A stretch of 64,000 nucleotides of DNA from Kofleriaceae bacterium (GTDB lineage: Bacteria; Myxococcota_A; Polyangia; Haliangiales; Haliangiaceae): positions 1 to 64,000 of the forward strand of contig JAGPCY010000047.1 in assembly GCA_018057825.1 (NCBI GenBank), read 5' to 3'. The notes beneath the pieces were generated by a model. The model was not told the DNA's origin and ran no database searches. It saw only the letters and a program-made list of their open reading frames with translations. Positions 1 through 64,000 of this stretch are shown piece by piece; the first letter of the stretch is position 1, and each line of letters opens with the position of its first letter. The position numbers and the translations under genes are program-made.

Positions 1-28
1 GGCAGAGCGCGAGGGCGGGCCCGCGGCC

Positions 29-175
<147 letters not shown>

Positions 176-196
176 GGACTAGGCCGATCAGCGCGA

Positions 197-784
197 TCAG
201 GTCGGGCAGGCCTCGGCCGCGGCGAAGCGCTGGCCCGGGCAGCTCCCCGATGCGCGGAAGGTCTGGCCGTCGCAGCCGCAGTAGGCGCGCAGATCGCGGG
301 TGCAGCCGCGCTGGGCCGGCGCGCAGACGCCCGGGGCCTCGGGCCCGCAGCCCTGCCCCTCGCACACCCCGGACGCGCACTCGGTGGCGGCCAGGCAGGC
401 CGCGCCGTCGGGCTTGGCGGCGGCGGCCGGCGCGCACTCGCCCTTGGCGGCGAAGCGGCGGCCCGGGCAGCTCCCCGACCCGGTGAAGGTCTGGCCGTCA
501 CAGCCACAGAACGGCGCGAGGTCCATCGTGCAGGCCCGCGAGGCGTCGACGCACACGCCGGGCGCGTCGGCGCCGCAGCCCTGCCCTTCGCACACCCCCG
601 ACGCGCACTGCGACGCGACCTCGCACGGCGCCCCGACCGCGGCGCCCGGCTGGTAGCCGGTCGGCGGCGGCATCGGCGGCGGGGTCACGACCGGCGCGCC
701 CGATGGCGGGCACGCGGCGAGGGTCAGCGCGAGGGTGACGAGGGCCGAGCGGGAGATGGCGGTGGAGGCAGGCGTCGTCGACAT
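197..784 (-). CDS. Lipoprotein with two tandem Kazal-like cysteine-rich repeats
   Basis: A 195-residue predicted lipoprotein. The signal peptide ends in a lipobox LTLAAC with the modified cysteine at about residue 25, then a Pro-rich linker (to about 50). Two near-identical units of about 72 residues follow, each with the pattern [12 protein letters not shown], a central Cys and CGCDGQTF. The last motif resembles the core of Kazal protease inhibitor domains (CGCDGxTY), so binding of a protease or other ligand outside the cell is possible, but this is inference. The ATG at 784 is chosen because it gives the signal peptide and has a TANNNT box 8 bases upstream. The two repeats are similar at the DNA level, which suggests recent internal duplication. 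Confidence 0.85.
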
Positions 785-792
785 TGGCCCGG

Positions 793-798
793 ACTGTA
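793..798 (-). promoter_or_regulatory. TANNNT -10 box for Kazal-like lipoprotein gene
   Basis: TACAGT on the minus strand, 8 bases before the ATG at 784, with no purine-rich ribosome binding site between them. This suggests a leaderless transcript. Confidence 0.55.
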
Positions 799-840
799 CG
801 CGATGCGACGCGCCGCGGGACGCGATCGGCGGCGTCCTGC

Positions 841-846
841 TAGCCT
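841..846 (+). promoter_or_regulatory. TANNNT -10 box for aroC
   Basis: TAGCCT ends 7 bases before the ATG at 854. No Shine-Dalgarno sequence fits in the gap, so transcription probably begins at or next to the start codon. Confidence 0.6.
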
Positions 847-853
847 GCGCGCG

Positions 854-1936
854 ATGGGCAACCGCTTCGGCACCGCGCTGACGATCACCACGTTCGGCGA
901 GTCCCACGGTCCCGGCGTCGGGGTGGTCATCGACGGCTGCCCACCGCGCCTGCCGCTGCCGGTGACCGCGATCCAGGCCGCCCTCGATCGCCGTCGCCCG
1001 GGCCAGAGCACGCTGGTGTCGCCGCGCCGCGAGCCGGATCAGGTCGAGCTCCTGTCGGGGTTGTCGCCCGACGGCCTGACGCTCGGCACCCCGATCAGTC
1101 TGCTGGTGCGCACCGTCGACGCCCGCGGCAAGGACTACGCGGCCCTCGAGACCGCCTACCGGCCGTCCCACGCCGACTACACCTACGATGCCAAGTTCGG
1201 CATCCGCGCGATCGCCGGTGGCGGCCGCGCCAGCGCCCGCGAGACCGTCGGGCGGGTCGCGGCCGGCGCGGTGGCCGAGGCGATCGTGTCACCGCTCGGG
1301 ATCACCTGCGTGGCCTGGGTCGACGAGGTCGGCGAGATCGCCGCGGCGGTCGATGGCGAGACCGTCACGCGCGACGAGGTCGATCGCCACCCGGTGCGCT
1401 GCCCCGATCCCGCCGCCGCGGCGGCGATGGCGACGGCGATCGAGGCCGCACGCGCCGACGGCGACTCCCTCGGCGGCGTCATCCGGTGCGCGATCCGCGG
1501 CGTGCCGGCCGGCTGGGGCGCGCCGGTGTTCGACAAGCTCGACGCCGACCTGGCCAAGGCCATGGTCTCGATCCCGGCGGTCAAGGCCTTCGAGCTCGGC
1601 GCCGGCTTCGCCGCCACGCGGCTGCGCGGCTCGACCCACAACGACGAGCTGTACCGCGCCGAGGACGGGCGGATCCGCACTCGCACCAATCGCGCCGGCG
1701 GCGTGGTCGGCGGCATCTCGAACGGCGAGACCATCGCGATGCGCATCGGGTTCAAGCCGACCGCGACGATCATGCGGGCCCAGGCCACGGTCGATCGCGA
1801 CGGCGTCGACACGGTGCTGGCGCCCCGCGGCCGCCACGATCCGTGCGTCCTGCCGCGGGCGGTGCCGATCGTCGAGGCGATGGCGCTCCTGACCGTGGCC
1901 GACCACTACCTGCGCCACCGCGGCCAGTGCGGCTGA
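854..1936 (+). CDS. aroC: Chorismate synthase
   Basis: Catalyses the last shikimate pathway step, converting 5-enolpyruvylshikimate-3-phosphate to chorismate with reduced FMN in the cytoplasm. The 360-residue product has the usual length. It begins with the family signature GNRFGTALTITTFGESHG and carries the conserved GGGRASARETVGR segment at about residues 123-135 and an Arg/Asn-rich FMN and substrate region (RTRTNRAGGVVGGISNG) near 275-292. An upstream in-frame start at 803 is rejected because homologues begin at MGNRFG and a -10-like box sits just before 854. The gene stands alone, divergent from the Kazal-like lipoprotein gene and convergent with the Rieske gene. Confidence 0.97.
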   Translation: MGNRFGTALTITTFGESHGPGVGVVIDGCPPRLPLPVTAIQAALDRRRPGQSTLVSPRREPDQVELLSGLSPDGLTLGTPISLLVRTVDARGKDYAALETAYRPSHADYTYDAKFGIRAIAGGGRASARETVGRVAAGAVAEAIVSPLGITCVAWVDEVGEIAAAVDGETVTRDEVDRHPVRCPDPAAAAAMATAIEAARADGDSLGGVIRCAIRGVPAGWGAPVFDKLDADLAKAMVSIPAVKAFELGAGFAATRLRGSTHNDELYRAEDGRIRTRTNRAGGVVGGISNGETIAMRIGFKPTATIMRAQATVDRDGVDTVLAPRGRHDPCVLPRAVPIVEAMALLTVADHYLRHRGQCG

Positions 1937-1970
1937 CGCCGACCGCGGCGCAGGCCCGCGCGCGCTGGCC

Positions 1971-2285
1971 TCAGGCTGGACGGGTCGCCACCCGGCGCCG
2001 GCCGCACGCCCCGGTGCACGGATCGACCTCCCAGCCGTGGCGGGCGCACACCAGGCGGTCGCCGTCGAGGAAGCCGTCGGACAGCGGGCCGCCGTCGTGC
2101 GGACAGCGATCGTCGACGACGTAGGCCCGGCGATCGGCGAGGACCACCAGGGCGACCGCGCGCCCTCCGTCGCTGGCGGCGGTCACGGATCCGGGCGCCG
2201 CCCCGGCCAGGGCGTCGCCCACCGACGGCCGGACCGGCCGATCGTCGCCGCACAGGTCGGCGATCAGGGCCGAGGTCGCGATCAT
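1971..2285 (-). CDS. Small Rieske [2Fe-2S] ferredoxin-type protein
   Basis: A 104-residue protein with a complete Rieske motif: Cys61-Pro-His63 and, after 16 residues, Cys80-Ala-Arg-His83, which bind a [2Fe-2S] cluster through two Cys and two His. There is no signal peptide or membrane segment, so it resembles the soluble Rieske ferredoxins that pass electrons to oxygenases or to nitrite reductase small subunits rather than the bc1 subunit. No partner oxygenase or reductase is adjacent. A C-terminal CTGACG stretch adds further cysteines of unknown role. Confidence 0.88.
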   Translation of the reverse strand: MIATSALIADLCGDDRPVRPSVGDALAGAAPGSVTAASDGGRAVALVVLADRRAYVVDDRCPHDGGPLSDGFLDGDRLVCARHGWEVDPCTGACGRRRVATRPA

Positions 2286-2291
2286 GTGCCG

Positions 2292-2297
2292 AGGCTA
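2292..2297 (-). promoter_or_regulatory. TANNNT -10 box for Rieske gene
   Basis: TAGCCT on the minus strand with 6 bases to the ATG at 2285. It is identical to the aroC box and again leaves no room for a ribosome binding site. Confidence 0.6.
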
Positions 2298-2348
2298 GCG
2301 ACCGGGTCTGACGCCGGGTGGTTTCTTGACCGAGGCCGGGCCGGCCGG

Positions 2349-2354
2349 TAGCGT
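2349..2354 (+). promoter_or_regulatory. TANNNT -10 box for etfA operon
   Basis: TAGCGT with 6 bases to the GTG at 2361. It supports that GTG as the true start and suggests a leaderless operon message. Confidence 0.6.
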
Positions 2355-2360
2355 CCCCCG

Positions 2361-3335
2361 GTGGCGTGCGTCCTCGTCCATACCGATGTGGTCGACGGGC
2401 ACCCGACGCCGGCCGCCCTGGCGATCCTCGGTGAGGGTCGGCGCATCGCCTCGGCCCTGGGCGCCAGCCTGTACGCGGTGGCCTTCACCCCCGAGGACGA
2501 CCCGGCCGTCGAGGCCGCCCTCAACGCCGCCCTGGGCCAGGGCGGCGCCGACCGCTCGGTCGTCATCGCCGGCGCCGCGCCCGCGGCGCTGTGGCTGACC
2601 CGCGGTCCGGCCCTGGCCCGGGCCTGCGAGCTGCTCCGCCCCAGCCTGGTCCTCCTGGCGGCCGATCCCGCGGGGCGCGACATCGGACCGCGGCTGGCCG
2701 CGCGCCTGGGCGCCGCCTTCATCGCCGAGCCGATCGTCGAGGCCGGGCCGCGCGGCGAGATCGTGTTCGCGCGCCCGGTCTACGACGGCGAGCTGTGGCG
2801 CCGGCTCCAGCTCGACGAGCTCGAGCAGCCGGCGGTGGTGACGCTGTCGGCCGACCGCCCGGCGGCCCGCGGCACCGACGACGCCGAGCTGGTCCGCCTC
2901 GCGGTCGTCCCACCTCCGGTGGCGACCGGCGTCGAGCTGTCGGTCGAGCCGGCCGCGCCCGATCCGCTGGTCGCGGCCCGGGTCATCGTGGTCGCCGGCG
3001 CCGGGGTCGCGCCGTCGGCCATGCCCCTGGTCGTAGCGCTGGCCGAGCGCCTGGGCGGCGAGGTCGCGGGCACCCGCGCGGTGTGCGAGCGCGGACAGGT
3101 CGCCGCCGATCGCATGATCGGCGTCGGCGCCCGCACCGTCCACCCGGCGCTCTACGTCGTGTGTGGCGCCTCGGGCTCGATGGCCCACCTGGGCGCGGTG
3201 TCGCCCGACGCCGAGATCGTCGCGATCGATCGCGATCCGCGGGCGCCGATCTGGCGGGCCGCGCGCTGGGGACTGGTCGGCGCGATCGAAGACCAGGTGC
3301 CGGCGCTCCTGGCCGCCCTCGAGGTCGCGCCGTGA
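2361..3335 (+). CDS. etfA: Electron transfer flavoprotein alpha subunit (FixB/EtfA family)
   Basis: A 324-residue ETF alpha-type protein. ETF binds FAD and takes electrons from acyl-CoA dehydrogenases, passing them to ETF:quinone oxidoreductase. The C-terminal third has the FAD-domain features of the family: GGEVAGTRAVCERGQ, then VGARTVHPALYVVCGASGSMAHL, then AEIVAIDRDPRAPIW and a terminal VGAIEDQVPALLAAL. The N-terminal domain is divergent. The GTG start is set by the promoter box at 2349-2354. The stop overlaps the GTG of the next gene (GTGA), so the two subunits are translationally coupled. Confidence 0.87.
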   Translation: MACVLVHTDVVDGHPTPAALAILGEGRRIASALGASLYAVAFTPEDDPAVEAALNAALGQGGADRSVVIAGAAPAALWLTRGPALARACELLRPSLVLLAADPAGRDIGPRLAARLGAAFIAEPIVEAGPRGEIVFARPVYDGELWRRLQLDELEQPAVVTLSADRPAARGTDDAELVRLAVVPPPVATGVELSVEPAAPDPLVAARVIVVAGAGVAPSAMPLVVALAERLGGEVAGTRAVCERGQVAADRMIGVGARTVHPALYVVCGASGSMAHLGAVSPDAEIVAIDRDPRAPIWRAARWGLVGAIEDQVPALLAALEVAP

Positions 3336-4078
3336 CGGTCGCGATCCTCGTGCGGCGCGCCCTGGCCCGCCCCGGCCAGCACGACGAGGAGCAGATCCTC
3401 GGGCCGTGTGAACGCGGCGCCCTCGGGCTCGGCCTGACCCTGGCCGAGGCGCGGGGCGCCGACGCGATCGCGATCGCGGTCGGCCCGGCCCGGCGCGAGG
3501 ATCGGGTGCTGGCGATGGCGCTGCGCGCCGGCTGCGCGCGGGCCCTGCGGGTGTGGGACGACGGCCTCGAGGACCTCGACTATCTGGGCCTGGCCGAGGT
3601 GCTGGCCGCGGCGGCCAAGGACGTCGGCGCGACGATCGTGGTGTGCGGCGACCGCTCGGTCGACGAGCGGGTCGGCGCCCTCGGCCCAGCGGTGGCCGAG
3701 GTCCTCGGCGTGGCCCACGTCAGCGGCGTGATCGCGGCCCGGGTCGGCGGCGAGCTGGTCGAGATCGAGCATCAAGCCCAGGCCGGCGCGGTCCGGCTGC
3801 GCGTGGCCCCGCCCCTGGTCCTCGCGACCGCGGCCCCGCCGGTGCGCGACCCCGCCGCCCCGGCGCCGCGGCCACCGCCCGGCGCCCAGGCCATCGCCGC
3901 CAAGGACCTGGCCGAGCTCGGGCTCGACGGGCGCCGGCTCGCGCCGCGGCGCGCGCTGATCGGCCGGCTGCGGCCCTTGCGCGGCGCGCGCCAAGCCACG
4001 ATCTTGCCCGACGCGGCGGCGCTGATCGATCGGCTGCGCGGCGAGCGAGTCTTGCCGCCGCTCGAGGTGACGCCGTGA
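3332..4078 (+). CDS. etfB: Electron transfer flavoprotein beta subunit (FixA/EtfB family)
   Basis: A 248-residue protein that starts MTVAILVRRALARPG and shows the beta-subunit layout: a central GDRSVDERVGALGPAVAEVLGVAHVSGV segment resembling the AMP/FAD-binding loop (usual form G..A.D...G.VGP..AE.LG.P..T) and a C-terminal AKDLAELGL stretch. It is placed between the alpha subunit and an ATP-grasp protein with GTGA overlaps on both sides. The order alpha-beta is the reverse of the most common fixAB order. The sequence is too divergent to say whether it is a conventional or a bifurcating ETF. Confidence 0.83.
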   Translation: MTVAILVRRALARPGQHDEEQILGPCERGALGLGLTLAEARGADAIAIAVGPARREDRVLAMALRAGCARALRVWDDGLEDLDYLGLAEVLAAAAKDVGATIVVCGDRSVDERVGALGPAVAEVLGVAHVSGVIAARVGGELVEIEHQAQAGAVRLRVAPPLVLATAAPPVRDPAAPAPRPPPGAQAIAAKDLAELGLDGRRLAPRRALIGRLRPLRGARQATILPDAAALIDRLRGERVLPPLEVTP

Positions 4079-5472
4079 CCCGGCGCGCGCCCCTGGCGGT
4101 CGCGGTCGGTCGCCCGGTGGTCCTGGCCGACGTCCCCGCCGACATCGCGACCTTGGTCGCCGACAGCTTCGCGGCCCGCCGCCTGCCGGCGCCGGTGGCG
4201 ACCGCGGTCGTGAGCCTCGACGCCGCCGACGACGTGGTGGCCGGCGCCTGGCTCGCGCCGACGCCGAGCGCGGCGGCCGCCCTGGCGCCGATCGCGCGCA
4301 CCGCCGCCGCCGCCGGGCGGCCCCTGGTGGTGTGGGCGCGGCCCGGCACCCGGGTCGAAGAGATCGCCGCGGTCGCGTATCTGCGCGCGGCCGGCGCCGC
4401 GGTGTGCGCCGAGCCCGACGCCTGGGTCGAGGCCCTGGCGCTCTTGGCCGCCCACGGCACGCCGGCCGGCGCCCGGACCGCGGTGGTCGCCCCGCCCGAC
4501 AGCTACCTCGCGGCCTCGGCCCAGGACGACGGCCGGCGCACCGCGTGGTCGGCGGCCGCCGATCAGCTCGGCCCGACCGACGTCGTCCTCCTCGGACGCG
4601 GCGCCTGGGCCGCGCCCCCCGGCGAGCTGGTCGCGCTGCGGGTGCCGCTGTGTGAGCGCGGCGAGAGCCTGGCCGACGCCCCGGTCGGCGCGCTGGTCGG
4701 GCTGCGCCCGGCGCTGGCGGCGATCGCCGCGGTCGGCCGGGCCGTCGAGCGCGCGCGGATCGGCCTCGGCCCGGCGGCCCGCGCCAGCCGCGGCGAGCTC
4801 GAGATCGACGAGGAGCGCCTGGCCCGCCAGCTCGGCAAGATCGCCGCCGGCGATCGTCGACTCGGCGATCACGAGGCCAAGGTCTTGCTCGCCGCGTACG
4901 GCGTGCCGATCACGCGGCAGGCGGTCGCGACCTCGCCGTCGGCGGCCCAGCGCCTCGCCGCCAAGGCCGGCTTCCCGGTCGACCTCAAGCCGTGGGGCCC
5001 CGACGTCCCGAGCGAGCGCGCCGGGTGCCCGATCGAGCGCGGCCTGGCCAGCGCCGCCGACGTGCGCCGAGCCTTCACCGCGGTCCTGGCCCAGGCCGGT
5101 CAGCCGCTCGACGGCGGCGCGGTGATCGTGCGGGCCAGCCCACGCCCCGGGCGCGCGCTGCGGGTCAAGATCGCCACCCTGCCCGACCTCGGCCCCACCG
5201 TGATCGTCGAGGTCACCGGCCAGCCGCCCGAGGCCGCGCCGGCGCCGCTCCGGCTCGCCGACGCCAACGCCTTGGCCCTGACCGTGGTCGCGACCCGCGC
5301 CGGCGACGACGAACCCGACCGGGTCGGCCTGGCCAATCTCCTGCGCCGGGCCTCGCACCTCGCGGTCGATCACGCCGATCGCCTGGCCGAGATCTCGCTC
5401 GGCGAGGTCGTGGTCGCGGGCAAGGGCGACGGCGCGGTGGTCGTCGACGCCGAGATCGCGCTCCGCCCGTAG
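4075..5472 (+). CDS. ATP-grasp acyl-CoA synthetase (ADP-forming)-like protein
   Basis: A 465-residue protein. Its C-terminal half (about 255-465) resembles the ATP-grasp domain of ADP-forming acetyl/acyl-CoA synthetases: a lead-in DHEAKVLLAAYGVPITR, then AGFPVDLKPWGPDVPSERAG, equivalent to the family pattern GYPVVLK..SPDI.HKS..GG. Several usual residues are replaced (VDLK instead of VVLK, SERAGCP instead of HKSDVGG), so activity may be altered. The N-terminal half has no CoA-binding Rossmann signature that I can recognise. It overlaps etfB by GTGA, so it belongs to the ETF operon and may act on an acyl-CoA or organic acid feeding that ETF (inference). Confidence 0.68.
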   Translation: MTRRAPLAVAVGRPVVLADVPADIATLVADSFAARRLPAPVATAVVSLDAADDVVAGAWLAPTPSAAAALAPIARTAAAAGRPLVVWARPGTRVEEIAAVAYLRAAGAAVCAEPDAWVEALALLAAHGTPAGARTAVVAPPDSYLAASAQDDGRRTAWSAAADQLGPTDVVLLGRGAWAAPPGELVALRVPLCERGESLADAPVGALVGLRPALAAIAAVGRAVERARIGLGPAARASRGELEIDEERLARQLGKIAAGDRRLGDHEAKVLLAAYGVPITRQAVATSPSAAQRLAAKAGFPVDLKPWGPDVPSERAGCPIERGLASAADVRRAFTAVLAQAGQPLDGGAVIVRASPRPGRALRVKIATLPDLGPTVIVEVTGQPPEAAPAPLRLADANALALTVVATRAGDDEPDRVGLANLLRRASHLAVDHADRLAEISLGEVVVAGKGDGAVVVDAEIALRP

Positions 5473-5490
5473 CGCCCGACGCGCGCGGCC

Positions 5491-6738
5491 TCAGCCGGCG
5501 ATCGCGGCGCGCGCGATCGCAGCCAGCTCGGCCGGGGTGTTGCGAGTCGGATCGTCGAGGACGGCGTCGAGGCCGGCCGCCAGGGCCCGCCCGATCGCCG
5601 GCCCCGGCGCCAGGCCGAGGTCGGCCATGAGCGAGGCGCCGGTCACCGCCAGCTCGCCGATCGCCAGCGGATCGCCGCGCTCGAGGATCGCGGCGGCGAC
5701 GTCGGCCACCGCGGCGCCCGCGGCGTCGCCGCGACACGCCCACAGCGGCACCGCCATCGGCGCGATCGCGCGGCCCGCGGCGGCCAGGGCGCGGCGGACC
5801 ACCGCCGGCGTCGGCTCGGTCAGGCCGGCCAGCCGCACCAGCTTGACGACCCGGTCGCGCTCGTCGTTGGCGCCCTTGAGCCGACGCAGGGCGGCGTCCA
5901 CCGCGGCCGGCGCGGCGTCGGCCAGGAGCGCGGCCCAGCGCACCGCGACCGGCGCGGCGTCGATCCACGCGCACCGGCCCGGCCAGGCGGCGTCGTCGAC
6001 GGTGGCCTCGGGCAGGACCTGGGCCAGGATCCCGGTGCGCCGGGCCAGGACCAGCCCGACCGACGGCCGCGGCGCCGCCAGGAGCTTGTCGAGCTCGACC
6101 TTGACCCGCTCGCGCGAGACCTTGGCCAGAGACGGCAGGGCCGGCGCGATCGCCGCCTCGGTGGCGGCGTCGACGGCGAAGTCGAGGGTGGCGGCGAACC
6201 GCACCGCCCGCATGACCCGCAGGCCGTCCTCGGTGAACCGGGCGATCGGATCGCCGACCGCGCGCAACAAGCGGGCCGCCAGATCGGCCTGCCCGCCGAA
6301 CGGATCGCGCAGCTCGCGCCGCACCGGATCGTAGGCGATCGCGTTCACCACCAGATCGCGGCGCGCCAGATCCTCGTCGAGCGGCACGCCGAACACGACC
6401 GAGGTCGGGCGGCGACCGTCGAGGTAGACGCCATCGCCGCGGTAGGTCGTGACCTCGATCGGCTGGCGGTCGGCGCCACGCCCGGCCAGGACCGTGACCG
6501 TGCCGTGAGCCAGCCCGGTCGGGATCGTGCGCGGGAACAGCGCCACCACCTGCTCGGGCCGGGCGCTGGTCGCGACGTCCCAGTCGCCGACCGGACGATC
6601 GAGGAGCGCGTCGCGGACCGCGCCGCCGACCGCGACCGCCTCGTGCCCGGCCGCCACCAGCGCCGCGCACACCTCGTGGACCGCGGCCGGCACCATCGCC
6701 GCCAGCCGCGCCAGGCCAGGATCCTCGACGGTGGTCAT
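5491..6738 (-). CDS. cca: CCA tRNA nucleotidyltransferase / poly(A) polymerase family
   Basis: A 415-residue class II nucleotidyltransferase that adds or repairs the 3' CCA end of tRNAs, or adds poly(A) tails. Near the N-terminus it has VGGAVRDALL followed by the metal-binding DWDVAT, then EDLARRDLVVNAIAYD, the helix motif that precedes the base-selecting region (EDGLRVMRAVRFAATLDF). The stop is two bases before the start region of its upstream neighbour on the same strand, so it is probably co-transcribed with the AAA-TPR gene. Sequence alone does not separate CCA-adding from poly(A) activity; as the only such gene in view, CCA addition is the default call. Confidence 0.9.
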   Translation of the reverse strand: MTTVEDPGLARLAAMVPAAVHEVCAALVAAGHEAVAVGGAVRDALLDRPVGDWDVATSARPEQVVALFPRTIPTGLAHGTVTVLAGRGADRQPIEVTTYRGDGVYLDGRRPTSVVFGVPLDEDLARRDLVVNAIAYDPVRRELRDPFGGQADLAARLLRAVGDPIARFTEDGLRVMRAVRFAATLDFAVDAATEAAIAPALPSLAKVSRERVKVELDKLLAAPRPSVGLVLARRTGILAQVLPEATVDDAAWPGRCAWIDAAPVAVRWAALLADAAPAAVDAALRRLKGANDERDRVVKLVRLAGLTEPTPAVVRRALAAAGRAIAPMAVPLWACRGDAAGAAVADVAAAILERGDPLAIGELAVTGASLMADLGLAPGPAIGRALAAGLDAVLDDPTRNTPAELAAIARAAIAG

Positions 6739-6740
6739 GG

Positions 6741-9596
<2,856 letters not shown>

Positions 9597-9604
9597 TCGT
9601 CGCG

Positions 9605-9610
9605 AGCGTA
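9605..9610 (-). promoter_or_regulatory. TANNNT -10 box for AAA-TPR gene
   Basis: TACGCT on the minus strand, 8 bases before the GTG at 9596. Confidence 0.5.
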
Positions 9611-9668
9611 CCTGGGTGGCGGCGCCGACCGCAAGGGACAGCGACCGATCGAAATCCCGGCGAGCGCC

Positions 9669-9698
9669 ATGACAAGCACGCGCTCGTCTTGTTAGGCT
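9669..9698 (+). promoter_or_regulatory. Promoter of the SGCH-lipoprotein/DUF4266/DUF3570 operon
   Basis: ATGACA (9669-9674) and TAGGCT (9693-9698) are separated by 18 bases, a sigma-70-like arrangement. The -10 box ends 9 bases before the ATG at 9708, so any leader is at most a few bases. Confidence 0.6.
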
Positions 9699-9707
9699 CC
9701 GTCTTCG

Positions 9708-10121
9708 ATGCGGGTGCCCTTGCTCGTGGCCTCGATCGCGGCCGTCTCCTTCGGCTGCCCGACCGTGGACCTCGGCGACGATCCGGTGGACCCCGGCGTC
9801 TGTCGCCCCGATCCCGCCTACTTCGAGGCCGAGATCTGGCCCAAGTTCCTGGCCCGCAGCGAGCCCGACAAGACCTGCGTCGGCCGCAGCGGATGCCACG
9901 GCGAGGCCGACGGCCGCTCGGCCTTGCGGCTCGACGCCATCGAGCCGATCGACTACGCCCGCAACTACCAGGTCACCACCCGCTTCCTCAACTGCGGCAC
10001 CCCGGGCGCCAGCTCGCTTCTGACCAAGCCGGTCTCGGGCGAAGACCCCCACGGCGGTGGCGACCTGTTCGGCGCCAGCGATCCGTCGGTCGCGATCTTC
10101 ACGGCGTGGTTCGCGCTATGA
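9708..10121 (+). CDS. Lipoprotein with an SGCH haem-like motif
   Basis: A 137-residue predicted lipoprotein with a short signal peptide ending VSFGC (Cys17). The segment TCVGRSGCHGEADG at about 63-76 has the CH pair of a c-type cytochrome but six residues between the cysteines (C-x5-C-H) rather than two. Such SGCH lipoproteins are common beside outer-membrane genes in myxobacteria and resemble planctomycete-type cytochrome c domains; whether haem is bound is uncertain. It is the first gene of an operon and its TGA overlaps the next ATG (ATGA). Confidence 0.7.
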   Translation: MRVPLLVASIAAVSFGCPTVDLGDDPVDPGVCRPDPAYFEAEIWPKFLARSEPDKTCVGRSGCHGEADGRSALRLDAIEPIDYARNYQVTTRFLNCGTPGASSLLTKPVSGEDPHGGGDLFGASDPSVAIFTAWFAL

Positions 10122-10909
10122 CCATCGCCGCCCGCGCGCTGACGCTCACCACCGCGATCCCCGTGGCCGCGCTGGCCCTCGCCGCCGCCGCCGCGCCGGC
10201 CGCCGCCGACGCCTACGTTCGGGTCATCGCTCAGGACGCCCCGGTCTACACCGGCCCGGGCGGTTCGTACCGCACGATCTACGACGCGCGCCGCGGCGAG
10301 GTCTTCGAGGTCATCGAGCGCGGCACCCGCGGCTTCTGGTACCGGGTCGTCCTCGAGGACGGCACCACCGGCTGGATCTTCGGCGAGCTGGTGTTCCCGT
10401 TCGAGGTCGGCCCGGCCGATGAGGCCGGCGCCTTGACCCGGATGGGCCGGGCGATCCGCCGCGCGATGCTCGGGCCCTCGCCGGTGCCGTACACCGACGT
10501 CGAGGTCTCGTTCTCGGCCGGGATCCTCGATCGCGAGGGGCTGTTCCTCTTGCGCCCGGCCTACCTGCTCGATCCGCACTTCGCGATCGAGGGCTTCGCC
10601 GGGCTGTCGCCGCGCGGCCAGACCGACGTCTTTCTGGCCGGCGCCGGCTGGACCTTGCGCCTGGTGCCGGGCGCCGCGATCGGTCCCTTCGTCCACGCCT
10701 CGGTCGGCGCGGCCCGCCTGCGGCCCAAGGCCGACAACTTCACCGATCAGCCGGAGACCCTGGCCGTCCTCGACGCTGGCGGCGGCTTCGAGATCACGTT
10801 CAAGAAGCAGATCACCGTGCGCACCGACGTCCGCCGGTGGGTGCTGTGGAACGAGAACCGCTCCGAGTCGGGCACCGAGTTCTCCGGCGGCCTGGCGATC
10901 TTCTTCTAG
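10118..10909 (+). CDS. SH3-domain protein with C-terminal outer-membrane beta-barrel-like region
   Basis: A 263-residue exported protein: a signal peptide of about 30 residues, then a bacterial SH3 domain at about 33-88 (AYVRVIAQDAPVYTGPGGSY ... GTTGWIFGELV), which in other proteins binds peptidoglycan or peptides. The remainder (about 125-263) has alternating hydrophobic strands ending in FSGGLAIFF, a typical terminal aromatic of an outer-membrane beta-barrel. It starts at the overlapping ATGA and precedes the DUF4266 gene by 10 bases, so it is part of the same envelope operon. Confidence 0.78.
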   Translation: MTIAARALTLTTAIPVAALALAAAAAPAAADAYVRVIAQDAPVYTGPGGSYRTIYDARRGEVFEVIERGTRGFWYRVVLEDGTTGWIFGELVFPFEVGPADEAGALTRMGRAIRRAMLGPSPVPYTDVEVSFSAGILDREGLFLLRPAYLLDPHFAIEGFAGLSPRGQTDVFLAGAGWTLRLVPGAAIGPFVHASVGAARLRPKADNFTDQPETLAVLDAGGGFEITFKKQITVRTDVRRWVLWNENRSESGTEFSGGLAIFF

Positions 10910-10919
10910 CGAGGCCCTC

Positions 10920-11135
10920 ATGCTGCGCACCCTGTCCTTCGTCCTCGCCGTCGTCCTCGCGACCGGCTGTGGCCGCTTCGCGGTGCGGCCCAACGAGAAG
11001 GAGCACCTGGCCGATCCGATCATGACCTTCGATCAGGATCCGCAGGAGTCGGCCGCCGACGATCACGTCCTCACCAACCGCGAGGGCGCGGCCGGCGGCA
11101 CCGGCACCGGCGGTGGAGGGTGCGGATGCAACTGA
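10920..11135 (+). CDS. DUF4266 small lipoprotein
   Basis: A 71-residue lipoprotein with lipobox VLATGC, followed by the family's conserved core HLADPIMTFDQDPQ, DDHVLTNREGA and the Gly-rich C-terminus GGGGCGCN. DUF4266 proteins are typically encoded beside DUF3570 outer-membrane proteins, often with thioredoxin and ApbE-type flavin transferase genes, and are thought to work with them in an envelope process that is not characterised. Here the SGCH lipoprotein and SH3-barrel gene take the other positions. The end of this gene overlaps the DUF3570 start by 10 bases. Confidence 0.85.
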   Translation: MLRTLSFVLAVVLATGCGRFAVRPNEKEHLADPIMTFDQDPQESAADDHVLTNREGAAGGTGTGGGGCGCN

Positions 11136-12412
11136 GGGCGCCGGGCCTCGCGACCGCGATCGTCGCCGCGGCGCTGTCGGCCCCGGGGGCCGCCGCGGCC
11201 GACGACGGCGTCGACGCCAACGTCACCTGGTACCAGGAGCAGCGCCAGGGCGGCCTGGGCGGCTTGACCGTGATCCACCCCCAGGTCGACGGCGCGGTCG
11301 ACGTCGGCGAGCACACCACGCTGGCGGTCGGCTACGCCGCCGACGCGGTGTCGGGGGCGACCGCCTCGGTCTACACCGTCGACGCGGTCTCGACCGCCAC
11401 CGAGTTCTCCGACCTCCGTCACGAGGGCTCCCTCGGCCTGACCTTCGCCGGACGCCGCGCCAAGCTGAGCGTCAGCGGCGCGGTCGGGGTCGAGCGCGAC
11501 TACCTGTCGCTGTCGGGCTCGGCGTCGGCGGCGATCGACCTGCCGGGCAAGAACACCAACCTGGCGCTGTCCTACAGCCACGCCCAGGACGCGGTGTGCG
11601 ACAAGTCGAACGCCGACCTCCAGCCCCTCGAGCGCCGGGCGCTGACCGGCGCCGATCCGTGCGGGACCGAGTACGGCGTCCTCGGCAAGGACTCCGTCGA
11701 CGTCACGATGACCGTGCTCACCACCTGGCGCGAGCTGTCGATCGACACCGCCCAGGCGACCGTGACCCAGAACCTGTCGCCCACCATGGTCCTGCAGCTC
11801 AGCCTGTACGGCCAGGTCCTCGAGGGGTTCCAGTCCAATCCCTACCGCCGAGTTCGCGTCGGCCCCAACGAGCCGCAGGAGTCGATCCCCGACACCCGGG
11901 CCCGCGCCGCGGCCGCGGTCCGGCTCAACCGCTACCTGCCCAAGCTGCGCTCGGCGGTCCACGTGTCGGCCCGGGCCTACAGCGACACCTGGGGTGTCAA
12001 CGCCGCCACCGTCGAGCTGGCGTACTCGCAGTACTTCGGCAGCTCGCTCTTGTTGCGGGTCCGCGGCCGCGCCCACCAGCAGACCGCCGCGACCTTCTTC
12101 AAGGACGCGTTCTTCTACGAGACCGAGTCGACCGCCGGCGCCTACTTCACCGGCGACCGCGAGCTGGCCCCGGTCCGCAACGCGGTGATCGGCGGCAAGC
12201 TCACGCTCATGAGCGTGGCCGAGGACGACCGCAAGGTCTGGGGCCTGTTCGACCGCGTCGACTGGAACCTCAAGACCGACGTGTTCCTGCTCGACGAGCT
12301 GCCCGCCGACGACGAGGCCGCCAACCTGGCCGGCCGCGCCACCCAGTTCCTCACCTCGGACCAACTGCTGGACGCCTTCGAGGTCCAGCTCGGGTTGCGC
12401 ACCGCCTGGTAG
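11126..12412 (+). CDS. DUF3570 outer-membrane protein
   Basis: A 428-residue exported protein with a signal peptide ending near AAAA (residue 25) and long alternating strands that predict a beta-barrel ending LGLRTAW. Sequence features such as DANVTWYQEQRQ at the N-terminus and the DTWGVNAATVELAYSQYF segment match DUF3570, the regular partner of DUF4266. I take the ATG at 11126 rather than the GTG at 11120 because GGAGGG (11115-11120) is correctly spaced for it. The role of the pair is unknown; a link with metal or redox chemistry is often assumed from gene neighbourhoods. Confidence 0.82.
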   Translation: MQLRAPGLATAIVAAALSAPGAAAADDGVDANVTWYQEQRQGGLGGLTVIHPQVDGAVDVGEHTTLAVGYAADAVSGATASVYTVDAVSTATEFSDLRHEGSLGLTFAGRRAKLSVSGAVGVERDYLSLSGSASAAIDLPGKNTNLALSYSHAQDAVCDKSNADLQPLERRALTGADPCGTEYGVLGKDSVDVTMTVLTTWRELSIDTAQATVTQNLSPTMVLQLSLYGQVLEGFQSNPYRRVRVGPNEPQESIPDTRARAAAAVRLNRYLPKLRSAVHVSARAYSDTWGVNAATVELAYSQYFGSSLLLRVRGRAHQQTAATFFKDAFFYETESTAGAYFTGDRELAPVRNAVIGGKLTLMSVAEDDRKVWGLFDRVDWNLKTDVFLLDELPADDEAANLAGRATQFLTSDQLLDAFEVQLGLRTAW

Positions 12413-12438
12413 GTCCTTCGCGCCGGCCCGGCCCGGTG

Positions 12439-12444
12439 TAGACT
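12439..12444 (+). promoter_or_regulatory. TANNNT -10 box
   Basis: TAGACT with 6 bases to the ATG at 12451. Confidence 0.55.
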
Positions 12445-12450
12445 GCGAGC

Positions 12451-12930
12451 ATGCTCGCCGAGCTCGGTCGCATGACGATCCGGCGCCGGACCTTGGGACG
12501 GATCGAGCTCGGCCTCGATCGGTGGGCCCGGGTGCTGGGCGCGGCCGTCGCTGTGGGCGCCCTGGCCGCGGCGATCGCGCTGGCGCCGGTGGCCGGGTGG
12601 CTGGCGGTGATCGCGGTCGGCGTCGCCGTGGTCGCCGGGTTGATCGCGACCGCCCACCATCGGTTGGTGTTCGACCGCCACGACGGCGTCTTGCGGATCG
12701 AGCGCCGGATCGCCGGCGTCGGTGCGCGCTCGGTGATCCCGCTGTTTCACCTGCGCGCGGTCGTGGTCCAGCGCAGCGGCCGCGGCTTCGTCGCCGCGAT
12801 CGAGCGCCGCAACGGCCCGCCGATCGTGATCGACACCGCCGACCGCGCCGCCCGCCTCTACCAGCTCGTGCGCGCGATCGCCGAGGTCACCGAGCTGCGC
12901 CTGATCTACGACGCGACCCAGGCGTCGTGA
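12451..12930 (+). CDS. Two-helix membrane protein with PH-like soluble region, unknown function
   Basis: A 159-residue protein not recognised by family. An N-terminal basic segment is followed by two closely spaced hydrophobic helices (about 28-49 and 51-67) and a soluble region (HHRLVFDRHDGVLRIERRI ... VVVQRSGRGFVAAIERRNG) whose strand pattern is reminiscent of bacterial PH-like (bPH) domains. The topology suggests an inner-membrane anchor with a cytoplasmic domain. It has its own -10 box and lies between the DUF3570 gene and a small lipoprotein gene. Confidence 0.7.
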   Translation: MLAELGRMTIRRRTLGRIELGLDRWARVLGAAVAVGALAAAIALAPVAGWLAVIAVGVAVVAGLIATAHHRLVFDRHDGVLRIERRIAGVGARSVIPLFHLRAVVVQRSGRGFVAAIERRNGPPIVIDTADRAARLYQLVRAIAEVTELRLIYDATQAS

Positions 12931-12956
12931 CGACCGGGCGGTCGCCGGTGTAGCCT
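12927..12956 (+). promoter_or_regulatory. Promoter of the lipoprotein gene at 12964
   Basis: GTGACG (12927-12932) and TAGCCT (12951-12956) with an 18-base spacer. The -10 box ends 7 bases before the ATG. The -35 overlaps the stop codon of the preceding gene. Confidence 0.6.
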
Positions 12957-12963
12957 GCCGCCG

Positions 12964-13578
12964 ATGTCGCGCGCCCTCGCCGTCGCCGCCCTCCTGCTCG
13001 CCGCCTGCGGCGAGGCCAAGCCCAAGGCCAAGGCCGACGAGGCCACCGAGCCCACCGGCCGGCTGATCGGCGTCGATCCCGAGCGCTGGGGCTGCGAGCT
13101 GGTCCTGACCCAGGCCCAGGTCGGCGAGGTCCTGGGCGGCCCGGTCCGCCAGGTCGACAGCACCCTGGGCGTCCCGGTCGGCGTCGCCAAGCCGTGCAAC
13201 TACGTCCTCAACCTGCCGACCGCCGTCGAGACCTGGACCGTCGACTTCGACTGCCGCACCAACGCGATCGCCACCGCCGACACGATGATCCAGCAGTACG
13301 CGGCGCAAAACGCGCAGCTCCTGGCGGCGGTCGCCGACGCCTCGGTCGAGGAGCTGACCGACGACGCCGGCGTGGTCCACGCGCCGTCGGCGGCCGCCCA
13401 GGTCGAGGTCGGCAAGCGCGCGCTCGACAGCGGCCAGGCCATCGTCTTCGTCGACGACGACGCCCCCTGTTACGGCCGCGTGGCTGGCCCTGATCCGGCG
13501 CGCCGGCTGACCCTGGCGCGCCTGGCCGCGGCCAAGCTCAGCCCCGCGACCGCGCCGATGACTCCGCGCGCCCCCTGA
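12964..13578 (+). CDS. Lipoprotein of unknown function
   Basis: A 204-residue lipoprotein with lipobox LLLAAC (Cys15) and a Lys/Ala linker (KPKAKADEATEP). The folded part begins WGCELVLTQAQVGEVLGGPV and has four further cysteines (CELVL, CNYVL, CRTNA, CYGRV) that could form two disulfides. The pattern of an N-terminal Cys near a helix and paired central cysteines is reminiscent of DUF3558-type actinobacterial lipoproteins, but the match is too weak to name. It sits just upstream of the M16 peptidase pair without sharing an obvious operon. Confidence 0.72.
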   Translation: MSRALAVAALLLAACGEAKPKAKADEATEPTGRLIGVDPERWGCELVLTQAQVGEVLGGPVRQVDSTLGVPVGVAKPCNYVLNLPTAVETWTVDFDCRTNAIATADTMIQQYAAQNAQLLAAVADASVEELTDDAGVVHAPSAAAQVEVGKRALDSGQAIVFVDDDAPCYGRVAGPDPARRLTLARLAAAKLSPATAPMTPRAP

Positions 13579-13610
13579 TCCGGCCGCCGCTTCCCCCTCC
13601 AGGAGCTCCG

Positions 13611-14966
13611 ATGCGCACCACCGCCCTCGTCGCCGCCGTCTTGCTCGCGCCCGCCCTGGCGCTGGCCGACGGGCCGCCCACGCTCGACGTCACCCACTAC
13701 CGCCTGGACAACGGCCTCGAGGTGATCCTCGCCCCCGACCCGTCGGTCACCTCGGCGATGGTCGAGGTCTGGTACCACGTCGGCAGCAAGGACGAGACGA
13801 TCGGCAAGTCCGGCTTCGCCCACCTGTTCGAGCACCTCATGTTCGAGGGCTCGAAGCACGTCGGCGAGGGCCAGTTCGACGTCATGCTCGAGAGCGCCGG
13901 CGGCTGGAACAACGGCACCACCGACAACGATCGCACCAACTACTTCGAGCAAGTGCCCGGCGATCAACTCCCGCTGGCCTTGTGGCTCGAGGCCGATCGC
14001 ATGGCCGGCCTGTGGGACGCGATGAACCAGAGCGTCCTCGACAACCAGCGCGACGTGGTCAAGAACGAGCGCCGCCAGAGCTACGAGAACCGCCCCTACG
14101 CGCAGGCCGATCTGATCGTCCAGCAGACCCTGTGGCCCAAGGGCCACGGCAACTGGAACCTGACGATCGGCACCATGGCCGACCTCGACGCCGCCAGCCT
14201 GGCCGACGTCGAGGCGTTCTGGCGCACCTACTACGTGCCGGCCAACGCGACCCTCCTGGTGGCCGGGCGCTTCGAGCTCGCGCCGACCAAGGCGCTCATC
14301 GAGAAGCTGTTCGGCTGGATGCCGAAGAAGCCGCGGCCGGTCACCCGCACCCTCGACGCGCCGGTGACCCCGCTGGCCGGTCCGGTCGAGCTATCGACGA
14401 CCGACAAGGTCGGCGCGCCCAAGGTCACGGTGACGATGCGCGCGCCCCAGGCCTACGGTCCGGGCGCGACCGAGCTCGAGCTGGCGGCCCAGATCCTGGG
14501 CGGCGGCAAGACCAGCCGCCTGCACAAGCGCCTGGTGCGCAAGGATCGCCTCGCGACCGAGGTCTACGCCTACCTGGGGACCCACTTCCTCGGCAGCGAG
14601 TTCGAGATCGCGGCCATCGCCCGGCCCGGGGTGTCGGCGGCGGCGCTGCGCACCGCGATCGAAGAGGAGCTCGCGGCCTTCACCGCCGCGCCGCCCACCG
14701 TGGCCGAGGTCGAGCGCGCGCGCCGGGTGGCGTCGGTCGGGCTGCTCAATACGATGGAGAACCTGGCCAGCCGGATCAACGCGCTGGCCTCGTGGGCGGC
14801 CTACACCGGCGACCCCGATCACCTGGCCGAGGAGCTGGCGGCGATCGCCGCGGTCGACGCGGCCGCGATCCACGCCGCCGCCAAGACCTGGCTGCGCAAG
14901 GACGCCGCCGTGATCATGACCATCAACCCCGAGCCTGTGGCCGCGCCGGCCGGAGGTGGCAAGTGA
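13611..14966 (+). CDS. M16 zinc metallopeptidase, catalytic subunit
   Basis: A 451-residue exported insulinase-family peptidase. A signal peptide (about 1-19) is followed by the inverted zinc motif His71-Leu-Phe-Glu74-His75 and the distal zinc ligand Glu153 in VVKNERRQSYENRPY, all intact. A second M16 domain occupies the C-terminal half (from about 215). An AGGAG ribosome binding site (13601-13605) five bases before the ATG fixes the start. Its TGA overlaps the GTG of the next gene, which encodes a catalytically dead homologue, so the two probably form the heterodimer typical of M16B peptidases in the periplasm. Confidence 0.93.
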   Translation: MRTTALVAAVLLAPALALADGPPTLDVTHYRLDNGLEVILAPDPSVTSAMVEVWYHVGSKDETIGKSGFAHLFEHLMFEGSKHVGEGQFDVMLESAGGWNNGTTDNDRTNYFEQVPGDQLPLALWLEADRMAGLWDAMNQSVLDNQRDVVKNERRQSYENRPYAQADLIVQQTLWPKGHGNWNLTIGTMADLDAASLADVEAFWRTYYVPANATLLVAGRFELAPTKALIEKLFGWMPKKPRPVTRTLDAPVTPLAGPVELSTTDKVGAPKVTVTMRAPQAYGPGATELELAAQILGGGKTSRLHKRLVRKDRLATEVYAYLGTHFLGSEFEIAAIARPGVSAAALRTAIEEELAAFTAAPPTVAEVERARRVASVGLLNTMENLASRINALASWAAYTGDPDHLAEELAAIAAVDAAAIHAAAKTWLRKDAAVIMTINPEPVAAPAGGGK

Positions 14967-16486
14967 ACCGCCCCGTCGCGCTCGCGCTCGCCCTGGCCGC
15001 CGCTGGCGGCGCCTGCTGTCCGACCATCCCGCGCGAGACCGCGCCGACCCCGGTGGCCGATCCGACGCCGGATCCGACCCCGGATCCGACGCCCGATCCG
15101 ACCCCGGGCGACGACGGCGTGCCGTGGCAGGCCGCCGGCATCGACTGGAGTCAGCCGCCGCCGGCGCTGCCCGACCCCGGCTTCACGCCGCCGATCCCGA
15201 CCGAGTTCACGATGGCCAACGGCATCCGGGTCCTGGTGGTCGAGAACCGCCGGCTGCCCCTGGTCAGCGTGCGCGTCGCGATCCGCCACGCCGGCTCACG
15301 CGCCGACGGCGCGGCCGCCGGGCTGGCGGCCATGACCGCCGATCTCCTCGACGAGGGCGCCGGGCCGTGGACCTCCGAGACCCTGCCCGAGGAGCTCGAG
15401 CGCCTGGGCGCCAGCCTCACCGTGGCCGCCGGCCAGGACTACGCCCAGCTCACCCTCGACTCGCTGGCCGAGACTCTGGCGCCGTCCTTGGCGGTCGCCG
15501 CCGCCGTCTTGACCAAGCCGCGCCTGACCGCCGACGACGTCGCCCGGGTCAAGGCCGAGCGGCTCGCCGACCTGGCGCTCCGCCCCGATCAGCCGCGGGC
15601 GATCGCCAGCGCCGCCTTCGGCCGCCTCGTGTTCGGACGTCACCCCTACGCCACCCCGACCACCGGCGACGTCGCCACCGTCAGCAAGCTCGGCAAGGCC
15701 GACGTCGAGCGGTTCTTCCGCGCCACCTACGGGCCGGCCGCCGCCACCGTCGTGGTGGTCGGCGACGTCGAGGTCGCCGCGGTCCGTCGGCTGCTCGAAC
15801 AGCACCTCGGCGGATGGTCGAACAAGGTCGCGGTGGTCAAGCCGCCGGCCGCGCCGGTCGCCGGCAAGCCGACCCTCGGCATCGTCGATCGCCCGGGCGC
15901 GCCCCAGAGCGTGGTCGTGCTCGGCCGCCTCGGCCCGAGCGTCGCCGACCCGAACCAGCCGGCCAACGAGCTGGTGAACCTCGCGATCGGCGGCAGCTTC
16001 GCGTCGCGCCTCAACAGCGAGCTGCGCGAGAAGAAGGGCTACACCTACGGCATCTCGTCGAGCTTCGTCCGCGCCGAGTGGGCCGGGACCTGGCGGGTCG
16101 GCTCGTCGATCCGCACCGACGCGACTGGCCCGGCGCTGCGCGACATCCTGACCATCCTCGACGGCGCTCGCACGCCGATGCCGGCCGCCGAGCTGGCCAA
16201 GGCCAAGGCCCTGGCGATCCGCAGCCTGCCCCAGGACTTCGAGACCAACGCCGGCATCGCCGGCGCTTACCTCACCGTGGCGATGGAGCGGCGCCCCCTC
16301 ACCTACTACCGCGACCTGCCCGGCCAGCTCGCCGCCGTCACCGCCGAAGGCGCGGCGGCCGCCGCCGAGTCCTGGCGCGACCTGTCGATCGTCGTGGTCG
16401 GCGATTGGGCCGCGATCGGCAAGGACCTCGAGTCCCTCGGTCTGCCCATCGTCCGCCTCGACGCCGACGGCTGGCCGCGCAAGTGA
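14963..16486 (+). CDS. M16 family protein, non-catalytic partner (lipoprotein)
   Basis: A 507-residue protein with a lipobox-like AAAGGACC near residue 20 and a DPTP repeat linker (about 32-50). The M16 fold begins at about 75 (FTMANGIRVLVVENRRLPLV). The position that should hold HxxEH reads AAGLAAMTADLLDEG, so zinc cannot be bound. The C-terminal domain keeps the substrate-binding Arg/Tyr pair in NSELREKKGYTYGISSSF. This division of labour, catalytic subunit with zinc and partner with the R/Y pair, is the known M16B arrangement. The GTGA overlap with the catalytic gene implies coupled translation. Confidence 0.9.
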   Translation: MNRPVALALALAAAGGACCPTIPRETAPTPVADPTPDPTPDPTPDPTPGDDGVPWQAAGIDWSQPPPALPDPGFTPPIPTEFTMANGIRVLVVENRRLPLVSVRVAIRHAGSRADGAAAGLAAMTADLLDEGAGPWTSETLPEELERLGASLTVAAGQDYAQLTLDSLAETLAPSLAVAAAVLTKPRLTADDVARVKAERLADLALRPDQPRAIASAAFGRLVFGRHPYATPTTGDVATVSKLGKADVERFFRATYGPAAATVVVVGDVEVAAVRRLLEQHLGGWSNKVAVVKPPAAPVAGKPTLGIVDRPGAPQSVVVLGRLGPSVADPNQPANELVNLAIGGSFASRLNSELREKKGYTYGISSSFVRAEWAGTWRVGSSIRTDATGPALRDILTILDGARTPMPAAELAKAKALAIRSLPQDFETNAGIAGAYLTVAMERRPLTYYRDLPGQLAAVTAEGAAAAAESWRDLSIVVVGDWAAIGKDLESLGLPIVRLDADGWPRK

Positions 16487-16493
16487 TCGCCAC

Positions 16494-17879
16494 ATGAGCG
16501 CCCGCGGGGAGCTGCGGGCCCAGGTTGTCCTGGCGGCGCCGTTGGCGGCGCAGCAGGTGGGCCAGGTGACGATGGGGCTGGTCGACACCGCGCTCCTCGG
16601 CCGGTTCGAGCCGGCGGCGATGGCGGGGGCCGGGCTGGGCAACGCGCTCCTGTTCGCGCTGTCGTGCCTGGGCATCGGCCTGGTCCTCGGCCTCGATCCG
16701 GTGCTCGCGCAGTCGGTGGGCGCCGGGCAGCCCGGGCGGACCCGCGGTCAGCTCGGCGCCGGGGTCGCGCTGGCGGTCAAGCTCGGGCTGGTCTTCACCG
16801 TGGTGCTGGCCCTGGTGCCGCTGGCGCTCCGGCCGCTCGGGGTCGCCCCGGCGGTCGCCGCCGAGGCCGAGGTCTACCTGTGGGCGCGCTCGCTGTCGGT
16901 GGTGCCGCTCCTCGCCCAGGTCGCGGTGCGCGCCTTCCTCCAGGTCCACGGGCGCACCGCGCCGCTGGTCTGGGCCGCGATCATTGGAAACGTGATCAAC
17001 GCGATTCTCGACTGGATCTTGATCTTCGGGGACCAAGGCCTGACCGATCTCGGGCTGCCGGCCATCGGGCTGCCACCGCTCGGGACCCTGGGCGCGGCGG
17101 TGGCGACCAGCGCGGTGACGATCGCGACCTTGGTGATCTTCGTCGCCAGCGCCCGCCCGATCGCGCGCCGGCTGCCTCCGACCCCGGTCGATCGCGCCCG
17201 CGACACCCGGGCGATCGTCCGGGTCGGCCTGCCGATCGGCCTGACCCTGTTCGCCGAGGTCGCCGCCTTCGCGCTGGCCGCGGTCCTGGCCGGGCGGCTC
17301 GGCGAGGTGCCAGCGGCGGCCCATCAGATCGCGCTCCAGCTCGCGTCGGTGTCGTTCTCCTTGGCCATCGGCATCGGCGGCGCGGCCGCGACCCGGGTCG
17401 GGCTGGCGGTCGGCGCCGGCGATCAAGCCGGCGCGCGGCGCGCGGCGCTGGTCGCCCTCGGGCTCGGCGGCGCGGTCATGGCGACCTCGGCGACCGCGTT
17501 CGTCCTCGCCTCGACCGCCCTGGCCGCCGCCTTCACCGATCGCGCCGACGTGATCGCCACCGCCGCGACCTTGATCCAGATCGCTGCGGTGTTCCAGCTC
17601 TCCGACGGCGCTCAGGCGATCGCCTCGGGCGCGCTGCGCGGCGCCGGCGACACCAAGGCGTCCTTCGTCGCCAACCTGGCCGGCCACTACGGCGTCGGCC
17701 TGCCGATCGCCTTGGTCCTCGGGTTCGCGTTCGACCGCGGCGCGCCCGGGTTGTGGTGGGGTCTGACCGCCGGCCTGACCGGCACCGCGATCGCCCTGGT
17801 CGGCCGGCTGTGGTGGCTGACCGGTCGCCCGATCGCGCCGGTCGATCCGGCCCCCGACGACCGCGGGGTTCTGCTATGA
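16494..17879 (+). CDS. MATE family multidrug/sodium (or proton) antiporter
   Basis: A 461-residue inner-membrane protein with about twelve hydrophobic helices in two halves. The N-terminal part reads LAAPLAAQQVGQVTMGLVDTALLGRFEPAA, the typical MATE opening with the conserved Asp in helix 1, and the second half repeats the pattern (GLPIGLTLFAEVAAFALAAVLAGRLGE). Family members export cationic drugs or metabolites in exchange for sodium or protons (NorM type). It starts 7 bases after the M16 partner gene and may be read from the same message, although no functional link is evident. Confidence 0.92.
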   Translation: MSARGELRAQVVLAAPLAAQQVGQVTMGLVDTALLGRFEPAAMAGAGLGNALLFALSCLGIGLVLGLDPVLAQSVGAGQPGRTRGQLGAGVALAVKLGLVFTVVLALVPLALRPLGVAPAVAAEAEVYLWARSLSVVPLLAQVAVRAFLQVHGRTAPLVWAAIIGNVINAILDWILIFGDQGLTDLGLPAIGLPPLGTLGAAVATSAVTIATLVIFVASARPIARRLPPTPVDRARDTRAIVRVGLPIGLTLFAEVAAFALAAVLAGRLGEVPAAAHQIALQLASVSFSLAIGIGGAAATRVGLAVGAGDQAGARRAALVALGLGGAVMATSATAFVLASTALAAAFTDRADVIATAATLIQIAAVFQLSDGAQAIASGALRGAGDTKASFVANLAGHYGVGLPIALVLGFAFDRGAPGLWWGLTAGLTGTAIALVGRLWWLTGRPIAPVDPAPDDRGVLL

Positions 17880-17885
17880 GGCGAT

Positions 17886-19541
17886 ATGCGCCGCGCCCCG
17901 CGCCTCGCCGCCCTCGCCCTGCTCGCCACCGCCTGCGGTGAGGATCCGCCGCCCCCGACCGGCGACGCTCGGGTCGAGGTCGTCGGCTACGACTACGACG
18001 TCGATCTGGTCGCCGGCACGGCGAAGAGCGTCGTCACGGTGCGCCTGCTCGATCCCGGCAACTGCGTGACCCTGGCGTCGCGAGCCATGATCGATCTCGC
18101 GACCGTGACCTTGGGCGGCGAGCCGGCGACCGCGACCACGACCGACACCCAGCTCACCGCGTGTGGCACCGGCTGGGAGGCCGGCACCGAGCTGGCGCTG
18201 GCCACCGACGTCACTCTGGCGACGGTCACCTGGGGCCAGAGCCAGGTCGGCTACACGATCCGCGACGACGGCGGCGGCGGGCAGCAGCACTACCTCCTGT
18301 CGTGGGTCGAGCAGTGCGATCGCCACGGCCCGTGCGATCCGTCGCCCGGCACCTTCGCCACCTACCGCTTCACCGTCCACCACGCCGCCGGCGCGACCGC
18401 GCTGTGCCCCGGCGAGCGGAGCCAGGGCCCGACGGCGACGACCTGCACGTTCACCCATCCCGGCGGACCGACGTACTCGACCTTCGGCATCGTCACCTCG
18501 ACCGCCTGGCAGACCACCGACCTGGGCGACTGGGACGGCGTCCGCGCCACCCTCTACGATCGTCCCGGCAGCGGCATGGGGGCGCGCATCGACCCCGCGT
18601 ATCACCGCGGCTTCCTGGCGCGGATGACCGCGTGGTTCGGGCCGTATCCCTACGGCGACGAGCTGCGCCTCGCGACCGGCCCGACCTACTGGAGCGGCTT
18701 CGAGCACCCCGGCAACATCATGCTCGACGACGGCCTGGCCACCGGCACCTCGCTCTACACCCGCCCGGTCGCCCACGTCGTCAACCACGAGCTCGCGCAC
18801 CAGTGGGCCGGCGACGAGACCACCCTGGCCGATACCTACGACTTCGTCTGGAAGGAGGCGATGGCCGAGTACCTGAGCTTCGTCTACGAGGACGAGACCG
18901 AGCCGGCGGTCGGCCAGGCCACCGCGGCGGCGTGGAAGCGCTTCGCGCAAGGCGCGCGCTTCCACCCGGTGCCCGAGGAGGACCCGCGGCCGAGCCTGCT
19001 GGCGTACTACGGCGAGGTCTACGGCCCGGGGCCGATGATCCTGTTCCGCCAGCTCGAGGCGCTGTCGTCGCGGGCCCAGGTGATCGCGGCGCTGCAGCAG
19101 GTGCTGGGTTCGCCCCGCGCGTTGTCGGTCGACGAGCTGGTGGCCGCGCTCGAGACCTCGACCGGCCTCGACCTCGATCGCTACGTCGACGTGTGGATCC
19201 GCGGGTCGGGCGCCCCGGTGTGGCCGACCTTCCGGGTCAGCCTGAGCGGGGCGGCGCCGGATCAGACCGTGACGGTGGTCGAGACCACCCCCGGCGGCGT
19301 GCTGCACGGCTGCAACTTCGCGGTCGGCCTGCGCGGCGCCGGCGGCGAGACGGCGAAGGTGGCGATCGTCCGCGGCGTCGATGGCGTGGCCTCGGTGACC
19401 GTGCCGACCGGCGTGGCTTGGACCGCCACCGGCACCATCCTCGACGTAGACAACCAGTGCCTCGCGTTCCCCGCTGCCGGCCTGGCCCGGGTGCCGCTAC
19501 ATCCCGAGGGCTGGAGCCCGTGGAGAGGCGACGTCGATTGA
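17886..19541 (+). CDS. M1-family-like zinc metallopeptidase lipoprotein
   Basis: A 551-residue lipoprotein with lipobox LLATAC (Cys17). The zinc site of M1 aminopeptidases is complete: His301-Glu302-Leu-Ala-His305, then Glu324 after 18 residues (YDFVWKEAMAEYLS). The exopeptidase motif usually written GxMEN is replaced by SGFEHPGNIM at about 272-281, which keeps a Glu but not the usual Asn, so substrate choice may differ from classic aminopeptidases. The region before the catalytic domain is a beta-rich N-domain. It follows the MATE gene by 6 bases and is probably the last gene of that run. Confidence 0.87.
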   Translation: MRRAPRLAALALLATACGEDPPPPTGDARVEVVGYDYDVDLVAGTAKSVVTVRLLDPGNCVTLASRAMIDLATVTLGGEPATATTTDTQLTACGTGWEAGTELALATDVTLATVTWGQSQVGYTIRDDGGGGQQHYLLSWVEQCDRHGPCDPSPGTFATYRFTVHHAAGATALCPGERSQGPTATTCTFTHPGGPTYSTFGIVTSTAWQTTDLGDWDGVRATLYDRPGSGMGARIDPAYHRGFLARMTAWFGPYPYGDELRLATGPTYWSGFEHPGNIMLDDGLATGTSLYTRPVAHVVNHELAHQWAGDETTLADTYDFVWKEAMAEYLSFVYEDETEPAVGQATAAAWKRFAQGARFHPVPEEDPRPSLLAYYGEVYGPGPMILFRQLEALSSRAQVIAALQQVLGSPRALSVDELVAALETSTGLDLDRYVDVWIRGSGAPVWPTFRVSLSGAAPDQTVTVVETTPGGVLHGCNFAVGLRGAGGETAKVAIVRGVDGVASVTVPTGVAWTATGTILDVDNQCLAFPAAGLARVPLHPEGWSPWRGDVD

Positions 19542-19558
19542 GCGTGGGCGAGGGCGCC

Positions 19559-19832
19559 GGTGAGGAGACGGAGGCGGAGACCGAGACCGCGACGGAGGCC
19601 GAGACCGAGACCGAGGCCGAGACGGAGACCGAGGCCGAGACCGAGACGGAGGCCGAGACCGAGACCGCGACGGAGGCCGAGGCCGAGGCCGAGGCCGAGG
19701 CCGAGACCGAGGCGGAGACCGAGACCGAGACGGAGGCCGAGACCGAGACCGAGTCCGAGACCGAGGCGGAGACCGAGGCCGAGGCGGAGGCGGAGACCGA
19801 GACCGAGGCGGAGGGTGAGACGGAGGTCGAGG
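19559..19832. repeat. Hexanucleotide tract 2 (GAGACC/GAGGCC/GAGACG)
   Basis: About 270 bp of tandem hexamers beginning 18 bases after the M1-like peptidase stop. Variants GAGACC, GAGGCC, GAGGCG and GAGACG are intermixed in higher-order blocks. Read in the plus strand it gives Glu-Thr/Glu-Ala runs, but no start, signal peptide or neighbouring domain supports a protein. Confidence 0.92.
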
Positions 19833-20021
19833 AGAGGTACGCTGCATCACGCTCGGGCCGCGGAGCGATGGTAGGTGCGGGGTAATTGGCCCCGGGCGAT
19901 GACTTTCTTCGCGGGCGGGGCCGTGTTACGAGCGCGCATCGAGGGACGCCGTAAGTCGCGGCGGCTCCGCGCGTTTGTCTGGGCCGAGCCGCGCTCGGCG
20001 GAACCTTCAGAGGAGCTTGGA
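19833..20021 (+). promoter_or_regulatory. Leader and promoter region of the CNGTC-repeat lipoprotein gene
   Basis: Non-repetitive 190-bp stretch between the hexamer tract and the next gene. A possible promoter has TGACTT at 19900-19905 and GTTACG at 19925-19930. An AGGAG ribosome binding site is at 20011-20015, six bases before the ATG. The leader of about 90 bases contrasts with the leaderless pattern elsewhere. Confidence 0.4.
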
Positions 20022-21011
20022 ATGCGTGCTTCGTCTACGTTCGTGACCCTGCTGGCCGCCGCTGCGCTGGCCTCCTCCGTCGCCGCTTGCAAGAACGTGC
20101 CGGGCATCGGCGGTCGGAGCAAGGTCGACCCCAATAGCTGCGGCAACTACGCCGTGTCCGACGCCGGCCGCAAGCTCAAGGGCTTCCTCGAGGCCACCGT
20201 GACCCTCGAGACCGAGGCCGCCCGGGTCGAGGCCGTGGTCAAGGAGAGCTGCTCGATCATGGGGCGCGAGCTGCAGATGCCGGCCGGCGATCTCCAGGGC
20301 TCGACCGACGCGGTCTGCACCAAGGTGATCGACTACCTGAAGGGCTCGCTCCAGGCCAACTTCAAGGCCGACGCCAAGCTCGACATCAAGTACACGCCCG
20401 CCGTCTGCACCGTCAACGCCGACGTCGCCGCCCGCGCCGCCGCGCAGTGCGAGGCCAAGGCCGAGGCCGACGTCTCGGTCACCTGCAACGGCACCTGCAA
20501 CGGCACCTGCGACGGCACCTGCAAGGGCACCGCCGGCACCGGCGGCTCGAGCGGCAACTGCAACGGCGTGTGCGAGGGGCGTTGCTCGGGCGGCTGCGAC
20601 GGCTCGGCCGACGTCAACGCGTCGGCGCAGTGCAAGGCCGAGGCGGAGGTCAAGGCCTCGGTCGACGTCCAGTGCACCGAGCCGGAGCTGACCGTCGCCG
20701 CCGACGCCAGCGTCATGGTCGACACCGCCCGCGCCGAGGCCACGCTGAACGCGATCCGCACCGGCATGCCGAAGATGCTCTCGGTCAAGGCGCGCCTGCG
20801 CCCCCTCGAGGCCGCCACCAAGGCGTGGGCCCAGAGCGCCCGCGAGCTCGGCGCCGCCTCGGGTGACCTCGCCCAGTCGTTCAAGGACCAGGCGCTGTGC
20901 ATCAGCGGCCAGATCTCGGCGGCGGTCTCGGCGATCACCAAGATCGAGGCCTCGATCTCGGTCTCGGTCTCGGTCTCGGCGAGCGCCTCGGGCTCGGTCG
21001 GTACCAATTAG
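20022..21011 (+). CDS. Lipoprotein with CNGTC cysteine-knot repeats, unknown function
   Basis: A 329-residue lipoprotein: signal peptide with lipobox SSVAAC (Cys24), an alpha-helical region rich in Ala/Glu (about 50-135), then at about 162-200 a compact Cys-rich insert with spacing C-x3-C repeated (CNGTCNGTCDGTC, then CNGVCEGRCSGGC). Helical Ala/Lys/Val segments follow, and the C-terminus is Ser/Val/Ala alternation ([15 protein letters not shown]) encoded by GGTCTC-type hexamers. The C-x3-C repeats could be disulfide-linked or bind metal. The family is not one I can name. The start is fixed by AGGAG six bases upstream. Confidence 0.8.
   Translation: MRASSTFVTLLAAAALASSVAACKNVPGIGGRSKVDPNSCGNYAVSDAGRKLKGFLEATVTLETEAARVEAVVKESCSIMGRELQMPAGDLQGSTDAVCTKVIDYLKGSLQANFKADAKLDIKYTPAVCTVNADVAARAAAQCEAKAEADVSVTCNGTCNGTCDGTCKGTAGTGGSSGNCNGVCEGRCSGGCDGSADVNASAQCKAEAEVKASVDVQCTEPELTVAADASVMVDTARAEATLNAIRTGMPKMLSVKARLRPLEAATKAWAQSARELGAASGDLAQSFKDQALCISGQISAAVSAITKIEASISVSVSVSASASGSVGTN
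20944..21002 (+). repeat. Hexanucleotide tract inside a coding sequence
   Basis: CTCGGT/CTCGGC hexamers, the complement of the GAGACC/GAGGCC tracts elsewhere, form the last part of the CNGTC lipoprotein gene and encode its Ser-Val/Ser-Ala tail. The tract ends nine bases before the stop. Confidence 0.8.
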
Positions 21012-21021
21012 CCATTCTTGA

Positions 21022-21039
21022 GGGTTTGTCACCAAACCC
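21022..21039 (+). terminator. Hairpin 1 of array A, terminator-like
   Basis: GGGTTTG-TCAC-CAAACCC begins 10 bases after the stop codon at 21011. It is a strong short stem without a following T-run, so termination or message-end protection is inferred from position. Confidence 0.5.
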
Positions 21040-21496
21040 TCCCCCGACGGGGTCATGCCCCCGTCGGGGCCCCCACCCGAGACGCGCCCCTCCGGGGCGC
21101 CGGGTGCTTCAGCGTAGGTGGGTGGTGACCTCGAACGGCTTTGTCACCAAACCTCCCCTCGCTGGGGCGTAGCCCCAGCGAGCCTCCCCTCCGAGACGCC
21201 TCCCTCTGGTCGGCTGGCGCGCCTCGGGCGCGCCAGGTGGTGCAGCGCGGGTGGGTGGTGACCTCGGACGGGTTTGTCACCAAACCTCCCCTCGCTGGGG
21301 CGTAGCCCCAGCGAGCCTCCGGTGCCTTCTGGGAGGTTTGTCACCAAACCCTCCCCCGTCGGGGTCATGCCCCCGTCGGGGCCCCCACCCGAGACGCGCC
21401 CCTCCGGGGCGCCGGGTGCTGCAGCGTAGGTAGGTGGTGACCTCGTGCGACCTCCCGTCCGAGACGCCTCCCTCAGGTCGGCGGGGAGAGGTCGGG
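21022..21496 (+). repeat. Composite hairpin array A (four units)
   Basis: Fills the gap between two convergent genes. Units begin at about 21022, 21137, 21270 and 21335 with the same GGTTTGTCACCAAACC hairpin (G-to-C change in the second). Hairpin 2 is of two kinds: GACGGGG-TCAT-GCCCCCGTC in units 1 and 4, CGCTGGGG-CGTA-GCCCCAGCG in units 2 and 3. Hairpin 3 is GCGCCCC-TCC-GGGGCGC in 1 and 4 but CTGGCGCGCC-TCG-GGCGCGCCAG in 2; unit 3 is truncated. Units close with TGCAGCG (TTCAGCG in unit 1) and GGTGGTGACCTCG. Array B and C units share this plan. Confidence 0.88.
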
Positions 21497-21500
21497 TGAA

Positions 21501-22628
21501 CTACTTGGTGACGTCGAAGAACCAGTCGTCCTTGCCGCGCAGGATGACCTTGTGGCCGTTGGGCGCGGCGAAGACGTACTTCGGCTCGTCGAACTCGAAG
21601 GAGCTCTCGGCGGTGGGCGCGCCGAGGGCGGCGGCGAACTCGGCGGCGTACTCCTCGCGCAGGGCCGGGTTGTTCATGACGTCGATGAGGGTGCCGTACT
21701 CCTTGAGCTTGCCGCCGTCGAAGCGCAGAGACAGGTTCAAGTAGCTCTCGGTGGCGATGCCCCACATGACCAGATCGGCGCTGGCCTGATCCGAGCCGGC
21801 CCACTTGGCGATCGCAGCCGACTTCTCGTCGAGCTTCAAGGCCGCCAGGTTGGCCGCCGCCTCCTCCTTGGACTCGATCTTCAGGAGGTCGGGCACCAGC
21901 TCGCCGACCTTGGCCGTGGTCTCACCGATGATCGGCTTGCTGAGGATGCCGTCGGCGGCGAACAGCGCGGCGATCGGCAGGTACGCGTAGTACCGGACGT
22001 AGTAGCGCCCGGCCTCGCTGTCGTCCGCCTTGACCTCGACGCGCGTGCGGGCGCCGGCGTTGAACCAGAGCATCAGCTTGGTCCCCAGGTCCTCGATCTC
22101 GAGCGGTGGGCCCCAGGCCGCCGTCATCGCGTCGACCGCAGCCTGGCTGGTCGAGAAGAAGATCTGGTTGGCCTGGCCGACGTCGTTGAAGCTGATCTTG
22201 AAGCGCGTCTTGCCGATCTTGATCTCGCCGTCGATCGCGCCCTGGTAGCCCTCGACCTGCTTGGCCTTGCTGGCCTTGAGCGCGGTGGGGACGTCCATGC
22301 CCCAGGCCAGGTTGCCGACCACGCTCGGCATGTTCGGGCACGACGACAGCGGGTACGGCAGGGCCTTGGTCGCAGCCCCGGTCAGCGACGGTCGATCGCC
22401 CTTGTTGCAGTCGAAGAGGCCCTTGGGCGCGCCGATCGCCGGCGGCTGCGCCTTGGCCGGCTCAGCCGGGGGCGTCGGGGGCGCGGTGGGCTCGACGGGC
22501 GCCGGCTTGGCCGCCACCGGCTCGGTCGGCCGCGCCGCCTCCGGCTCCTTGTCCTTCTTCTTGCCACAACCCGCGAGCGACAACACAGCCACGCCGACGA
22601 GCGTGGACGAACGAACCAGTGGATGCAT
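21501..22628 (-). CDS. Lipoprotein of unknown function with charged/proline linker
   Basis: A 375-residue lipoprotein: lipobox LSLAGC, then a Lys/Glu/Pro/Ala linker of about 60 residues and a folded domain from about 75 on. Four cysteines are present early (FDCNKGD, SSCPNM). The domain has a mixed alpha/beta composition (for example GEIKIGKTRFKISFNDVGQANQIFFSTSQ) and ends HKVILRGKDDWFFDVTK. I do not recognise the family. The ATG at 22628 is preferred over one eight codons upstream because it places a normal signal peptide at the terminus. Array A runs up to its stop codon from the opposite gene. Confidence 0.8.
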   Translation of the reverse strand: MHPLVRSSTLVGVAVLSLAGCGKKKDKEPEAARPTEPVAAKPAPVEPTAPPTPPAEPAKAQPPAIGAPKGLFDCNKGDRPSLTGAATKALPYPLSSCPNMPSVVGNLAWGMDVPTALKASKAKQVEGYQGAIDGEIKIGKTRFKISFNDVGQANQIFFSTSQAAVDAMTAAWGPPLEIEDLGTKLMLWFNAGARTRVEVKADDSEAGRYYVRYYAYLPIAALFAADGILSKPIIGETTAKVGELVPDLLKIESKEEAAANLAALKLDEKSAAIAKWAGSDQASADLVMWGIATESYLNLSLRFDGGKLKEYGTLIDVMNNPALREEYAAEFAAALGAPTAESSFEFDEPKYVFAAPNGHKVILRGKDDWFFDVTK

Positions 22629-22724
22629 CGTCGGGTTGTCCCTCGCCCTCACCCCAACCGCAATCCCTTCCCCGCTCCATCCCTCCTCACACCAACCTCA
22701 GCCCCCTTCCCATCGACGCCCCCG

Positions 22725-22868
22725 TCTCCCTCTCAGTCTCCCTCTCAGCCTCCCTCTCAGCCTTCAGCCCCTGCCCCGCTCCCAGCCTCCCTCTCGGCCT
22801 CGGTCTCGGTCTCGGCCTCGGTCTCGGCCTCGGTCTCGGTCTCGGTCTCGGCCTCGGTCTCCTCCCCG
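22725..22868. repeat. Hexanucleotide tract 3 and a preceding 12-bp repeat
   Basis: A 12-bp repeat (CTCCCTCTCAGC type, about 22725-22765) passes into GGTCTC/GGCCTC hexamers (about 22790-22862), the complement of tracts 1, 2 and 4. The 22629-22880 stretch is C/T-rich and must contain the promoter of the minus-strand lipoprotein gene, but I cannot place one. Confidence 0.85.
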
Positions 22869-22879
22869 CGGGATTCCAA

Positions 22880-23412
22880 CACCAACCCGCGCTGCACCTC
22901 CCAGCGCCCCGGCGGGGCGCGTCCCGGGGGGAGGCTCGGCGGGGACCTGGCCCCGCCGAGGGGGGCTCGGTGACGAGCCCCCTGAAACACCGCGAGGCTC
23001 GGCGGGGACCTGGCCCCGCCGAGGGGGGCTCGGTGACGAGCCCCCTGAAACACAGCGATCCCACCACCAACCCGCGCTGCACCTCCCAGCGCCCCGGCGG
23101 GGCGCGTCCCGGGGGGAGGCTCGGCGGGGACCTGGCCCCGCCGAGGGGGGCTCGGTGACGAGCCCCCTGAAACACAGCGATCCCACCACCAACCCGCGCT
23201 GCACCTCCCGGCGCCCCGGCGGGGCGCGTCCCGGGGGGGAGGCTCGGCGGGGACCTGGCCCCGCCGAGGGGGGCTCGGTGACGAGCCCCCTGAAACTCAG
23301 CGATCCCACCACCAACCCGCGCTGCACCTCCCAGCGCCCCGGCGGGGCGCGTCCCGGGGGGAGGCTCGGCGGGGACCTGGCCCCGCCGAGGGGGGCTCGG
23401 TGACGAGCCCCC
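22880..23412 (-). repeat. Composite hairpin array B (five units)
   Basis: Reads on the minus strand from next to the DUF481 gene stop. Five copies of hairpin 1 (GGGGGCTCG-TCAC-CGAGCCCCC) lie at 22961-22982, 23024-23045, 23146-23167, 23269-23290 and 23391-23412, each followed by hairpin 2 (CTCGGCGGGG-CCAGGT-CCCCGCCGAG). All but the copy at 23024 continue to hairpin 3 (GCGCCCC-GCC-GGGGCGC) and the tail TGCAGCGCGGG. The period is 122-123 bases except for one shortened 63-base unit. The copies are almost identical, pointing to recent tandem amplification. Confidence 0.92.
23391..23412 (-). terminator. Hairpin 1 of array B nearest the gene, terminator-like
   Basis: A 9-bp GC stem with TCAC loop, 6 bases beyond the stop codon of the DUF481 gene. 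Position suggests a role at the message 3' end. Confidence 0.5.
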
Positions 23413-23418
23413 TGAAAC

Positions 23419-24315
23419 TCAGAACAGCGTGACGATCAGCGACGCCTTCGTGGTCGTGTCGAGCTTGAGCGTCTCGGGCGGATCGTTGGCGTCGAGCATC
23501 TTGCCGGCGAAGGACAGCGGCGCCGGGACGTTGTCGAACTTGGCGGTCAGGCCGAACGAGAACGAGATCGACTTGGTCAGCTTGGTCGACAGGCCGAGGG
23601 CGACGGTGGCGCGCAGGTCCTTGAACGGGCCGACGTCGTCGCTCTGCTCGTTGACGTTGGCCAGGGTCTCGACCGCCCCGTCGACGCTGGTGGCCTCCGA
23701 CAGCTTGCCCTTGTAGCCCACGAAGGCCCGGGCCGAGTGGATCGCCAGCGAGTCGGTGCCCTCGGCGGCGTAGTCCTCGTAGCTGAAGTCGTAGCCGAAC
23801 TCGCCGGTGACCTCGTGCTTCTCGGTCTTGTAGAGCAGGCGCGCGTAGCCGAGCTGACCGCCACCGGCGAAGTCCTTGCCGGCGACCACGTCGGCGCCGC
23901 CGAGCGCCGCCACGAACAGCGAGTTGAACTCGGTGAGGAAGCGATCGTAGCGGAGCTTGACCAGGTAGTTCTGGGCCGCGGTGGTCGACTCGCGCTCGAC
24001 CTCGTCGGCGGACACGATGTCGTCCGTCGACGTCACCTTCAGCACCGACGACCGCGCGAAGGTCCCGGCGGCGTCGATCGAGAACTTGTTGGCCTTCTCC
24101 TTGCGCGAGGCCTTGAGGCCACCGGTGATGGTGGTGGTGCGACCGTTGCCGGTGGTGAAGACCAGGCCGGCCTCGGCGGTCGCGGCCCACTCGACCTTCT
24201 CGACGTCCTTGACCTCGTCGGCCTTGCCGAACTCGAACTTGGGGGCCGGTTGCGCGGTGGCGGCGGCGGCCGAGGCGACGATGAACAACGCGGCGGAGGT
24301 GGCGGTGAGCTTCAT
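23419..24315 (-). CDS. DUF481-like outer-membrane beta-barrel protein
   Basis: A 298-residue exported protein with a signal peptide ending TAQPAP (about 22). The mature part shows the DUF481 features: an early WAATAEAGLVFTTGNGRTTT strand pair with the TGN motif, regular alternating strands such as RYDRFLTEFNSLFVAALGG and FGYDFSYEDYA, and a terminal aromatic (LIVTLF). DUF481 proteins are salt- or stress-associated outer-membrane barrels of unknown function. The ATG at 24315 is chosen because it begins the signal peptide. Repeat array B starts 6 bases past its stop. Confidence 0.83.
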   Translation of the reverse strand: MKLTATSAALFIVASAAAATAQPAPKFEFGKADEVKDVEKVEWAATAEAGLVFTTGNGRTTTITGGLKASRKEKANKFSIDAAGTFARSSVLKVTSTDDIVSADEVERESTTAAQNYLVKLRYDRFLTEFNSLFVAALGGADVVAGKDFAGGGQLGYARLLYKTEKHEVTGEFGYDFSYEDYAAEGTDSLAIHSARAFVGYKGKLSEATSVDGAVETLANVNEQSDDVGPFKDLRATVALGLSTKLTKSISFSFGLTAKFDNVPAPLSFAGKMLDANDPPETLKLDTTTKASLIVTLF

Positions 24316-24431
24316 GGCGGACTCCTTGCCCTCGGGGGGCCGTACGCCGCGCAAGCTACGCCGAAACCACCGGGCGCGGGGGGCGCGTCACGGGGAGACC
24401 CGAGGTAGGGATCGGGTACGCCGCTTGGACC

Positions 24432-26663
24432 TCAGGCGCCGCCGCGACCGTCGGCGGCCAGGACCTCGAGGAGCTTGCGGCGGGTGATCGGCTTCGCGAC
24501 GATCCCGCGCACGCCGAGCTCGCGGGCCCGGCGACGGTGCTCGGGGTTGACCCGCGACGACACCACGACGATCGGGATCTGCGCGGTCCGCCGCTCGCCG
24601 CGCAACCGCCCGATCAGCTCGAGCCCGCCCATGCGCGGCATCTCGAGATCGGTCACCACCAGATCGTAGTGCACCTCCGCGGCCAGGGCCCAGGCCCGGG
24701 CGCCGTCCTCGGCGGTATCGACGATCCAGCCCTCGCGCGCCAGCATCGACATCAGGGCCTCGCGGATCGCCCGCGAGTCGTCGACCACCAGGGCGCGCCC
24801 CGCCAGGGTGGTGCGGATCGGCGCGGTGGCCGCCGAATCGGCCAGGGTGTGGCCGGGGTACGCGGTGCGGATGAGTGCGGCCGGATCGAGGATGAGCTGG
24901 ACCTTGCCCGAGCCGCTGATGGTCGCGCCGGCGTACAGCGGCAGCGGCGACAGGAGCGGGCCGAGCTGCTTCACGACGATCTCGCGCGGGCCGACGATCT
25001 TGTCGACGGTGCACACGACGCGCTTGTCGGCGTAGGCCACCACGACCGCCGGGCGTCGCCCGCTGGCCTCGGGGTGGTGGCCCGGCGTGGCCAGGAGCTG
25101 ACCGAGGTCGAGCACCGCCACCGGCTCGCCGCCGACCGGGTGGGTCGCGGCGTCGGCCTCGACCACCAGCGTGTCGATCACCTGGGCGTTGGGCAGCGCG
25201 TAGACCTGGCCGTGGACCTTGAACAGCATCGCGTGGGTGACCGCGGTCGACACCGGCAGCCGCAAGGTGAAGGTCGTGCCGCGGCCCGGCGCCGAGGCCA
25301 TGCGGATCTCGCCGCCGAGGCGCGCGATCGCCTCGCGCACCAGATCGAGGCCGACCCCGCGCCCGGCCAGCTCGTCGGCCTCGTCCTTGCTCGACACCCC
25401 CGGGTCGAACAGCGCCGCGACCACCTCGTCGTCGGACGCCAGCGCGGCCCGGGCCGCGCTCCACCGGCCGGCCTCGACCAGCCGGGTCCGCAGCCGGCCG
25501 GCGTCGACGCCGCGGCCGTCGTCGGCGACCTCGATCACGACCAGGTTGCCCTCGGCCCGGGCCGCGATCGCGATCGCGCCGACCGCGGCCTTGCCACCGA
25601 GGACCCGCTCGGTCGCCGGCTCGATGCCGTGGGCGACGGCGTTGCGCAGGAGCTGGATCAGCGGGTCGGTGATCTTCTCGGCCACCGCCTTGTCGAACTC
25701 GGTGTCCTCGCCGCGGGTGCGCAGCTCGACCTTGACGCCAGCGGCCCGTGCCGCGGCGCGCAGGGCCCGGGCGAGCTGGGCGAACAGCGCGCGCGCGGTC
25801 TGCATGCGGACCCGGGTGAGGCCGCGCTGCAGGTCGCCCAAGGTCCGGCGCATGGCCTCGGTCTCGTCGAGGAGCGCGGCCGAGGTCTGGGCGAGCTGGG
25901 TCGACAAGGTCGCGACCTGGCCCTCGATGCTGGCCAGCGGATGGTGCGCGGCCAGCTCGCCGCCGACCGCGTCGCGCAGGGCCTGGCGAGCCCGGCCGAG
26001 CTCGCGGGTCAGGGTCCGCAAGAGCTGGACCCGGCGCTCGATGCGGTTGCGATCGAACAGGAGCTCGCCGGCCGCCGCCATCAGCTCGTCGATCCGCTCG
26101 GGCTCGACCCGCAGCAGGGTGCGCGCGTCGTGAGCGCCCGAGACGTCGACGGCGACGCTCGAGGTCCCGGTGTCCGACTCCTCGGTCGGGATGCCCTGGG
26201 TGTCGCCGACCCGCGTCGCGTCGGCGTCATCGCGGCCGGCGCGCCAGGTCCGGGGCGCGCCCTCCCACGGCGCGATCAGCTCGCGGACCCGCTTGGCCAG
26301 CTCGACGGCGACCGCCGGCTCGGCCCAGGCGTCGACGTGGGCGCGCAAGCCGTCGGCGATCTCGACCACCGCGTCGGCGAACGCCGGGGTCCACGGGCGC
26401 TGGCCGTTGCGCACGATCGCCAGCGCGCCCTCGAGGCGGTGGGTCAGGTCGACGACCTCGGACAGCCCGACCGTGCCGGCGGCGCCCTTGAGCGTGTGGG
26501 TGACGCGCATCATCTCGAGCACGCCGTCGGCCGCGCCGGCGCTGGCGCTCCCGGCCCGCGCGGTCAACTCCTCGAGGGCCACCTGGGCCTCGTCGCGGAA
26601 GAGCTGGCGCAGCATGGCCAGCTCCTCCGGCGCGAAGTCGGCGTCGAGGTCGGGCTCAGCCAA
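24432..26663 (-). CDS. cheA: CheA-type hybrid histidine kinase with C-terminal receiver
   Basis: A 743-residue chemotaxis-family kinase. Domains in order: HPt with phosphorylated His56 in THTLKGAAG; a linker; dimerisation helices; HATPase with N-box LIQLLRNAVAHGIEP, G1 DDGRGVD and G2 GRGVGLDLV; a CheW-like domain (about 480-610); and a receiver with Asp672 (VVTDLEMPRMGG), Ser702/703 and Lys724. A fused receiver is seen in FrzE-type kinases of myxobacteria. The start is TTG, overlapping the end of cheW by 8 bases. No receptor, CheR, CheB or CheY gene is in view, so the input is unknown. Confidence 0.93.
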   Translation of the reverse strand: MAEPDLDADFAPEELAMLRQLFRDEAQVALEELTARAGSASAGAADGVLEMMRVTHTLKGAAGTVGLSEVVDLTHRLEGALAIVRNGQRPWTPAFADAVVEIADGLRAHVDAWAEPAVAVELAKRVRELIAPWEGAPRTWRAGRDDADATRVGDTQGIPTEESDTGTSSVAVDVSGAHDARTLLRVEPERIDELMAAAGELLFDRNRIERRVQLLRTLTRELGRARQALRDAVGGELAAHHPLASIEGQVATLSTQLAQTSAALLDETEAMRRTLGDLQRGLTRVRMQTARALFAQLARALRAAARAAGVKVELRTRGEDTEFDKAVAEKITDPLIQLLRNAVAHGIEPATERVLGGKAAVGAIAIAARAEGNLVVIEVADDGRGVDAGRLRTRLVEAGRWSAARAALASDDEVVAALFDPGVSSKDEADELAGRGVGLDLVREAIARLGGEIRMASAPGRGTTFTLRLPVSTAVTHAMLFKVHGQVYALPNAQVIDTLVVEADAATHPVGGEPVAVLDLGQLLATPGHHPEASGRRPAVVVAYADKRVVCTVDKIVGPREIVVKQLGPLLSPLPLYAGATISGSGKVQLILDPAALIRTAYPGHTLADSAATAPIRTTLAGRALVVDDSRAIREALMSMLAREGWIVDTAEDGARAWALAAEVHYDLVVTDLEMPRMGGLELIGRLRGERRTAQIPIVVVSSRVNPEHRRRARELGVRGIVAKPITRRKLLEVLAADGRGGA

Positions 26664-27177
26664 GCGTGAGATCCCCGTCGAGAGGGGCGAGCGTCCGGGC
26701 CCCGGTGGTCGGGTCGCGCGGGCTGCCGCTGTCGAGCTCGAGGCCCTCGGCCCGGCTGGCGTCGCCGCGGACCGCGTTGGCGTGGGCGATCGCGCGGCGC
26801 ACGACCACGCCGGGATCGACCAGCGACACGCGGTGGCCGCGGCCGTCGACGACCGCGCCGGGACCGTCCGCCGCCAGGGTCGCGACCTCCTCGACCTTGT
26901 CGACCCGCAGCGCCGCCGTCACCCCGTCGACCTCGACCAGGAGCGCGGCGTCGCCCTGGCGCGGCTGCGGTCCGGCGGCGCCGCGGGCCAGCGCGCCGAC
27001 GTCGAGGACCGGGACCAGGTGCCCGCGCAGGTTGAAGGCCCCGGAGATCCCCGGCGGCGCGGTCGGCACCGCGGTCACGAAGCCCAGCGAGATGACCTCG
27101 CGGACCCAGCGCAGCTCGGCGGCCAGGCGCTCGCCGCCGATGGCGAAGACGATCACGTTCCGGAGGTCGGCGGCCAC
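26656..27177 (-). CDS. cheW: CheW adaptor protein
   Basis: A 173-residue protein with the CheW SH3-like fold: NVIVFAIGGERLAAELRWVREV at the N-terminus, then AVPTAPPGISGAFNLRGHLVPVLDV with the conserved NLRG motif. CheW links chemoreceptors to CheA. The C-terminal 40 residues (after VVRRAI) are a charged extension outside the domain. It starts with GTG and its 3' end overlaps cheA, so the pair is co-translated. A TATGAT box lies 11 bases upstream. Confidence 0.92.
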   Translation of the reverse strand: MAADLRNVIVFAIGGERLAAELRWVREVISLGFVTAVPTAPPGISGAFNLRGHLVPVLDVGALARGAAGPQPRQGDAALLVEVDGVTAALRVDKVEEVATLAADGPGAVVDGRGHRVSLVDPGVVVRRAIAHANAVRGDASRAEGLELDSGSPRDPTTGARTLAPLDGDLTLG

Positions 27178-27188
27178 GGCGACTAACG

Positions 27189-27194
27189 ATCATA
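27189..27194 (-). promoter_or_regulatory. -10 box for cheW-cheA
   Basis: TATGAT on the minus strand, 11 bases before the GTG at 27177, in the 51-base gap shared with the divergent monooxygenase gene. Confidence 0.5.
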
Positions 27195-27214
27195 CGCGCA
27201 ACGCCGAAATGGCG

Positions 27215-27220
27215 TAGGAT
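27215..27220 (+). promoter_or_regulatory. TANNNT -10 box for the copper monooxygenase-like gene
   Basis: TAGGAT with 8 bases to the ATG at 27229. Confidence 0.55.
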
Positions 27221-27228
27221 GGACGACA

Positions 27229-28179
27229 ATGAAGTCGATCGCGCTGGCGACCCTGTTCTCGATCGCGGCGGCGGCGGGCTGTGGTGGCGATGGCCCCTCG
27301 AACCCCGGCGATCCCGACGCCGCCGGGCCGCCGATCGACGCCGAGGTGCCCGCCGGGTACACCCGCCTGCTCGGCCGGACCTGGTCGCTGGCGGCCGGCC
27401 AGTCGGACACCTACAAGTGCGTCCGCATGACCATGACCCAGGACGTGTACATCACCGGCTTTCGGGCCCAGGCGCCCCAGGGCACCCACCACACCGTCCT
27501 GTCGATCGCCAACACCAGCAGCACGATGGGCCCCGACGGCGAGTACGACTGCGCGGTCGGCACCCTCGGCCTGAAGATGCTCTACGCCTCGGGCGTCGGC
27601 ACCGCCGAGTACAACTTCCCCGACGGCGTCGGCATCAAGGTCTCGGCTGGCGAGCAGGTCCACCTGAACCTGCACCTCTACAACGCCAGCGACGAACCGC
27701 TCACCGGCGACTCCGCGATCCTGATCAAGACCGTGCCGGCCGAGCCCGCGACCTTGGCCGAGTTCGTCTTCGCCGGGCGGTTCCTGTTCAACATCCCAGC
27801 CAACTCGACCCGGGTGGTCACCGGCGGCTGCACGATCGCCGCCGGACGCAACTACCAGCTCTTCGCGGTCTGGCCGCACATGCACCAGATCGCGACCCAC
27901 CAGAAGGTGTCGCTCATTCGGCCGTCGGGCACGACGGTGCTGCACGACGCGCCCTTCGACTTCGGCGATCAGCTCTTCTCCGAGATCACGCCTCTCGAGC
28001 CCCTGGTCGGCGGCGATCGCATCCAGGTCGAGTGCACCTACGTGAACAACACCGATCGCACGATCGGGTTCGGCGACAGCTCGGACACCGAGATGTGCTT
28101 CACCGGCCTGTACCGCTACCCGGCGACCGGCTCGAACCTGTTCGAGTGCACCGATAACCCGAACGGCATCGGCCTGTAG
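27229..28179 (+). CDS. Copper type II monooxygenase-like lipoprotein
   Basis: A 316-residue lipoprotein with lipobox AAAAGC (about 18) and a Pro/Asp linker. The folded part matches the two-domain copper core of peptidylglycine/dopamine-type monooxygenases: His87-His88 (GTHHTVL), His145 and His149 (HLNLHLYN), His217-Met-His219 (WPHMHQIATHQ) and Met289 (SSDTEMCFTG), which correspond in order to the CuH ligands and the HxH plus Met of CuM. Cysteines flank the core as in the family. A surface oxygenase or copper-binding role is inferred. No reductase or substrate gene is adjacent. Confidence 0.83.
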   Translation: MKSIALATLFSIAAAAGCGGDGPSNPGDPDAAGPPIDAEVPAGYTRLLGRTWSLAAGQSDTYKCVRMTMTQDVYITGFRAQAPQGTHHTVLSIANTSSTMGPDGEYDCAVGTLGLKMLYASGVGTAEYNFPDGVGIKVSAGEQVHLNLHLYNASDEPLTGDSAILIKTVPAEPATLAEFVFAGRFLFNIPANSTRVVTGGCTIAAGRNYQLFAVWPHMHQIATHQKVSLIRPSGTTVLHDAPFDFGDQLFSEITPLEPLVGGDRIQVECTYVNNTDRTIGFGDSSDTEMCFTGLYRYPATGSNLFECTDNPNGIGL

Positions 28180-28255
28180 AGCACCGCTCTAGCGCCGGCG
28201 GAACGCAGGCGCCTCGCGACCGCTGGCCGCGGCAGGCGCCGCCGGCCCAGAAGCC

Positions 28256-30571
<2,316 letters not shown>

Positions 30572-30678
30572 GGGCACTCCGTGAGGCAGCGATCACACGA
30601 CGTGAGCGGTGCACCCCACGCCGAAAAGCCTACAGAGTTTCGCGCTGATCCGTCAAGTTCGGGACCCGGGAACCCGGA

Positions 30679-30834
30679 TCAGGTCATCGGCGCGGTCGAC
30701 GCCGGCACCTCGCGCGGCGTCGGCGCCGGGTCGCGATCGCGCAGGCGATCGCCCCACAGCGCCCACACGCCGCCGGCGCCGAGGGCGGCGATCGCGAGGA
30801 CGATCACGACGTCAGGCCAGCGCGGTCGGGTCAT
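30679..30834 (-). CDS. Small single-pass membrane protein
   Basis: A 51-residue product: basic N-terminus MTRPRWPD, a hydrophobic helix (VVIVLAIAALGAGGVWALWG, about 9-28), then a short charged and Pro/Thr-rich tail. It fits an inner-membrane peptide with the tail outside. TACACT on the minus strand (30847-30852) lies 12 bases before the ATG. There are no recognisable homologues by eye, so this is a plausible but unproven gene; it could be co-transcribed into the FHA-CpaF gene. Confidence 0.5.
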   Translation of the reverse strand: MTRPRWPDVVIVLAIAALGAGGVWALWGDRLRDRDPAPTPREVPASTAPMT

Positions 30835-30883
30835 CGCGAGATCGGCAGTGTACCACGGGCCTCGGCCAGGGCATGATGGAGGG

Positions 30884-31489
30884 GTGCGCCCCACCCTGCT
30901 CCGCGCCGTCGGTGCGATCGCGCTGGTCGCCGCCCTGGTCATCGGGCTGGGCCCGGCGACCGCCGCCAAGCCCAAGCGCTACCACATCGCGCTCATCGAG
31001 GTGACCGCCGCCGCCGGCCTGCCGGCCGAGACCGCCGACGTCCTGCCCGCGGTGACCGCGGAGTGGACCAAGGTCCTGGCCAGCCACCCGCAGGCCGCCA
31101 CGCTCGACGGCGCCCCCGACCCCAAGGTCGCGGCCAAGCCGTTCAAGAAGTGGCTGACCAAGAAGAAGATCGCCGGGGCCTACCGGATGAACGTCGAGAT
31201 CACCTCCTACGAGGAGATCCTCGAGGACAAGGACAGCTCGTTGAACCAGGAGAAGCGCCTGGTGGTCCGGCTCGGCCTGCGCACCTTCGGCGAGACCATC
31301 CCCGATCGCGTCATGGCCTTCGCCGCCGAGGGCTCGGCGACGATCAAGGTCGACGTCGGCAAGAAGCTCCGGCCGGCCGACCGCAGCTTCGCGATCAAGG
31401 CCGCGGTCGAGGGCGCGGTCGCGGACGCGATGGCCGCCTCGCTCACCAAGCTGTCGCTGCCCCCGCCCAAGCCGCCAAAAAAACGCTGA
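30884..31489 (+). CDS. Secreted protein of unknown function
   Basis: A 201-residue protein with a signal peptide (LLRAVGAIALVAALVIGLGPATAA). The mature domain begins KPKRYHIALIEVTAAAGL and contains a Lys-rich amphipathic stretch (FKKWLTKKKIAGAYRMNVEI), a strand/helix pattern with SYEEILED and LRTFGETIPDRVMAF, and a C-terminal helix before a PPPKPPKKR tail. The plan suggests a periplasmic or outer-membrane-associated alpha/beta domain. I do not recognise the family. The GTG at 30884 is preceded directly by GGAGGG; no other in-frame start gives a signal peptide. Confidence 0.72.
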   Translation: MRPTLLRAVGAIALVAALVIGLGPATAAKPKRYHIALIEVTAAAGLPAETADVLPAVTAEWTKVLASHPQAATLDGAPDPKVAAKPFKKWLTKKKIAGAYRMNVEITSYEEILEDKDSSLNQEKRLVVRLGLRTFGETIPDRVMAFAAEGSATIKVDVGKKLRPADRSFAIKAAVEGAVADAMAASLTKLSLPPPKPPKKR

Positions 31490-31530
31490 CGGGCGCCGGC
31501 GCCGACCCGGCCGCGCCCGCCTGCCCCGGG

Positions 31531-32466
<936 letters not shown>

Positions 32467-32477
32467 TCGCGCCAGGC

Positions 32478-33701
32478 TCAGCGAAAGCGCGCCGACGGCA
32501 CCGGCCCACCGGCCCACCACCGCTCGCGGGTGCCGAGATCCGGTGGCCCGATCGCGGCCGCCAGGGTCGCGGCGTCGGAGTGCTCGCCGCGGGCGAAGTC
32601 GTCGAGCGCGGCGGTCGGCGGCACGACGGCGTCGGCGGCGAGCGGGGTCGCGAGCTGACACAGGAGGCCGACCACGTCGGGGGCGACCGGACCGTCCTGG
32701 GTCCACGGGCCGCGGTGCGCGTAGAAACACTGTCCGGCGCGGCGCGGCGCAAGCACCGCCCAGGCCTCGGGCGCGACCGCGGCCAGATCGCCGGCGACGA
32801 CCAGCCCGGGCGCCGGCGCTCCGACCATCGGCCACGGCGCGACCGCGACCCCGAGGCGCGCGGCGGCGGCGGCGGCGATCGCGGCGTGGCCGGGACCGGG
32901 CGCGGCGAACACGCACGGTGGGGCCAGGCCCCAGCGCGCCAGCACACCGACCAGGCCGTCGAGGCCGCGAGCGACCAGCGCGGGGGCGTCGTTCAGGTAG
33001 GCGTAGCGGCCGTGCATCGGCTGGTCGAGCCCGTAGGGTGATCGCTCGAGCAAGAGCCCACCGGTGGTCACGTAGTGCCAGCCGCGCAGATCGCGCGGGC
33101 CCAGGCCTCCGCCTGACCGCACCACCGCAGCCCGCGCCAGCATGCCGCGCAGGCGCGCGATCATGACGTGATGGGCCGGCTCCGTCGGGATCAGGCGCGG
33201 CACGCGCGCCTCGGCCGCCGCCACGTCGCCGCTCATGATCGCGGTCCACGCCGTGAGGTAGCCGCACAAGCAGTCGCGCTCGATCAGCTCCGGGTGGGCC
33301 TCGAGGACCGCGCGGGCGTCGGCGTACGCCAGCTCGCGCTCGAGGGCGCTCACCAGCTCGGTGACCATGGCCGGCTCGCCGGGCGCCAGCACCAGGCCGC
33401 GGGTGAGGACGGTGGCCGCCAGCCCGGTCAGCTCGACCTCGATGAGCTCGTAGCCGAGCTGGTAGTAGGCGTCGGCATCGCCCGGCGCGAGCGACGCCTG
33501 GGCGGCGTGCTCGGCGATCGCGGTGTGGCCCAAGGCGACCATGGCCCGCGCGAGGACGCCCAGGCTGGCGGCCAGGGCCGCGGGATCGAGGATCGCCGGG
33601 TAGCCCAGCGCCGCAGCCAGGATCGCCACCGCTCGCTCCGGCGCGCCGGCGACCAGCGCGGCCTCGGCCTCGCCCCGGGCCACCGCCGGGTCGACCGCCA
33701 T
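32478..33701 (-). CDS. TPR-like repeat protein of unknown function
   Basis: A 407-residue soluble protein. The N-terminal 200 residues are Ala-rich helix pairs of TPR type (for example AIAEHAAQASLAPGDADAYY and YADARAVLEAHPELI). The C-terminal half is mixed alpha/beta, with GWHYVTTGGLLLERSPYGLD and a tail rich in Pro/Trp, and has no catalytic motif I can identify. The ATG overlaps the TGA of the upstream SDR gene (ATGA), so the two are co-translated and may share a pathway that cannot be named. Confidence 0.78.
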   Translation of the reverse strand: MAVDPAVARGEAEAALVAGAPERAVAILAAALGYPAILDPAALAASLGVLARAMVALGHTAIAEHAAQASLAPGDADAYYQLGYELIEVELTGLAATVLTRGLVLAPGEPAMVTELVSALERELAYADARAVLEAHPELIERDCLCGYLTAWTAIMSGDVAAAEARVPRLIPTEPAHHVMIARLRGMLARAAVVRSGGGLGPRDLRGWHYVTTGGLLLERSPYGLDQPMHGRYAYLNDAPALVARGLDGLVGVLARWGLAPPCVFAAPGPGHAAIAAAAAARLGVAVAPWPMVGAPAPGLVVAGDLAAVAPEAWAVLAPRRAGQCFYAHRGPWTQDGPVAPDVVGLLCQLATPLAADAVVPPTAALDDFARGEHSDAATLAAAIGPPDLGTRERWWAGGPVPSARFR

Positions 33702-34519
33702 CAGTCGTCGAGCCCGGCGAAGCCGCGGGTCAACCGTCGCAGCTCGGCGCGCACCGCGGCGTCGCGGGCCGCGACCGCGGGCGGCGTCGGCACGCCCTCG
33801 TTGTAGTACGTGCCGCTCGGCTCGGCGATCGTCGGCGCGGTCGCCAGCTTGATCGAGGTCGCGGCGCCGTGCCCGACCGAGCCGCCGCGCATCCCGGCGA
33901 AGCCGTCGCGCAAGAGCTTGGTCGAGATCACGCCGGGGTGGAGCGTGTACGCGGCCACGGTGGTCGGCGCGTGGGTCTCGGCCAGCTCGAGGGCGTGCAT
34001 GACGTTGGCCAGCTTCGACTGGGCGTAGGCCGCGTACCCGGTGTACGAGGCCGCCAGCGACAGATCGCCGACGTGGATCCGGCCGCGGGTGTGGGCCACC
34101 GACGACACGATCACCACCCGCGCCGGCGCCGCCGCCACCAGGAGCGGCGTGAGCAGCTCGGTCAGGAGGTAATGGCCGACGTGGTTGACCGCGAGGGTCG
34201 CCTCGAGGCCGTCGGCCACCAGCACCCGCTCGTTGGCGTAGATGCCGGCGTTGTTGACCAGGACGTCGAGGCGATCGAGCTGCTCGCGCAGCTCGGCGGC
34301 GCCGCGGCGCACGGTGGCGAACGAGCCGAGATCGAAGGACACCCCGAGCAGCTCGGCGTCGGGGGCCGCCGCGCGCAGCTCGGCGATGGCGTGCTCGACC
34401 TTGGGCTTGTTGCGACCGTGGACCACCACCCGCAGCCCGGCCTTGGCCAGGGCCAGCGCGGTGGCCTTGCCGATCCCATCGGTCGATCCGGTGACGAGCG
34501 CGGTGCGCGGTGCCGTCAT
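33701..34519 (-). CDS. Short-chain dehydrogenase/reductase
   Basis: A 272-residue classical-type SDR. It has the cofactor motif TGSTDGIG (about 10-17), a basic HGRNK turn after strand 2 that favours NADP, NNAG (about 88-91), the catalytic Ser in VSSVAH and Tyr-x3-Lys in YAQSKLAN. The fold and the HPGVISTKL segment are close to retinol dehydrogenase/WW-oxidoreductase-like SDRs, so the substrate may be a lipid or retinoid-like alcohol, but that is weak inference. It is the first gene of a two-gene unit with the TPR-like protein. Confidence 0.9.
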   Translation of the reverse strand: MTAPRTALVTGSTDGIGKATALALAKAGLRVVVHGRNKPKVEHAIAELRAAAPDAELLGVSFDLGSFATVRRGAAELREQLDRLDVLVNNAGIYANERVLVADGLEATLAVNHVGHYLLTELLTPLLVAAAPARVVIVSSVAHTRGRIHVGDLSLAASYTGYAAYAQSKLANVMHALELAETHAPTTVAAYTLHPGVISTKLLRDGFAGMRGGSVGHGAATSIKLATAPTIAEPSGTYYNEGVPTPPAVAARDAAVRAELRRLTRGFAGLDD

Positions 34520-34569
34520 GGCGACGGTTGTACCACCGCCGGCCCGGCCCGATCAGCCGCCGCCGTCGA

Positions 34570-35952
34570 TCAGCGTCGCGCCAGCGGCCGCGGACGCAGC
34601 GGCGGCGGGCCGGGCGCACGCCGGCGCGCCACCGCCTCGAGGTCGGGCTCGACGCCGGTCCACGCCGCGAGCTTGGCGAGGACCAGCGCGCGATCGGCGG
34701 CGGCCAGATCGACGATGCCAGCGCCGTGGGGCGCGCCCGGCGCCACGACCCGCACCACCTCGGCGCGCCCGCCCGGATCGAACATCCCGCCGGTCCACGG
34801 ATCCCACTCGCCGTACAGGAAGATGATCCGCTCGCCCGACGCGCGGACCCAGGCGTCGATGTCGTCCATCGGCGCGCGGCTGTAGGGCGGGCGCACGACG
34901 TCGCGCGGGTAGGCGCCGTCGTAGGCGCTGGCCTCGAAGGTGGTGAGACCGGCCAGGTGGTCGTCCATCGTGCCGGGATACCCGAGCTCGACCTCGGCCT
35001 GGTAGTAGTAGGCCTCGAACTCGGCGAGGTTGTCGTCGTCGGACGAGCCGACCTCGTTGATCGCCTGCAAGAACGAGAAGGCCTGCTCGTCGGACGCGGT
35101 CACCGGCGGGATGTCGGCGCAGCTCGCGGCGCCCGCGAACTGCCAGAACGCCCACTCGAGCCCGACCACCGCCGACTCGACGGCGGCCGGCAGCGCCACC
35201 CGGGTGTAGCTGCGATCGCGGGCGGCGGCCTCCGCGGCCGCGCGGGCCTCGAGGGCGGCGCGGCGGTTGCGCAGGAGCTCGGCCTGGAACTGGCGCAGCG
35301 CGGTCCGGCACGCCGGGGGACCGATCGCCTCGAGGTGCGGCTCGTAGCGATAGTCGGGCGCCGCGAACGAGATCGGCGCGACGTAGGCCACGGTGGCGTC
35401 GACGTCATCGGGCCAGAACCGGCGGTGGTAGACCGAGGTCATGCCGCCCTTCGACGCCCCGGTCTCGACCACCGCGCCGCCGTAGAGCCGGCGCATCACC
35501 GTGGTGATGCGGTGGTGATCGGCCGCCGCCTGCTCGATCGTCAGGTGGCTCCAGGCCGCGGCGCCGGCGGGCCGCGAGGTGCGGAAGAACCGATGCTCGA
35601 TGACGAGCTGGTTGCCGGCGAGGAGCCGGGTCACCTCGCCCGGGTAGTCGTAGTACCAGTTGCCGTAGCCGGTGTGGAGCAGGACCAGCGGCGCGTCGGG
35701 ATCGCGGTGGATCAACGTGGCGTACTGCTCGAACTGGGCGCCGGCCGGCGCGTCGTGATCGACCGGCTGGATGAACCACAGCTCGAAGTAGCGGTAACCG
35801 GGCCAATCGGTCGGGCGCTCGACCACCCGGGCGATCTCGGGCTGCGCGGCGAGGGCCACGGCGATGTCGACGTCGGGCCGCGGGTCGTCGTCGCTGCAGG
35901 CGGTGGCCGCGACGACGACGGCCAGCGCGAGCGCACAGGCGCGGGCGATCAT
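34570..35952 (-). CDS. S37-type (PS-10) tripeptidyl aminopeptidase-like lipoprotein
   Basis: A 460-residue lipoprotein with lipobox VAATAC (Cys19). It resembles peptidase family S37: N-terminal YFELWFIQPVDHDAP, ERNFF-like LVIEHRFFRTSRP, nucleophile Ser167 in TGASKGGM, catalytic Asp in YGEWDPWTGGMF and His in APHGAG. Streptomyces members release tripeptides from secreted proteins during growth. The Asp and His positions near the C-terminus are intact, so activity is expected at the cell surface. The gene is monocistronic, divergent from ychF. Confidence 0.9.
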   Translation of the reverse strand: MIARACALALAVVVAATACSDDDPRPDVDIAVALAAQPEIARVVERPTDWPGYRYFELWFIQPVDHDAPAGAQFEQYATLIHRDPDAPLVLLHTGYGNWYYDYPGEVTRLLAGNQLVIEHRFFRTSRPAGAAAWSHLTIEQAAADHHRITTVMRRLYGGAVVETGASKGGMTSVYHRRFWPDDVDATVAYVAPISFAAPDYRYEPHLEAIGPPACRTALRQFQAELLRNRRAALEARAAAEAAARDRSYTRVALPAAVESAVVGLEWAFWQFAGAASCADIPPVTASDEQAFSFLQAINEVGSSDDDNLAEFEAYYYQAEVELGYPGTMDDHLAGLTTFEASAYDGAYPRDVVRPPYSRAPMDDIDAWVRASGERIIFLYGEWDPWTGGMFDPGGRAEVVRVVAPGAPHGAGIVDLAAADRALVLAKLAAWTGVEPDLEAVARRRAPGPPPLRPRPLARR

Positions 35953-36059
35953 GGAGCGAGCATCGCACGAACCCTCGGCCGCCTCGCCGCGGCCGCCGCC
36001 CGGACGTGCGGTCGCGCACGCCTTGCACCGACCGGCGATTCCCGGTACGAGACCGGCCT

Positions 36060-37154
36060 ATGGCCCTGTCCGTCGGCATCGTCGGCCTGCCCAACGTCGG
36101 CAAGAGCACCGTCTTCAACGCCCTCACCGCCGGCAAGGCCGAGGCCGCCAACTATCCCTTCTGCACGATCGATCCCAACGTCGGCATCGTCCCGGTGCCC
36201 GACGGTCGGCTGGTGCGGATCCAGAAGCACATCCCGACCCAGAAGGTGCTGCCGGCGGTGGTCGAGATCGTCGACATCGCCGGCCTGGTCAAGGGCGCGT
36301 CCCAGGGCGAGGGCCTGGGCAACAAGTTCCTCGCCAACATCCGCGAGACCAGCGCGGTCCTCATGATGGTGCGGTGCTTCGACGATCCCAACGTGGTCCA
36401 CGTCTCGGGCTCGGTCGACCCGATGCGCGACATCGACATCATCGAGCTCGAGCTGGTGCTGGCCGACGCCGACACCGTCGAGAAGCGGGTCAAGAAGGCG
36501 GCCAACCAGTCCAAGTCCGGCTCCAAGGAGGCCAAGGCCGAGCTGGCCCTGGCCGAGAAGGTCGCGGCTCACCTGGCGACCGGCGCCCCGGCCCGCTCGA
36601 TCGAGCTGTCCGACGACGATCGCAAGCTGGTCGCCACCTGGGGCCTCATGACCGCCAAGCCGGTCCTGTACTGCTGCAACGTCGGCGAGGGCGACCTGCC
36701 GGCCGGAAACCCGTGGAGCGATCTGGTCAAGGCCCGGGCCGCCACCGAGGGCGCCGGCGTGGTCATCCTGTGCGGAAAGATCGAGGCCGAGCTGGCCGGC
36801 ATGACCGACGAGGAGAAGACCGAGCTCCTGGCGTCGTATGGCCTCACCGAGCCGGCGCTGGCCAGCCTGGCCCGGGAGTGCTACCGGCTCCTCGGGCTGC
36901 AGTCGTACTTCACCGCCGGCGAGAAGGAGATCCGAGCCTGGACCGTGCGCCAGGGGGCGCTGGCGCCGGAGGCCGCCGGGGTCATCCACTCCGACTTCGA
37001 GAAGGGCTTCATCCGCGCCCAGGTCTACACCCTGGCCGACCTCGAGCAGCACGGCAGCGAGGCCGGGCTCAAGGCCGCCGGCAAGCTGCGCCAGGAGGGC
37101 AAGACCTACGTCGTGCAGGACGGCGATATCATGCACTTCCTGTTCAACGTGTGA
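36060..37154 (+). CDS. ychF: Redox-regulated ATPase YchF (OLA1 family)
   Basis: A 364-residue Obg-family P-loop protein of the usual length. The G1 motif is GLPNVGKST (9-17), G3 is [19 protein letters not shown], and the G4 position reads NVGE, the NxxE form that makes YchF an ATPase rather than a GTPase. The C-terminal TGS domain is present ([34 protein letters not shown]). YchF binds ribosomes and acts in stress responses. The ATG at 36060 is preferred over an upstream in-frame ATG because MALSVGIVG matches the family N-terminus. Confidence 0.96.
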
Positions 37155-37187
37155 TCCGGGAAGATCGAGTCAATCGGGAATCACGGC

Positions 37188-38000
37188 TCAGCGCCGGACC
37201 GCGGTGACCAGGCGGGCGTAGAGCGTGGCGGCGATCTGGCCGTCGGGGCGGCGCCAGCGCGCGGCGGCGGCGGCGAACTCGGCCCGCAGGGCGGCGCGGG
37301 CCGCGGCGGTCAGGTGCGCGAGGTGGTAGGCCGGCGCGAGGGCGTCCCACACCTGGTCGGCGCTGCCCGACAGATCGACCTCGAGGTCGACGACCGCGGG
37401 CGGCGCGAAGCCGCGCGCCGGTGACAGGAGCGCGGCCAGGCCCGCGTCCGTGCGGCCGCGCAGCTCGCCGAGGCGTGGGGTCGTCGGCGCCGCCGCGGCG
37501 AAGGGCGCGGCGAGCGCGAGCAAGCCGGCGGCGGCGTCGTCGCCGCGCGGCCCGCCGCCGACGATCGTGGCGAACACGCCGCCCGGGGTGAGGACCCGGG
37601 CCAGCTCGTCGGCGACCGCGTCCAGGTCGGACATCAAGGTCCAGGCCAGATGCGAGACCACCGCGGTCAGCGCGCCGGTCGCGATCGGCAGCGCCTGGGC
37701 CCGGGCGCACAGGAGCGGCAGGTCGGGCAGCCGGGCCCGAGCCGCGGCCAGCTCGCCGGCGCTCAGGTCGACGCCGACGACGTCGGCCGCGGGCTGGCCG
37801 CGGTCGCGGAGCCGGGCCATCAGGTAGCCGTCGCCGCAGCCGAGATCGAGGACGCGCCCACCGGGTGGGATCGCGTCGGCCAACCGCTGGTAGGTCGAGC
37901 GGCCATCGCCGACGATGACCCCGCGAGCGAGGGTCGCGGCGGTGACGCCCGGGTGCCGATCGTGGAACCAGCGCAGGAAGGTCTCGTCGACGCGGACCAC
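37188..38000 (-). CDS. SAM-dependent methyltransferase
   Basis: A 270-residue class I methyltransferase. Motif I is VLDLGCGDGYL (about 49-59), followed by the acidic post-motif VVGVDLS and motif III-like LARVLTPGGVFATIVGG. The layout is that of the methyltransf_11/25 group, close to UbiE-type or small-molecule methyltransferases. The C-terminal 80 residues are helical and could bind substrate. The substrate cannot be read from sequence. It begins with GTG and faces the divergent EamA gene with 78 bases between starts. Confidence 0.88.
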   Translation of the reverse strand: MVRVDETFLRWFHDRHPGVTAATLARGVIVGDGRSTYQRLADAIPPGGRVLDLGCGDGYLMARLRDRGQPAADVVGVDLSAGELAAARARLPDLPLLCARAQALPIATGALTAVVSHLAWTLMSDLDAVADELARVLTPGGVFATIVGGGPRGDDAAAGLLALAAPFAAAAPTTPRLGELRGRTDAGLAALLSPARGFAPPAVVDLEVDLSGSADQVWDALAPAYHLAHLTAAARAALRAEFAAAAARWRRPDGQIAATLYARLVTAVRR

Positions 38001-38078
38001 GGCCGACGATCGGCTGGCCGGCGGTCGCGGTCAACCGCGCTTGGCGGCGGAGCGGCGACGGCGTATGAAGCGCCGCCC

Positions 38079-38936
38079 ATGGCCGCCACCGCTCCGTCCA
38101 CGCGCGCCGCGCTGACCGTCGCGCTGGCCGCGGCCTCGTGGGGCACGTGGAGCGTGTTCCTGCGTCCGGCGGAGCTGCCGGCCGCGACCGCCGGCGCGCT
38201 CGTGTTGGTGGTGATGGGCGTGGCGATGCTGCCGGCGGCGCTGCGCGCGCGACCGCTCACCTGGGACCGCGCCACGGTCGGCCTGCTCCTGGCCAACGCC
38301 GCCCTCGACGCCGCCAACGTCCTCACCTTCTTCGCCGCGATGCAGACCACCACCGTCGCGGTCGCGGTGCTGACCCACTACCTGGCGCCGGTGCTGGTGG
38401 CGCTGGCCGCGCCGTGGATCGATCGCCAGCGGGTGCCCGGCGCGATCGCGGCCTCGGCGGTGGCGGTGGTCGGCCTGACCTTGGTCCTCGAGCCGTGGGC
38501 CCGCGCGGCCGCGCCGCTCGGCGCGCTGCTCGGGCTGGCCAGCGCCTTCGCCTACGCTGGCAACGTCTTCGTCGTGCGCCGCCTGAGCGTGCGCATCGGC
38601 GCGGCCCGCGCGATCAGCTACCACGCGTTCCTGGCGGCGCTGCTGATGGCGCCGTTCGCGCTGGTCGCCGGCGGCGCGCCGACGGTGGGCGGGGTGGCGT
38701 GGCTGACGCTGGGCGCGATCCTCACCGGCGCCCTGGCCGGCGCCGCGTTCGTGTGGGGCCTGGGCGTGATCGGCAGCGCCCGGGCCGCGGTGCTCACCTA
38801 CTTCGAGCCGCTGGTCGCGGTCGCGGTCGGCGCGCTGGTGTGGCGCGAGCCCCTGGGCCGGTTCGCCGCGATCGGCGCGGCGCTGGTCATCGCCAGCGGC
38901 GTCTACGTCGCGCGGGGACGGTCGGCGAAGACCTGA
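38079..38936 (+). CDS. EamA/DMT-family transporter
   Basis: A 285-residue membrane protein with ten predicted hydrophobic helices in two five-helix repeats. Each half has an EamA signature: ASWGTWSVFLRP in helix 1 and ASAFAYAGNVFVVRRLS in helix 6. The helix-10 region reads YFEPLVAVAVGALVWREPLG, the conserved P-x8-E-P motif. Members export amino acids, metabolites or drugs. The substrate is unknown. Its 3' end overlaps the convergent AMMECR1-like gene by 34 bases. Confidence 0.92.
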   Translation: MAATAPSTRAALTVALAAASWGTWSVFLRPAELPAATAGALVLVVMGVAMLPAALRARPLTWDRATVGLLLANAALDAANVLTFFAAMQTTTVAVAVLTHYLAPVLVALAAPWIDRQRVPGAIAASAVAVVGLTLVLEPWARAAAPLGALLGLASAFAYAGNVFVVRRLSVRIGAARAISYHAFLAALLMAPFALVAGGAPTVGGVAWLTLGAILTGALAGAAFVWGLGVIGSARAAVLTYFEPLVAVAVGALVWREPLGRFAAIGAALVIASGVYVARGRSAKT

Positions 38937-39247
38937 GGGCCGGCGTCGCCGTCGACCTCGATCGCGATCGCGATGGTCTCGGCCTCGTCGTAGTCGAGGG
39001 GCGGCTGGCGCTGACCGGCGGCGTGGACCACCGCCTCCTGGATCGCGCGGTACAGCGGCCGCGGCTCGGCGCTGGCCGCGGCGATGCCGTCGACCGTGAC
39101 GGTGACCGTGGCGGGCGCGACCAGGGCGGCGCGGTGGGGCTTGCCCGGCGGGATGCGCCCGGAGTCGACCCACTCGCGCAAGGTCGCGCGGGCGATCCGC
39201 AACAGCTCGCGGCGCTCGTCGTCGGCCAGGTCGAAGGCGTAGCCCAC
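38903..39247 (-). CDS. AMMECR1-like protein, short and divergent
   Basis: A 114-residue protein. ADDERRELLRIARATLREWVDSGRIPP resembles the first helices of AMMECR1/AmmeMemoRadiSam protein A, and AIQEAVVHAAGQRQPPLDYDEAETIAIAIEVDGD its later part. The diagnostic LRGCIG core is missing: the equivalent place reads VTVTVDGIAAAS, so the assignment is tentative and the catalytic or binding function may be lost. Family members are about 180 residues, so this is short. The GTG start has a TAGGCT box 6 bases upstream. It overlaps the convergent EamA gene by 34 bases. Confidence 0.6.
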   Translation of the reverse strand: MGYAFDLADDERRELLRIARATLREWVDSGRIPPGKPHRAALVAPATVTVTVDGIAAASAEPRPLYRAIQEAVVHAAGQRQPPLDYDEAETIAIAIEVDGDAGPQVFADRPRAT

Positions 39248-39253
39248 GGGGGC

Positions 39254-39259
39254 AGCCTA
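39254..39259 (-). promoter_or_regulatory. TANNNT -10 box whose TAG is the stop codon of the upstream gene
   Basis: TAGGCT on the minus strand, 6 bases before the GTG at 39247. Its first three bases are the stop codon of the TPR lipoprotein gene (39257-39259). Confidence 0.5.
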
Positions 39260-41131
39260 CTCCCCCGGCGACCGCGACGCACGTCGGTCGGCGATGAGGG
39301 CGTGCCACGCCGCGAGGGCCAGGCGCGCCAGGCCCGGATCGTCGGCGGCCGCCAGGGTCGCCAGCGCGGCCGCCGCGCGATCGCGATCGGGGTCGGCGAC
39401 GACCCGCGCCACCGCCGCGCGGGCGTCGGTCAGGTCGAGGGCGGCGGGCGCCGCCGCCAGGGCCGCGACCTCGCTCGACGGGCGGCCCAGCGCCGCGAGC
39501 GCGGCGGCGGCGATCGCCGCGGGCGCGGCCTCGTCGCCCGGGGCGGCCAGCTCGATCGCCCAGCGCGCCGCGGCGACCGCCGCCAGGTGGGCGTCGATCG
39601 CGGCGAAGCTCCGGGCCGCGCGCAGGTAGGTGCGTCCGGCGTCGCCCGAGGCGGCGGCCGCGGCGAGGAGGAGCTGCTCCCCCGCGGGCACGTCGCCGGC
39701 GTCGACCATCGCCAGGGCCAGGCCCTCGAGGAGGTCGGGCTCGTCGGGGCTGGCGTCGACGGCGGCCTGCCACCACACCCGCGCCCGGGCCGGATCGCCG
39801 AGCGCCGCGAACAGCCGCGCCAGCACCGGCGCGATCGCGGCGCGATCGAGGGCCCGACCGGCGAGCTCCTCGGCGCGGCGATCGGCGAGCGCGGGATCGC
39901 GGCCGTAGGCCCGGGCCACGGCGATCACGGCCGCGCGGTCGTCGGGGGCAGCGCGGCTGATCGCCGCCGCGCCGGCCGCGCGATCGCGGAGGGGCGCCGC
40001 GGCCACACGCGCCGCCAGGAGCCCGGCGATCGGCGCCGGCAGCTCGGGATCGGGCGCGACAGCGCGGTCGGCCGCCAGCGCGGCGGCGACGGCGCTGGCC
40101 CAGCGCGGGGCCTGCGGATCGGCGGCCACCGCGGTCACCTCGACGTGATCGAGGACCGCGCGCTCCCACGAGGCCCGCTGCCCGCGCGCCACCGCGCGCG
40201 CCGCGACGATCATCCACGCCGCCGCGCGATCGCCGTCGGGGGCCCGCCAGCCCGCGCGATCCCAGGCCACCACCAGGGCCGGCTCCCAGGCCGGCCCGTC
40301 GGGCTCGGTCGCGCCCGCGGCCACGATCGGATCGCAGGCCGGGTCCACCGGGCCGCTGGGATACGCGCAGGTCCCGCCGGCGGCCGCGGCGATCGCGTCG
40401 ACCGTCGGGCGGTCGATCGGATCGAGCGTGCCCGACCACCAGCGGCGCAGCTCGAGCCAGCGCGCGGCGGTCGCCGTCGGCCACCGCGGCCGCCCGCCCT
40501 CGGCCAGGCGCTCTTCGACCCGGCGGTCGAGGATCTCGAAGGCGCGCCGCGCGGCGCGATGGCGGTCGAGCCAGGCCGCGGTGGTCGCGACCTCGTCGTC
40601 GGTGGCGGCGGTTGCCAGGCCCCGCGCCAGGTCCGGAGCCACGGCGGCGAGGCGGGCCGCAGCGCGGGCGCGGCGCGCCGGATCGACGTGGGCCAGGTCC
40701 GCCGCCAGCGCCAGGCGCTCGGCCGCGCGCGCGAGGTCGTCGTCGAGCGCGGCGCCTAGCGCGCGCGCGCGGCGTACGTCGGCGTCGGCGCCGGGGCTGG
40801 CGCGCAGGACGCGGGCCCGCGCCCGCTCGACGTAGAGTCCGGCCAGGGCGCGCCGGGGACCGGCCGGCAGCCCGCGCGCAAAGGGCGCGCCGAGGGCCTC
40901 GGCGCGGGTCAGCGCGACCAGCGCCGCGCCCGGGCGACCGCGGGTGGTCTCGACCTCGGCCAGGGCGATCCACGCCGCGGCGTCGCGCGGATCGCGCGCC
41001 ACCCGGTCGGCGAGCGCGACGGCCGCGCCGTCGACGCCGCGGGTCCGGACCAGCGCGTCGGCGTCGACCGCGGTGCGGCACGCCGCGCAGGCGAGGACAG
41101 CGACCAGCGCGCGGCGCACGGCCCGCATCAT
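39257..41131 (-). CDS. Tetratricopeptide-type lipoprotein, unknown function
   Basis: A 624-residue lipoprotein: signal peptide with lipobox VLACAAC (about 15-18), then almost entirely Ala/Arg/Leu-rich helices in TPR-like pairs (for example AAWIALAEVETTRGRPGAALVAL after the start and ARVWWQAAVDASPDEPDLLEGLALA near 480). A non-helical insert at about 230-290 has Cys residues (GGTCAYP, PACDP). It overlaps the 3' end of the M3-like peptidase gene by 4 bases (ATGA). A scaffold or chaperone role in the envelope is a general guess from TPR content only. Confidence 0.8.
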   Translation of the reverse strand: MMRAVRRALVAVLACAACRTAVDADALVRTRGVDGAAVALADRVARDPRDAAAWIALAEVETTRGRPGAALVALTRAEALGAPFARGLPAGPRRALAGLYVERARARVLRASPGADADVRRARALGAALDDDLARAAERLALAADLAHVDPARRARAAARLAAVAPDLARGLATAATDDEVATTAAWLDRHRAARRAFEILDRRVEERLAEGGRPRWPTATAARWLELRRWWSGTLDPIDRPTVDAIAAAAGGTCAYPSGPVDPACDPIVAAGATEPDGPAWEPALVVAWDRAGWRAPDGDRAAAWMIVAARAVARGQRASWERAVLDHVEVTAVAADPQAPRWASAVAAALAADRAVAPDPELPAPIAGLLAARVAAAPLRDRAAGAAAISRAAPDDRAAVIAVARAYGRDPALADRRAEELAGRALDRAAIAPVLARLFAALGDPARARVWWQAAVDASPDEPDLLEGLALAMVDAGDVPAGEQLLLAAAAASGDAGRTYLRAARSFAAIDAHLAAVAAARWAIELAAPGDEAAPAAIAAAALAALGRPSSEVAALAAAPAALDLTDARAAVARVVADPDRDRAAAALATLAAADDPGLARLALAAWHALIADRRASRSPGE

Positions 41132-42183
41132 GCCGCACCCGCGGCCGGCGCGAGGCCAAGCGCGCGCGGATCGAGGGCGGCGCCGGCAGCGCCCCACGCC
41201 GCGATCGCTCCCGGCGCCGGGGTCAGGGCGACTCGGTCGGCGTCGGCGTAGGCCGCGGCCACCCCGGGCTCGGCCAGGACCGCCGCCGCCAGCCCCGGTC
41301 GCCACGCCCCGAGGAGCTCGCCCCAGATCGCGGCGACGTCGCCGCCGCCGAGCCCGTGGGCCTCGATCGTCGCCAGGGCTCGGCGCACCGCCTCGGCGCG
41401 CCGGCGCCGCGCCGCCGCCACCGCCGCCCAGGGTGGCGCCAGCTCCTCGACGGCACGCACCGCCCAGGCCGCGATCGCCTCGTCGACCGCGCGGCTCGGC
41501 GGCGCGGCCAGGCCGAGCGGCAAGCCGCGCATCGCCGCGGCGTACAGACCGTGGCCGAGCTCGTGGGCCGCCACGGTGAGGCTGCCGAGGTCGCGCACCG
41601 GCGGGAACACGCACACCACGGCGGTCGTGGTCACCACGGTGGCGGCGGCCGCGCCGTCGTCGCACACCGTGACCCGACCGAGGTCGACGCCGGCGCGGTC
41701 GGCCAGCGCCGCCGCGACCGTCGACCAGGGCGGCAGCGCGACGCCGGGCGGCGCCGACACCTCGGCCGCAGACTCGGCAGGCCCCGCCGCCCCGAGCCGC
41801 GGCCGGGCGCCGAACAGCGCGCCGATCAGGGCGCCGACGTCGCCGTACCCGAGGCGGAGCGCGGCGGCGCCCAGGGCGCGATAGCGCGCGGCGAGTCCGG
41901 CCGCGGTCGCGGGACCGCGCCGCGCCGCCGCGAGCCCCGGGTCACCGTCGAGGCGCGCCGCCAGCGCCCAGCGCGACAGGGTCGCGGCCCGGGCCGCCCA
42001 CCCGGGATCGTGGTCGGTCGCCAGGCCCGCCGCGTCGACGGCGGCCACCACCCGGGGCCACGGCGGCGGTCGGGTCCCGGCGCGCAGCGCGGCCACCGTC
42101 GCCGCGCCATGATCGTCGAGGGCGGCGGCGATCGTCGCCTCCGCGCGCTCGATGGCCAGCTCGCGGGCGAAGGCCGCGCTCAT
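41128..42183 (-). CDS. M3/M32-like zinc metallopeptidase
   Basis: A 351-residue helical protein with the zinc motif His-Glu-Leu-Gly-His ([11 protein letters not shown], near residue 203) and a downstream Glu candidate in [15 protein letters not shown] about 25 residues later, as in the gluzincin M3 (oligopeptidase F-like) and M32 groups. It is shorter than typical M3 enzymes (about 550-600) and lacks their N-terminal lid, so it may act on small peptides or be divergent. It is embedded in a run of ATGA-coupled genes between the type 4 UDG and the TPR lipoprotein. Confidence 0.8.
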
Positions 42184-43049
42184 CCCCGCGCCGGACGCGG
42201 CGGGGCGACCCCGACCCGGGCCAGCTCGGCGATGACCTGCTTGAGATCGCTCCAGGTGTCGCGCTTGCGATCGGGTTGGCGCAGGAGGAACGCCGGATGG
42301 AAGGTCGGCATGACCTTGACGCCGCGGTGCTCGTGCCAGCGACCGCGCAGCGCGCTGATCGGCGCGTTCGTCGCGAGCACGACCTGCGCCGCCGGCTTGC
42401 CGAGCGTGACGATCACCCGCGGGCGCACCGCCTGGAGCTGGGCGTCGAGGAACGGCCGACACGCCGCGACCTCGTCGGGCTCGGGGTTGCGGTTCCCGGG
42501 CGGCCGACACTTGACGACGTTGGCGATGTAGACGTCGTCGCGCCCCCACCCCATCGCCTCGATCATCTTGTCGAGCAGCTCACCGGCCGGACCGACGAAG
42601 GGCACGCCCCGCCGATCCTCCTCGGCGCCCGGGGCCTCGCCGATGAACATGATCGGCGCCAGGGCCGGGCCGACGCCGAACACGATCTGATCGCGGGTCT
42701 TGCACAGCTTGCAGCGCTGGCAGTCGCCGAGGTCGGCGCGGATCATCGGCAAGGTGCGCGGCGACGCCGCCGCCGCGTCGTCGAGCTCCGGCGCGGGTTC
42801 GGCGAGCTCCGGCGCGCTGGTCGGCCCACTCGTCGGCGCGCTCCCCGCCGCGACCGGCGTCGGCGCGACCGGCTCCGGCCCCGCCAGCCGCGGGCTCGGG
42901 GCCCCGGCCGCCGCGTAGCTCCCGCCCCGTCGCCGCCACGCCACCTGGGCCGCGAAGCCGCGGGTCAGCGCGGCGAGCTCGGCGCGCAGCTCGGCCCGCA
43001 GATCGCCGGCGGGGCCGTCGGGTGGCGGCGGCTGGTTCGTGCTACCCAC
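42180..43049 (-). CDS. udg: Type 4 (Fe-S) uracil-DNA glycosylase
   Basis: A 289-residue protein. After a low-complexity N-terminal region of about 100 residues, the family 4 core has Cys ligands in [14 protein letters not shown], the active-site motif [17 protein letters not shown], two further Cys in [20 protein letters not shown] and the motif HPAFLLRQ. It removes uracil from DNA, first step of base excision repair of deaminated cytosine, which matters in a high-G+C genome. The GTG start lies only 9 bases from the start of the divergent thioredoxin-like gene. Confidence 0.92.
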
Positions 43050-43058
43050 CTGATAGCT

Positions 43059-43532
43059 ATGCCACGGATCGCCCCCGTCCTGATCGCGCTCGCGCTGGTG
43101 CTGACCGGATGTCGGCGCGGCGATCCAGTGCCGGCCGGAGACATCGCCGGGCGCCTGACCGTGCCGACCATGACCGGCGCGGCCTTCGATCCGGCGACGC
43201 TGCGCGGCAAGCCGGCCCTGGTCGTCTTCTGGCGCCCCGGTTGCCCCCACTGCCTGGCCGAGCTGCCCGAGGCGCAACGCGCGGCCCAGGCCCGCGGCGT
43301 CACCGCGATCGCGGTCCAGGTATCGGGCCGCCCCGAGGCCGGCCAGGCGGCGCTGACCCGCCTCGGCTGGAATGGCCTGGCCCTCGTCGACGACGGTCGC
43401 CTGCGCGCCGACCTGAAGATCCGCGCGGTGCCGTGGACCCTGACCCTGCGCGGCGACGGTACGGCGCGCGAGGCCTTCGTGGGCAAGCGCGACTACGCCA
43501 CGCTCCACGCCGCCCTCGGGCGGGTCAAGTAG
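43059..43532 (+). CDS. TlpA-like thioredoxin-fold lipoprotein
   Basis: A 157-residue lipoprotein with lipobox LVLTGC (Cys18). The thioredoxin fold carries the redox motif Cys62-Pro-His-Cys65 ([15 protein letters not shown]) and the cis-proline in [10 protein letters not shown]. The WRPGCPHC context and a short lead-in ([21 protein letters not shown]) are typical of TlpA/ResA-type thiol reductants in the periplasm, which act in cytochrome c maturation or disulfide exchange. Its 3' end overlaps convergent coaBC by 8 bases. The promoter must lie within the divergent uracil glycosylase gene. Confidence 0.9.
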
Positions 43533-44796
43533 GCGCGCGGCTCGCGAGGCGGGGAGCGATCGCGTCGAGGACGCGGTGCGCGACCGTGGCCTTGTCGGCC
43601 AGCGGCACCTCGATCGTGGCCTCGCGATCGACCACGATCACCCGGTTGGTGTCGACCGCGAACCCGGCGTCAGGCGCGCTGACGTCGTTGGCGATCACCA
43701 GATCGCAGCCCTTGGCCGCCAGCTTGGCGCGCGCGTAGTTGATCACGTCGTGAGTCTCGGCGGCGAAGCCGACCAGGAGCGGCCCGCTTCCCCGCCGGCG
43801 CCGCTCGGCCCCCAGCCCGGCCAGGAGGTCGGGGTTGGCGTCGAGGGCGATCGTCGGCGCCAGCCCGATCTCGGTGCGCTTGAGCTTCTTGTCGGCGGCG
43901 GCCATCGGGCGAAAGTCGGCGATCGCCGCCGCCATCACCACCGCGTCGGCCGACCAGGCGTGCGCGGCCAAGGCCCGCTCCATGGCCCGGGCGTCCTCGA
44001 CGTGGACGGTGGTCAACCCGACGGGATCCGGCAGCGCGGTCGGCCCGGCCAGGAGCGTCACCGCGGCGCCGCGCTGCGCCGCCGCCGCCGCCAGGGCGTA
44101 GCCCATCTTGCCGCTCGACCGGTTGCCCAGGTAGCGGACCGGGTCGATCGGCTCGTGGGTCGGGCCGGCGGTGATCACCACCCGTCGCCCGGCCAGATCC
44201 TGCGCGGTGCGCAACCGCGCCGCGGCGGTGACGATGTCGGCGGGCTCGGCGAGCCGGCCCGGGCCGACCCATCGACACGCCAGGAAGCCATCGCCCGGCC
44301 CCACCGTCTTGGCGCCGGCGACCTCGACCAGGCGCCGGACGTTGGCGGCGGTCAGCGGGTGCTGCCACATGTTGACGTTCATCGACGGCGCGAGGAGCAG
44401 CGGCGCGCGGGTCGCCAGCGCGACCGAGGTCAGCGCGTCGTCGGCCATCCCGGCCGCGAGCCGGGCGATCAGGTTGGCGGTGGCCGGCGCGACGATCATC
44501 AGGTCGGCGCGATCGGCGATCTTGATGTGGCCGATCTCATGCTCTTGGGCGTGATCGAACAGATCGGTGAAGACCGGGCGGCCGGTCAACGCCTGGAAGG
44601 TCAACGCGCCGATGAACTTCTGGGCCCGACGGGTCATCGTCACCGTGACCAGGGCCCCGGCCTTGGTGAGGAGCCGGACCAGCTCGGCGGCCTTGTACGC
44701 GGCGATCCCACCGCCGACGCCGACCACGATCTCGGCGCCGTGGAGCGGGCGCGCCGGATCGGCGGCCGGCGCGGGCGTGCGGGCGGTGTCGCTCAT
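43525..44796 (-). CDS. coaBC: Bifunctional phosphopantothenoylcysteine decarboxylase/phosphopantothenate-cysteine ligase
   Basis: A 423-residue CoA biosynthesis enzyme. The CoaC half (about 1-195) has [17 protein letters not shown], the catalytic His in [10 protein letters not shown], the PSMNVNMW segment and the redox Cys in [15 protein letters not shown]. The CoaB half has [28 protein letters not shown] and the AAIADFRP motif. It converts 4'-phosphopantothenate and cysteine to 4'-phosphopantetheine. Its ATG overlaps the TGA of the aldehyde dehydrogenase gene (ATGA). Confidence 0.96.
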
Positions 44797-46223
44797 GGCG
44801 TCTCCAGCGCGGTGGTCATCACGTACTTGTACTCGAGGTAGTCGTCGAGGCCATGGCGGCTGCCCTCGCGGCCGTGGCCCGACGCCTTGATCCCGCCGAA
44901 CGGCGCCACCGCGGTCGAGATCAGCCCCTCGTTGACGCCGATCATCCCGACCTCGAGCGCCGTCGCCACCCGCGCCGCCGCCGCCAGGTCGCGGGCCATG
45001 ACGTAGCCGCACAGCCCGGCGTCGGTGTCGTTGGCGGCCGCGATCGCCGCCGCCTCGCCGTCGACCTCGCGGATCGCCACCACCGGACCGAAGATCTCCT
45101 CGCGCCAGACCGCCATGTCCGGCGTGATCCCGGCGAGCACGATCGGCGCCGCCCAGCGCCCCGGCCCGGGCGACGCACCGGCCAAGAGCGCCGCGCCCCG
45201 ATCGAGGGCGTCGTCGACCAGGCGGCGCACCTTGGCGACCGCGCGCTCGTCGATCAGCGGACCGATCTCGACCCCGGGCTCGGTGCCGGGACCGACCCGC
45301 AGCCCGGCCGCCACCCGCGCCATCGCCGCCGTGAAGGCCGGCGCGATCGCGCGATCGACGATGAAGCGGTTGGCCGCGACGCAGGTCTGCCCGGCGTTGC
45401 GAAACTTGGCGACCCGGGCCGCGGCCACCGCGCGGTCGAGGTCGGCGTCGGCCAGGACCACGAAGGGCGCGTTGCCGCCCAGCTCGACCGTGGCCCGCGC
45501 GCCGCGCGCCGCGCACGCGGTCAAGACCGCGCGACCGACCGCGGTCGAGCCGGTGAACGACACCTTGCGCACCCGCGGATCGGCGATCAGCCGCTGCGCC
45601 ACCCGCGGCCCGGCCCCGGTCGCCACGTTGATCACGCCGGCCGGCACCCCCACGGTCTCGGCCAGCTCGGCGATCGCCAGGGTGGTGAGCGGGGTCAGCT
45701 CCGACGGCTTGATGACCGCGGTGTTGCCGGCGGCCAGCGCCGCCGCCAGCTTGCGCGCCACCATCGCCGCGGGGAAGTTCCACGGCGTCACCAGCGCGCA
45801 CACCCCGATCGGGATCCGCTCGACGACGATCCGCTGATCGGCCCGCGCCGCCGGCACCACCTCGCCGTAGATCCGCGGCGCCTCGCCCGCGAACCACGAG
45901 AAGAAGCTCGCCGCGTAGGCCACCTCGGACGCCGCTTCGGCCAGGGGCTTGCCGCTCTCGGCCGTGATCACCGCGGCCAGGCGATCGCGGTCGGCCAGCA
46001 TGGCCCGGGCGATCGCCGCGCACAGCTCCCCGCGCACGCCCGCTGGCTGGCGGCCCCAGCTCGGCTGGGCAGCGGCCGCGGCCGCGACCGCCGCATCGAC
46101 CGCGTCGTCGGGGAGATCGGCCACCTCGGCCAGGACCAGCTCGGTCGCCGGATCGCGCACCGCGAACCGCGTCGCGGCCCCGACCCGGGCGCCGCCGATC
46201 ATCGCGTCGACCACGGCGCTCAT
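44793..46223 (-). CDS. NAD(P)-dependent aldehyde dehydrogenase, succinate-semialdehyde dehydrogenase type
   Basis: A 476-residue ALDH-superfamily enzyme of normal length. Key elements are intact: [14 protein letters not shown], the cofactor loop FTGSTAVGR, general base Glu in [11 protein letters not shown], catalytic Cys in [12 protein letters not shown] and the [15 protein letters not shown]-terminal motif. The overall pattern ([27 protein letters not shown]-like) matches GabD-type succinate-semialdehyde dehydrogenases, which finish GABA breakdown. No GABA transaminase is nearby. It is coupled by ATGA overlaps to the flavoprotein gene upstream and coaBC downstream. Confidence 0.9.
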
Positions 46224-47512
46224 AGCAGCGGCCCCAGCGCGGCGGCCAGCTCCTGGGTCTCGATCAGGTTGTCCTCGATCGAGCAGTAGGTCCAGCCGCC
46301 GTAGCGGCCGACCGAGTAGACCCCGGCCGCGCCCAGGGTCTGGCGCGCCGCCGCCACCGCGGCCTGCGACCGCGCGGTGATGTGGGCGTAGGCCGGGCTC
46401 ATGGTCACGGTGTGGCTGGCGACCAGGCGGTGATCGGTGACCAGGCCCTCGGCGCGGAGGTCCGCGAGCACGCGGTCGCGCAGCGCCTCGGCGTCGATCG
46501 CGGCGCCGTCGTCGGGCAGCCCGATCTCGACGTACAGGCTCATGCGATCGCCGTCGAGGATGTTGTCGTACCAGCCGACCCGATAGAAGACCCGCGCGGG
46601 ATCGGGGAAGTACATCCAGTGGACGTCGCGTCGCCCCTTGCGATCGAAGCCGAGGTTCCACACCACCACCCGGTTGCCGGTGAACAACCCGGGCTCGACC
46701 GGCAGGCCGCACAACCCGAGCAACGCCGGCAGCGGCGCCGACGACACCAGGTGGCGATAGCCGATCGGGCCGCGCGGCGTCGTCGCCACGCGGGCCCGCA
46801 GGTCGATCGCGGTCACCGGCGTCGCCAGCGCCACGGTCTCGGCCGGCAGCTCGCGCAGGAGCGCGCGCACGTACTCCATCGCGCCGCGGGCCGGATAGGT
46901 GAAGGTCGCGTTGTAGCTGGCGTTGTCGGCCGCCCGCATGTTGCGGACGATGTCGGCGATATCGGCGTGGGGAAAGAACCGCCCCATCGCGTCGCGATCG
47001 AGGCGATCGAGGTCGGTCGCGTAGAGCTTGGTGTTGTACGGGATGAGGAAGGTCTCGGCGATGCCCTTGCCGAAGCGGCGATACAGCATCTCGAGAAACG
47101 ATCCGGGCGCGGCCTCGACCTTGGCGTCGTCGCGGAAGTACAGATCGACCAGACAGTCGATGAACCGGTCCTTGGGGAGCTGGTGGATGTTCTTCTGGAA
47201 CGGGAAGTCGACGTCGACGCCGGCGACGCGGATCGAGCTTAGCTTCTGCACCGTGCGCACCTCGCCGTCCATGCGCGCGCGCAGCCAGGCCTCGATCGCC
47301 GGCCGCTTGAAGTGGAAGAAGTGGCCCGAGTAGTCCCAGACGAAGCCGTCTCGCACCACCGTGCGGCAATAGCCGCCGGGCTCGTCGGCGGCCTCGCACA
47401 CCCGCACCGTCGGCGCCGGGCGCCCGCGCGCCGCGGCCTCGGCGCGGATCGAGTTGGCGAAGCCCAACCCGGACATGCCCGCGCCGATCACCAGGAAGTC
47501 GACATGCTCCAT
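46220..47512 (-). CDS. FAD-dependent oxidoreductase, UDP-galactopyranose mutase-like
   Basis: A 430-residue flavoprotein. The dinucleotide motif [10 protein letters not shown] (about 10-19) opens a Rossmann fold, with [10 protein letters not shown] following. [19 protein letters not shown] (about 100-118) and the C-terminal [20 protein letters not shown] resemble the UGM/amine-oxidase-like group, in which that last motif contacts FAD. Possible roles are rearrangement of a nucleotide sugar for surface polysaccharide or oxidation of a substrate such as a desaturase-type carotenoid; I cannot separate these. GATACT (47521-47526) 8 bases upstream is a likely promoter for this three-gene run with the ALDH and coaBC. 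Confidence 0.84.
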
Positions 47513-47520
47513 CGCCCGGC

Positions 47521-47526
47521 AGTATC
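47521..47526 (-). promoter_or_regulatory. -10-like box for the flavoprotein-ALDH-coaBC run
   Basis: GATACT on the minus strand, 8 bases before the ATG at 47512. It deviates from TANNNT only at the first base. Confidence 0.4.
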
Positions 47527-47593
47527 GCCCCGCCCCGTCAGCCGCGCCAGGGCGCGACTCACAACCCGCCGGCCGCGCCGCCGGCGGCCGGCC

Positions 47594-50500
47594 TCACGGG
47601 ACGTTGGCGAGGCCCGGCGTCACCGTGGAGGTCATCCGCCAGTCGTTGGCCGAGTTGTTGGTATCGGTGCCGTTGGGGATGCGCACCATCGACGCCGGCG
47701 CGGTCGGATCGTCGCCCGCGGTCGGCGCCGCCATCTCGAACAGGTCGACCGAGCCGAAGCCGGTGAGGTTGACCGTGACCGCCGACTCGTAGGACAGCCG
47801 GTCGAGCACCGTCATCGTCGTCGTGTCGACCACCAGGAGGCCATCGCCCGGCGCCGAGACGCCGGCGCTGCCGTTCTGGATCGCGTCGGTCGCCGGCCAC
47901 TGCGTGGCGCCGCTGCCGACCGGCGGGGTGTACTTGGTGCCCGGCGGCGAAGTCACCGCGGCCGCGCCGATCACCAGATAGCCCCCCGCCGGGATCGAGC
48001 CGGCCGGCCCGAGATCGATGCGGCGATACTCGGCCGGGGTGCCGCTGCCGTTGACGAAGATCAGGGCCTTGCCGGTCAGGTCGATCGCCGCGGTCGAGGT
48101 GTTGAGCAGCTCGACGAACTCGACCGCGTCGCCCGCGCCCGGCATGTCGTAGTCGATCTCGTTGATGATCAGGCCGCCGGTCGGCGCGGCGGCGATCGTG
48201 ATCGTCGAGGTCAAGGTCGTCGCCCCCAGGGTCGCGGTCACGGTGGCGGTCCCAGTCGTCGCCGCCGCGGTGTAGGTGAACGGCGCGCTCACCTGCCCAG
48301 CCGGCACGGTGACCATCGGCGGCGTCGAGCCGGCCGAGGCGGTCAACGCGATCGTGGTGCCGCCGGCCGGCGCCGGCAGATCGAGCCCCACCGCCATCGC
48401 CACCGTGCCGTTGGGCGCCACGGTCGCGGTCGCCGGGGTCAGGCTGGTGAGGGTCGGCTGCTCGGCGGCGCCGACCACCCGCACCGTCGCGGTCAGGCTG
48501 GTCCCGAGGGTCGCGGTGAGGGTCACCGCCGCCGCCTGGGTCAGCCCGCTCACCCGGACCTGGGCGGTGGTCTGCCCGGCCATCACGGTGACGCCCCCGC
48601 CGGTGACGGTCAGCGCCGCCGGCGTCCCTGAGGTGATCGCGACGAAGGTGTCGCTCGGCGCCGCCTGGTTGAGCGTCACGGTCAAGGGCGTGGGCCCCGG
48701 CACGACGTCGGTCGCGCCCTCGGCGACGAAGCTGGTCGTCGGCCCGAAGCTCGCCAGGCCGAGCGCCGCCGGCCCGAGGTCGGCGGCCGAGCGGATGAGG
48801 AGTTTCGACGCCAGGTTGCGGAAGGCCAGGACGCCGGTCACCGAGCCGTACTGGGTGCCGACGGTCGGCAGCGGGCTCACCAGGAACAGGAAGTCATCCA
48901 CCACCACCGAGCCCCCGCCCGGCTGGGCGACGGTGAACTCGTTGAAGCCGGCGTCGACCGCGCTGACCCCGCCGGCGCCGATGCGGACCAGCACGCCCTC
49001 GAGGGCCGCGGCCCGCGGGCCGCCCGTGGTGATCTCGGCCGCGGTCGCGTTGACCGGGACCGGGGCGGCCTCGACGGTGCCGTTGGACGTCACGTCGACC
49101 ACGCTGTCGAGCTCGTACTGGCCGTTGAACAGCGCGACCGTGCCGTCGATCGTGACCCGGTGGCCGGGCGCCACCATCGGCAGGAACGGCGAGGTCGAGC
49201 CGGTGAACACGAACAGGCCCGAGAAGTCGGCGCCAGCGAACCCGGCGTCACCGTCCTTGACCTGGACGAAGAAGCCGTTGGCGCCCTTGCCGGTGACCAG
49301 GGCGTTGGCGACCCGGACCGAGGCGCCGATCGGCACGACGTCGACCGCCGCGCGGTTCTTGATCTGGTAGATCGTCACCGGGCAGCCGGCGACGCCGGGG
49401 TTGGCGATCGTCGGGCACAGGTCGCACACGTTGCCCTTACCGTCGCCGTCGCCGTCGGCCTGGTCGGCGTTGGCGACGTCGGGGCAGTTGTCGATCGCGT
49501 TGACCACGCCGTCGCTGTCGCGATCGTTGGGATCGACCGGCGTGCAGGTGGTCGAGCTCGGCGTGGTCGGGCACACGTCGCAGGCGTCGCCGACGCCGTC
49601 GCTGTCGTTGTCGGCCTGGCGGCCGCCGTCGAGGGGACGGATCGGGTTGAACACGCCGGGGCAGTTGTCGCCGGTGTCGGCGACGCCGTCGCCGTCGGGA
49701 TCACCGGCGGTGCCGACGCCGGTGTAGATCGACGAGCCGACCACCGAGGTCGGGCGCTTCGGCACGCAGGTCGGCTCGTTGGCCGGCACCCCACACAGCG
49801 AGGCCGGGTAGCTGTTGCCGGCCGCGGCCCGGAGCGCGGCGTAGGTGGTGTTGATCTCGCCCATCAGGCACACCCGCTTGGCGTTGCCGCAGACGTCGAC
49901 CTCGTCGCAGGTGGTCGCCAGGGCGGCGATCGTCGAGGCCTCGCCGTACAGCGGCTTGCCGCCGCGCATCACCAGGACCACGTCCTTGGGCTCGGCCTCG
50001 AGGATCGCGCGGTATCCGGTGTTGACCCGGCCGTCGAAGATCGCCAGGTCGGCGACCCGACCGACCACCAGCGAGCCGATCACGTCGTCGGTCGCGGTCG
50101 CCGAGGCGGCGTTCGAGGTCACCATCTCCCACAGGTCGCGGTCGCTGAAGTAGCCGCCCCAGTAGGTGCGGTTGAAGTCGTCGGCGCACGCCAGCTCGCG
50201 CAGGAGGTTGATCGAGCCGGTCGCGCTCCAGTCGGTGCCGAGCGCGATCTGCACGCCCATGCGATCGGCGATCGGCGCCCACGCGGTGTCGCCGTACAGG
50301 GTCACGTTGGAGCGCGGCGACCAGATGAGCGACGCGCCGTCGTTGGCCATGACGCCGTAGTCGAAGGGCCGCAGGCCGACGCCGTGGATCACCGCGGTCT
50401 GGTTGGCGATGACGTCGTTCGACAGGCCCGGCGAGGTGACGTCGTAGGTCGTCGAGCTGGTGCACAGGAACTCGTTGCGCGACTCGAGATCGATGCCCTC

Positions 50501-51277
50501 GGCGATGTGCGGCTCGTAGGACGCCAGGGACGCGATGGTCGCGGCGGTGTCGGCGGTGCCGCCGTAGTTGCAGGTCGCCGCGAGCTGCGTGCCGCCGCTG
50601 TCGTCGAGGGGGAAGGTCTCGAAGCGCACCGTGGCCTGGCCCAGGCCCTCCTGGTTGGTCGACGAGTCGAGGTTGCGCAGGAGGCCGGCCTGGCCGCCCG
50701 AGCCGACGATCGACGTCGCGCCGCCCATCAACATCCGCAGCTCGCCCCACTGGATCTGGGCCGCCGAGGCGTTGCCCGGCGTGTTGATCTGGGTGTGGCC
50801 GCGCCGGCCGCGGCGCCAGTCGTGGCGGTGCTCGTAGCGCTCGCCGGTGTCGGTGTACGGCGGGTTCTGGGTGAACGTGATGTGATCGTGGGTGTTGATG
50901 AGGCCGGGCGAGATGACGCCGCCAGGGCAGTCGATCCGGGTCTCGCCGCCCATGGCGCAGCTCATGCCGACGCAGGTGATGCCGCCGGTGGCGTCGATCC
51001 GGACCTGACCGTTGGCCAACGGGCCGGTCGGGGTCAGCACCGTGCCGGTGAGCAAGCGCGCGGTGCCGCCCGCGGTCACCGTACACACCGCGGTCGCCGG
51101 CATCGCGTCGGTCATCGCGTCGGTCATCGCGTCGGTCATGCCGTCGGTCATCGCGTCGGGCACCCGGCCGTCGGGATCGCCGGGATCGGCGTCGACGTCG
51201 CCGCTTGGGTGCTGGTTGTCACCGCAGGCCGCGAGGGCGGCCCAGGCGAGGAAGACGAGAGCGATACGACCGCGCAT
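47594..51277 (-). CDS. Large lipoprotein: amidohydrolase, thrombospondin type 3 repeats and lamin-tail domain
   Basis: A 1227-residue surface protein. Lipobox LAAC (Cys18) is followed by a MTDA repeat linker (about 50-60). Residues about 75-500 are an amidohydrolase-superfamily domain: VISPGLINTHDHITF (His130, His132), AVIHGVGL, and LGTDWSATGSINLLREL with the Asp. Residues about 515-620 hold calcium-binding TSP3 repeats (DPDGDGVADTGDNCPG, NDSDGVGDACD). Then come Ig-like beta domains and a lamin-tail domain (GLIINEIDYDMPGAGDAVEFVELLN, from about 1040). Hydrolase with adhesive or matrix modules suggests an enzyme tethered outside the cell. The ATG at 51277 gives the signal peptide. Confidence 0.9.
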   Translation of the reverse strand: MRGRIALVFLAWAALAACGDNQHPSGDVDADPGDPDGRVPDAMTDGMTDAMTDAMTDAMPATAVCTVTAGGTARLLTGTVLTPTGPLANGQVRIDATGGITCVGMSCAMGGETRIDCPGGVISPGLINTHDHITFTQNPPYTDTGERYEHRHDWRRGRRGHTQINTPGNASAAQIQWGELRMLMGGATSIVGSGGQAGLLRNLDSSTNQEGLGQATVRFETFPLDDSGGTQLAATCNYGGTADTAATIASLASYEPHIAEGIDLESRNEFLCTSSTTYDVTSPGLSNDVIANQTAVIHGVGLRPFDYGVMANDGASLIWSPRSNVTLYGDTAWAPIADRMGVQIALGTDWSATGSINLLRELACADDFNRTYWGGYFSDRDLWEMVTSNAASATATDDVIGSLVVGRVADLAIFDGRVNTGYRAILEAEPKDVVLVMRGGKPLYGEASTIAALATTCDEVDVCGNAKRVCLMGEINTTYAALRAAAGNSYPASLCGVPANEPTCVPKRPTSVVGSSIYTGVGTAGDPDGDGVADTGDNCPGVFNPIRPLDGGRQADNDSDGVGDACDVCPTTPSSTTCTPVDPNDRDSDGVVNAIDNCPDVANADQADGDGDGKGNVCDLCPTIANPGVAGCPVTIYQIKNRAAVDVVPIGASVRVANALVTGKGANGFFVQVKDGDAGFAGADFSGLFVFTGSTSPFLPMVAPGHRVTIDGTVALFNGQYELDSVVDVTSNGTVEAAPVPVNATAAEITTGGPRAAALEGVLVRIGAGGVSAVDAGFNEFTVAQPGGGSVVVDDFLFLVSPLPTVGTQYGSVTGVLAFRNLASKLLIRSAADLGPAALGLASFGPTTSFVAEGATDVVPGPTPLTVTLNQAAPSDTFVAITSGTPAALTVTGGGVTVMAGQTTAQVRVSGLTQAAAVTLTATLGTSLTATVRVVGAAEQPTLTSLTPATATVAPNGTVAMAVGLDLPAPAGGTTIALTASAGSTPPMVTVPAGQVSAPFTYTAAATTGTATVTATLGATTLTSTITIAAAPTGGLIINEIDYDMPGAGDAVEFVELLNTSTAAIDLTGKALIFVNGSGTPAEYRRIDLGPAGSIPAGGYLVIGAAAVTSPPGTKYTPPVGSGATQWPATDAIQNGSAGVSAPGDGLLVVDTTTMTVLDRLSYESAVTVNLTGFGSVDLFEMAAPTAGDDPTAPASMVRIPNGTDTNNSANDWRMTSTVTPGLANVP

Positions 51278-51285
51278 AGGCGCGC

Positions 51286-51291
51286 ACACTA
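51286..51291 (-). promoter_or_regulatory. TANNNT -10 box for the amidohydrolase lipoprotein
   Basis: TAGTGT on the minus strand, 8 bases before the ATG at 51277. It supports that start over one six codons upstream. Confidence 0.55.
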
Positions 51292-51383
51292 ACACCAGGG
51301 CGGCGAACCCCGTGTAGCGTAGATCGCACGAACGCGTGACAGCGACGCGGCGCGTCGGAACCGAGCCCGCGCCGCGCGCCCGC

Positions 51384-53060
51384 TCAGCTCGCCAGCTCGC
51401 GCGACAGGATGCGGCGCGCGATCGCCAGGGCGCAGCCGTAGGTCGACTCCATGCCGAAGAACGACATGCTCTTCGACAGGAGGCTCTGGCGCCGCGAGTA
51501 CGGGGTGTCCGAGGCGTAGTGGATGAGGCCGAGCTCGCCGTTGACCAGATCGGTCAGGTTGACGATCTCGCCCTTGGGGTGGCGCTGCGGCGCGGTCGAC
51601 TCGTAGGCCGCCGACAGGTACGGCCCGGCCTCCATCTCCATCACCGTGTAGCCCTCCCGATAGAACACGTCCATGTACGACCGGTTCTGCAGGAACGCCG
51701 AGCGCACGGTCAGGGCCTTCTGGTTGTCGAGGACGGTGCCGTGGCGCATGAAGGGCTGGACGTCGGCGGCCGACAGGGCGTTGCGGATGAGGTAGGTGTT
51801 GCCCGAGTGCTCGTCGTGGACGACCTTCGAGATCATGACGTCGCCGACCCGGCCGTTGAGCGTCGCGGCCTTGCCCATGATGTAGACGCCGCGGATCTCG
51901 CCGACGCCCTCGGCCAGCGCCGCCAGGTGGTGGTACGCCGCCATCCCCAGCGGGTAGTCGATGTTGACGATCACCGCGTCGGAGGTGGCCAGGCGCTCGA
52001 GGCCGGGGACCCGGGCGCGCGGATCCATGTCGGCCAGGCGCAGCTTCGACAGCTCGATGATCTGGGCGGTGACGTCGATGCGCCCGGGGCTGGCGATCGT
52101 GCGGATGCCACACGCGGCGTCATGGGCCTGGACCTGGGCGACCCGGTTGGCCGAGGTCGCGGGGTCGTGGAGGTAGGCGCGCAGCAGGTAGTAGAGGAGA
52201 TTGGCGCGGGCGCCGTCGTCGCCGCCGGTCAGGGTCCCGTCGAGGGCGGCGGCCAGCCCCTCGGGGTTCTCGGCCCGGGTGAAGGCGGCCAGCTCGTCGG
52301 CGTGGGCAAAGGCGTAGCCGCCTAGCAGGTTGGCCAGCGAGTGGCTGTTCGACGACACGAAGTACACCGGGCGCTTGCCGACCGACGGCGACGCGCCCTC
52401 GATCGCGCGCCACCAGCGCGCCGCCGAGCGCTGGTACTCGCGAAACGAACCGTCGAGGAGGCGGATCGTCAGATCGCAGCGGCGGGCCGCGATCGTCGCC
52501 AGCCCGGCGGTGGCGTCGCCGAGCCCGGCCGCCAGGGACCGGGCGTCGTCGACCGTGATCCCGAGGGCCGCGGCCACCGCGACCGGATCGGCGCCGTCAG
52601 GGACCGCGCCGGCGCGCGCCAGGCGCTCGTGGACCTTGTTCCACTCGATCTGGTAGGCGGTGACGATCGGCACCAGGTCGTCGATGTCCGAGGCCGAGGC
52701 CACGAAGACCGCCAGGGTGCCGGCGCCGTCGTAGCGCAGCGGCCGACGGCGCCCGCGGGTCCGCACGATCTGCCACGACGCGACCGGCAGGCCGGCGCGG
52801 CTGAACTGCTCGAGGCTCTGCCCGAGGACCAGGCGCTCGACCTGGGGCATGTTGGGCGGCAGGCGGGCGGCGCTGTAGGCGAAGGCGGCGGCGTCGGGCT
52901 CGGGGGCCAGGGCGCCAGCGTGTAGGCTGGAGTTCGAGAACAGGTGGGCCTCCTCGAAGGCCCGGACCCGGACGTCGCCGCTCGACTTGAGCAGGCTGTA
53001 ATAGGTGCGGATGTAGAGGTCGATCTCGTTCGACGTCGTCCGCGGCGGCTGGCGATCCAC
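51384..53060 (-). CDS. Conserved-looking protein of unknown function with nucleoside-phosphorylase-like C-terminus
   Basis: A 558-residue soluble protein. Its opening EIDLYIRTYYSLLKSSGDVRVRAFEEAH and the long alpha-helical first half (to about 300) are not a known enzyme fold to me; I recall similar openings in an uncharacterised family (possibly DUF6909), which I cannot confirm. The C-terminal part has VYIMGKAATLNGRVGDVMISK and EGYTVMEMEAGPYLSA, reminiscent of the purine/uridine phosphorylase pattern (GxxxxxGRVGD and MEME before the catalytic region). This may be a nucleoside- or nucleotide-processing enzyme, inference only. GTG start with TATACC 6 bases upstream. Confidence 0.7.
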   Translation of the reverse strand: MDRQPPRTTSNEIDLYIRTYYSLLKSSGDVRVRAFEEAHLFSNSSLHAGALAPEPDAAAFAYSAARLPPNMPQVERLVLGQSLEQFSRAGLPVASWQIVRTRGRRRPLRYDGAGTLAVFVASASDIDDLVPIVTAYQIEWNKVHERLARAGAVPDGADPVAVAAALGITVDDARSLAAGLGDATAGLATIAARRCDLTIRLLDGSFREYQRSAARWWRAIEGASPSVGKRPVYFVSSNSHSLANLLGGYAFAHADELAAFTRAENPEGLAAALDGTLTGGDDGARANLLYYLLRAYLHDPATSANRVAQVQAHDAACGIRTIASPGRIDVTAQIIELSKLRLADMDPRARVPGLERLATSDAVIVNIDYPLGMAAYHHLAALAEGVGEIRGVYIMGKAATLNGRVGDVMISKVVHDEHSGNTYLIRNALSAADVQPFMRHGTVLDNQKALTVRSAFLQNRSYMDVFYREGYTVMEMEAGPYLSAAYESTAPQRHPKGEIVNLTDLVNGELGLIHYASDTPYSRRQSLLSKSMSFFGMESTYGCALAIARRILSRELAS

Positions 53061-53066
53061 CCGCGA

Positions 53067-53072
53067 GGTATA
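53067..53072 (-). promoter_or_regulatory. -10 box for the gene at 53060
   Basis: TATACC on the minus strand, 6 bases before the GTG at 53060. Confidence 0.5.
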
Positions 53073-53157
53073 TCGCGGGACCGGCCGGCTTTCCTTCCCG
53101 GGCGATCGGTGTTATCCCCTGCCCCGCCGGACGCTCGGCACGATTGCAGAGGAACGC

Positions 53158-53376
53158 GTGAGCAAAGAAGAACTAGTCCATCTCGAGGGCGAGGTCATCC
53201 TGATCGCCAAGGGCGGCAACTTCCGGGTCAAGCTCGACACGGGTCACGAGGTGCTGGCCAAGCTGGCCGGCAAGGTCCGCCGCCACCGCATCCGCGTCGT
53301 CCTCGGCGACCGCGTCACCGTCGCCGTGTCGCCGTACGATCCAACGCGCGGGTTCATCGTCTACCGGCAGCGCTAG
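53158..53376 (+). CDS. infA: Translation initiation factor IF-1
   Basis: A 72-residue OB-fold protein, matching IF-1 in length and motifs: EELVHLEGEVI, FRVKLDTGHEVLAKLAGKVRRHRIRV, GDRVTVAVSPYD and RGFIVYRQR. IF-1 binds the ribosomal A site during initiation. The start is GTG with AGAGGA four bases upstream (53148-53153). The gene stands alone rather than in a ribosomal protein operon (no secY, map or rpmJ neighbour), so it may be a relocated or second copy. Substitutions such as VRRHRIRVV in place of the usual KNYIRIL are moderate. Repeat array C begins 11 bases after its stop. Confidence 0.93.
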   Translation: MSKEELVHLEGEVILIAKGGNFRVKLDTGHEVLAKLAGKVRRHRIRVVLGDRVTVAVSPYDPTRGFIVYRQR

Positions 53377-53386
53377 TTCTTCTCTT

Positions 53387-53409
53387 GAGGGCTTTTCGAA
53401 AAAGCCCTC
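53387..53409 (+). terminator. Hairpin 1 of array C downstream of infA
   Basis: GAGGGCTTTT-CG-AAAAAGCCCTC begins 11 bases after the infA stop. Strong stem followed by C-rich sequence, so a factor-independent terminator or message 3' end is likely, though there is no T-run. Confidence 0.6.
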
Positions 53410-53770
53410 CCCCCAGCATTCGCTGGGGCCCCCCTCCCATAACGTCCGGATCGCGGGGGCATCGCCGTCCGTGTCACCGACGGTGCTGGCGCGTGAGCGC
53501 CGGCGTTCAGCCGCTGTCTGCTGCAGCGCGGTCATGCGTGACCACCGGCGAAACTGCTTGAGGTTTTCTCGAAAAAACCCTCCCCCCAGCATTCGCTGGG
53601 GCCCCCCTCCCATAACGTCCGGATCGCGGGAACGCCGCCGTCCGTGTCACCGACGGTGCTGGCGCGTGGGCGCCGGCGTTCAGCCGCTGTCTGCTGCAGC
53701 GCGGTCGTGCGTGACCACCGGCGAGACTGCTTGAGGGCTTTTCGCAAAAGCCCTCCCCCCAGCATTCGCA

Positions 53771-53947
53771 AGAGCAGTGAACGGTTTGAATGCCGTCGCG
53801 AGACGCGGACGTGTGAGGCAGATCCGGGCGCACGCCCGAAGCGCAGGGAGGAGTGTAGTCAGCTACACGACGAGCGAGCATCGGACGTACGGCCGGAGGT
53901 GCCCACACGGCCGCGTCGCAGCAGGCATTCAAGCCGTTCGCTGCTCT
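53771..53947. mobile_element. MITE-like 177-bp imperfect palindromic element
   Basis: The ends are 24-base inverted repeats (53771-53794 against 53924-53947) that differ at two positions, both T opposite G and so still able to pair as G.U in RNA. Inner arms also align (ACGCGGACGTGTG on the left against ACGCGGCCGTGTG from the right) up to a central near-palindrome GTGTAGTCAGCTACAC (53854-53869). It interrupts hairpin 2 of the third array C unit. It has no coding capacity, and no clear target-site duplication was seen. Confidence 0.75.
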
Positions 53948-54181
53948 ACGGCCCCCCTCCCATAACGTCCGGATCGCGGGGGCGCCGTTGGTGATCTCGC
54001 CGGTGGACGTGGTGCGTGAGCGCCGGCGTTCAGCCGCTGTCTGCTGCAGCGCGGTCGTGCGTGACCACCGGCGAGACCCTCCCCAAACGTCCGGATCGCG
54101 GGAGCGCCGTTGGTGATCTCGCCGGTGGGCGTGGTGCGTGAGTGTCGGCGTTCAGCCGCTGTCTGCTGCAGCGCGGTCGTG

Positions 54182-54324
<143 letters not shown>

Positions 54325-54342
54325 GGGAGGTTGAGGGTGCGG

Positions 54343-55419
54343 TCAGGGATCGGGGTGGGTGTCGGGGCGGCCGGTGCGGCCGAGGATGCGCCAGGGTTGG
54401 CGCTTGAGGATGCGGCCGAGCTCCTTGGCGTCCTCGGGGAACTCAGGATCGTTGGCGAGGCGTGAGATCGAGCCCTCGCCGCGGGCCAGGTCGGCGAGGA
54501 GGCCGCGCGCGTTGGCGACGAGGGCCTGGGCGCGGGCGAGCTGGCGCTCGCCGTCGTCGAGGAGGGCGCGCAGGCGATCGAGGACCGGGGCGGCGGCGGC
54601 CAGGGTGTCGCCGGCCCGGCGCAGCTCGGCGCGCAGCAGCTCGGTGGCGGTCCCCAGCTCGGCGACGCGCCGTCGGACCTGGGCGAGGGTCGCCTCGGCG
54701 CGAGCGGCCAGGGCCGCGAGGGCCGCGGGGTCGGCGCCGGCCGCCGACAGGGTCGCGCCGAGGGCCCGGGCCTCGGCCACCGCCGCCCGCACCCGCGAGG
54801 CCAGGCCGCCGAAGGCGCCGGGGGTCGGCTCGGCGCCCTCGAGGGTGACCGCCAGCGCGTCGAGGCGATCGAGCACAGCCCGGGCGTCGGGGCCAACCTC
54901 GTCGAGAAACCGACGCGAGACCACCAGGTTGTCCCAGGTCCGCTGCAGCGCCCGATCGAGGATCGGCGGATCGACGCCTCGCACCAGGGCGCCGGGCTCG
55001 ATCGGCGACGCTGGCGCGACGCCGCCGGGCGGTGGCCCGAGCTCGAGATACCGGTTCGACAGGAAGCCCTTGCTCGACACGAAGACCTCGGCGTTGCCGG
55101 CCCAGCGGTGGCGCTCGCCCGCCTCGAGCTCGACGGCGACGATCGCGCCGCCGGTGGCCGCCAGCGGATGTCCGGCCGGCAGCCGCTCGGGGACGGCCAG
55201 CCGGATGCTGTCGACCCGGCCGATCGTCCGCCCGGCGACGATCACCGGCGCACCCTCCCGCAGCGCGCCGACGTGGGCGAAGGCGACCTCGACCCGCGGC
55301 CCGCGCGACCACGACACCCGCGGCAGGATCGCGACCACCACCACGACCGCCACCGCCAGGACCGCGAGGACGACGGTGCCGACCGCGAGCTGGGCCCGCG
55401 GCTCGCCGCCGGGAGTCAC
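54343..55419 (-). CDS. MCE/MlaD-domain protein
   Basis: A 358-residue protein with an N-terminal transmembrane helix (about 10-31) and an MCE domain (about 40-120: RVEVAFAHVGALREGAPVIVAGRTIGRVDSI, then VFVSSKGFLSNRYLELG). The rest is a long helical region (about 150-340) of Ala/Leu/Arg heptad type. MCE proteins form hexameric rings or tubes that shuttle lipids between membranes with MlaE/F-type permease and ATPase partners, which are not in this window. It begins with GTG, 22 bases after the second MCE gene, so the two are co-transcribed. Confidence 0.87.
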   Translation of the reverse strand: MTPGGEPRAQLAVGTVVLAVLAVAVVVVVAILPRVSWSRGPRVEVAFAHVGALREGAPVIVAGRTIGRVDSIRLAVPERLPAGHPLAATGGAIVAVELEAGERHRWAGNAEVFVSSKGFLSNRYLELGPPPGGVAPASPIEPGALVRGVDPPILDRALQRTWDNLVVSRRFLDEVGPDARAVLDRLDALAVTLEGAEPTPGAFGGLASRVRAAVAEARALGATLSAAGADPAALAALAARAEATLAQVRRRVAELGTATELLRAELRRAGDTLAAAAPVLDRLRALLDDGERQLARAQALVANARGLLADLARGEGSISRLANDPEFPEDAKELGRILKRQPWRILGRTGRPDTHPDP

Positions 55420-55441
55420 GGCCGCACCCTCATCGCCACCG

Positions 55442-56458
55442 TCACTCCTTCCAGAAGAACTTCCACGGATTGCGCTTCAGGTCGCGCAACAGCTCGCGGA
55501 CGTCGACGTAGACGTCGTCCTTGACCAGGAGCGCACCGGCGGTCCCCTTGCCGGCGCGCAGATCGGTCACCAACCCATCGACGTTGTCGATCAGGCCCCC
55601 GGCCTTGCCGACGGCATCGGCCGCCTTGTCGGCGACGCCGATCGCGCGATCGACGCGCTCGACGGTGATGATGCCGGTGACCCGGCGGGCGTCGGTCAGG
55701 AGCGCGACCGCCTCCGGCGTGACCCGCTCGATCGCGCCCTTACCGCTGACCAGGAGGGCGTCGGCGTCGGCCAGGGTCCGCGCCAGGGCCCGCTCGTCGA
55801 GGGAGCGGTTGAGCTTGGTCAAGGTGACCGTGGCCTGATCGGCCAGGCTCGACGACGACGCGATCAGCTTGCCGAGCTGCTCCCGGTTGTCCTTGAGCAG
55901 GGCGTCGGCGGTGGCCACGGCGTCGGCGCTGTTGCGCAGGAGGTTCTTGATGACGTCCTTGTCCTCGGTCAACACCTGCGACAGCGAGTCGAGGACGTCG
56001 TACAGACGCGCCAGCACCAGGTCGGTGCGCGGCGGGTTGCGGCCGACCAGCGTGGCGCCCGGCGCCACCGGCGGTCGGTCCCAGTCGCGCCCTGGCACGA
56101 TCTCGAGGTACTGCTCGCCCAGGACCCCGGCGGTGTTGATGAAGAACTCGGCGTCGCTGCGGATGCTGTCGCGCGCGCGATCCTCGATCCACGCCTCGAC
56201 CCGGACGTAGACCCGCCGGCCGGTGGCGGGGTCGAGCTTGCCGCCGAGGAACGACACGTCCTCGATCTTGCCGACCTTCATGCCGGCGACCTTGACCGGC
56301 GCCCCCGGCTGGAGGTTCCCGCTGTAGTCGTAGTCGACGTAGACCGTGTAGCCCGACGACAACGACCAGTTGCCGAGCACGAAGACGAAGCCGACGAAGA
56401 CCGCCGCGGCGGCGATCAACATCAGGCCGACCTTGAACTCGAGGCCGCGCTCGCGCAT
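55442..56458 (-). CDS. MlaD family protein
   Basis: A 338-residue protein: N-terminal membrane helix (LEFKVGLMLIAAAAVFVGFV), MCE domain at about 38-122 (SGNLQPGAPVKVAGMKVGKIEDV with the classic G-x-PVxVxGxxVG core, then EFFINTAGVLGEQYLEIVPG) and a helical C-terminal tail ending WKFFWKE. The companion protein ends with the similar WRILGRT, so both tails may dock on the same partner. It probably forms part of a periplasmic lipid-transfer channel. Its ATG overlaps the TGA of the Asp/Ala-rich lipoprotein gene. Confidence 0.9.
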   Translation of the reverse strand: MRERGLEFKVGLMLIAAAAVFVGFVFVLGNWSLSSGYTVYVDYDYSGNLQPGAPVKVAGMKVGKIEDVSFLGGKLDPATGRRVYVRVEAWIEDRARDSIRSDAEFFINTAGVLGEQYLEIVPGRDWDRPPVAPGATLVGRNPPRTDLVLARLYDVLDSLSQVLTEDKDVIKNLLRNSADAVATADALLKDNREQLGKLIASSSSLADQATVTLTKLNRSLDERALARTLADADALLVSGKGAIERVTPEAVALLTDARRVTGIITVERVDRAIGVADKAADAVGKAGGLIDNVDGLVTDLRAGKGTAGALLVKDDVYVDVRELLRDLKRNPWKFFWKE

Positions 56459-56871
56459 CAGGCGTCCGGCGCGGCGTCGATCGGCTCGGGCGCGTCGATC
56501 GGCGCGGGCGCGTCGACCGGCGGGGCGGCGTCGGGCGACGCGGCGTCGAGGGGCGTCGCGTCGATCATCGCGGCGTCGATGGCCCGGGCGTCGACCACCG
56601 CGGCGTCACGCCCCGCCGCGTCGGGCTCCGCCGCGTCGAGGTCCCCGGCATCGACCACCGCGGCGTCGACCAGCACGGTCGCGTTCATCGCGCACACCGG
56701 GGTCGGCGCCGCCAGATCGCACAGCAGGCCGGGGCCACACTCCGACGAGCTGACGCACGGTTCGCCGGCGGCCTTGCCGCCCGTGGGGTCCCCACAGGCC
56801 GCGGCGGCCAAGGCGAGGGCCACCGCCGTCCGGCGGGTCGCGGTCCCGATCGTGCTGGCCCAGATCGTCAT
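56458..56871 (-). CDS. Asp/Ala-rich lipoprotein with short Cys motif
   Basis: A 137-residue lipoprotein, lipobox ALAAAAC (Cys26). A short Cys cluster GEPCVSSSECGPGLLCDL precedes CAMN, similar to the small Cys-rich domains common in myxobacterial lipoproteins. From about 67 to the end the chain is DA/DAA/PIDA repeats (about 70 residues), a flexible acidic spacer. No catalytic residue is visible. It precedes the MlaD gene with an ATGA overlap, which suggests a role at the same envelope machine. Confidence 0.75.
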   Translation of the reverse strand: MTIWASTIGTATRRTAVALALAAAACGDPTGGKAAGEPCVSSSECGPGLLCDLAAPTPVCAMNATVLVDAAVVDAGDLDAAEPDAAGRDAAVVDARAIDAAMIDATPLDAASPDAAPPVDAPAPIDAPEPIDAAPDA

Positions 56872-56877
56872 GGCCGT

Positions 56878-56883
56878 AGGCTA
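56878..56883 (-). promoter_or_regulatory. TANNNT -10 box for lipoprotein-MCE operon
   Basis: TAGCCT on the minus strand, 6 bases before the ATG at 56871. Confidence 0.6.
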
Positions 56884-56898
56884 CCGCAGTTTCGCCCG

Positions 56899-58275
56899 CT
56901 ACTGCTCGAGCAAGGTCGCAGGGGCGGTCTCGAAGTTCAGCTCGACCGAGATGCCGTCGACGAACCGCGGCTTGCCGTCGCCATCGACGGCCTCGGTGCA
57001 GTGCTTGGTCACCGCGCCGACCACCTCGTCGCGGATCACCGTGCCGTCGCCGTCGACGCACAGGTCGACGACCTTGGTCTCCATGTTGTTGTCGCTGTTG
57101 GTGTCGCAGAAGATCTCATAGCCGTCGCGGTCGACGTCGATGTCCGGGGTCCGGCACCCGGCGAACATCGAGGTGTCGGGCTGGGCCGGCAACGCCAGGA
57201 ACACGCCCAGGCTGTTGGCGAAGATCGCGTCGAGCAGCGAGTCCTCCGGGCGCAGGCCGATGTCCTCGAACTCCAGGCCGCGCAGGGTGTCGGCGGTGAC
57301 CGCGTCGATGACGCCGCCGAGCCGGCCGTTGCGCAGCACCAGGTGACCGTCGACCTCGACCACCTCGGCCTCGATCTGGGTGCCGGTGATCTTCAGGGTC
57401 AAGACCAGGTCGCCGGTGATCGGGACCGAGACCGCGAACAGCGACGGGCCGGCCTTGAGCATCAACTTGCCGGCCTCGGACACCACCTCGCCGGAGTCGA
57501 ACTTGATGACCGGCGCGCCGCCCGCGAACGACAGCGGATCGATCGTGATGGCGTCGGGCGTCGAGTCGAAGGGGTTGCAGGTCGTCGGCGGATCGCCGGG
57601 GCCGCGGTCGGCGACGCCCGAGCAGTCGTTGTCGAGCCGGTCGCCGCAGATCTCGGCCTGGCGGTTGCCGCCGGTGAGCCCGCCCACCATGGCGTTGGTG
57701 TCGTCGCAGTCGCCGGTCGCCGGCGACGCGCCGTCGCCGTCCTGGTCCTGGCTGTGGCGGGCGTCGGTGTCGCCCTCGTCGGCCATGCCGTTACAGTTGT
57801 CGTCCTTGCCGTTGCCTGCGACCTCGGTCGCGCCCGGGCGGATCGCCATGTCGAGATCGTTGCAGTCACCCTCGGCGACCGAGGTGTCCTCGCCGTCGCC
57901 GTCGCCGTCCTTGGTGTAGATCCCGAGGTAGAGCGCGAACTTCACGCAGGCGTCGGCCGCCGCGGTCGCGAAGTCGAACATCTCGATGGGGATGAGCAAG
58001 GAGTAGTCGGACAGGGCCCCGGCGATCCCCGGGTTGGCCAGGCCGCGCACGCCCTGCAGCTTGTTGTCGGGCAGCCCATCACCGTCGAGGTCGAAGCCGT
58101 CTTGCGCCGCCCCGATCTCGAGCTTCGAGATCACCTGGGGGTGAGCGCCAGCGAACGGCGTGATCATCTCGCCCGCGCACTCCGGCTTGGGCTCGAACAG
58201 ATCGGGCGGGCCGTCATCGCCGCCGCAGGCGAAGGCCGCCGCCGCCAAGCACGAAGCTAGGATACGAGTACGCAT
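56899..58275 (-). CDS. Lipoprotein with MopE-type metal-binding repeats
   Basis: A 458-residue lipoprotein with lipobox AAFAC (Cys17). Two MopE-type repeats (about 130-235) follow the pattern DxDGDGxxxxxGDCND, PGATE and DDNCNG: YTKDGDGDGEDTSVAEGDCN with GKDDNCNGMADEG, then SQDQDGDGASPATGDCDD with RLDNDCSGVADRG. Such motifs bind metal in MopE-like proteins. The second half is a beta-rich domain with more Asp-rich loops (DVDRDGYEIFCDTNSDNN). GAGGAG (58281-58286) five bases upstream fixes the ATG at 58275, and a TATCCT box lies farther upstream, so this gene has a leader. Confidence 0.85.
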   Translation of the reverse strand: MRTRILASCLAAAAFACGGDDGPPDLFEPKPECAGEMITPFAGAHPQVISKLEIGAAQDGFDLDGDGLPDNKLQGVRGLANPGIAGALSDYSLLIPIEMFDFATAAADACVKFALYLGIYTKDGDGDGEDTSVAEGDCNDLDMAIRPGATEVAGNGKDDNCNGMADEGDTDARHSQDQDGDGASPATGDCDDTNAMVGGLTGGNRQAEICGDRLDNDCSGVADRGPGDPPTTCNPFDSTPDAITIDPLSFAGGAPVIKFDSGEVVSEAGKLMLKAGPSLFAVSVPITGDLVLTLKITGTQIEAEVVEVDGHLVLRNGRLGGVIDAVTADTLRGLEFEDIGLRPEDSLLDAIFANSLGVFLALPAQPDTSMFAGCRTPDIDVDRDGYEIFCDTNSDNNMETKVVDLCVDGDGTVIRDEVVGAVTKHCTEAVDGDGKPRFVDGISVELNFETAPATLLEQ

Positions 58276-58386
58276 GGTTCCTCCTCGGCGCAGGATAGGC
58301 ACCGCCGCTCGGCACGGTCAACCGCGCCGTGACCGACTGTGACCGACCGCCCTTCCCTGCCGGCCGGCGATTGTCGATGATGCGCC

Positions 58387-59169
58387 GTGCGCCGCGCCCT
58401 GGCCCTGGCCGTCGTCGCGCTGGCCGTCGCGCGGCCGGGGCCGGTCGCGGCCCACGCGCCGCCGAGCGAGGCGACCGTCGACCGCTACCTCAAGGTCACG
58501 CCGATGGGCGATCGGATCCGCCTGGCCTACACCATCGTGTTTGGCCAGGAGCCCGGCCGGCGGGTCCGGCCGCGCCTCGATCGCGATCGCGATCGCACGG
58601 TGACCGACGCCGAGGCCCGGCCCCTGGGGGAGGACCTGGCCCGCCAGGTGGCGACCGCGCTGTCCCTCGCGGTCGACGACCGGACCACCCCGGTGACCTG
58701 GGCCCGCGTCGAGGTCGGTCTGGGCACCCCGGCGGTCGACGCCGGCGCGCTGTCGGTCGACCTGATCGCGTACCTGTGCGTCGGCCCCGGACGACATCGG
58801 CTGCGGCTGCGCGACGACCTGAGCCTGCCCGACCTGGGCTCGACCGAGCTGACGCTCGAGAGCGCCGCCGGCGTCGAGGTCGTGGCGCGGTCGCTGGGCG
58901 GCGCGCCGCTCACCGAGGACGTCACCACCTGGACCGGCCGCGGCGGCCCGCTGGCGACCGGCCTCGACCTGACCTACCAGGCCGGCTCCGACGCGGCCCG
59001 GCCGCGCGACGGCCGCTGCCGCGAGGGCGGTGGAGGCGCGCGCGCGGCGCGCGTCTGGCTGTTCCTCGGCGCCACCGCCGGTGGGGCGGCGATCGCGATC
59101 GCCGCGCGCTGGCTCCTGGCTAGGCGCCGAAGACCCGGCGCTTCAGCTCGCCCGAGGCCGCCAGGTTGA
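58387..59169 (+). CDS. Exported protein with C-terminal membrane anchor, unknown function
   Basis: A 260-residue protein: signal peptide ending PVAAHAPP (about 22), then a domain starting ATVDRYLKVTPMGDRIRLAYTIVFGQEP, whose pattern recalls the periplasmic N-terminal domain found before HupE/RcnA-type nickel/cobalt transporters, and DRDRDRTVTDAEARPLGEDL, an EF-hand-like acidic stretch. A hydrophobic helix near 222-242 followed by basic residues anchors the C-terminus. The transporter part itself is absent. The GTG start is required by the frame. The last 50 bases overlap the convergent glutaredoxin-like gene. Confidence 0.68.
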   Translation: MRRALALAVVALAVARPGPVAAHAPPSEATVDRYLKVTPMGDRIRLAYTIVFGQEPGRRVRPRLDRDRDRTVTDAEARPLGEDLARQVATALSLAVDDRTTPVTWARVEVGLGTPAVDAGALSVDLIAYLCVGPGRHRLRLRDDLSLPDLGSTELTLESAAGVEVVARSLGGAPLTEDVTTWTGRGGPLATGLDLTYQAGSDAARPRDGRCREGGGGARAARVWLFLGATAGGAAIAIAARWLLARRRRPGASARPRPPG

Positions 59170-59596
59170 CCAGCTCGACCCGGCCGCCGACGCAGTCGCC
59201 GGCGATGAACACCACCGGCAGGCGGGTGCCGCCGCTGTCGCGCCGGATCGCGGCCTGGGCCGCGGGATCGTCCTCGAGGCTCGCCAGGCGGTACGAGACG
59301 CCGTGGGCCTCGAGGATCTCGGTCAGGCGCGGCACGTCGCGCCGCTGCTTGTCGAGGAAGTAGATCACGACCGGCGCCGGCTCGGTGGCCGTCGCCGGCG
59401 GCGCGGGGGGCGTCGGTGCCGGCGCGGCGGCCCGGGTATACCCGGCGGCGAAGTCGCGGCGGTCGGCCAGCTCCTCGGCCGGCGCCAGGGGGCGCCCCAG
59501 GCGCTGGTTGACCCGACGGGCCGACTCCCCTACCGCACCGCTGCGCTCGGCGATCGCGCGCCATCCGGCGGCGCGCAGACGATCGATCGTGGACAT
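59120..59596 (-). CDS. Glutaredoxin-fold protein lacking the active-site cysteines
   Basis: A 158-residue protein. An N-terminal helical region and Pro/Ala linker (about 1-72) precede a glutaredoxin-like domain: VVIYFLDKQRRDVPRLTEIL, then LEDDPAAQAAIRRDSGGTRLPVVFIAGDCVGG. The fold markers (cis-Pro in RLPVVFI, GG after) are present but the CxxC or CxxS active site is replaced by DKQR, so thiol chemistry is not possible there; only one Cys remains (IAGDCVGG). It could bind an iron-sulfur cluster or a partner, or be regulatory. It may be co-transcribed with no neighbour, as the hydrolase gene on the same strand lies on the other side. Confidence 0.72.
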   Translation of the reverse strand: MSTIDRLRAAGWRAIAERSGAVGESARRVNQRLGRPLAPAEELADRRDFAAGYTRAAAPAPTPPAPPATATEPAPVVIYFLDKQRRDVPRLTEILEAHGVSYRLASLEDDPAAQAAIRRDSGGTRLPVVFIAGDCVGGRVELVNLAASGELKRRVFGA

Positions 59597-59643
59597 CGCC
59601 TGGTTGTAGCGCACCGGTCGGGCGGCGGCGATCGCGTCGGCGC

Positions 59644-60501
59644 TCAGCCGAGGAAGTCGACGATCGCGTCGGCCACCGGCCCGGGGGCCTCGAGCTGCGG
59701 GTAGTGTCCGACGTCGGGCAGCTCGACGACGTCGGCGCGCGGCACCAGCGCGCGGTAGCGCGCGACCATGTGGGCTCCGGACACCGGATCGGCCAGGCCA
59801 TCGATCAGCCGCACCGGGACCGGACTCGCGACCAGGGCGCCGACCCACCGGGCGCGGTGGCGACGCCGCTCGGCGATGTACGCGAGCAGCGCTGGCATGA
59901 TCGCGCGGCCGTCGGCCCGCGACGCCAGCGCCCACATCGCGTCGAGCTCGGCGGTCGACGGTGGCCGCGCGCCGGCGATCGCGGTCAGGTTGCGGACGAA
60001 GGTGCGGCGCGAGGCGAGGCGCGCCAGGATCGGGCCGAGGGGCGACGCCAGGAGGCGCTGGATCGGACGCGCGCGGTGGGTCTCAGGGAAGGCCCCGCCG
60101 TTGAGCAGCACGACCCGGGTCAGCGTCAACGCCCCGCCCGGCATCCGCGCCAGGAGCTCCTGGGCCACGGTCAGGCCGTAGTCGTGGGCGACCACCGCCG
60201 CCTCGGTGACCCCGGCCTCGGCGGCCACCGCCTCGACGAGCGACGCCTGATCGGCGATCGTGTAGCGCTGGCGCGGCTTGTCGGACAGTCCGAGGCCGAG
60301 CAGATCGCACGCGATCAGCCGGTAGCGCGCAGCCAGGCGGTCCCAGATCGCGTGCCAATCCCACGACGCGGTCGGGAAGCCGTGGATCAGCACCACCGGC
60401 GGCCCGTCGTGCGCCCCGCCGTGGCGGACGAAGATCTGGTGGTCACGCCAGCGGATCATCCGCCCGGCGGCGCGCCAGGCGTCGACGCTCGGGATCGTCA
60501 T
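59644..60501 (-). CDS. Alpha/beta hydrolase with Asp nucleophile (haloalkane dehalogenase/epoxide hydrolase-like)
   Basis: A 285-residue alpha/beta hydrolase. The oxyanion region is LIHGFPTASWDWH, and the nucleophile elbow reads VAHDYG with Asp107 in place of Ser, as in haloalkane dehalogenases and epoxide hydrolases, which attack carbon through an ester intermediate. The acid appears in DGLADPVSG and the His in DVGHYPQLEAP, completing the triad. DYG rather than DWG at the elbow departs from typical dehalogenases and occurs in other members such as MEST-like proteins, so the substrate is uncertain. Confidence 0.87.
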   Translation of the reverse strand: MTIPSVDAWRAAGRMIRWRDHQIFVRHGGAHDGPPVVLIHGFPTASWDWHAIWDRLAARYRLIACDLLGLGLSDKPRQRYTIADQASLVEAVAAEAGVTEAAVVAHDYGLTVAQELLARMPGGALTLTRVVLLNGGAFPETHRARPIQRLLASPLGPILARLASRRTFVRNLTAIAGARPPSTAELDAMWALASRADGRAIMPALLAYIAERRRHRARWVGALVASPVPVRLIDGLADPVSGAHMVARYRALVPRADVVELPDVGHYPQLEAPGPVADAIVDFLG

Positions 60502-60508
60502 CGGCGCG

Positions 60509-60514
60509 ACGGTA
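60509..60514 (-). promoter_or_regulatory. TANNNT -10 box for the alpha/beta hydrolase
   Basis: TACCGT on the minus strand, 7 bases before the ATG at 60501. Confidence 0.55.
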
Positions 60515-60555
60515 GCACGCGCGCCACCGGCACCGCGGCGTGCCACATTCGCGCG

Positions 60556-61260
60556 ATGTCGACGCTCGCCGCCTTTCCGATCACCGGCCGCTGGCCCCCG
60601 GCCCACCCCGACCGTCTCCAGCTCTACTCGTTGCCGACGCCCAACGGCCTGAAGGTGTCGATCATGCTCGAGGAGATCGGCCTGCCCTACGAGGCCCACC
60701 TGGTCGACTTCGCCACCGAGGACCAGCTCACGCCCGAGTTCCTGTCCCTCAACCCCAACAACAAGATCCCGGCGATCCTCGACCCCCACGGCCCCGACGG
60801 CGCCCCCCTGGCGCTGTTCGAGTCGGGCGCGATCCTCGTGTACCTCGCCGACAAGACCGGCCAGCTCCTCCCGACGAGCGGCGCTGCGCGCTGGCACGCC
60901 CTGCAGTGGCTGATGTTCCAGATGGGCGGGGTCGGTCCGATGTTCGGCCAGGTCGGGTTCTTCACCAAGTTCGGCGGCAAGGACTTCGAGGACAAGCGGC
61001 CGCGCGACCGCTACGTCGCCGAGGCCCGCCGGCTCCTCGGCGTCCTCGATCGCCACCTGTCCGAGCGGACCTGGATGCTCGGCGACACCTACTCCATCGC
61101 CGACATCGCGATCCTGCCGTGGGTCCGCTCGCTGTCGTTCCACTACCAGGCCGACGAGCTCCTCGGCCTCGCCGGCTTCACCCACGTCAACCGCGCCCTG
61201 GCCACCTTCCTGGCCCGCCCCGCCGTCGCCCGCGGCCTCACGATCCCCTCGCGCACCTAG
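60556..61260 (+). CDS. Glutathione S-transferase, YghU/Nu-class-like
   Basis: A 234-residue GST. The N-terminal thioredoxin-like domain has LYSLPTPNGLKVSIMLEEIG and NPNNKIPAILD with the cis-Pro and then FESGAILVYLADKTG, the glutathione-binding Ser/Glu motif. The C-terminal helical domain includes WHALQWLMFQMGGVGPMFGQ and YSIADIAILPWVRS, the N-capping box. The PNGLKVSIMLEEIGLPYEAH opening is that of bacterial YghU/YfcG-type GSTs, which act as disulfide reductases. A degraded copy of its 3' end lies at 63799-63946. Hexamer tract 5 begins at the base after the stop. Confidence 0.93.
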   Translation: MSTLAAFPITGRWPPAHPDRLQLYSLPTPNGLKVSIMLEEIGLPYEAHLVDFATEDQLTPEFLSLNPNNKIPAILDPHGPDGAPLALFESGAILVYLADKTGQLLPTSGAARWHALQWLMFQMGGVGPMFGQVGFFTKFGGKDFEDKRPRDRYVAEARRLLGVLDRHLSERTWMLGDTYSIADIAILPWVRSLSFHYQADELLGLAGFTHVNRALATFLARPAVARGLTIPSRT

Positions 61261-61353
61261 TCGGCCTCGGCCTCGGTCTCCGCCTCGGTCTCGGTCTCCG
61301 TCTCGGCCTCGGCCTCGGCCTCGGTCTCGGTCTCGGTCTCGGTCTCGGCCTCG
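61261..61353. repeat. Hexanucleotide tract 5 (GGCCTC/GGTCTC)
   Basis: Complementary orientation to tracts 1, 2 and 4. It starts right at the end of the GST gene (no gap) and runs into the half copy of the palindromic element. Confidence 0.92.
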
Positions 61354-61451
61354 AGCGTAGTCAACTACACGACGAGCGAGCATCGGACGTACGCACCGGA
61401 AGTGCCCGCACGGCCGCGTCGCGGCAGGCAGCTCAGACCGTTCGGCGCTCG
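61354..61451 (+). mobile_element. Half copy of the palindromic element
   Basis: Starts at the central near-palindrome (GTAGTCAACTAC) and matches the right arm of the element at 53771-53947 (ACACGACGAGCGAGCATCGG and beyond), ending CCGTTCGGCGCTC. The left arm is missing and its place is taken by hexamers. Divergence from the full copy is visible in the last 30 bases. Confidence 0.7.
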
Positions 61452-61475
61452 AGACCGCGCCGGCGAAAACTCCGG

Positions 61476-61481
61476 TACCCT
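61476..61481 (+). promoter_or_regulatory. TANNNT -10 box
   Basis: TACCCT with 6 bases to the ATG at 61488. Confidence 0.5.
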
Positions 61482-61487
61482 GGCGCG

Positions 61488-62219
61488 ATGATGCGCGGCG
61501 CGCTGTGGCTCTCGCTCGGTCTGGTGGTCGCGTGTGATGACGCCGGCCCCGGCGGCGCCGATGCGGCGCCGACCATCGACGGCGCGCCGAGCGTCGACGC
61601 GTCCATCAGCCTCCGCGGCGCGCGCTACTGCGAGGTCTTGCCGGTCTTCCTCGACGGCGAAGATGTGCAGATCCAGGTCTGGGGCACGCAAGGCCTGAAC
61701 GACTGCCCGGCCGCGGACTGGACGAGCCTCGATCCGGCCGCGCTCCAGCGTGAGCTCGGCGCCTTCCGGGTCGTGATGAACGGACCGCGCCGCTGGGTCC
61801 TCGACAACGTAGTCGCGTTCGCGCTGCCGACCGCTGAGCGCCGACGGTTCGGCACACTCGAGATGCGGCTCCTGGCGACGCTGCGGTTCCCGATCAGCCA
61901 GCTCGGCACCGCGGCCTACGTCCCGCGCACCGTGGCCCGCGACACCACGTTCGCGTTCTTCGCCGGCTCCGAGATCTACGAGCTGATCGCGCCCGACGGC
62001 GCCACCTACGTCATGCAGTCCTACGCGCAGATCGCGGACCCCGACCTGTCGGAGGCGGCCCTGCCCGGACTCGGTGCGCGGCTGACCCTACCCGCGGGCT
62101 GGCGCTACCAGGCCCGGACGTTGGCCGCCCCCCTCGAGGTGCGGTCCGAGGGCGCCGCCACGGTCGTCCAGGACGATCTGCAGAACACCTACCAGCGCCA
62201 CCTCGTCGGCGGCGCCTGA
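61488..62219 (+). CDS. Lipoprotein of unknown function
   Basis: A 243-residue lipoprotein with lipobox GLVVAC (Cys16), followed by an acidic Asp/Ala/Pro linker (to about 42). The folded part contains two Cys (RYCEVLP, LNDCPAADW) likely to be disulfide-bonded and a mostly beta composition (RTVARDTTFAFFAGSEIYEL). The C-terminal helix-strand segment has TVVQDDLQNTYQRHLVGG. The family is not recognised. ATG at 61488 and 61491 are both possible; the promoter box favours the first. Confidence 0.75.
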   Translation: MMRGALWLSLGLVVACDDAGPGGADAAPTIDGAPSVDASISLRGARYCEVLPVFLDGEDVQIQVWGTQGLNDCPAADWTSLDPAALQRELGAFRVVMNGPRRWVLDNVVAFALPTAERRRFGTLEMRLLATLRFPISQLGTAAYVPRTVARDTTFAFFAGSEIYELIAPDGATYVMQSYAQIADPDLSEAALPGLGARLTLPAGWRYQARTLAAPLEVRSEGAATVVQDDLQNTYQRHLVGGA

Positions 62220-62223
62220 CCCG

Positions 62224-62565
62224 TCAGACCTGACCGCGCGGGTAGCCGGCTGGCACGTAGCGATCGTCCCAGGTCTCGAGCAACACGTCGAGAGACGGCG
62301 CGTACTCAGGCAGCGCGGTCCGGAACGCCTCAACCAGCTCGCGGTCCGAACCCTCGAGCCCGAGCGTCGAGCGGAGGGCGGCGAGGAGACGCTCATTGAC
62401 CACGTTGTCCTCGAGCACCAAGCGGCACTCGGCCGACGCGCGCTCGGCCGCACGCGAGCTGGAGGGGCACGGTGGCAGCGGTGGAGACTGGACACCCCCG
62501 GCCTCGACTCGGCGATTTCGTCGAAGACTGCTCTCTTCGACTCGCGTAGATCCTCGAATTGCCAT
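62224..62565 (-). CDS. Small ORF, possible gene remnant, unknown
   Basis: A weakly supported reading frame of 113 codons from an ATG at 62565, or 59 codons from a GTG at 62403. Only the last part (NERLLAALRSTLGLEGSDRE and the following helix-type residues) looks like a folded protein; the upstream part is Arg/Ser/Pro-rich and may be non-coding. No family is recognised. It abuts the lipoprotein gene on the opposite strand. It may be the tail of a degraded gene. Confidence 0.35.
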   Translation of the reverse strand: MAIRGSTRVEESSLRRNRRVEAGGVQSPPLPPCPSSSRAAERASAECRLVLEDNVVNERLLAALRSTLGLEGSDRELVEAFRTALPEYAPSLDVLLETWDDRYVPAGYPRGQV

Positions 62566-62604
62566 GGCTGTCCGACAGGTCCGGCAATTGCACCACCGCG
62601 CTCC

Positions 62605-63168
62605 ATGTCGTTGTTCCTGCCGCGTGCTGTCGCCCCCATCGCGCTCGGTGTCGCTGTCAGCATCGTAGCCGGAGCTGGGTGCGCGCGGCCGGCCTTGAAC
62701 CTGGTGTCCCTCTCGGTCGGTGCGGCGACGGTCGCCGGTGTCAGTCAAATGGCCGGGGGCCTGAGCCAGGACACGGGCTGCAACGACGGCCCGGGCTGCA
62801 ACGCGCAGAGCGGGGGCATCGTCTTGGTGCCCATGATGGGAGCCGGGGTCGTCTTGGTCGCGGTGGGAGTCATGGGCCTGATACGCAACCTGTACGATCA
62901 TCACGCGCCGAGGTCCAAGCCGGCCCTGCCACCCCCGGCGGCCCTGCCACCGCCGGAGGCAACACCGCCGGTCGCGTCGGTGGCGCCGGCGCCGCCCATC
63001 GATCGCGCCGTCACCGCCCTGGTTGAACAGCTGCGCGTCCACGCCGAGGCCGGTGACTGTGTCCGCGCGCAGATCGTCGCCGACGAGCTGTGGGAGATCG
63101 ACGAGGAGGTCTACCTTCGACACCTGGAGGGCGACGCCATCATCCGAGCGTGCCTACGCGGGCAGTGA
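62605..63168 (+). CDS. Lipoprotein with transmembrane segments, unknown function
   Basis: A 187-residue protein. The N-terminal signal has the lipobox-like VAGAGC (Cys26). Hydrophobic stretches occur at about 30-50 and 72-92 (GGIVLVPMMGAGVVLVAVGV), separated by a loop with two Cys (TGCNDGPGCN). The chain continues with a Pro-rich region (about 108-130) and a helical C-terminal domain beginning IDRAVTALVEQLRVHAEAGD. That C-terminal pattern resembles single-TPR-like tails in myxobacterial membrane lipoproteins. No motif indicates a function. Confidence 0.68.
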   Translation: MSLFLPRAVAPIALGVAVSIVAGAGCARPALNLVSLSVGAATVAGVSQMAGGLSQDTGCNDGPGCNAQSGGIVLVPMMGAGVVLVAVGVMGLIRNLYDHHAPRSKPALPPPAALPPPEATPPVASVAPAPPIDRAVTALVEQLRVHAEAGDCVRAQIVADELWEIDEEVYLRHLEGDAIIRACLRGQ

Positions 63169-63189
63169 CGCACCACGACCGGGCGACGG

Positions 63190-63642
63190 TCAGACCAGCT
63201 GCTGGAGCATCCCGCAGCCCTTGGCCGCCGCGTCTTGGTAAAACGCACGCAACCGGCGCGCAGCCGCGATCAGCCGCTCCACTTCATCGGGGTCGTCCCA
63301 GTCGCCGCCGTGGACCTCCTCATCCCGCATGCCGTCGGGGTCGTAGGCCGCGCGCAGCTCGTCGTCGGTCGTCTCGGCCAGCTGCTTGGCGTAGGCCGCG
63401 ACCTCCGCCGGCGTCAGGAACTGCGGCGGCCCGTAGCCAGCGTCAGGTCCATCGAGCAGCGTTCCGCCGAGCACCGCGCTCTCGCCGGTCGCGCCCTCAC
63501 CACACAGGAGGTAGTGCACGCCATTCCATTCCTTGCCGAGGTGGAGGCCATCCGCCTCCATGATCGACTCGACGACCGCCTCATCGTCGAGCGCGTCCAT
63601 GTGCTCGGCGGGGATGTGCCACAGCTGCCCGTTCATCGACAT
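63190..63642 (-). CDS. DUF1877/YfbM family protein
   Basis: A 150-residue soluble protein. MSMNGQLWHIPAEHMDALDD, then LHLGKEWNGVHYLLCGE, VLGGTLLDGPDAGYGPPQFLTPAEV and an acidic C-terminal helical region match the DUF1877 family, which includes E. coli YfbM and has no established function; members are common in accessory and toxin-associated regions. The ATG at 63642 gives the family N-terminus, and a TAGCGT box is 7 bases upstream. Confidence 0.85.
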   Translation of the reverse strand: MSMNGQLWHIPAEHMDALDDEAVVESIMEADGLHLGKEWNGVHYLLCGEGATGESAVLGGTLLDGPDAGYGPPQFLTPAEVAAYAKQLAETTDDELRAAYDPDGMRDEEVHGGDWDDPDEVERLIAAARRLRAFYQDAAAKGCGMLQQLV

Positions 63643-63649
63643 GGGACGT

Positions 63650-63655
63650 ACGCTA
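63650..63655 (-). promoter_or_regulatory. TANNNT -10 box for the DUF1877 gene
   Basis: TAGCGT on the minus strand, 7 bases before the ATG at 63642. Confidence 0.55.
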
Positions 63656-63798
63656 TCAGCGCGTCCAGACGCGCGAAAGTCGCCAGGTCGGAGCCGCGGC
63701 GGCCCCAGTGGGCGCGATGGACGCGCGGCGGGCGCGATCTCACCGCTACCCGTCGACGTCATCCTCCGCGGGCGGTGGATCGAAGACGACTCCGACCT

Positions 63799-63946
63799 CC
63801 TGCCGCGGGTCCGCTCGCTGTCGTTCCACTGCCAGGCCGACGAGCTCCTCGGGCTGGCCGGGTTCACCCACGTCAACCGCGCCCTGCCCACCTTCCTGGC
63901 CCGCCCCGCCGTCGCCCGCGGCCTCTCGATCGCCTCACGCAGCTAG
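63799..63946 (+). pseudogene. Fragment of the GST gene 3' end
   Basis: Repeats the last 47 or so codons of the GST at 60556-61260: RVRSLSFHCQADELLGLAGF against WVRSLSFHYQADELLGLAGF, continuing to a stop with LSIASRS against LTIPSRT. There is no N-terminal part and no start, so it is a partial duplication. It lies 2.5 kb from its source, beyond the DUF1877 gene. Confidence 0.85.
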
Positions 63947-64000
63947 CTCGCTCCCGGACCGCCCGCGAGCCCCTCCGGGCCGAGTCCCGGCCTGACCGAA

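Follow-up and report, generated by a model that had tools for sequence, protein, structure and literature searches.

Mycobacterial MIRUs are dispersed, tandem and sense-oriented repeats tied to stop codons; they are not known to be hairpin composites, and are linked to translational coupling and insertion at DTGA sites. Integron attC sites are structured, sequence-variable sites that lie right behind stop codons. REPs form the GTAG and CGTC superfamilies, the CGTC REPs having no known transposase (Di Nocera 2013, PMC3733652), and E. coli REPs near stops are reported to stall ribosomes (work cited in PMC12306157). Gupta and Pal (2021, PMC8355165) propose clustered hairpins close behind stops as intrinsic terminators. 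How GC-rich bacteria without U-tract terminators set their transcript ends is poorly understood.

The elements found in the window (the whole 64,000-nucleotide stretch of DNA analysed here, from the 8.9 Mb genome of a myxobacterium, G000) are like REPs, BIMEs and REPINs in being short, high-copy extragenic palindromes that lie mostly downstream of genes in species-specific families, and their stems of 8-11 bp with small loops are also REP-like. Unlike REPs, they comprise two or three different hairpins in a fixed order, nearly always in gene sense and at a fixed spacing of a few nucleotides, also behind tRNAs; they form no head-to-head dimers, lack a GTAG tag, and have a GACG, which reads CGTC in the complementary strand, some 12 nt away from the palindrome and not constant across the class. 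Identity with the CGTC-tagged REPs was rejected, as GACG is parted from hairpin 2 by a C-rich segment and is replaced in two related genomes (G178 and G154). The elements resemble MIRUs in being dispersed, tandem, sense-oriented and stop-linked. With attC sites they share a structured, sequence-variable make-up and a place right behind stops, but they are spread over housekeeping genes and tRNAs with no cassette array. One nearby tyrosine recombinase has a score of 66.8, the cut-off for an integron integrase (IntI) being 265 bits, and an attC identity is not supported. Like intrinsic terminators, the I- and V-shaped ones included, they are GC-rich hairpins right behind the gene and in its sense, often two adjacent, and a stable GC hairpin was indeed found in that position. 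They differ from terminators in the C-rich segment behind the hairpins, in having any T-tract before hairpin 1 (as in G000) and in lacking a U-tract behind the hairpins, which was seen in 3 of 31 cases in G000 and 0 of 42 in the congener G003 ('Myxococcales bacterium isolate new MAG-81', JAEUJY01); on this last ground a canonical intrinsic terminator was rejected. The elements may represent a new class of stop-adjacent repeats without a known mobiliser, and their structural job at transcript ends seems not to have been described before. From the sequence evidence, we would give an even chance to the proposal that the arrays belong to a family of composite modules for transcript 3' ends that spans the class.

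Architecture of the arrays

The initial annotation had described three arrays, each beginning shortly after a stop codon and reading in the direction of that gene. All three stand in those places and in gene sense (Table 1). The covariance model R1 scores the units of arrays A and B at 1e-7 to 1e-15 and gives weak matches in array C, with E=6e-4 for its first unit and E=0.05 for its second. Array C is tied to the family of the other two by copies in G003 with the hairpin 2 CCCGGCATTCGCCGGGG, and all three arrays are of a single family. The folds of array A (z -4.2) and array C (z -3.5) were each more stable than 200 of 200 shuffles, and Rfam 15 gave no match above the gathering score at the arrays or anywhere in the window. 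A MITE-like insertion interrupts unit 3 of array C in the loop of its hairpin 2; a sequence similar to this insertion comes after the array in L042. Hexamer arrays, (CCGAGA/CTCGGT)n, occupy gene gaps at 27-174, 19565-19807, 22792-22861, 54182-54324 and 61261-61353 of the window, and such tracts directly abut many element arrays across G000.

Table 1. Arrays, hairpins and host genes, in coordinates of the window
Feature	Position	Strand	Basis or remark
Array A	21015..21497	+	R1 matches; hairpin 1 lies 8 nt past TAG 21009-21011
Array A, full core units	21015-21084, 21327-21396	+	R1 matches
Array A, partial units and remnant	partial: 21130-21198, 21266-21320	+	R1 matches
Array A, hairpin 1, GAGGGTTTG-TCAC-CAAACCCTC	21020..21041	+	Sequence, RNA fold
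Array A, hairpin 2, CCCCGACGGGG...CCCCGTCGGGG	21042..21069	+	Sequence, fold
Array A, C-rich G-free segment, ending in GAGACG	21070..21084	+	Sequence; conserved in alignment A1
Array A, hairpin 3, GCGCCCCTCCGGGGCGC	21084..21100	+	Sequence, fold
Array A, host gene, no Pfam match	20043..21011	+	Start could be 19875 or 20043
Array B, five core units	22920..23417	-	R1 matches; unit 1 lies 6 nt past TGA 23421-23419
Array B, hairpin 1, GGGGGCTCG-TCAC-CGAGCCCCC	23391..23412	-	Sequence
Array B, hairpin 2	23365..23390	-	Sequence
Array B, hairpin 3, GCGCCCCGCCGGGGCGC	23334..23350	-	Sequence
Array B, host gene, DUF481	23419..24354	-	Pfam
Array C	53382..54180	+	Units at 53382, 53555 and 53730 (interrupted); degenerate copies to ~54180
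Array C, hairpin 1, GAGGGCTTTT-CGA-AAAAGCCCTC	53387..53409	+	10 nt past TAG 53374-53376; sequence, fold
Array C, hairpin 2, CCCCAGC-ATTC-GCTGGGG	53411..53428	+	Sequence, fold
Array C, C-rich segment, CCCCCCTCCCATAACG	53429..53444	+	Sequence
Array C, host gene, translation initiation factor IF-1 (infA)	53158..53376	+	Pfam PF01176, E=7e-19
MITE-like insertion, 177 bp, 24-bp terminal inverted repeats	53771..53947	.	Sequence

In an alignment of 63 units from G000 and G003 (A1), the constant core of about 70 nt consists of hairpin 1, hairpin 2, the C-rich segment and GACG. Hairpin 1 has a stem of 9-11 bp and mostly a TCAC or TCGC tetraloop, hairpin 2 begins 0-2 nt behind it, and next come some 10 nt rich in C and nearly devoid of G, then the almost invariant GACG. 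Of the unit order first described (hairpins 1, 2 and 3, then a CAGCG tail), hairpins 1 and 2 proved constant, but hairpin 3 and the CAGCG-containing tail, present in many G000 units and different in G003, are variable or missing in many units. The sequence TGCAGCGCGG, reported as common to all three arrays, is not diagnostic as a genome-wide family mark, as it occurs 105 times and its reversed control 269 times.

Two-sided changes were found in 15 of the 20 stem pairs of A1, with 93.7% of cells paired, and its covariation score was 0.383 against 0.145 in shuffles (0 of 500 reached the observed value), with no slid control above 0.17; in a larger G003 set (A3), 18 of 20 pairs had two-sided changes, with 317 two-sided cells against 91 when shuffled (0 of 500), the counts of both alignments being inflated by shared ancestry. 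Covariation thus lies far above both column shuffles and slid controls. Near-identical G003 copies vary solely in the 4 bp beside the loop and always as Watson-Crick pairs (TTTG/CAAA, TCTG/CAGA, TGTG/CACA, TTTC/GAAA, TCTC/GAGA, TCTT/AAGA), which implies several independent double changes. G-U pairs make up about 1% of stem pairs, which is unusual, and fewer than expected, if selection worked on RNA alone; this would allow for a constraint on the DNA itself, or for palindrome repair by template switching. Past the stop, local structure forms strong blocks at +0 and +30 with a weakly structured gap at +40, and these blocks are missing at gene ends without an element, which show little structure. 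For that reason the element was rejected as a general 3' end of all genes; it is carried by a minority of genes only.

Placement behind genes

The R1 search found at least 140 units in G000, in about 48 arrays or single sites among the matches listed, and at least 146 in G003; these lower bounds make the elements high-copy extragenic palindromes in the sense used for REPs. Gene calls came from a simple codon-usage caller, and the genomes are mostly drafts, G384 and G368 consisting of two contigs each. Among the matches listed, 42 of 48 arrays in G000 and 55 of 68 elements in G003 begin within 20 nt past a sense stop, so that the covariance model recovered the non-random placement predicted in the initial annotation. 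One of the other six G000 arrays lies at the end of an integrated island; of the remaining five, one is at an island end and two are near contig ends. In G003, again among the matches listed, the upstream gene is co-oriented in 62 of 66 cases (p = 2e-14), and 51 of 60 elements stand within 12 nt of the gene against 9.8 expected from uniform placement in the same gaps. The modal gap from stop to element is 4-6 nt in G003, where a convergent downstream neighbour is no more frequent at element genes than at other genes.

Several elements without a near sense stop instead follow tRNA genes or missed ORFs. In G003 they stand behind tRNA-Gly (L065, 4 nt), tRNA-Asn (L092, 5 nt), tRNA-Gln (L094, 5 nt) and tRNA-Cys (L125, 2 nt), and in G178 directly behind tRNA-Met and tRNA-Ala, giving six tRNA genes in all with an element 2-8 nt behind. 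Translation is therefore not required, and what the sites share is that a transcribed gene ends there. A gap to the stop of 0-11 nt would suit a translation-linked role, in which a hairpin at under 16 nt from the stop codon would hold up the ribosome at termination and tune expression. This is reported for E. coli REPs lying up to 15 nt from a stop, which likewise place a hairpin in the footprint of that ribosome (work cited in PMC12306157). The elements differ from those REPs in being composite, in belonging to another phylum and in standing also behind tRNAs, and since the six tRNA genes are untranslated such a role is highly improbable.

Stop usage at the G003 elements is that of the background (TGA at 42 of 55 against 146 of 192), so the stop normally belongs to the host gene; the bipA homologues of congeners without an element stop at the same residue. 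A stop codon supplied by the element is thus not supported in G003, and insertion at DTGA, as in MIRUs, is disfavoured by the stop usage together with the tRNA sites. In another genome, G368, all six copies that directly adjoin a called gene end have TAG there (TAGTCCCGAGG), and the family there may carry its own stop codon.

Across 379 genomes sampled from the phylum, ten had R1 matches at E<=1e-5. Among the congeners G001-G006 the family occurs in number in G003 alone, with one match each in G006 and G005. The observation that stems differ while the plan stays, made first on the three arrays, extends to other genera of the class, where the same plan recurs with different stem sequences. In G384 the layout is TGA-GCTTGC-GGGAGGGGTCTTGGAAGACCCCTCCC (hairpin 1), CCGACCGGCAAAGCCGGATCGG (hairpin 2), CCCCCCACCCC and then hairpin 3, which is common to about 40 places; all 30 that were examined are sense-oriented, and hairpin 1 lies 4-8 nt past the stop in most. 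G178 has about 100 matches, single and tandem, with 15 of the 32 listed copies within 25 nt past a sense stop, and G368 has about 40 copies, many of them coming after another repeat, with weaker placement (9 of 26 within 25 nt past a called sense stop). Selection on structure at gene 3' ends, as originally suggested, is well supported by the placement, the covariation and the plan recurring with different stems; gene-end structure has been retained while the sequence turned over.

Gain, loss and possible spread

Orthologous gene ends are occupied in both G000 and G003 at bipA, at the L023/L113 gene and at the L047/L129 gene, and in one species only at L057/L072, L054/L043, L063/L034 and L043/L053, where there is a gene end at the corresponding place. 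The occupied and empty orthologous sites indicate that elements are gained or lost at fixed positions, and copies multiply in tandem. The idea of a mobile module, also raised at the outset, agrees with these sites, but no mobiliser was found.

The elements could be selfish, non-autonomous palindromic DNA (REP-, MITE- or MIRU-like) copied as single-stranded hairpins, for which gene 3' ends are either the sites of insertion or the only places of survival, any effect in RNA being a by-product. The occupied and empty sites, with the C-terminus unchanged, would be expected of such DNA, as would the near-identical subfamilies within genomes, the tandem arrays, the presence in number in two of seven congeners, the Watson-Crick-only stems and a flanking duplication at one copy (L070 ~1990-2140), which stands before tmk with about 33 bp from the 5' region of that gene duplicated around it, perhaps a vestige of the copy's arrival. 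However, PF01797 (Y1/RAYT transposase) had no match in G000, G384 or G368, the controls being positive, and mobilisation as a RAYT-dependent REP was rejected for this reason; no target-site duplication was seen at ordinary copies, and the fixed spacing of 4-10 nt in gene sense, at tRNA genes too, is unlike random insertion. We regard selfish DNA as a possible, though rather unlikely, account of the family. PF01797 matched 17 times in G003 and twice in G178, the Y1-type family of G003 being an IS200-like transposase with 17 copies at 17 places.

Hairpin 1 of the arrays also appears to be an attachment site for genomic islands (L040:1785-2936; junctions in L032, L040, L016, L029 and L035, with a variant in L041). 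The island junctions GTCACC|GTATCTTCG and CGAAGGTAT|GTCACC have a common 6-bp crossover. The islands have conserved ends of about 120 bp and, in several, interiors of 58-64% GC, and a 383-aa tyrosine recombinase adjoins one island junction.

A candidate role at transcript 3' ends

In this myxobacterial lineage dozens to hundreds of genes, tRNA genes included, end in a composite hairpin module, and the local fold together with the tRNA sites points to the transcript 3' end and not to translation. We propose that in RNA hairpins 1 and 2 would block 3'-to-5' exonucleases, so that the 3' end would be set, and shielded, close behind the gene. Release of RNA polymerase would come at the hairpins or slightly downstream and would be due to the clustered hairpins alone or to Rho, with the C-rich stretch as its target; each additional tandem copy would be one more barrier. 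An exonuclease barrier with hairpin- or Rho-driven release is probably the most conservative mechanism. A module of transcript 3' ends is backed by sense placement in several independent sequence families, the tRNA sites, covariation and local structure, and also by the sites occupied in both species. It is weakened by the missing U-tract, the minority of genes concerned, the lack of the element in most congeners, the absence of convergent enrichment, the scarcity of G-U pairs and the weaker placement in G368. With hundreds of copies in several unrelated families, occupied and empty sites, and both mRNA and tRNA hosts, the elements form a natural set.

Polymerase might also stop unaided at hairpin 1 or 2, the elements then being intrinsic terminators that lack a U-tract, of the I/V-shaped or clustered-hairpin kind. 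An rC:dG hybrid is the most stable; the C-rich segment behind the hairpins is the opposite of a U-tract, and U-tracts are absent. Placement at tRNA ends speaks for such terminators, as does the presence of two adjacent hairpins within 80 nt past the stop, the commonest cluster that Gupta and Pal propose as terminators (PMC8355165). On balance we judge unaided termination improbable.

The C-rich segment, which the proposed 3'-end module would offer to Rho, is broken by T, A or G at the position matching the purine arm of hairpin 1, and the number of C past the break equals the number of G past the A of the 5' arm (GGGGAGG/CCCCTCC, GGGAAGG/CCCTTCC, GGGAGGGG/CCACCCC). This parallel register holds in 135 of 164 units and in 40 of 56 distinct combinations (permuted mean 28.7, maximum 37 in 2000 permutations), whereas the antiparallel register with the same arm is at chance (2000 permutations), and antiparallel pairing with that arm was rejected accordingly; a second parser agrees (parallel 3/5000, antiparallel 1164/5000). 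A cruder overall match score exceeded permutation in both orientations in G000 and G003, the orientations not being separable by it, and gave nothing in the small G384 set. Pairing of the segment with GGAGG/GGGTG behind hairpin 3, seen in some G000 units, was not significant (97/1000 permutations). Since a parallel (mirror) register across families is what a third strand or H-DNA would need, the segment might act as a third strand, in a triple helix of the pyrimidine type or in an H-DNA mirror repeat, with hairpin 2 as the connecting loop. However, consecutive C+.G-C triples are unfavourable at neutral pH, and in place of T there is often an A or a G, which makes a triple helix very improbable here. 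If true, the element would give the gene end a triple-helical cap, the bacterial equivalent of the triple helices that protect eukaryotic RNA 3' ends.

The loop of hairpin 1 is TCGA in six G003 units (L097, L055, L107, L115, L118 and L120). In this genome the fourth loop base covaries with the base before ACG (TCGC...GACG; TCGA...TACG), perhaps through a loop contact.
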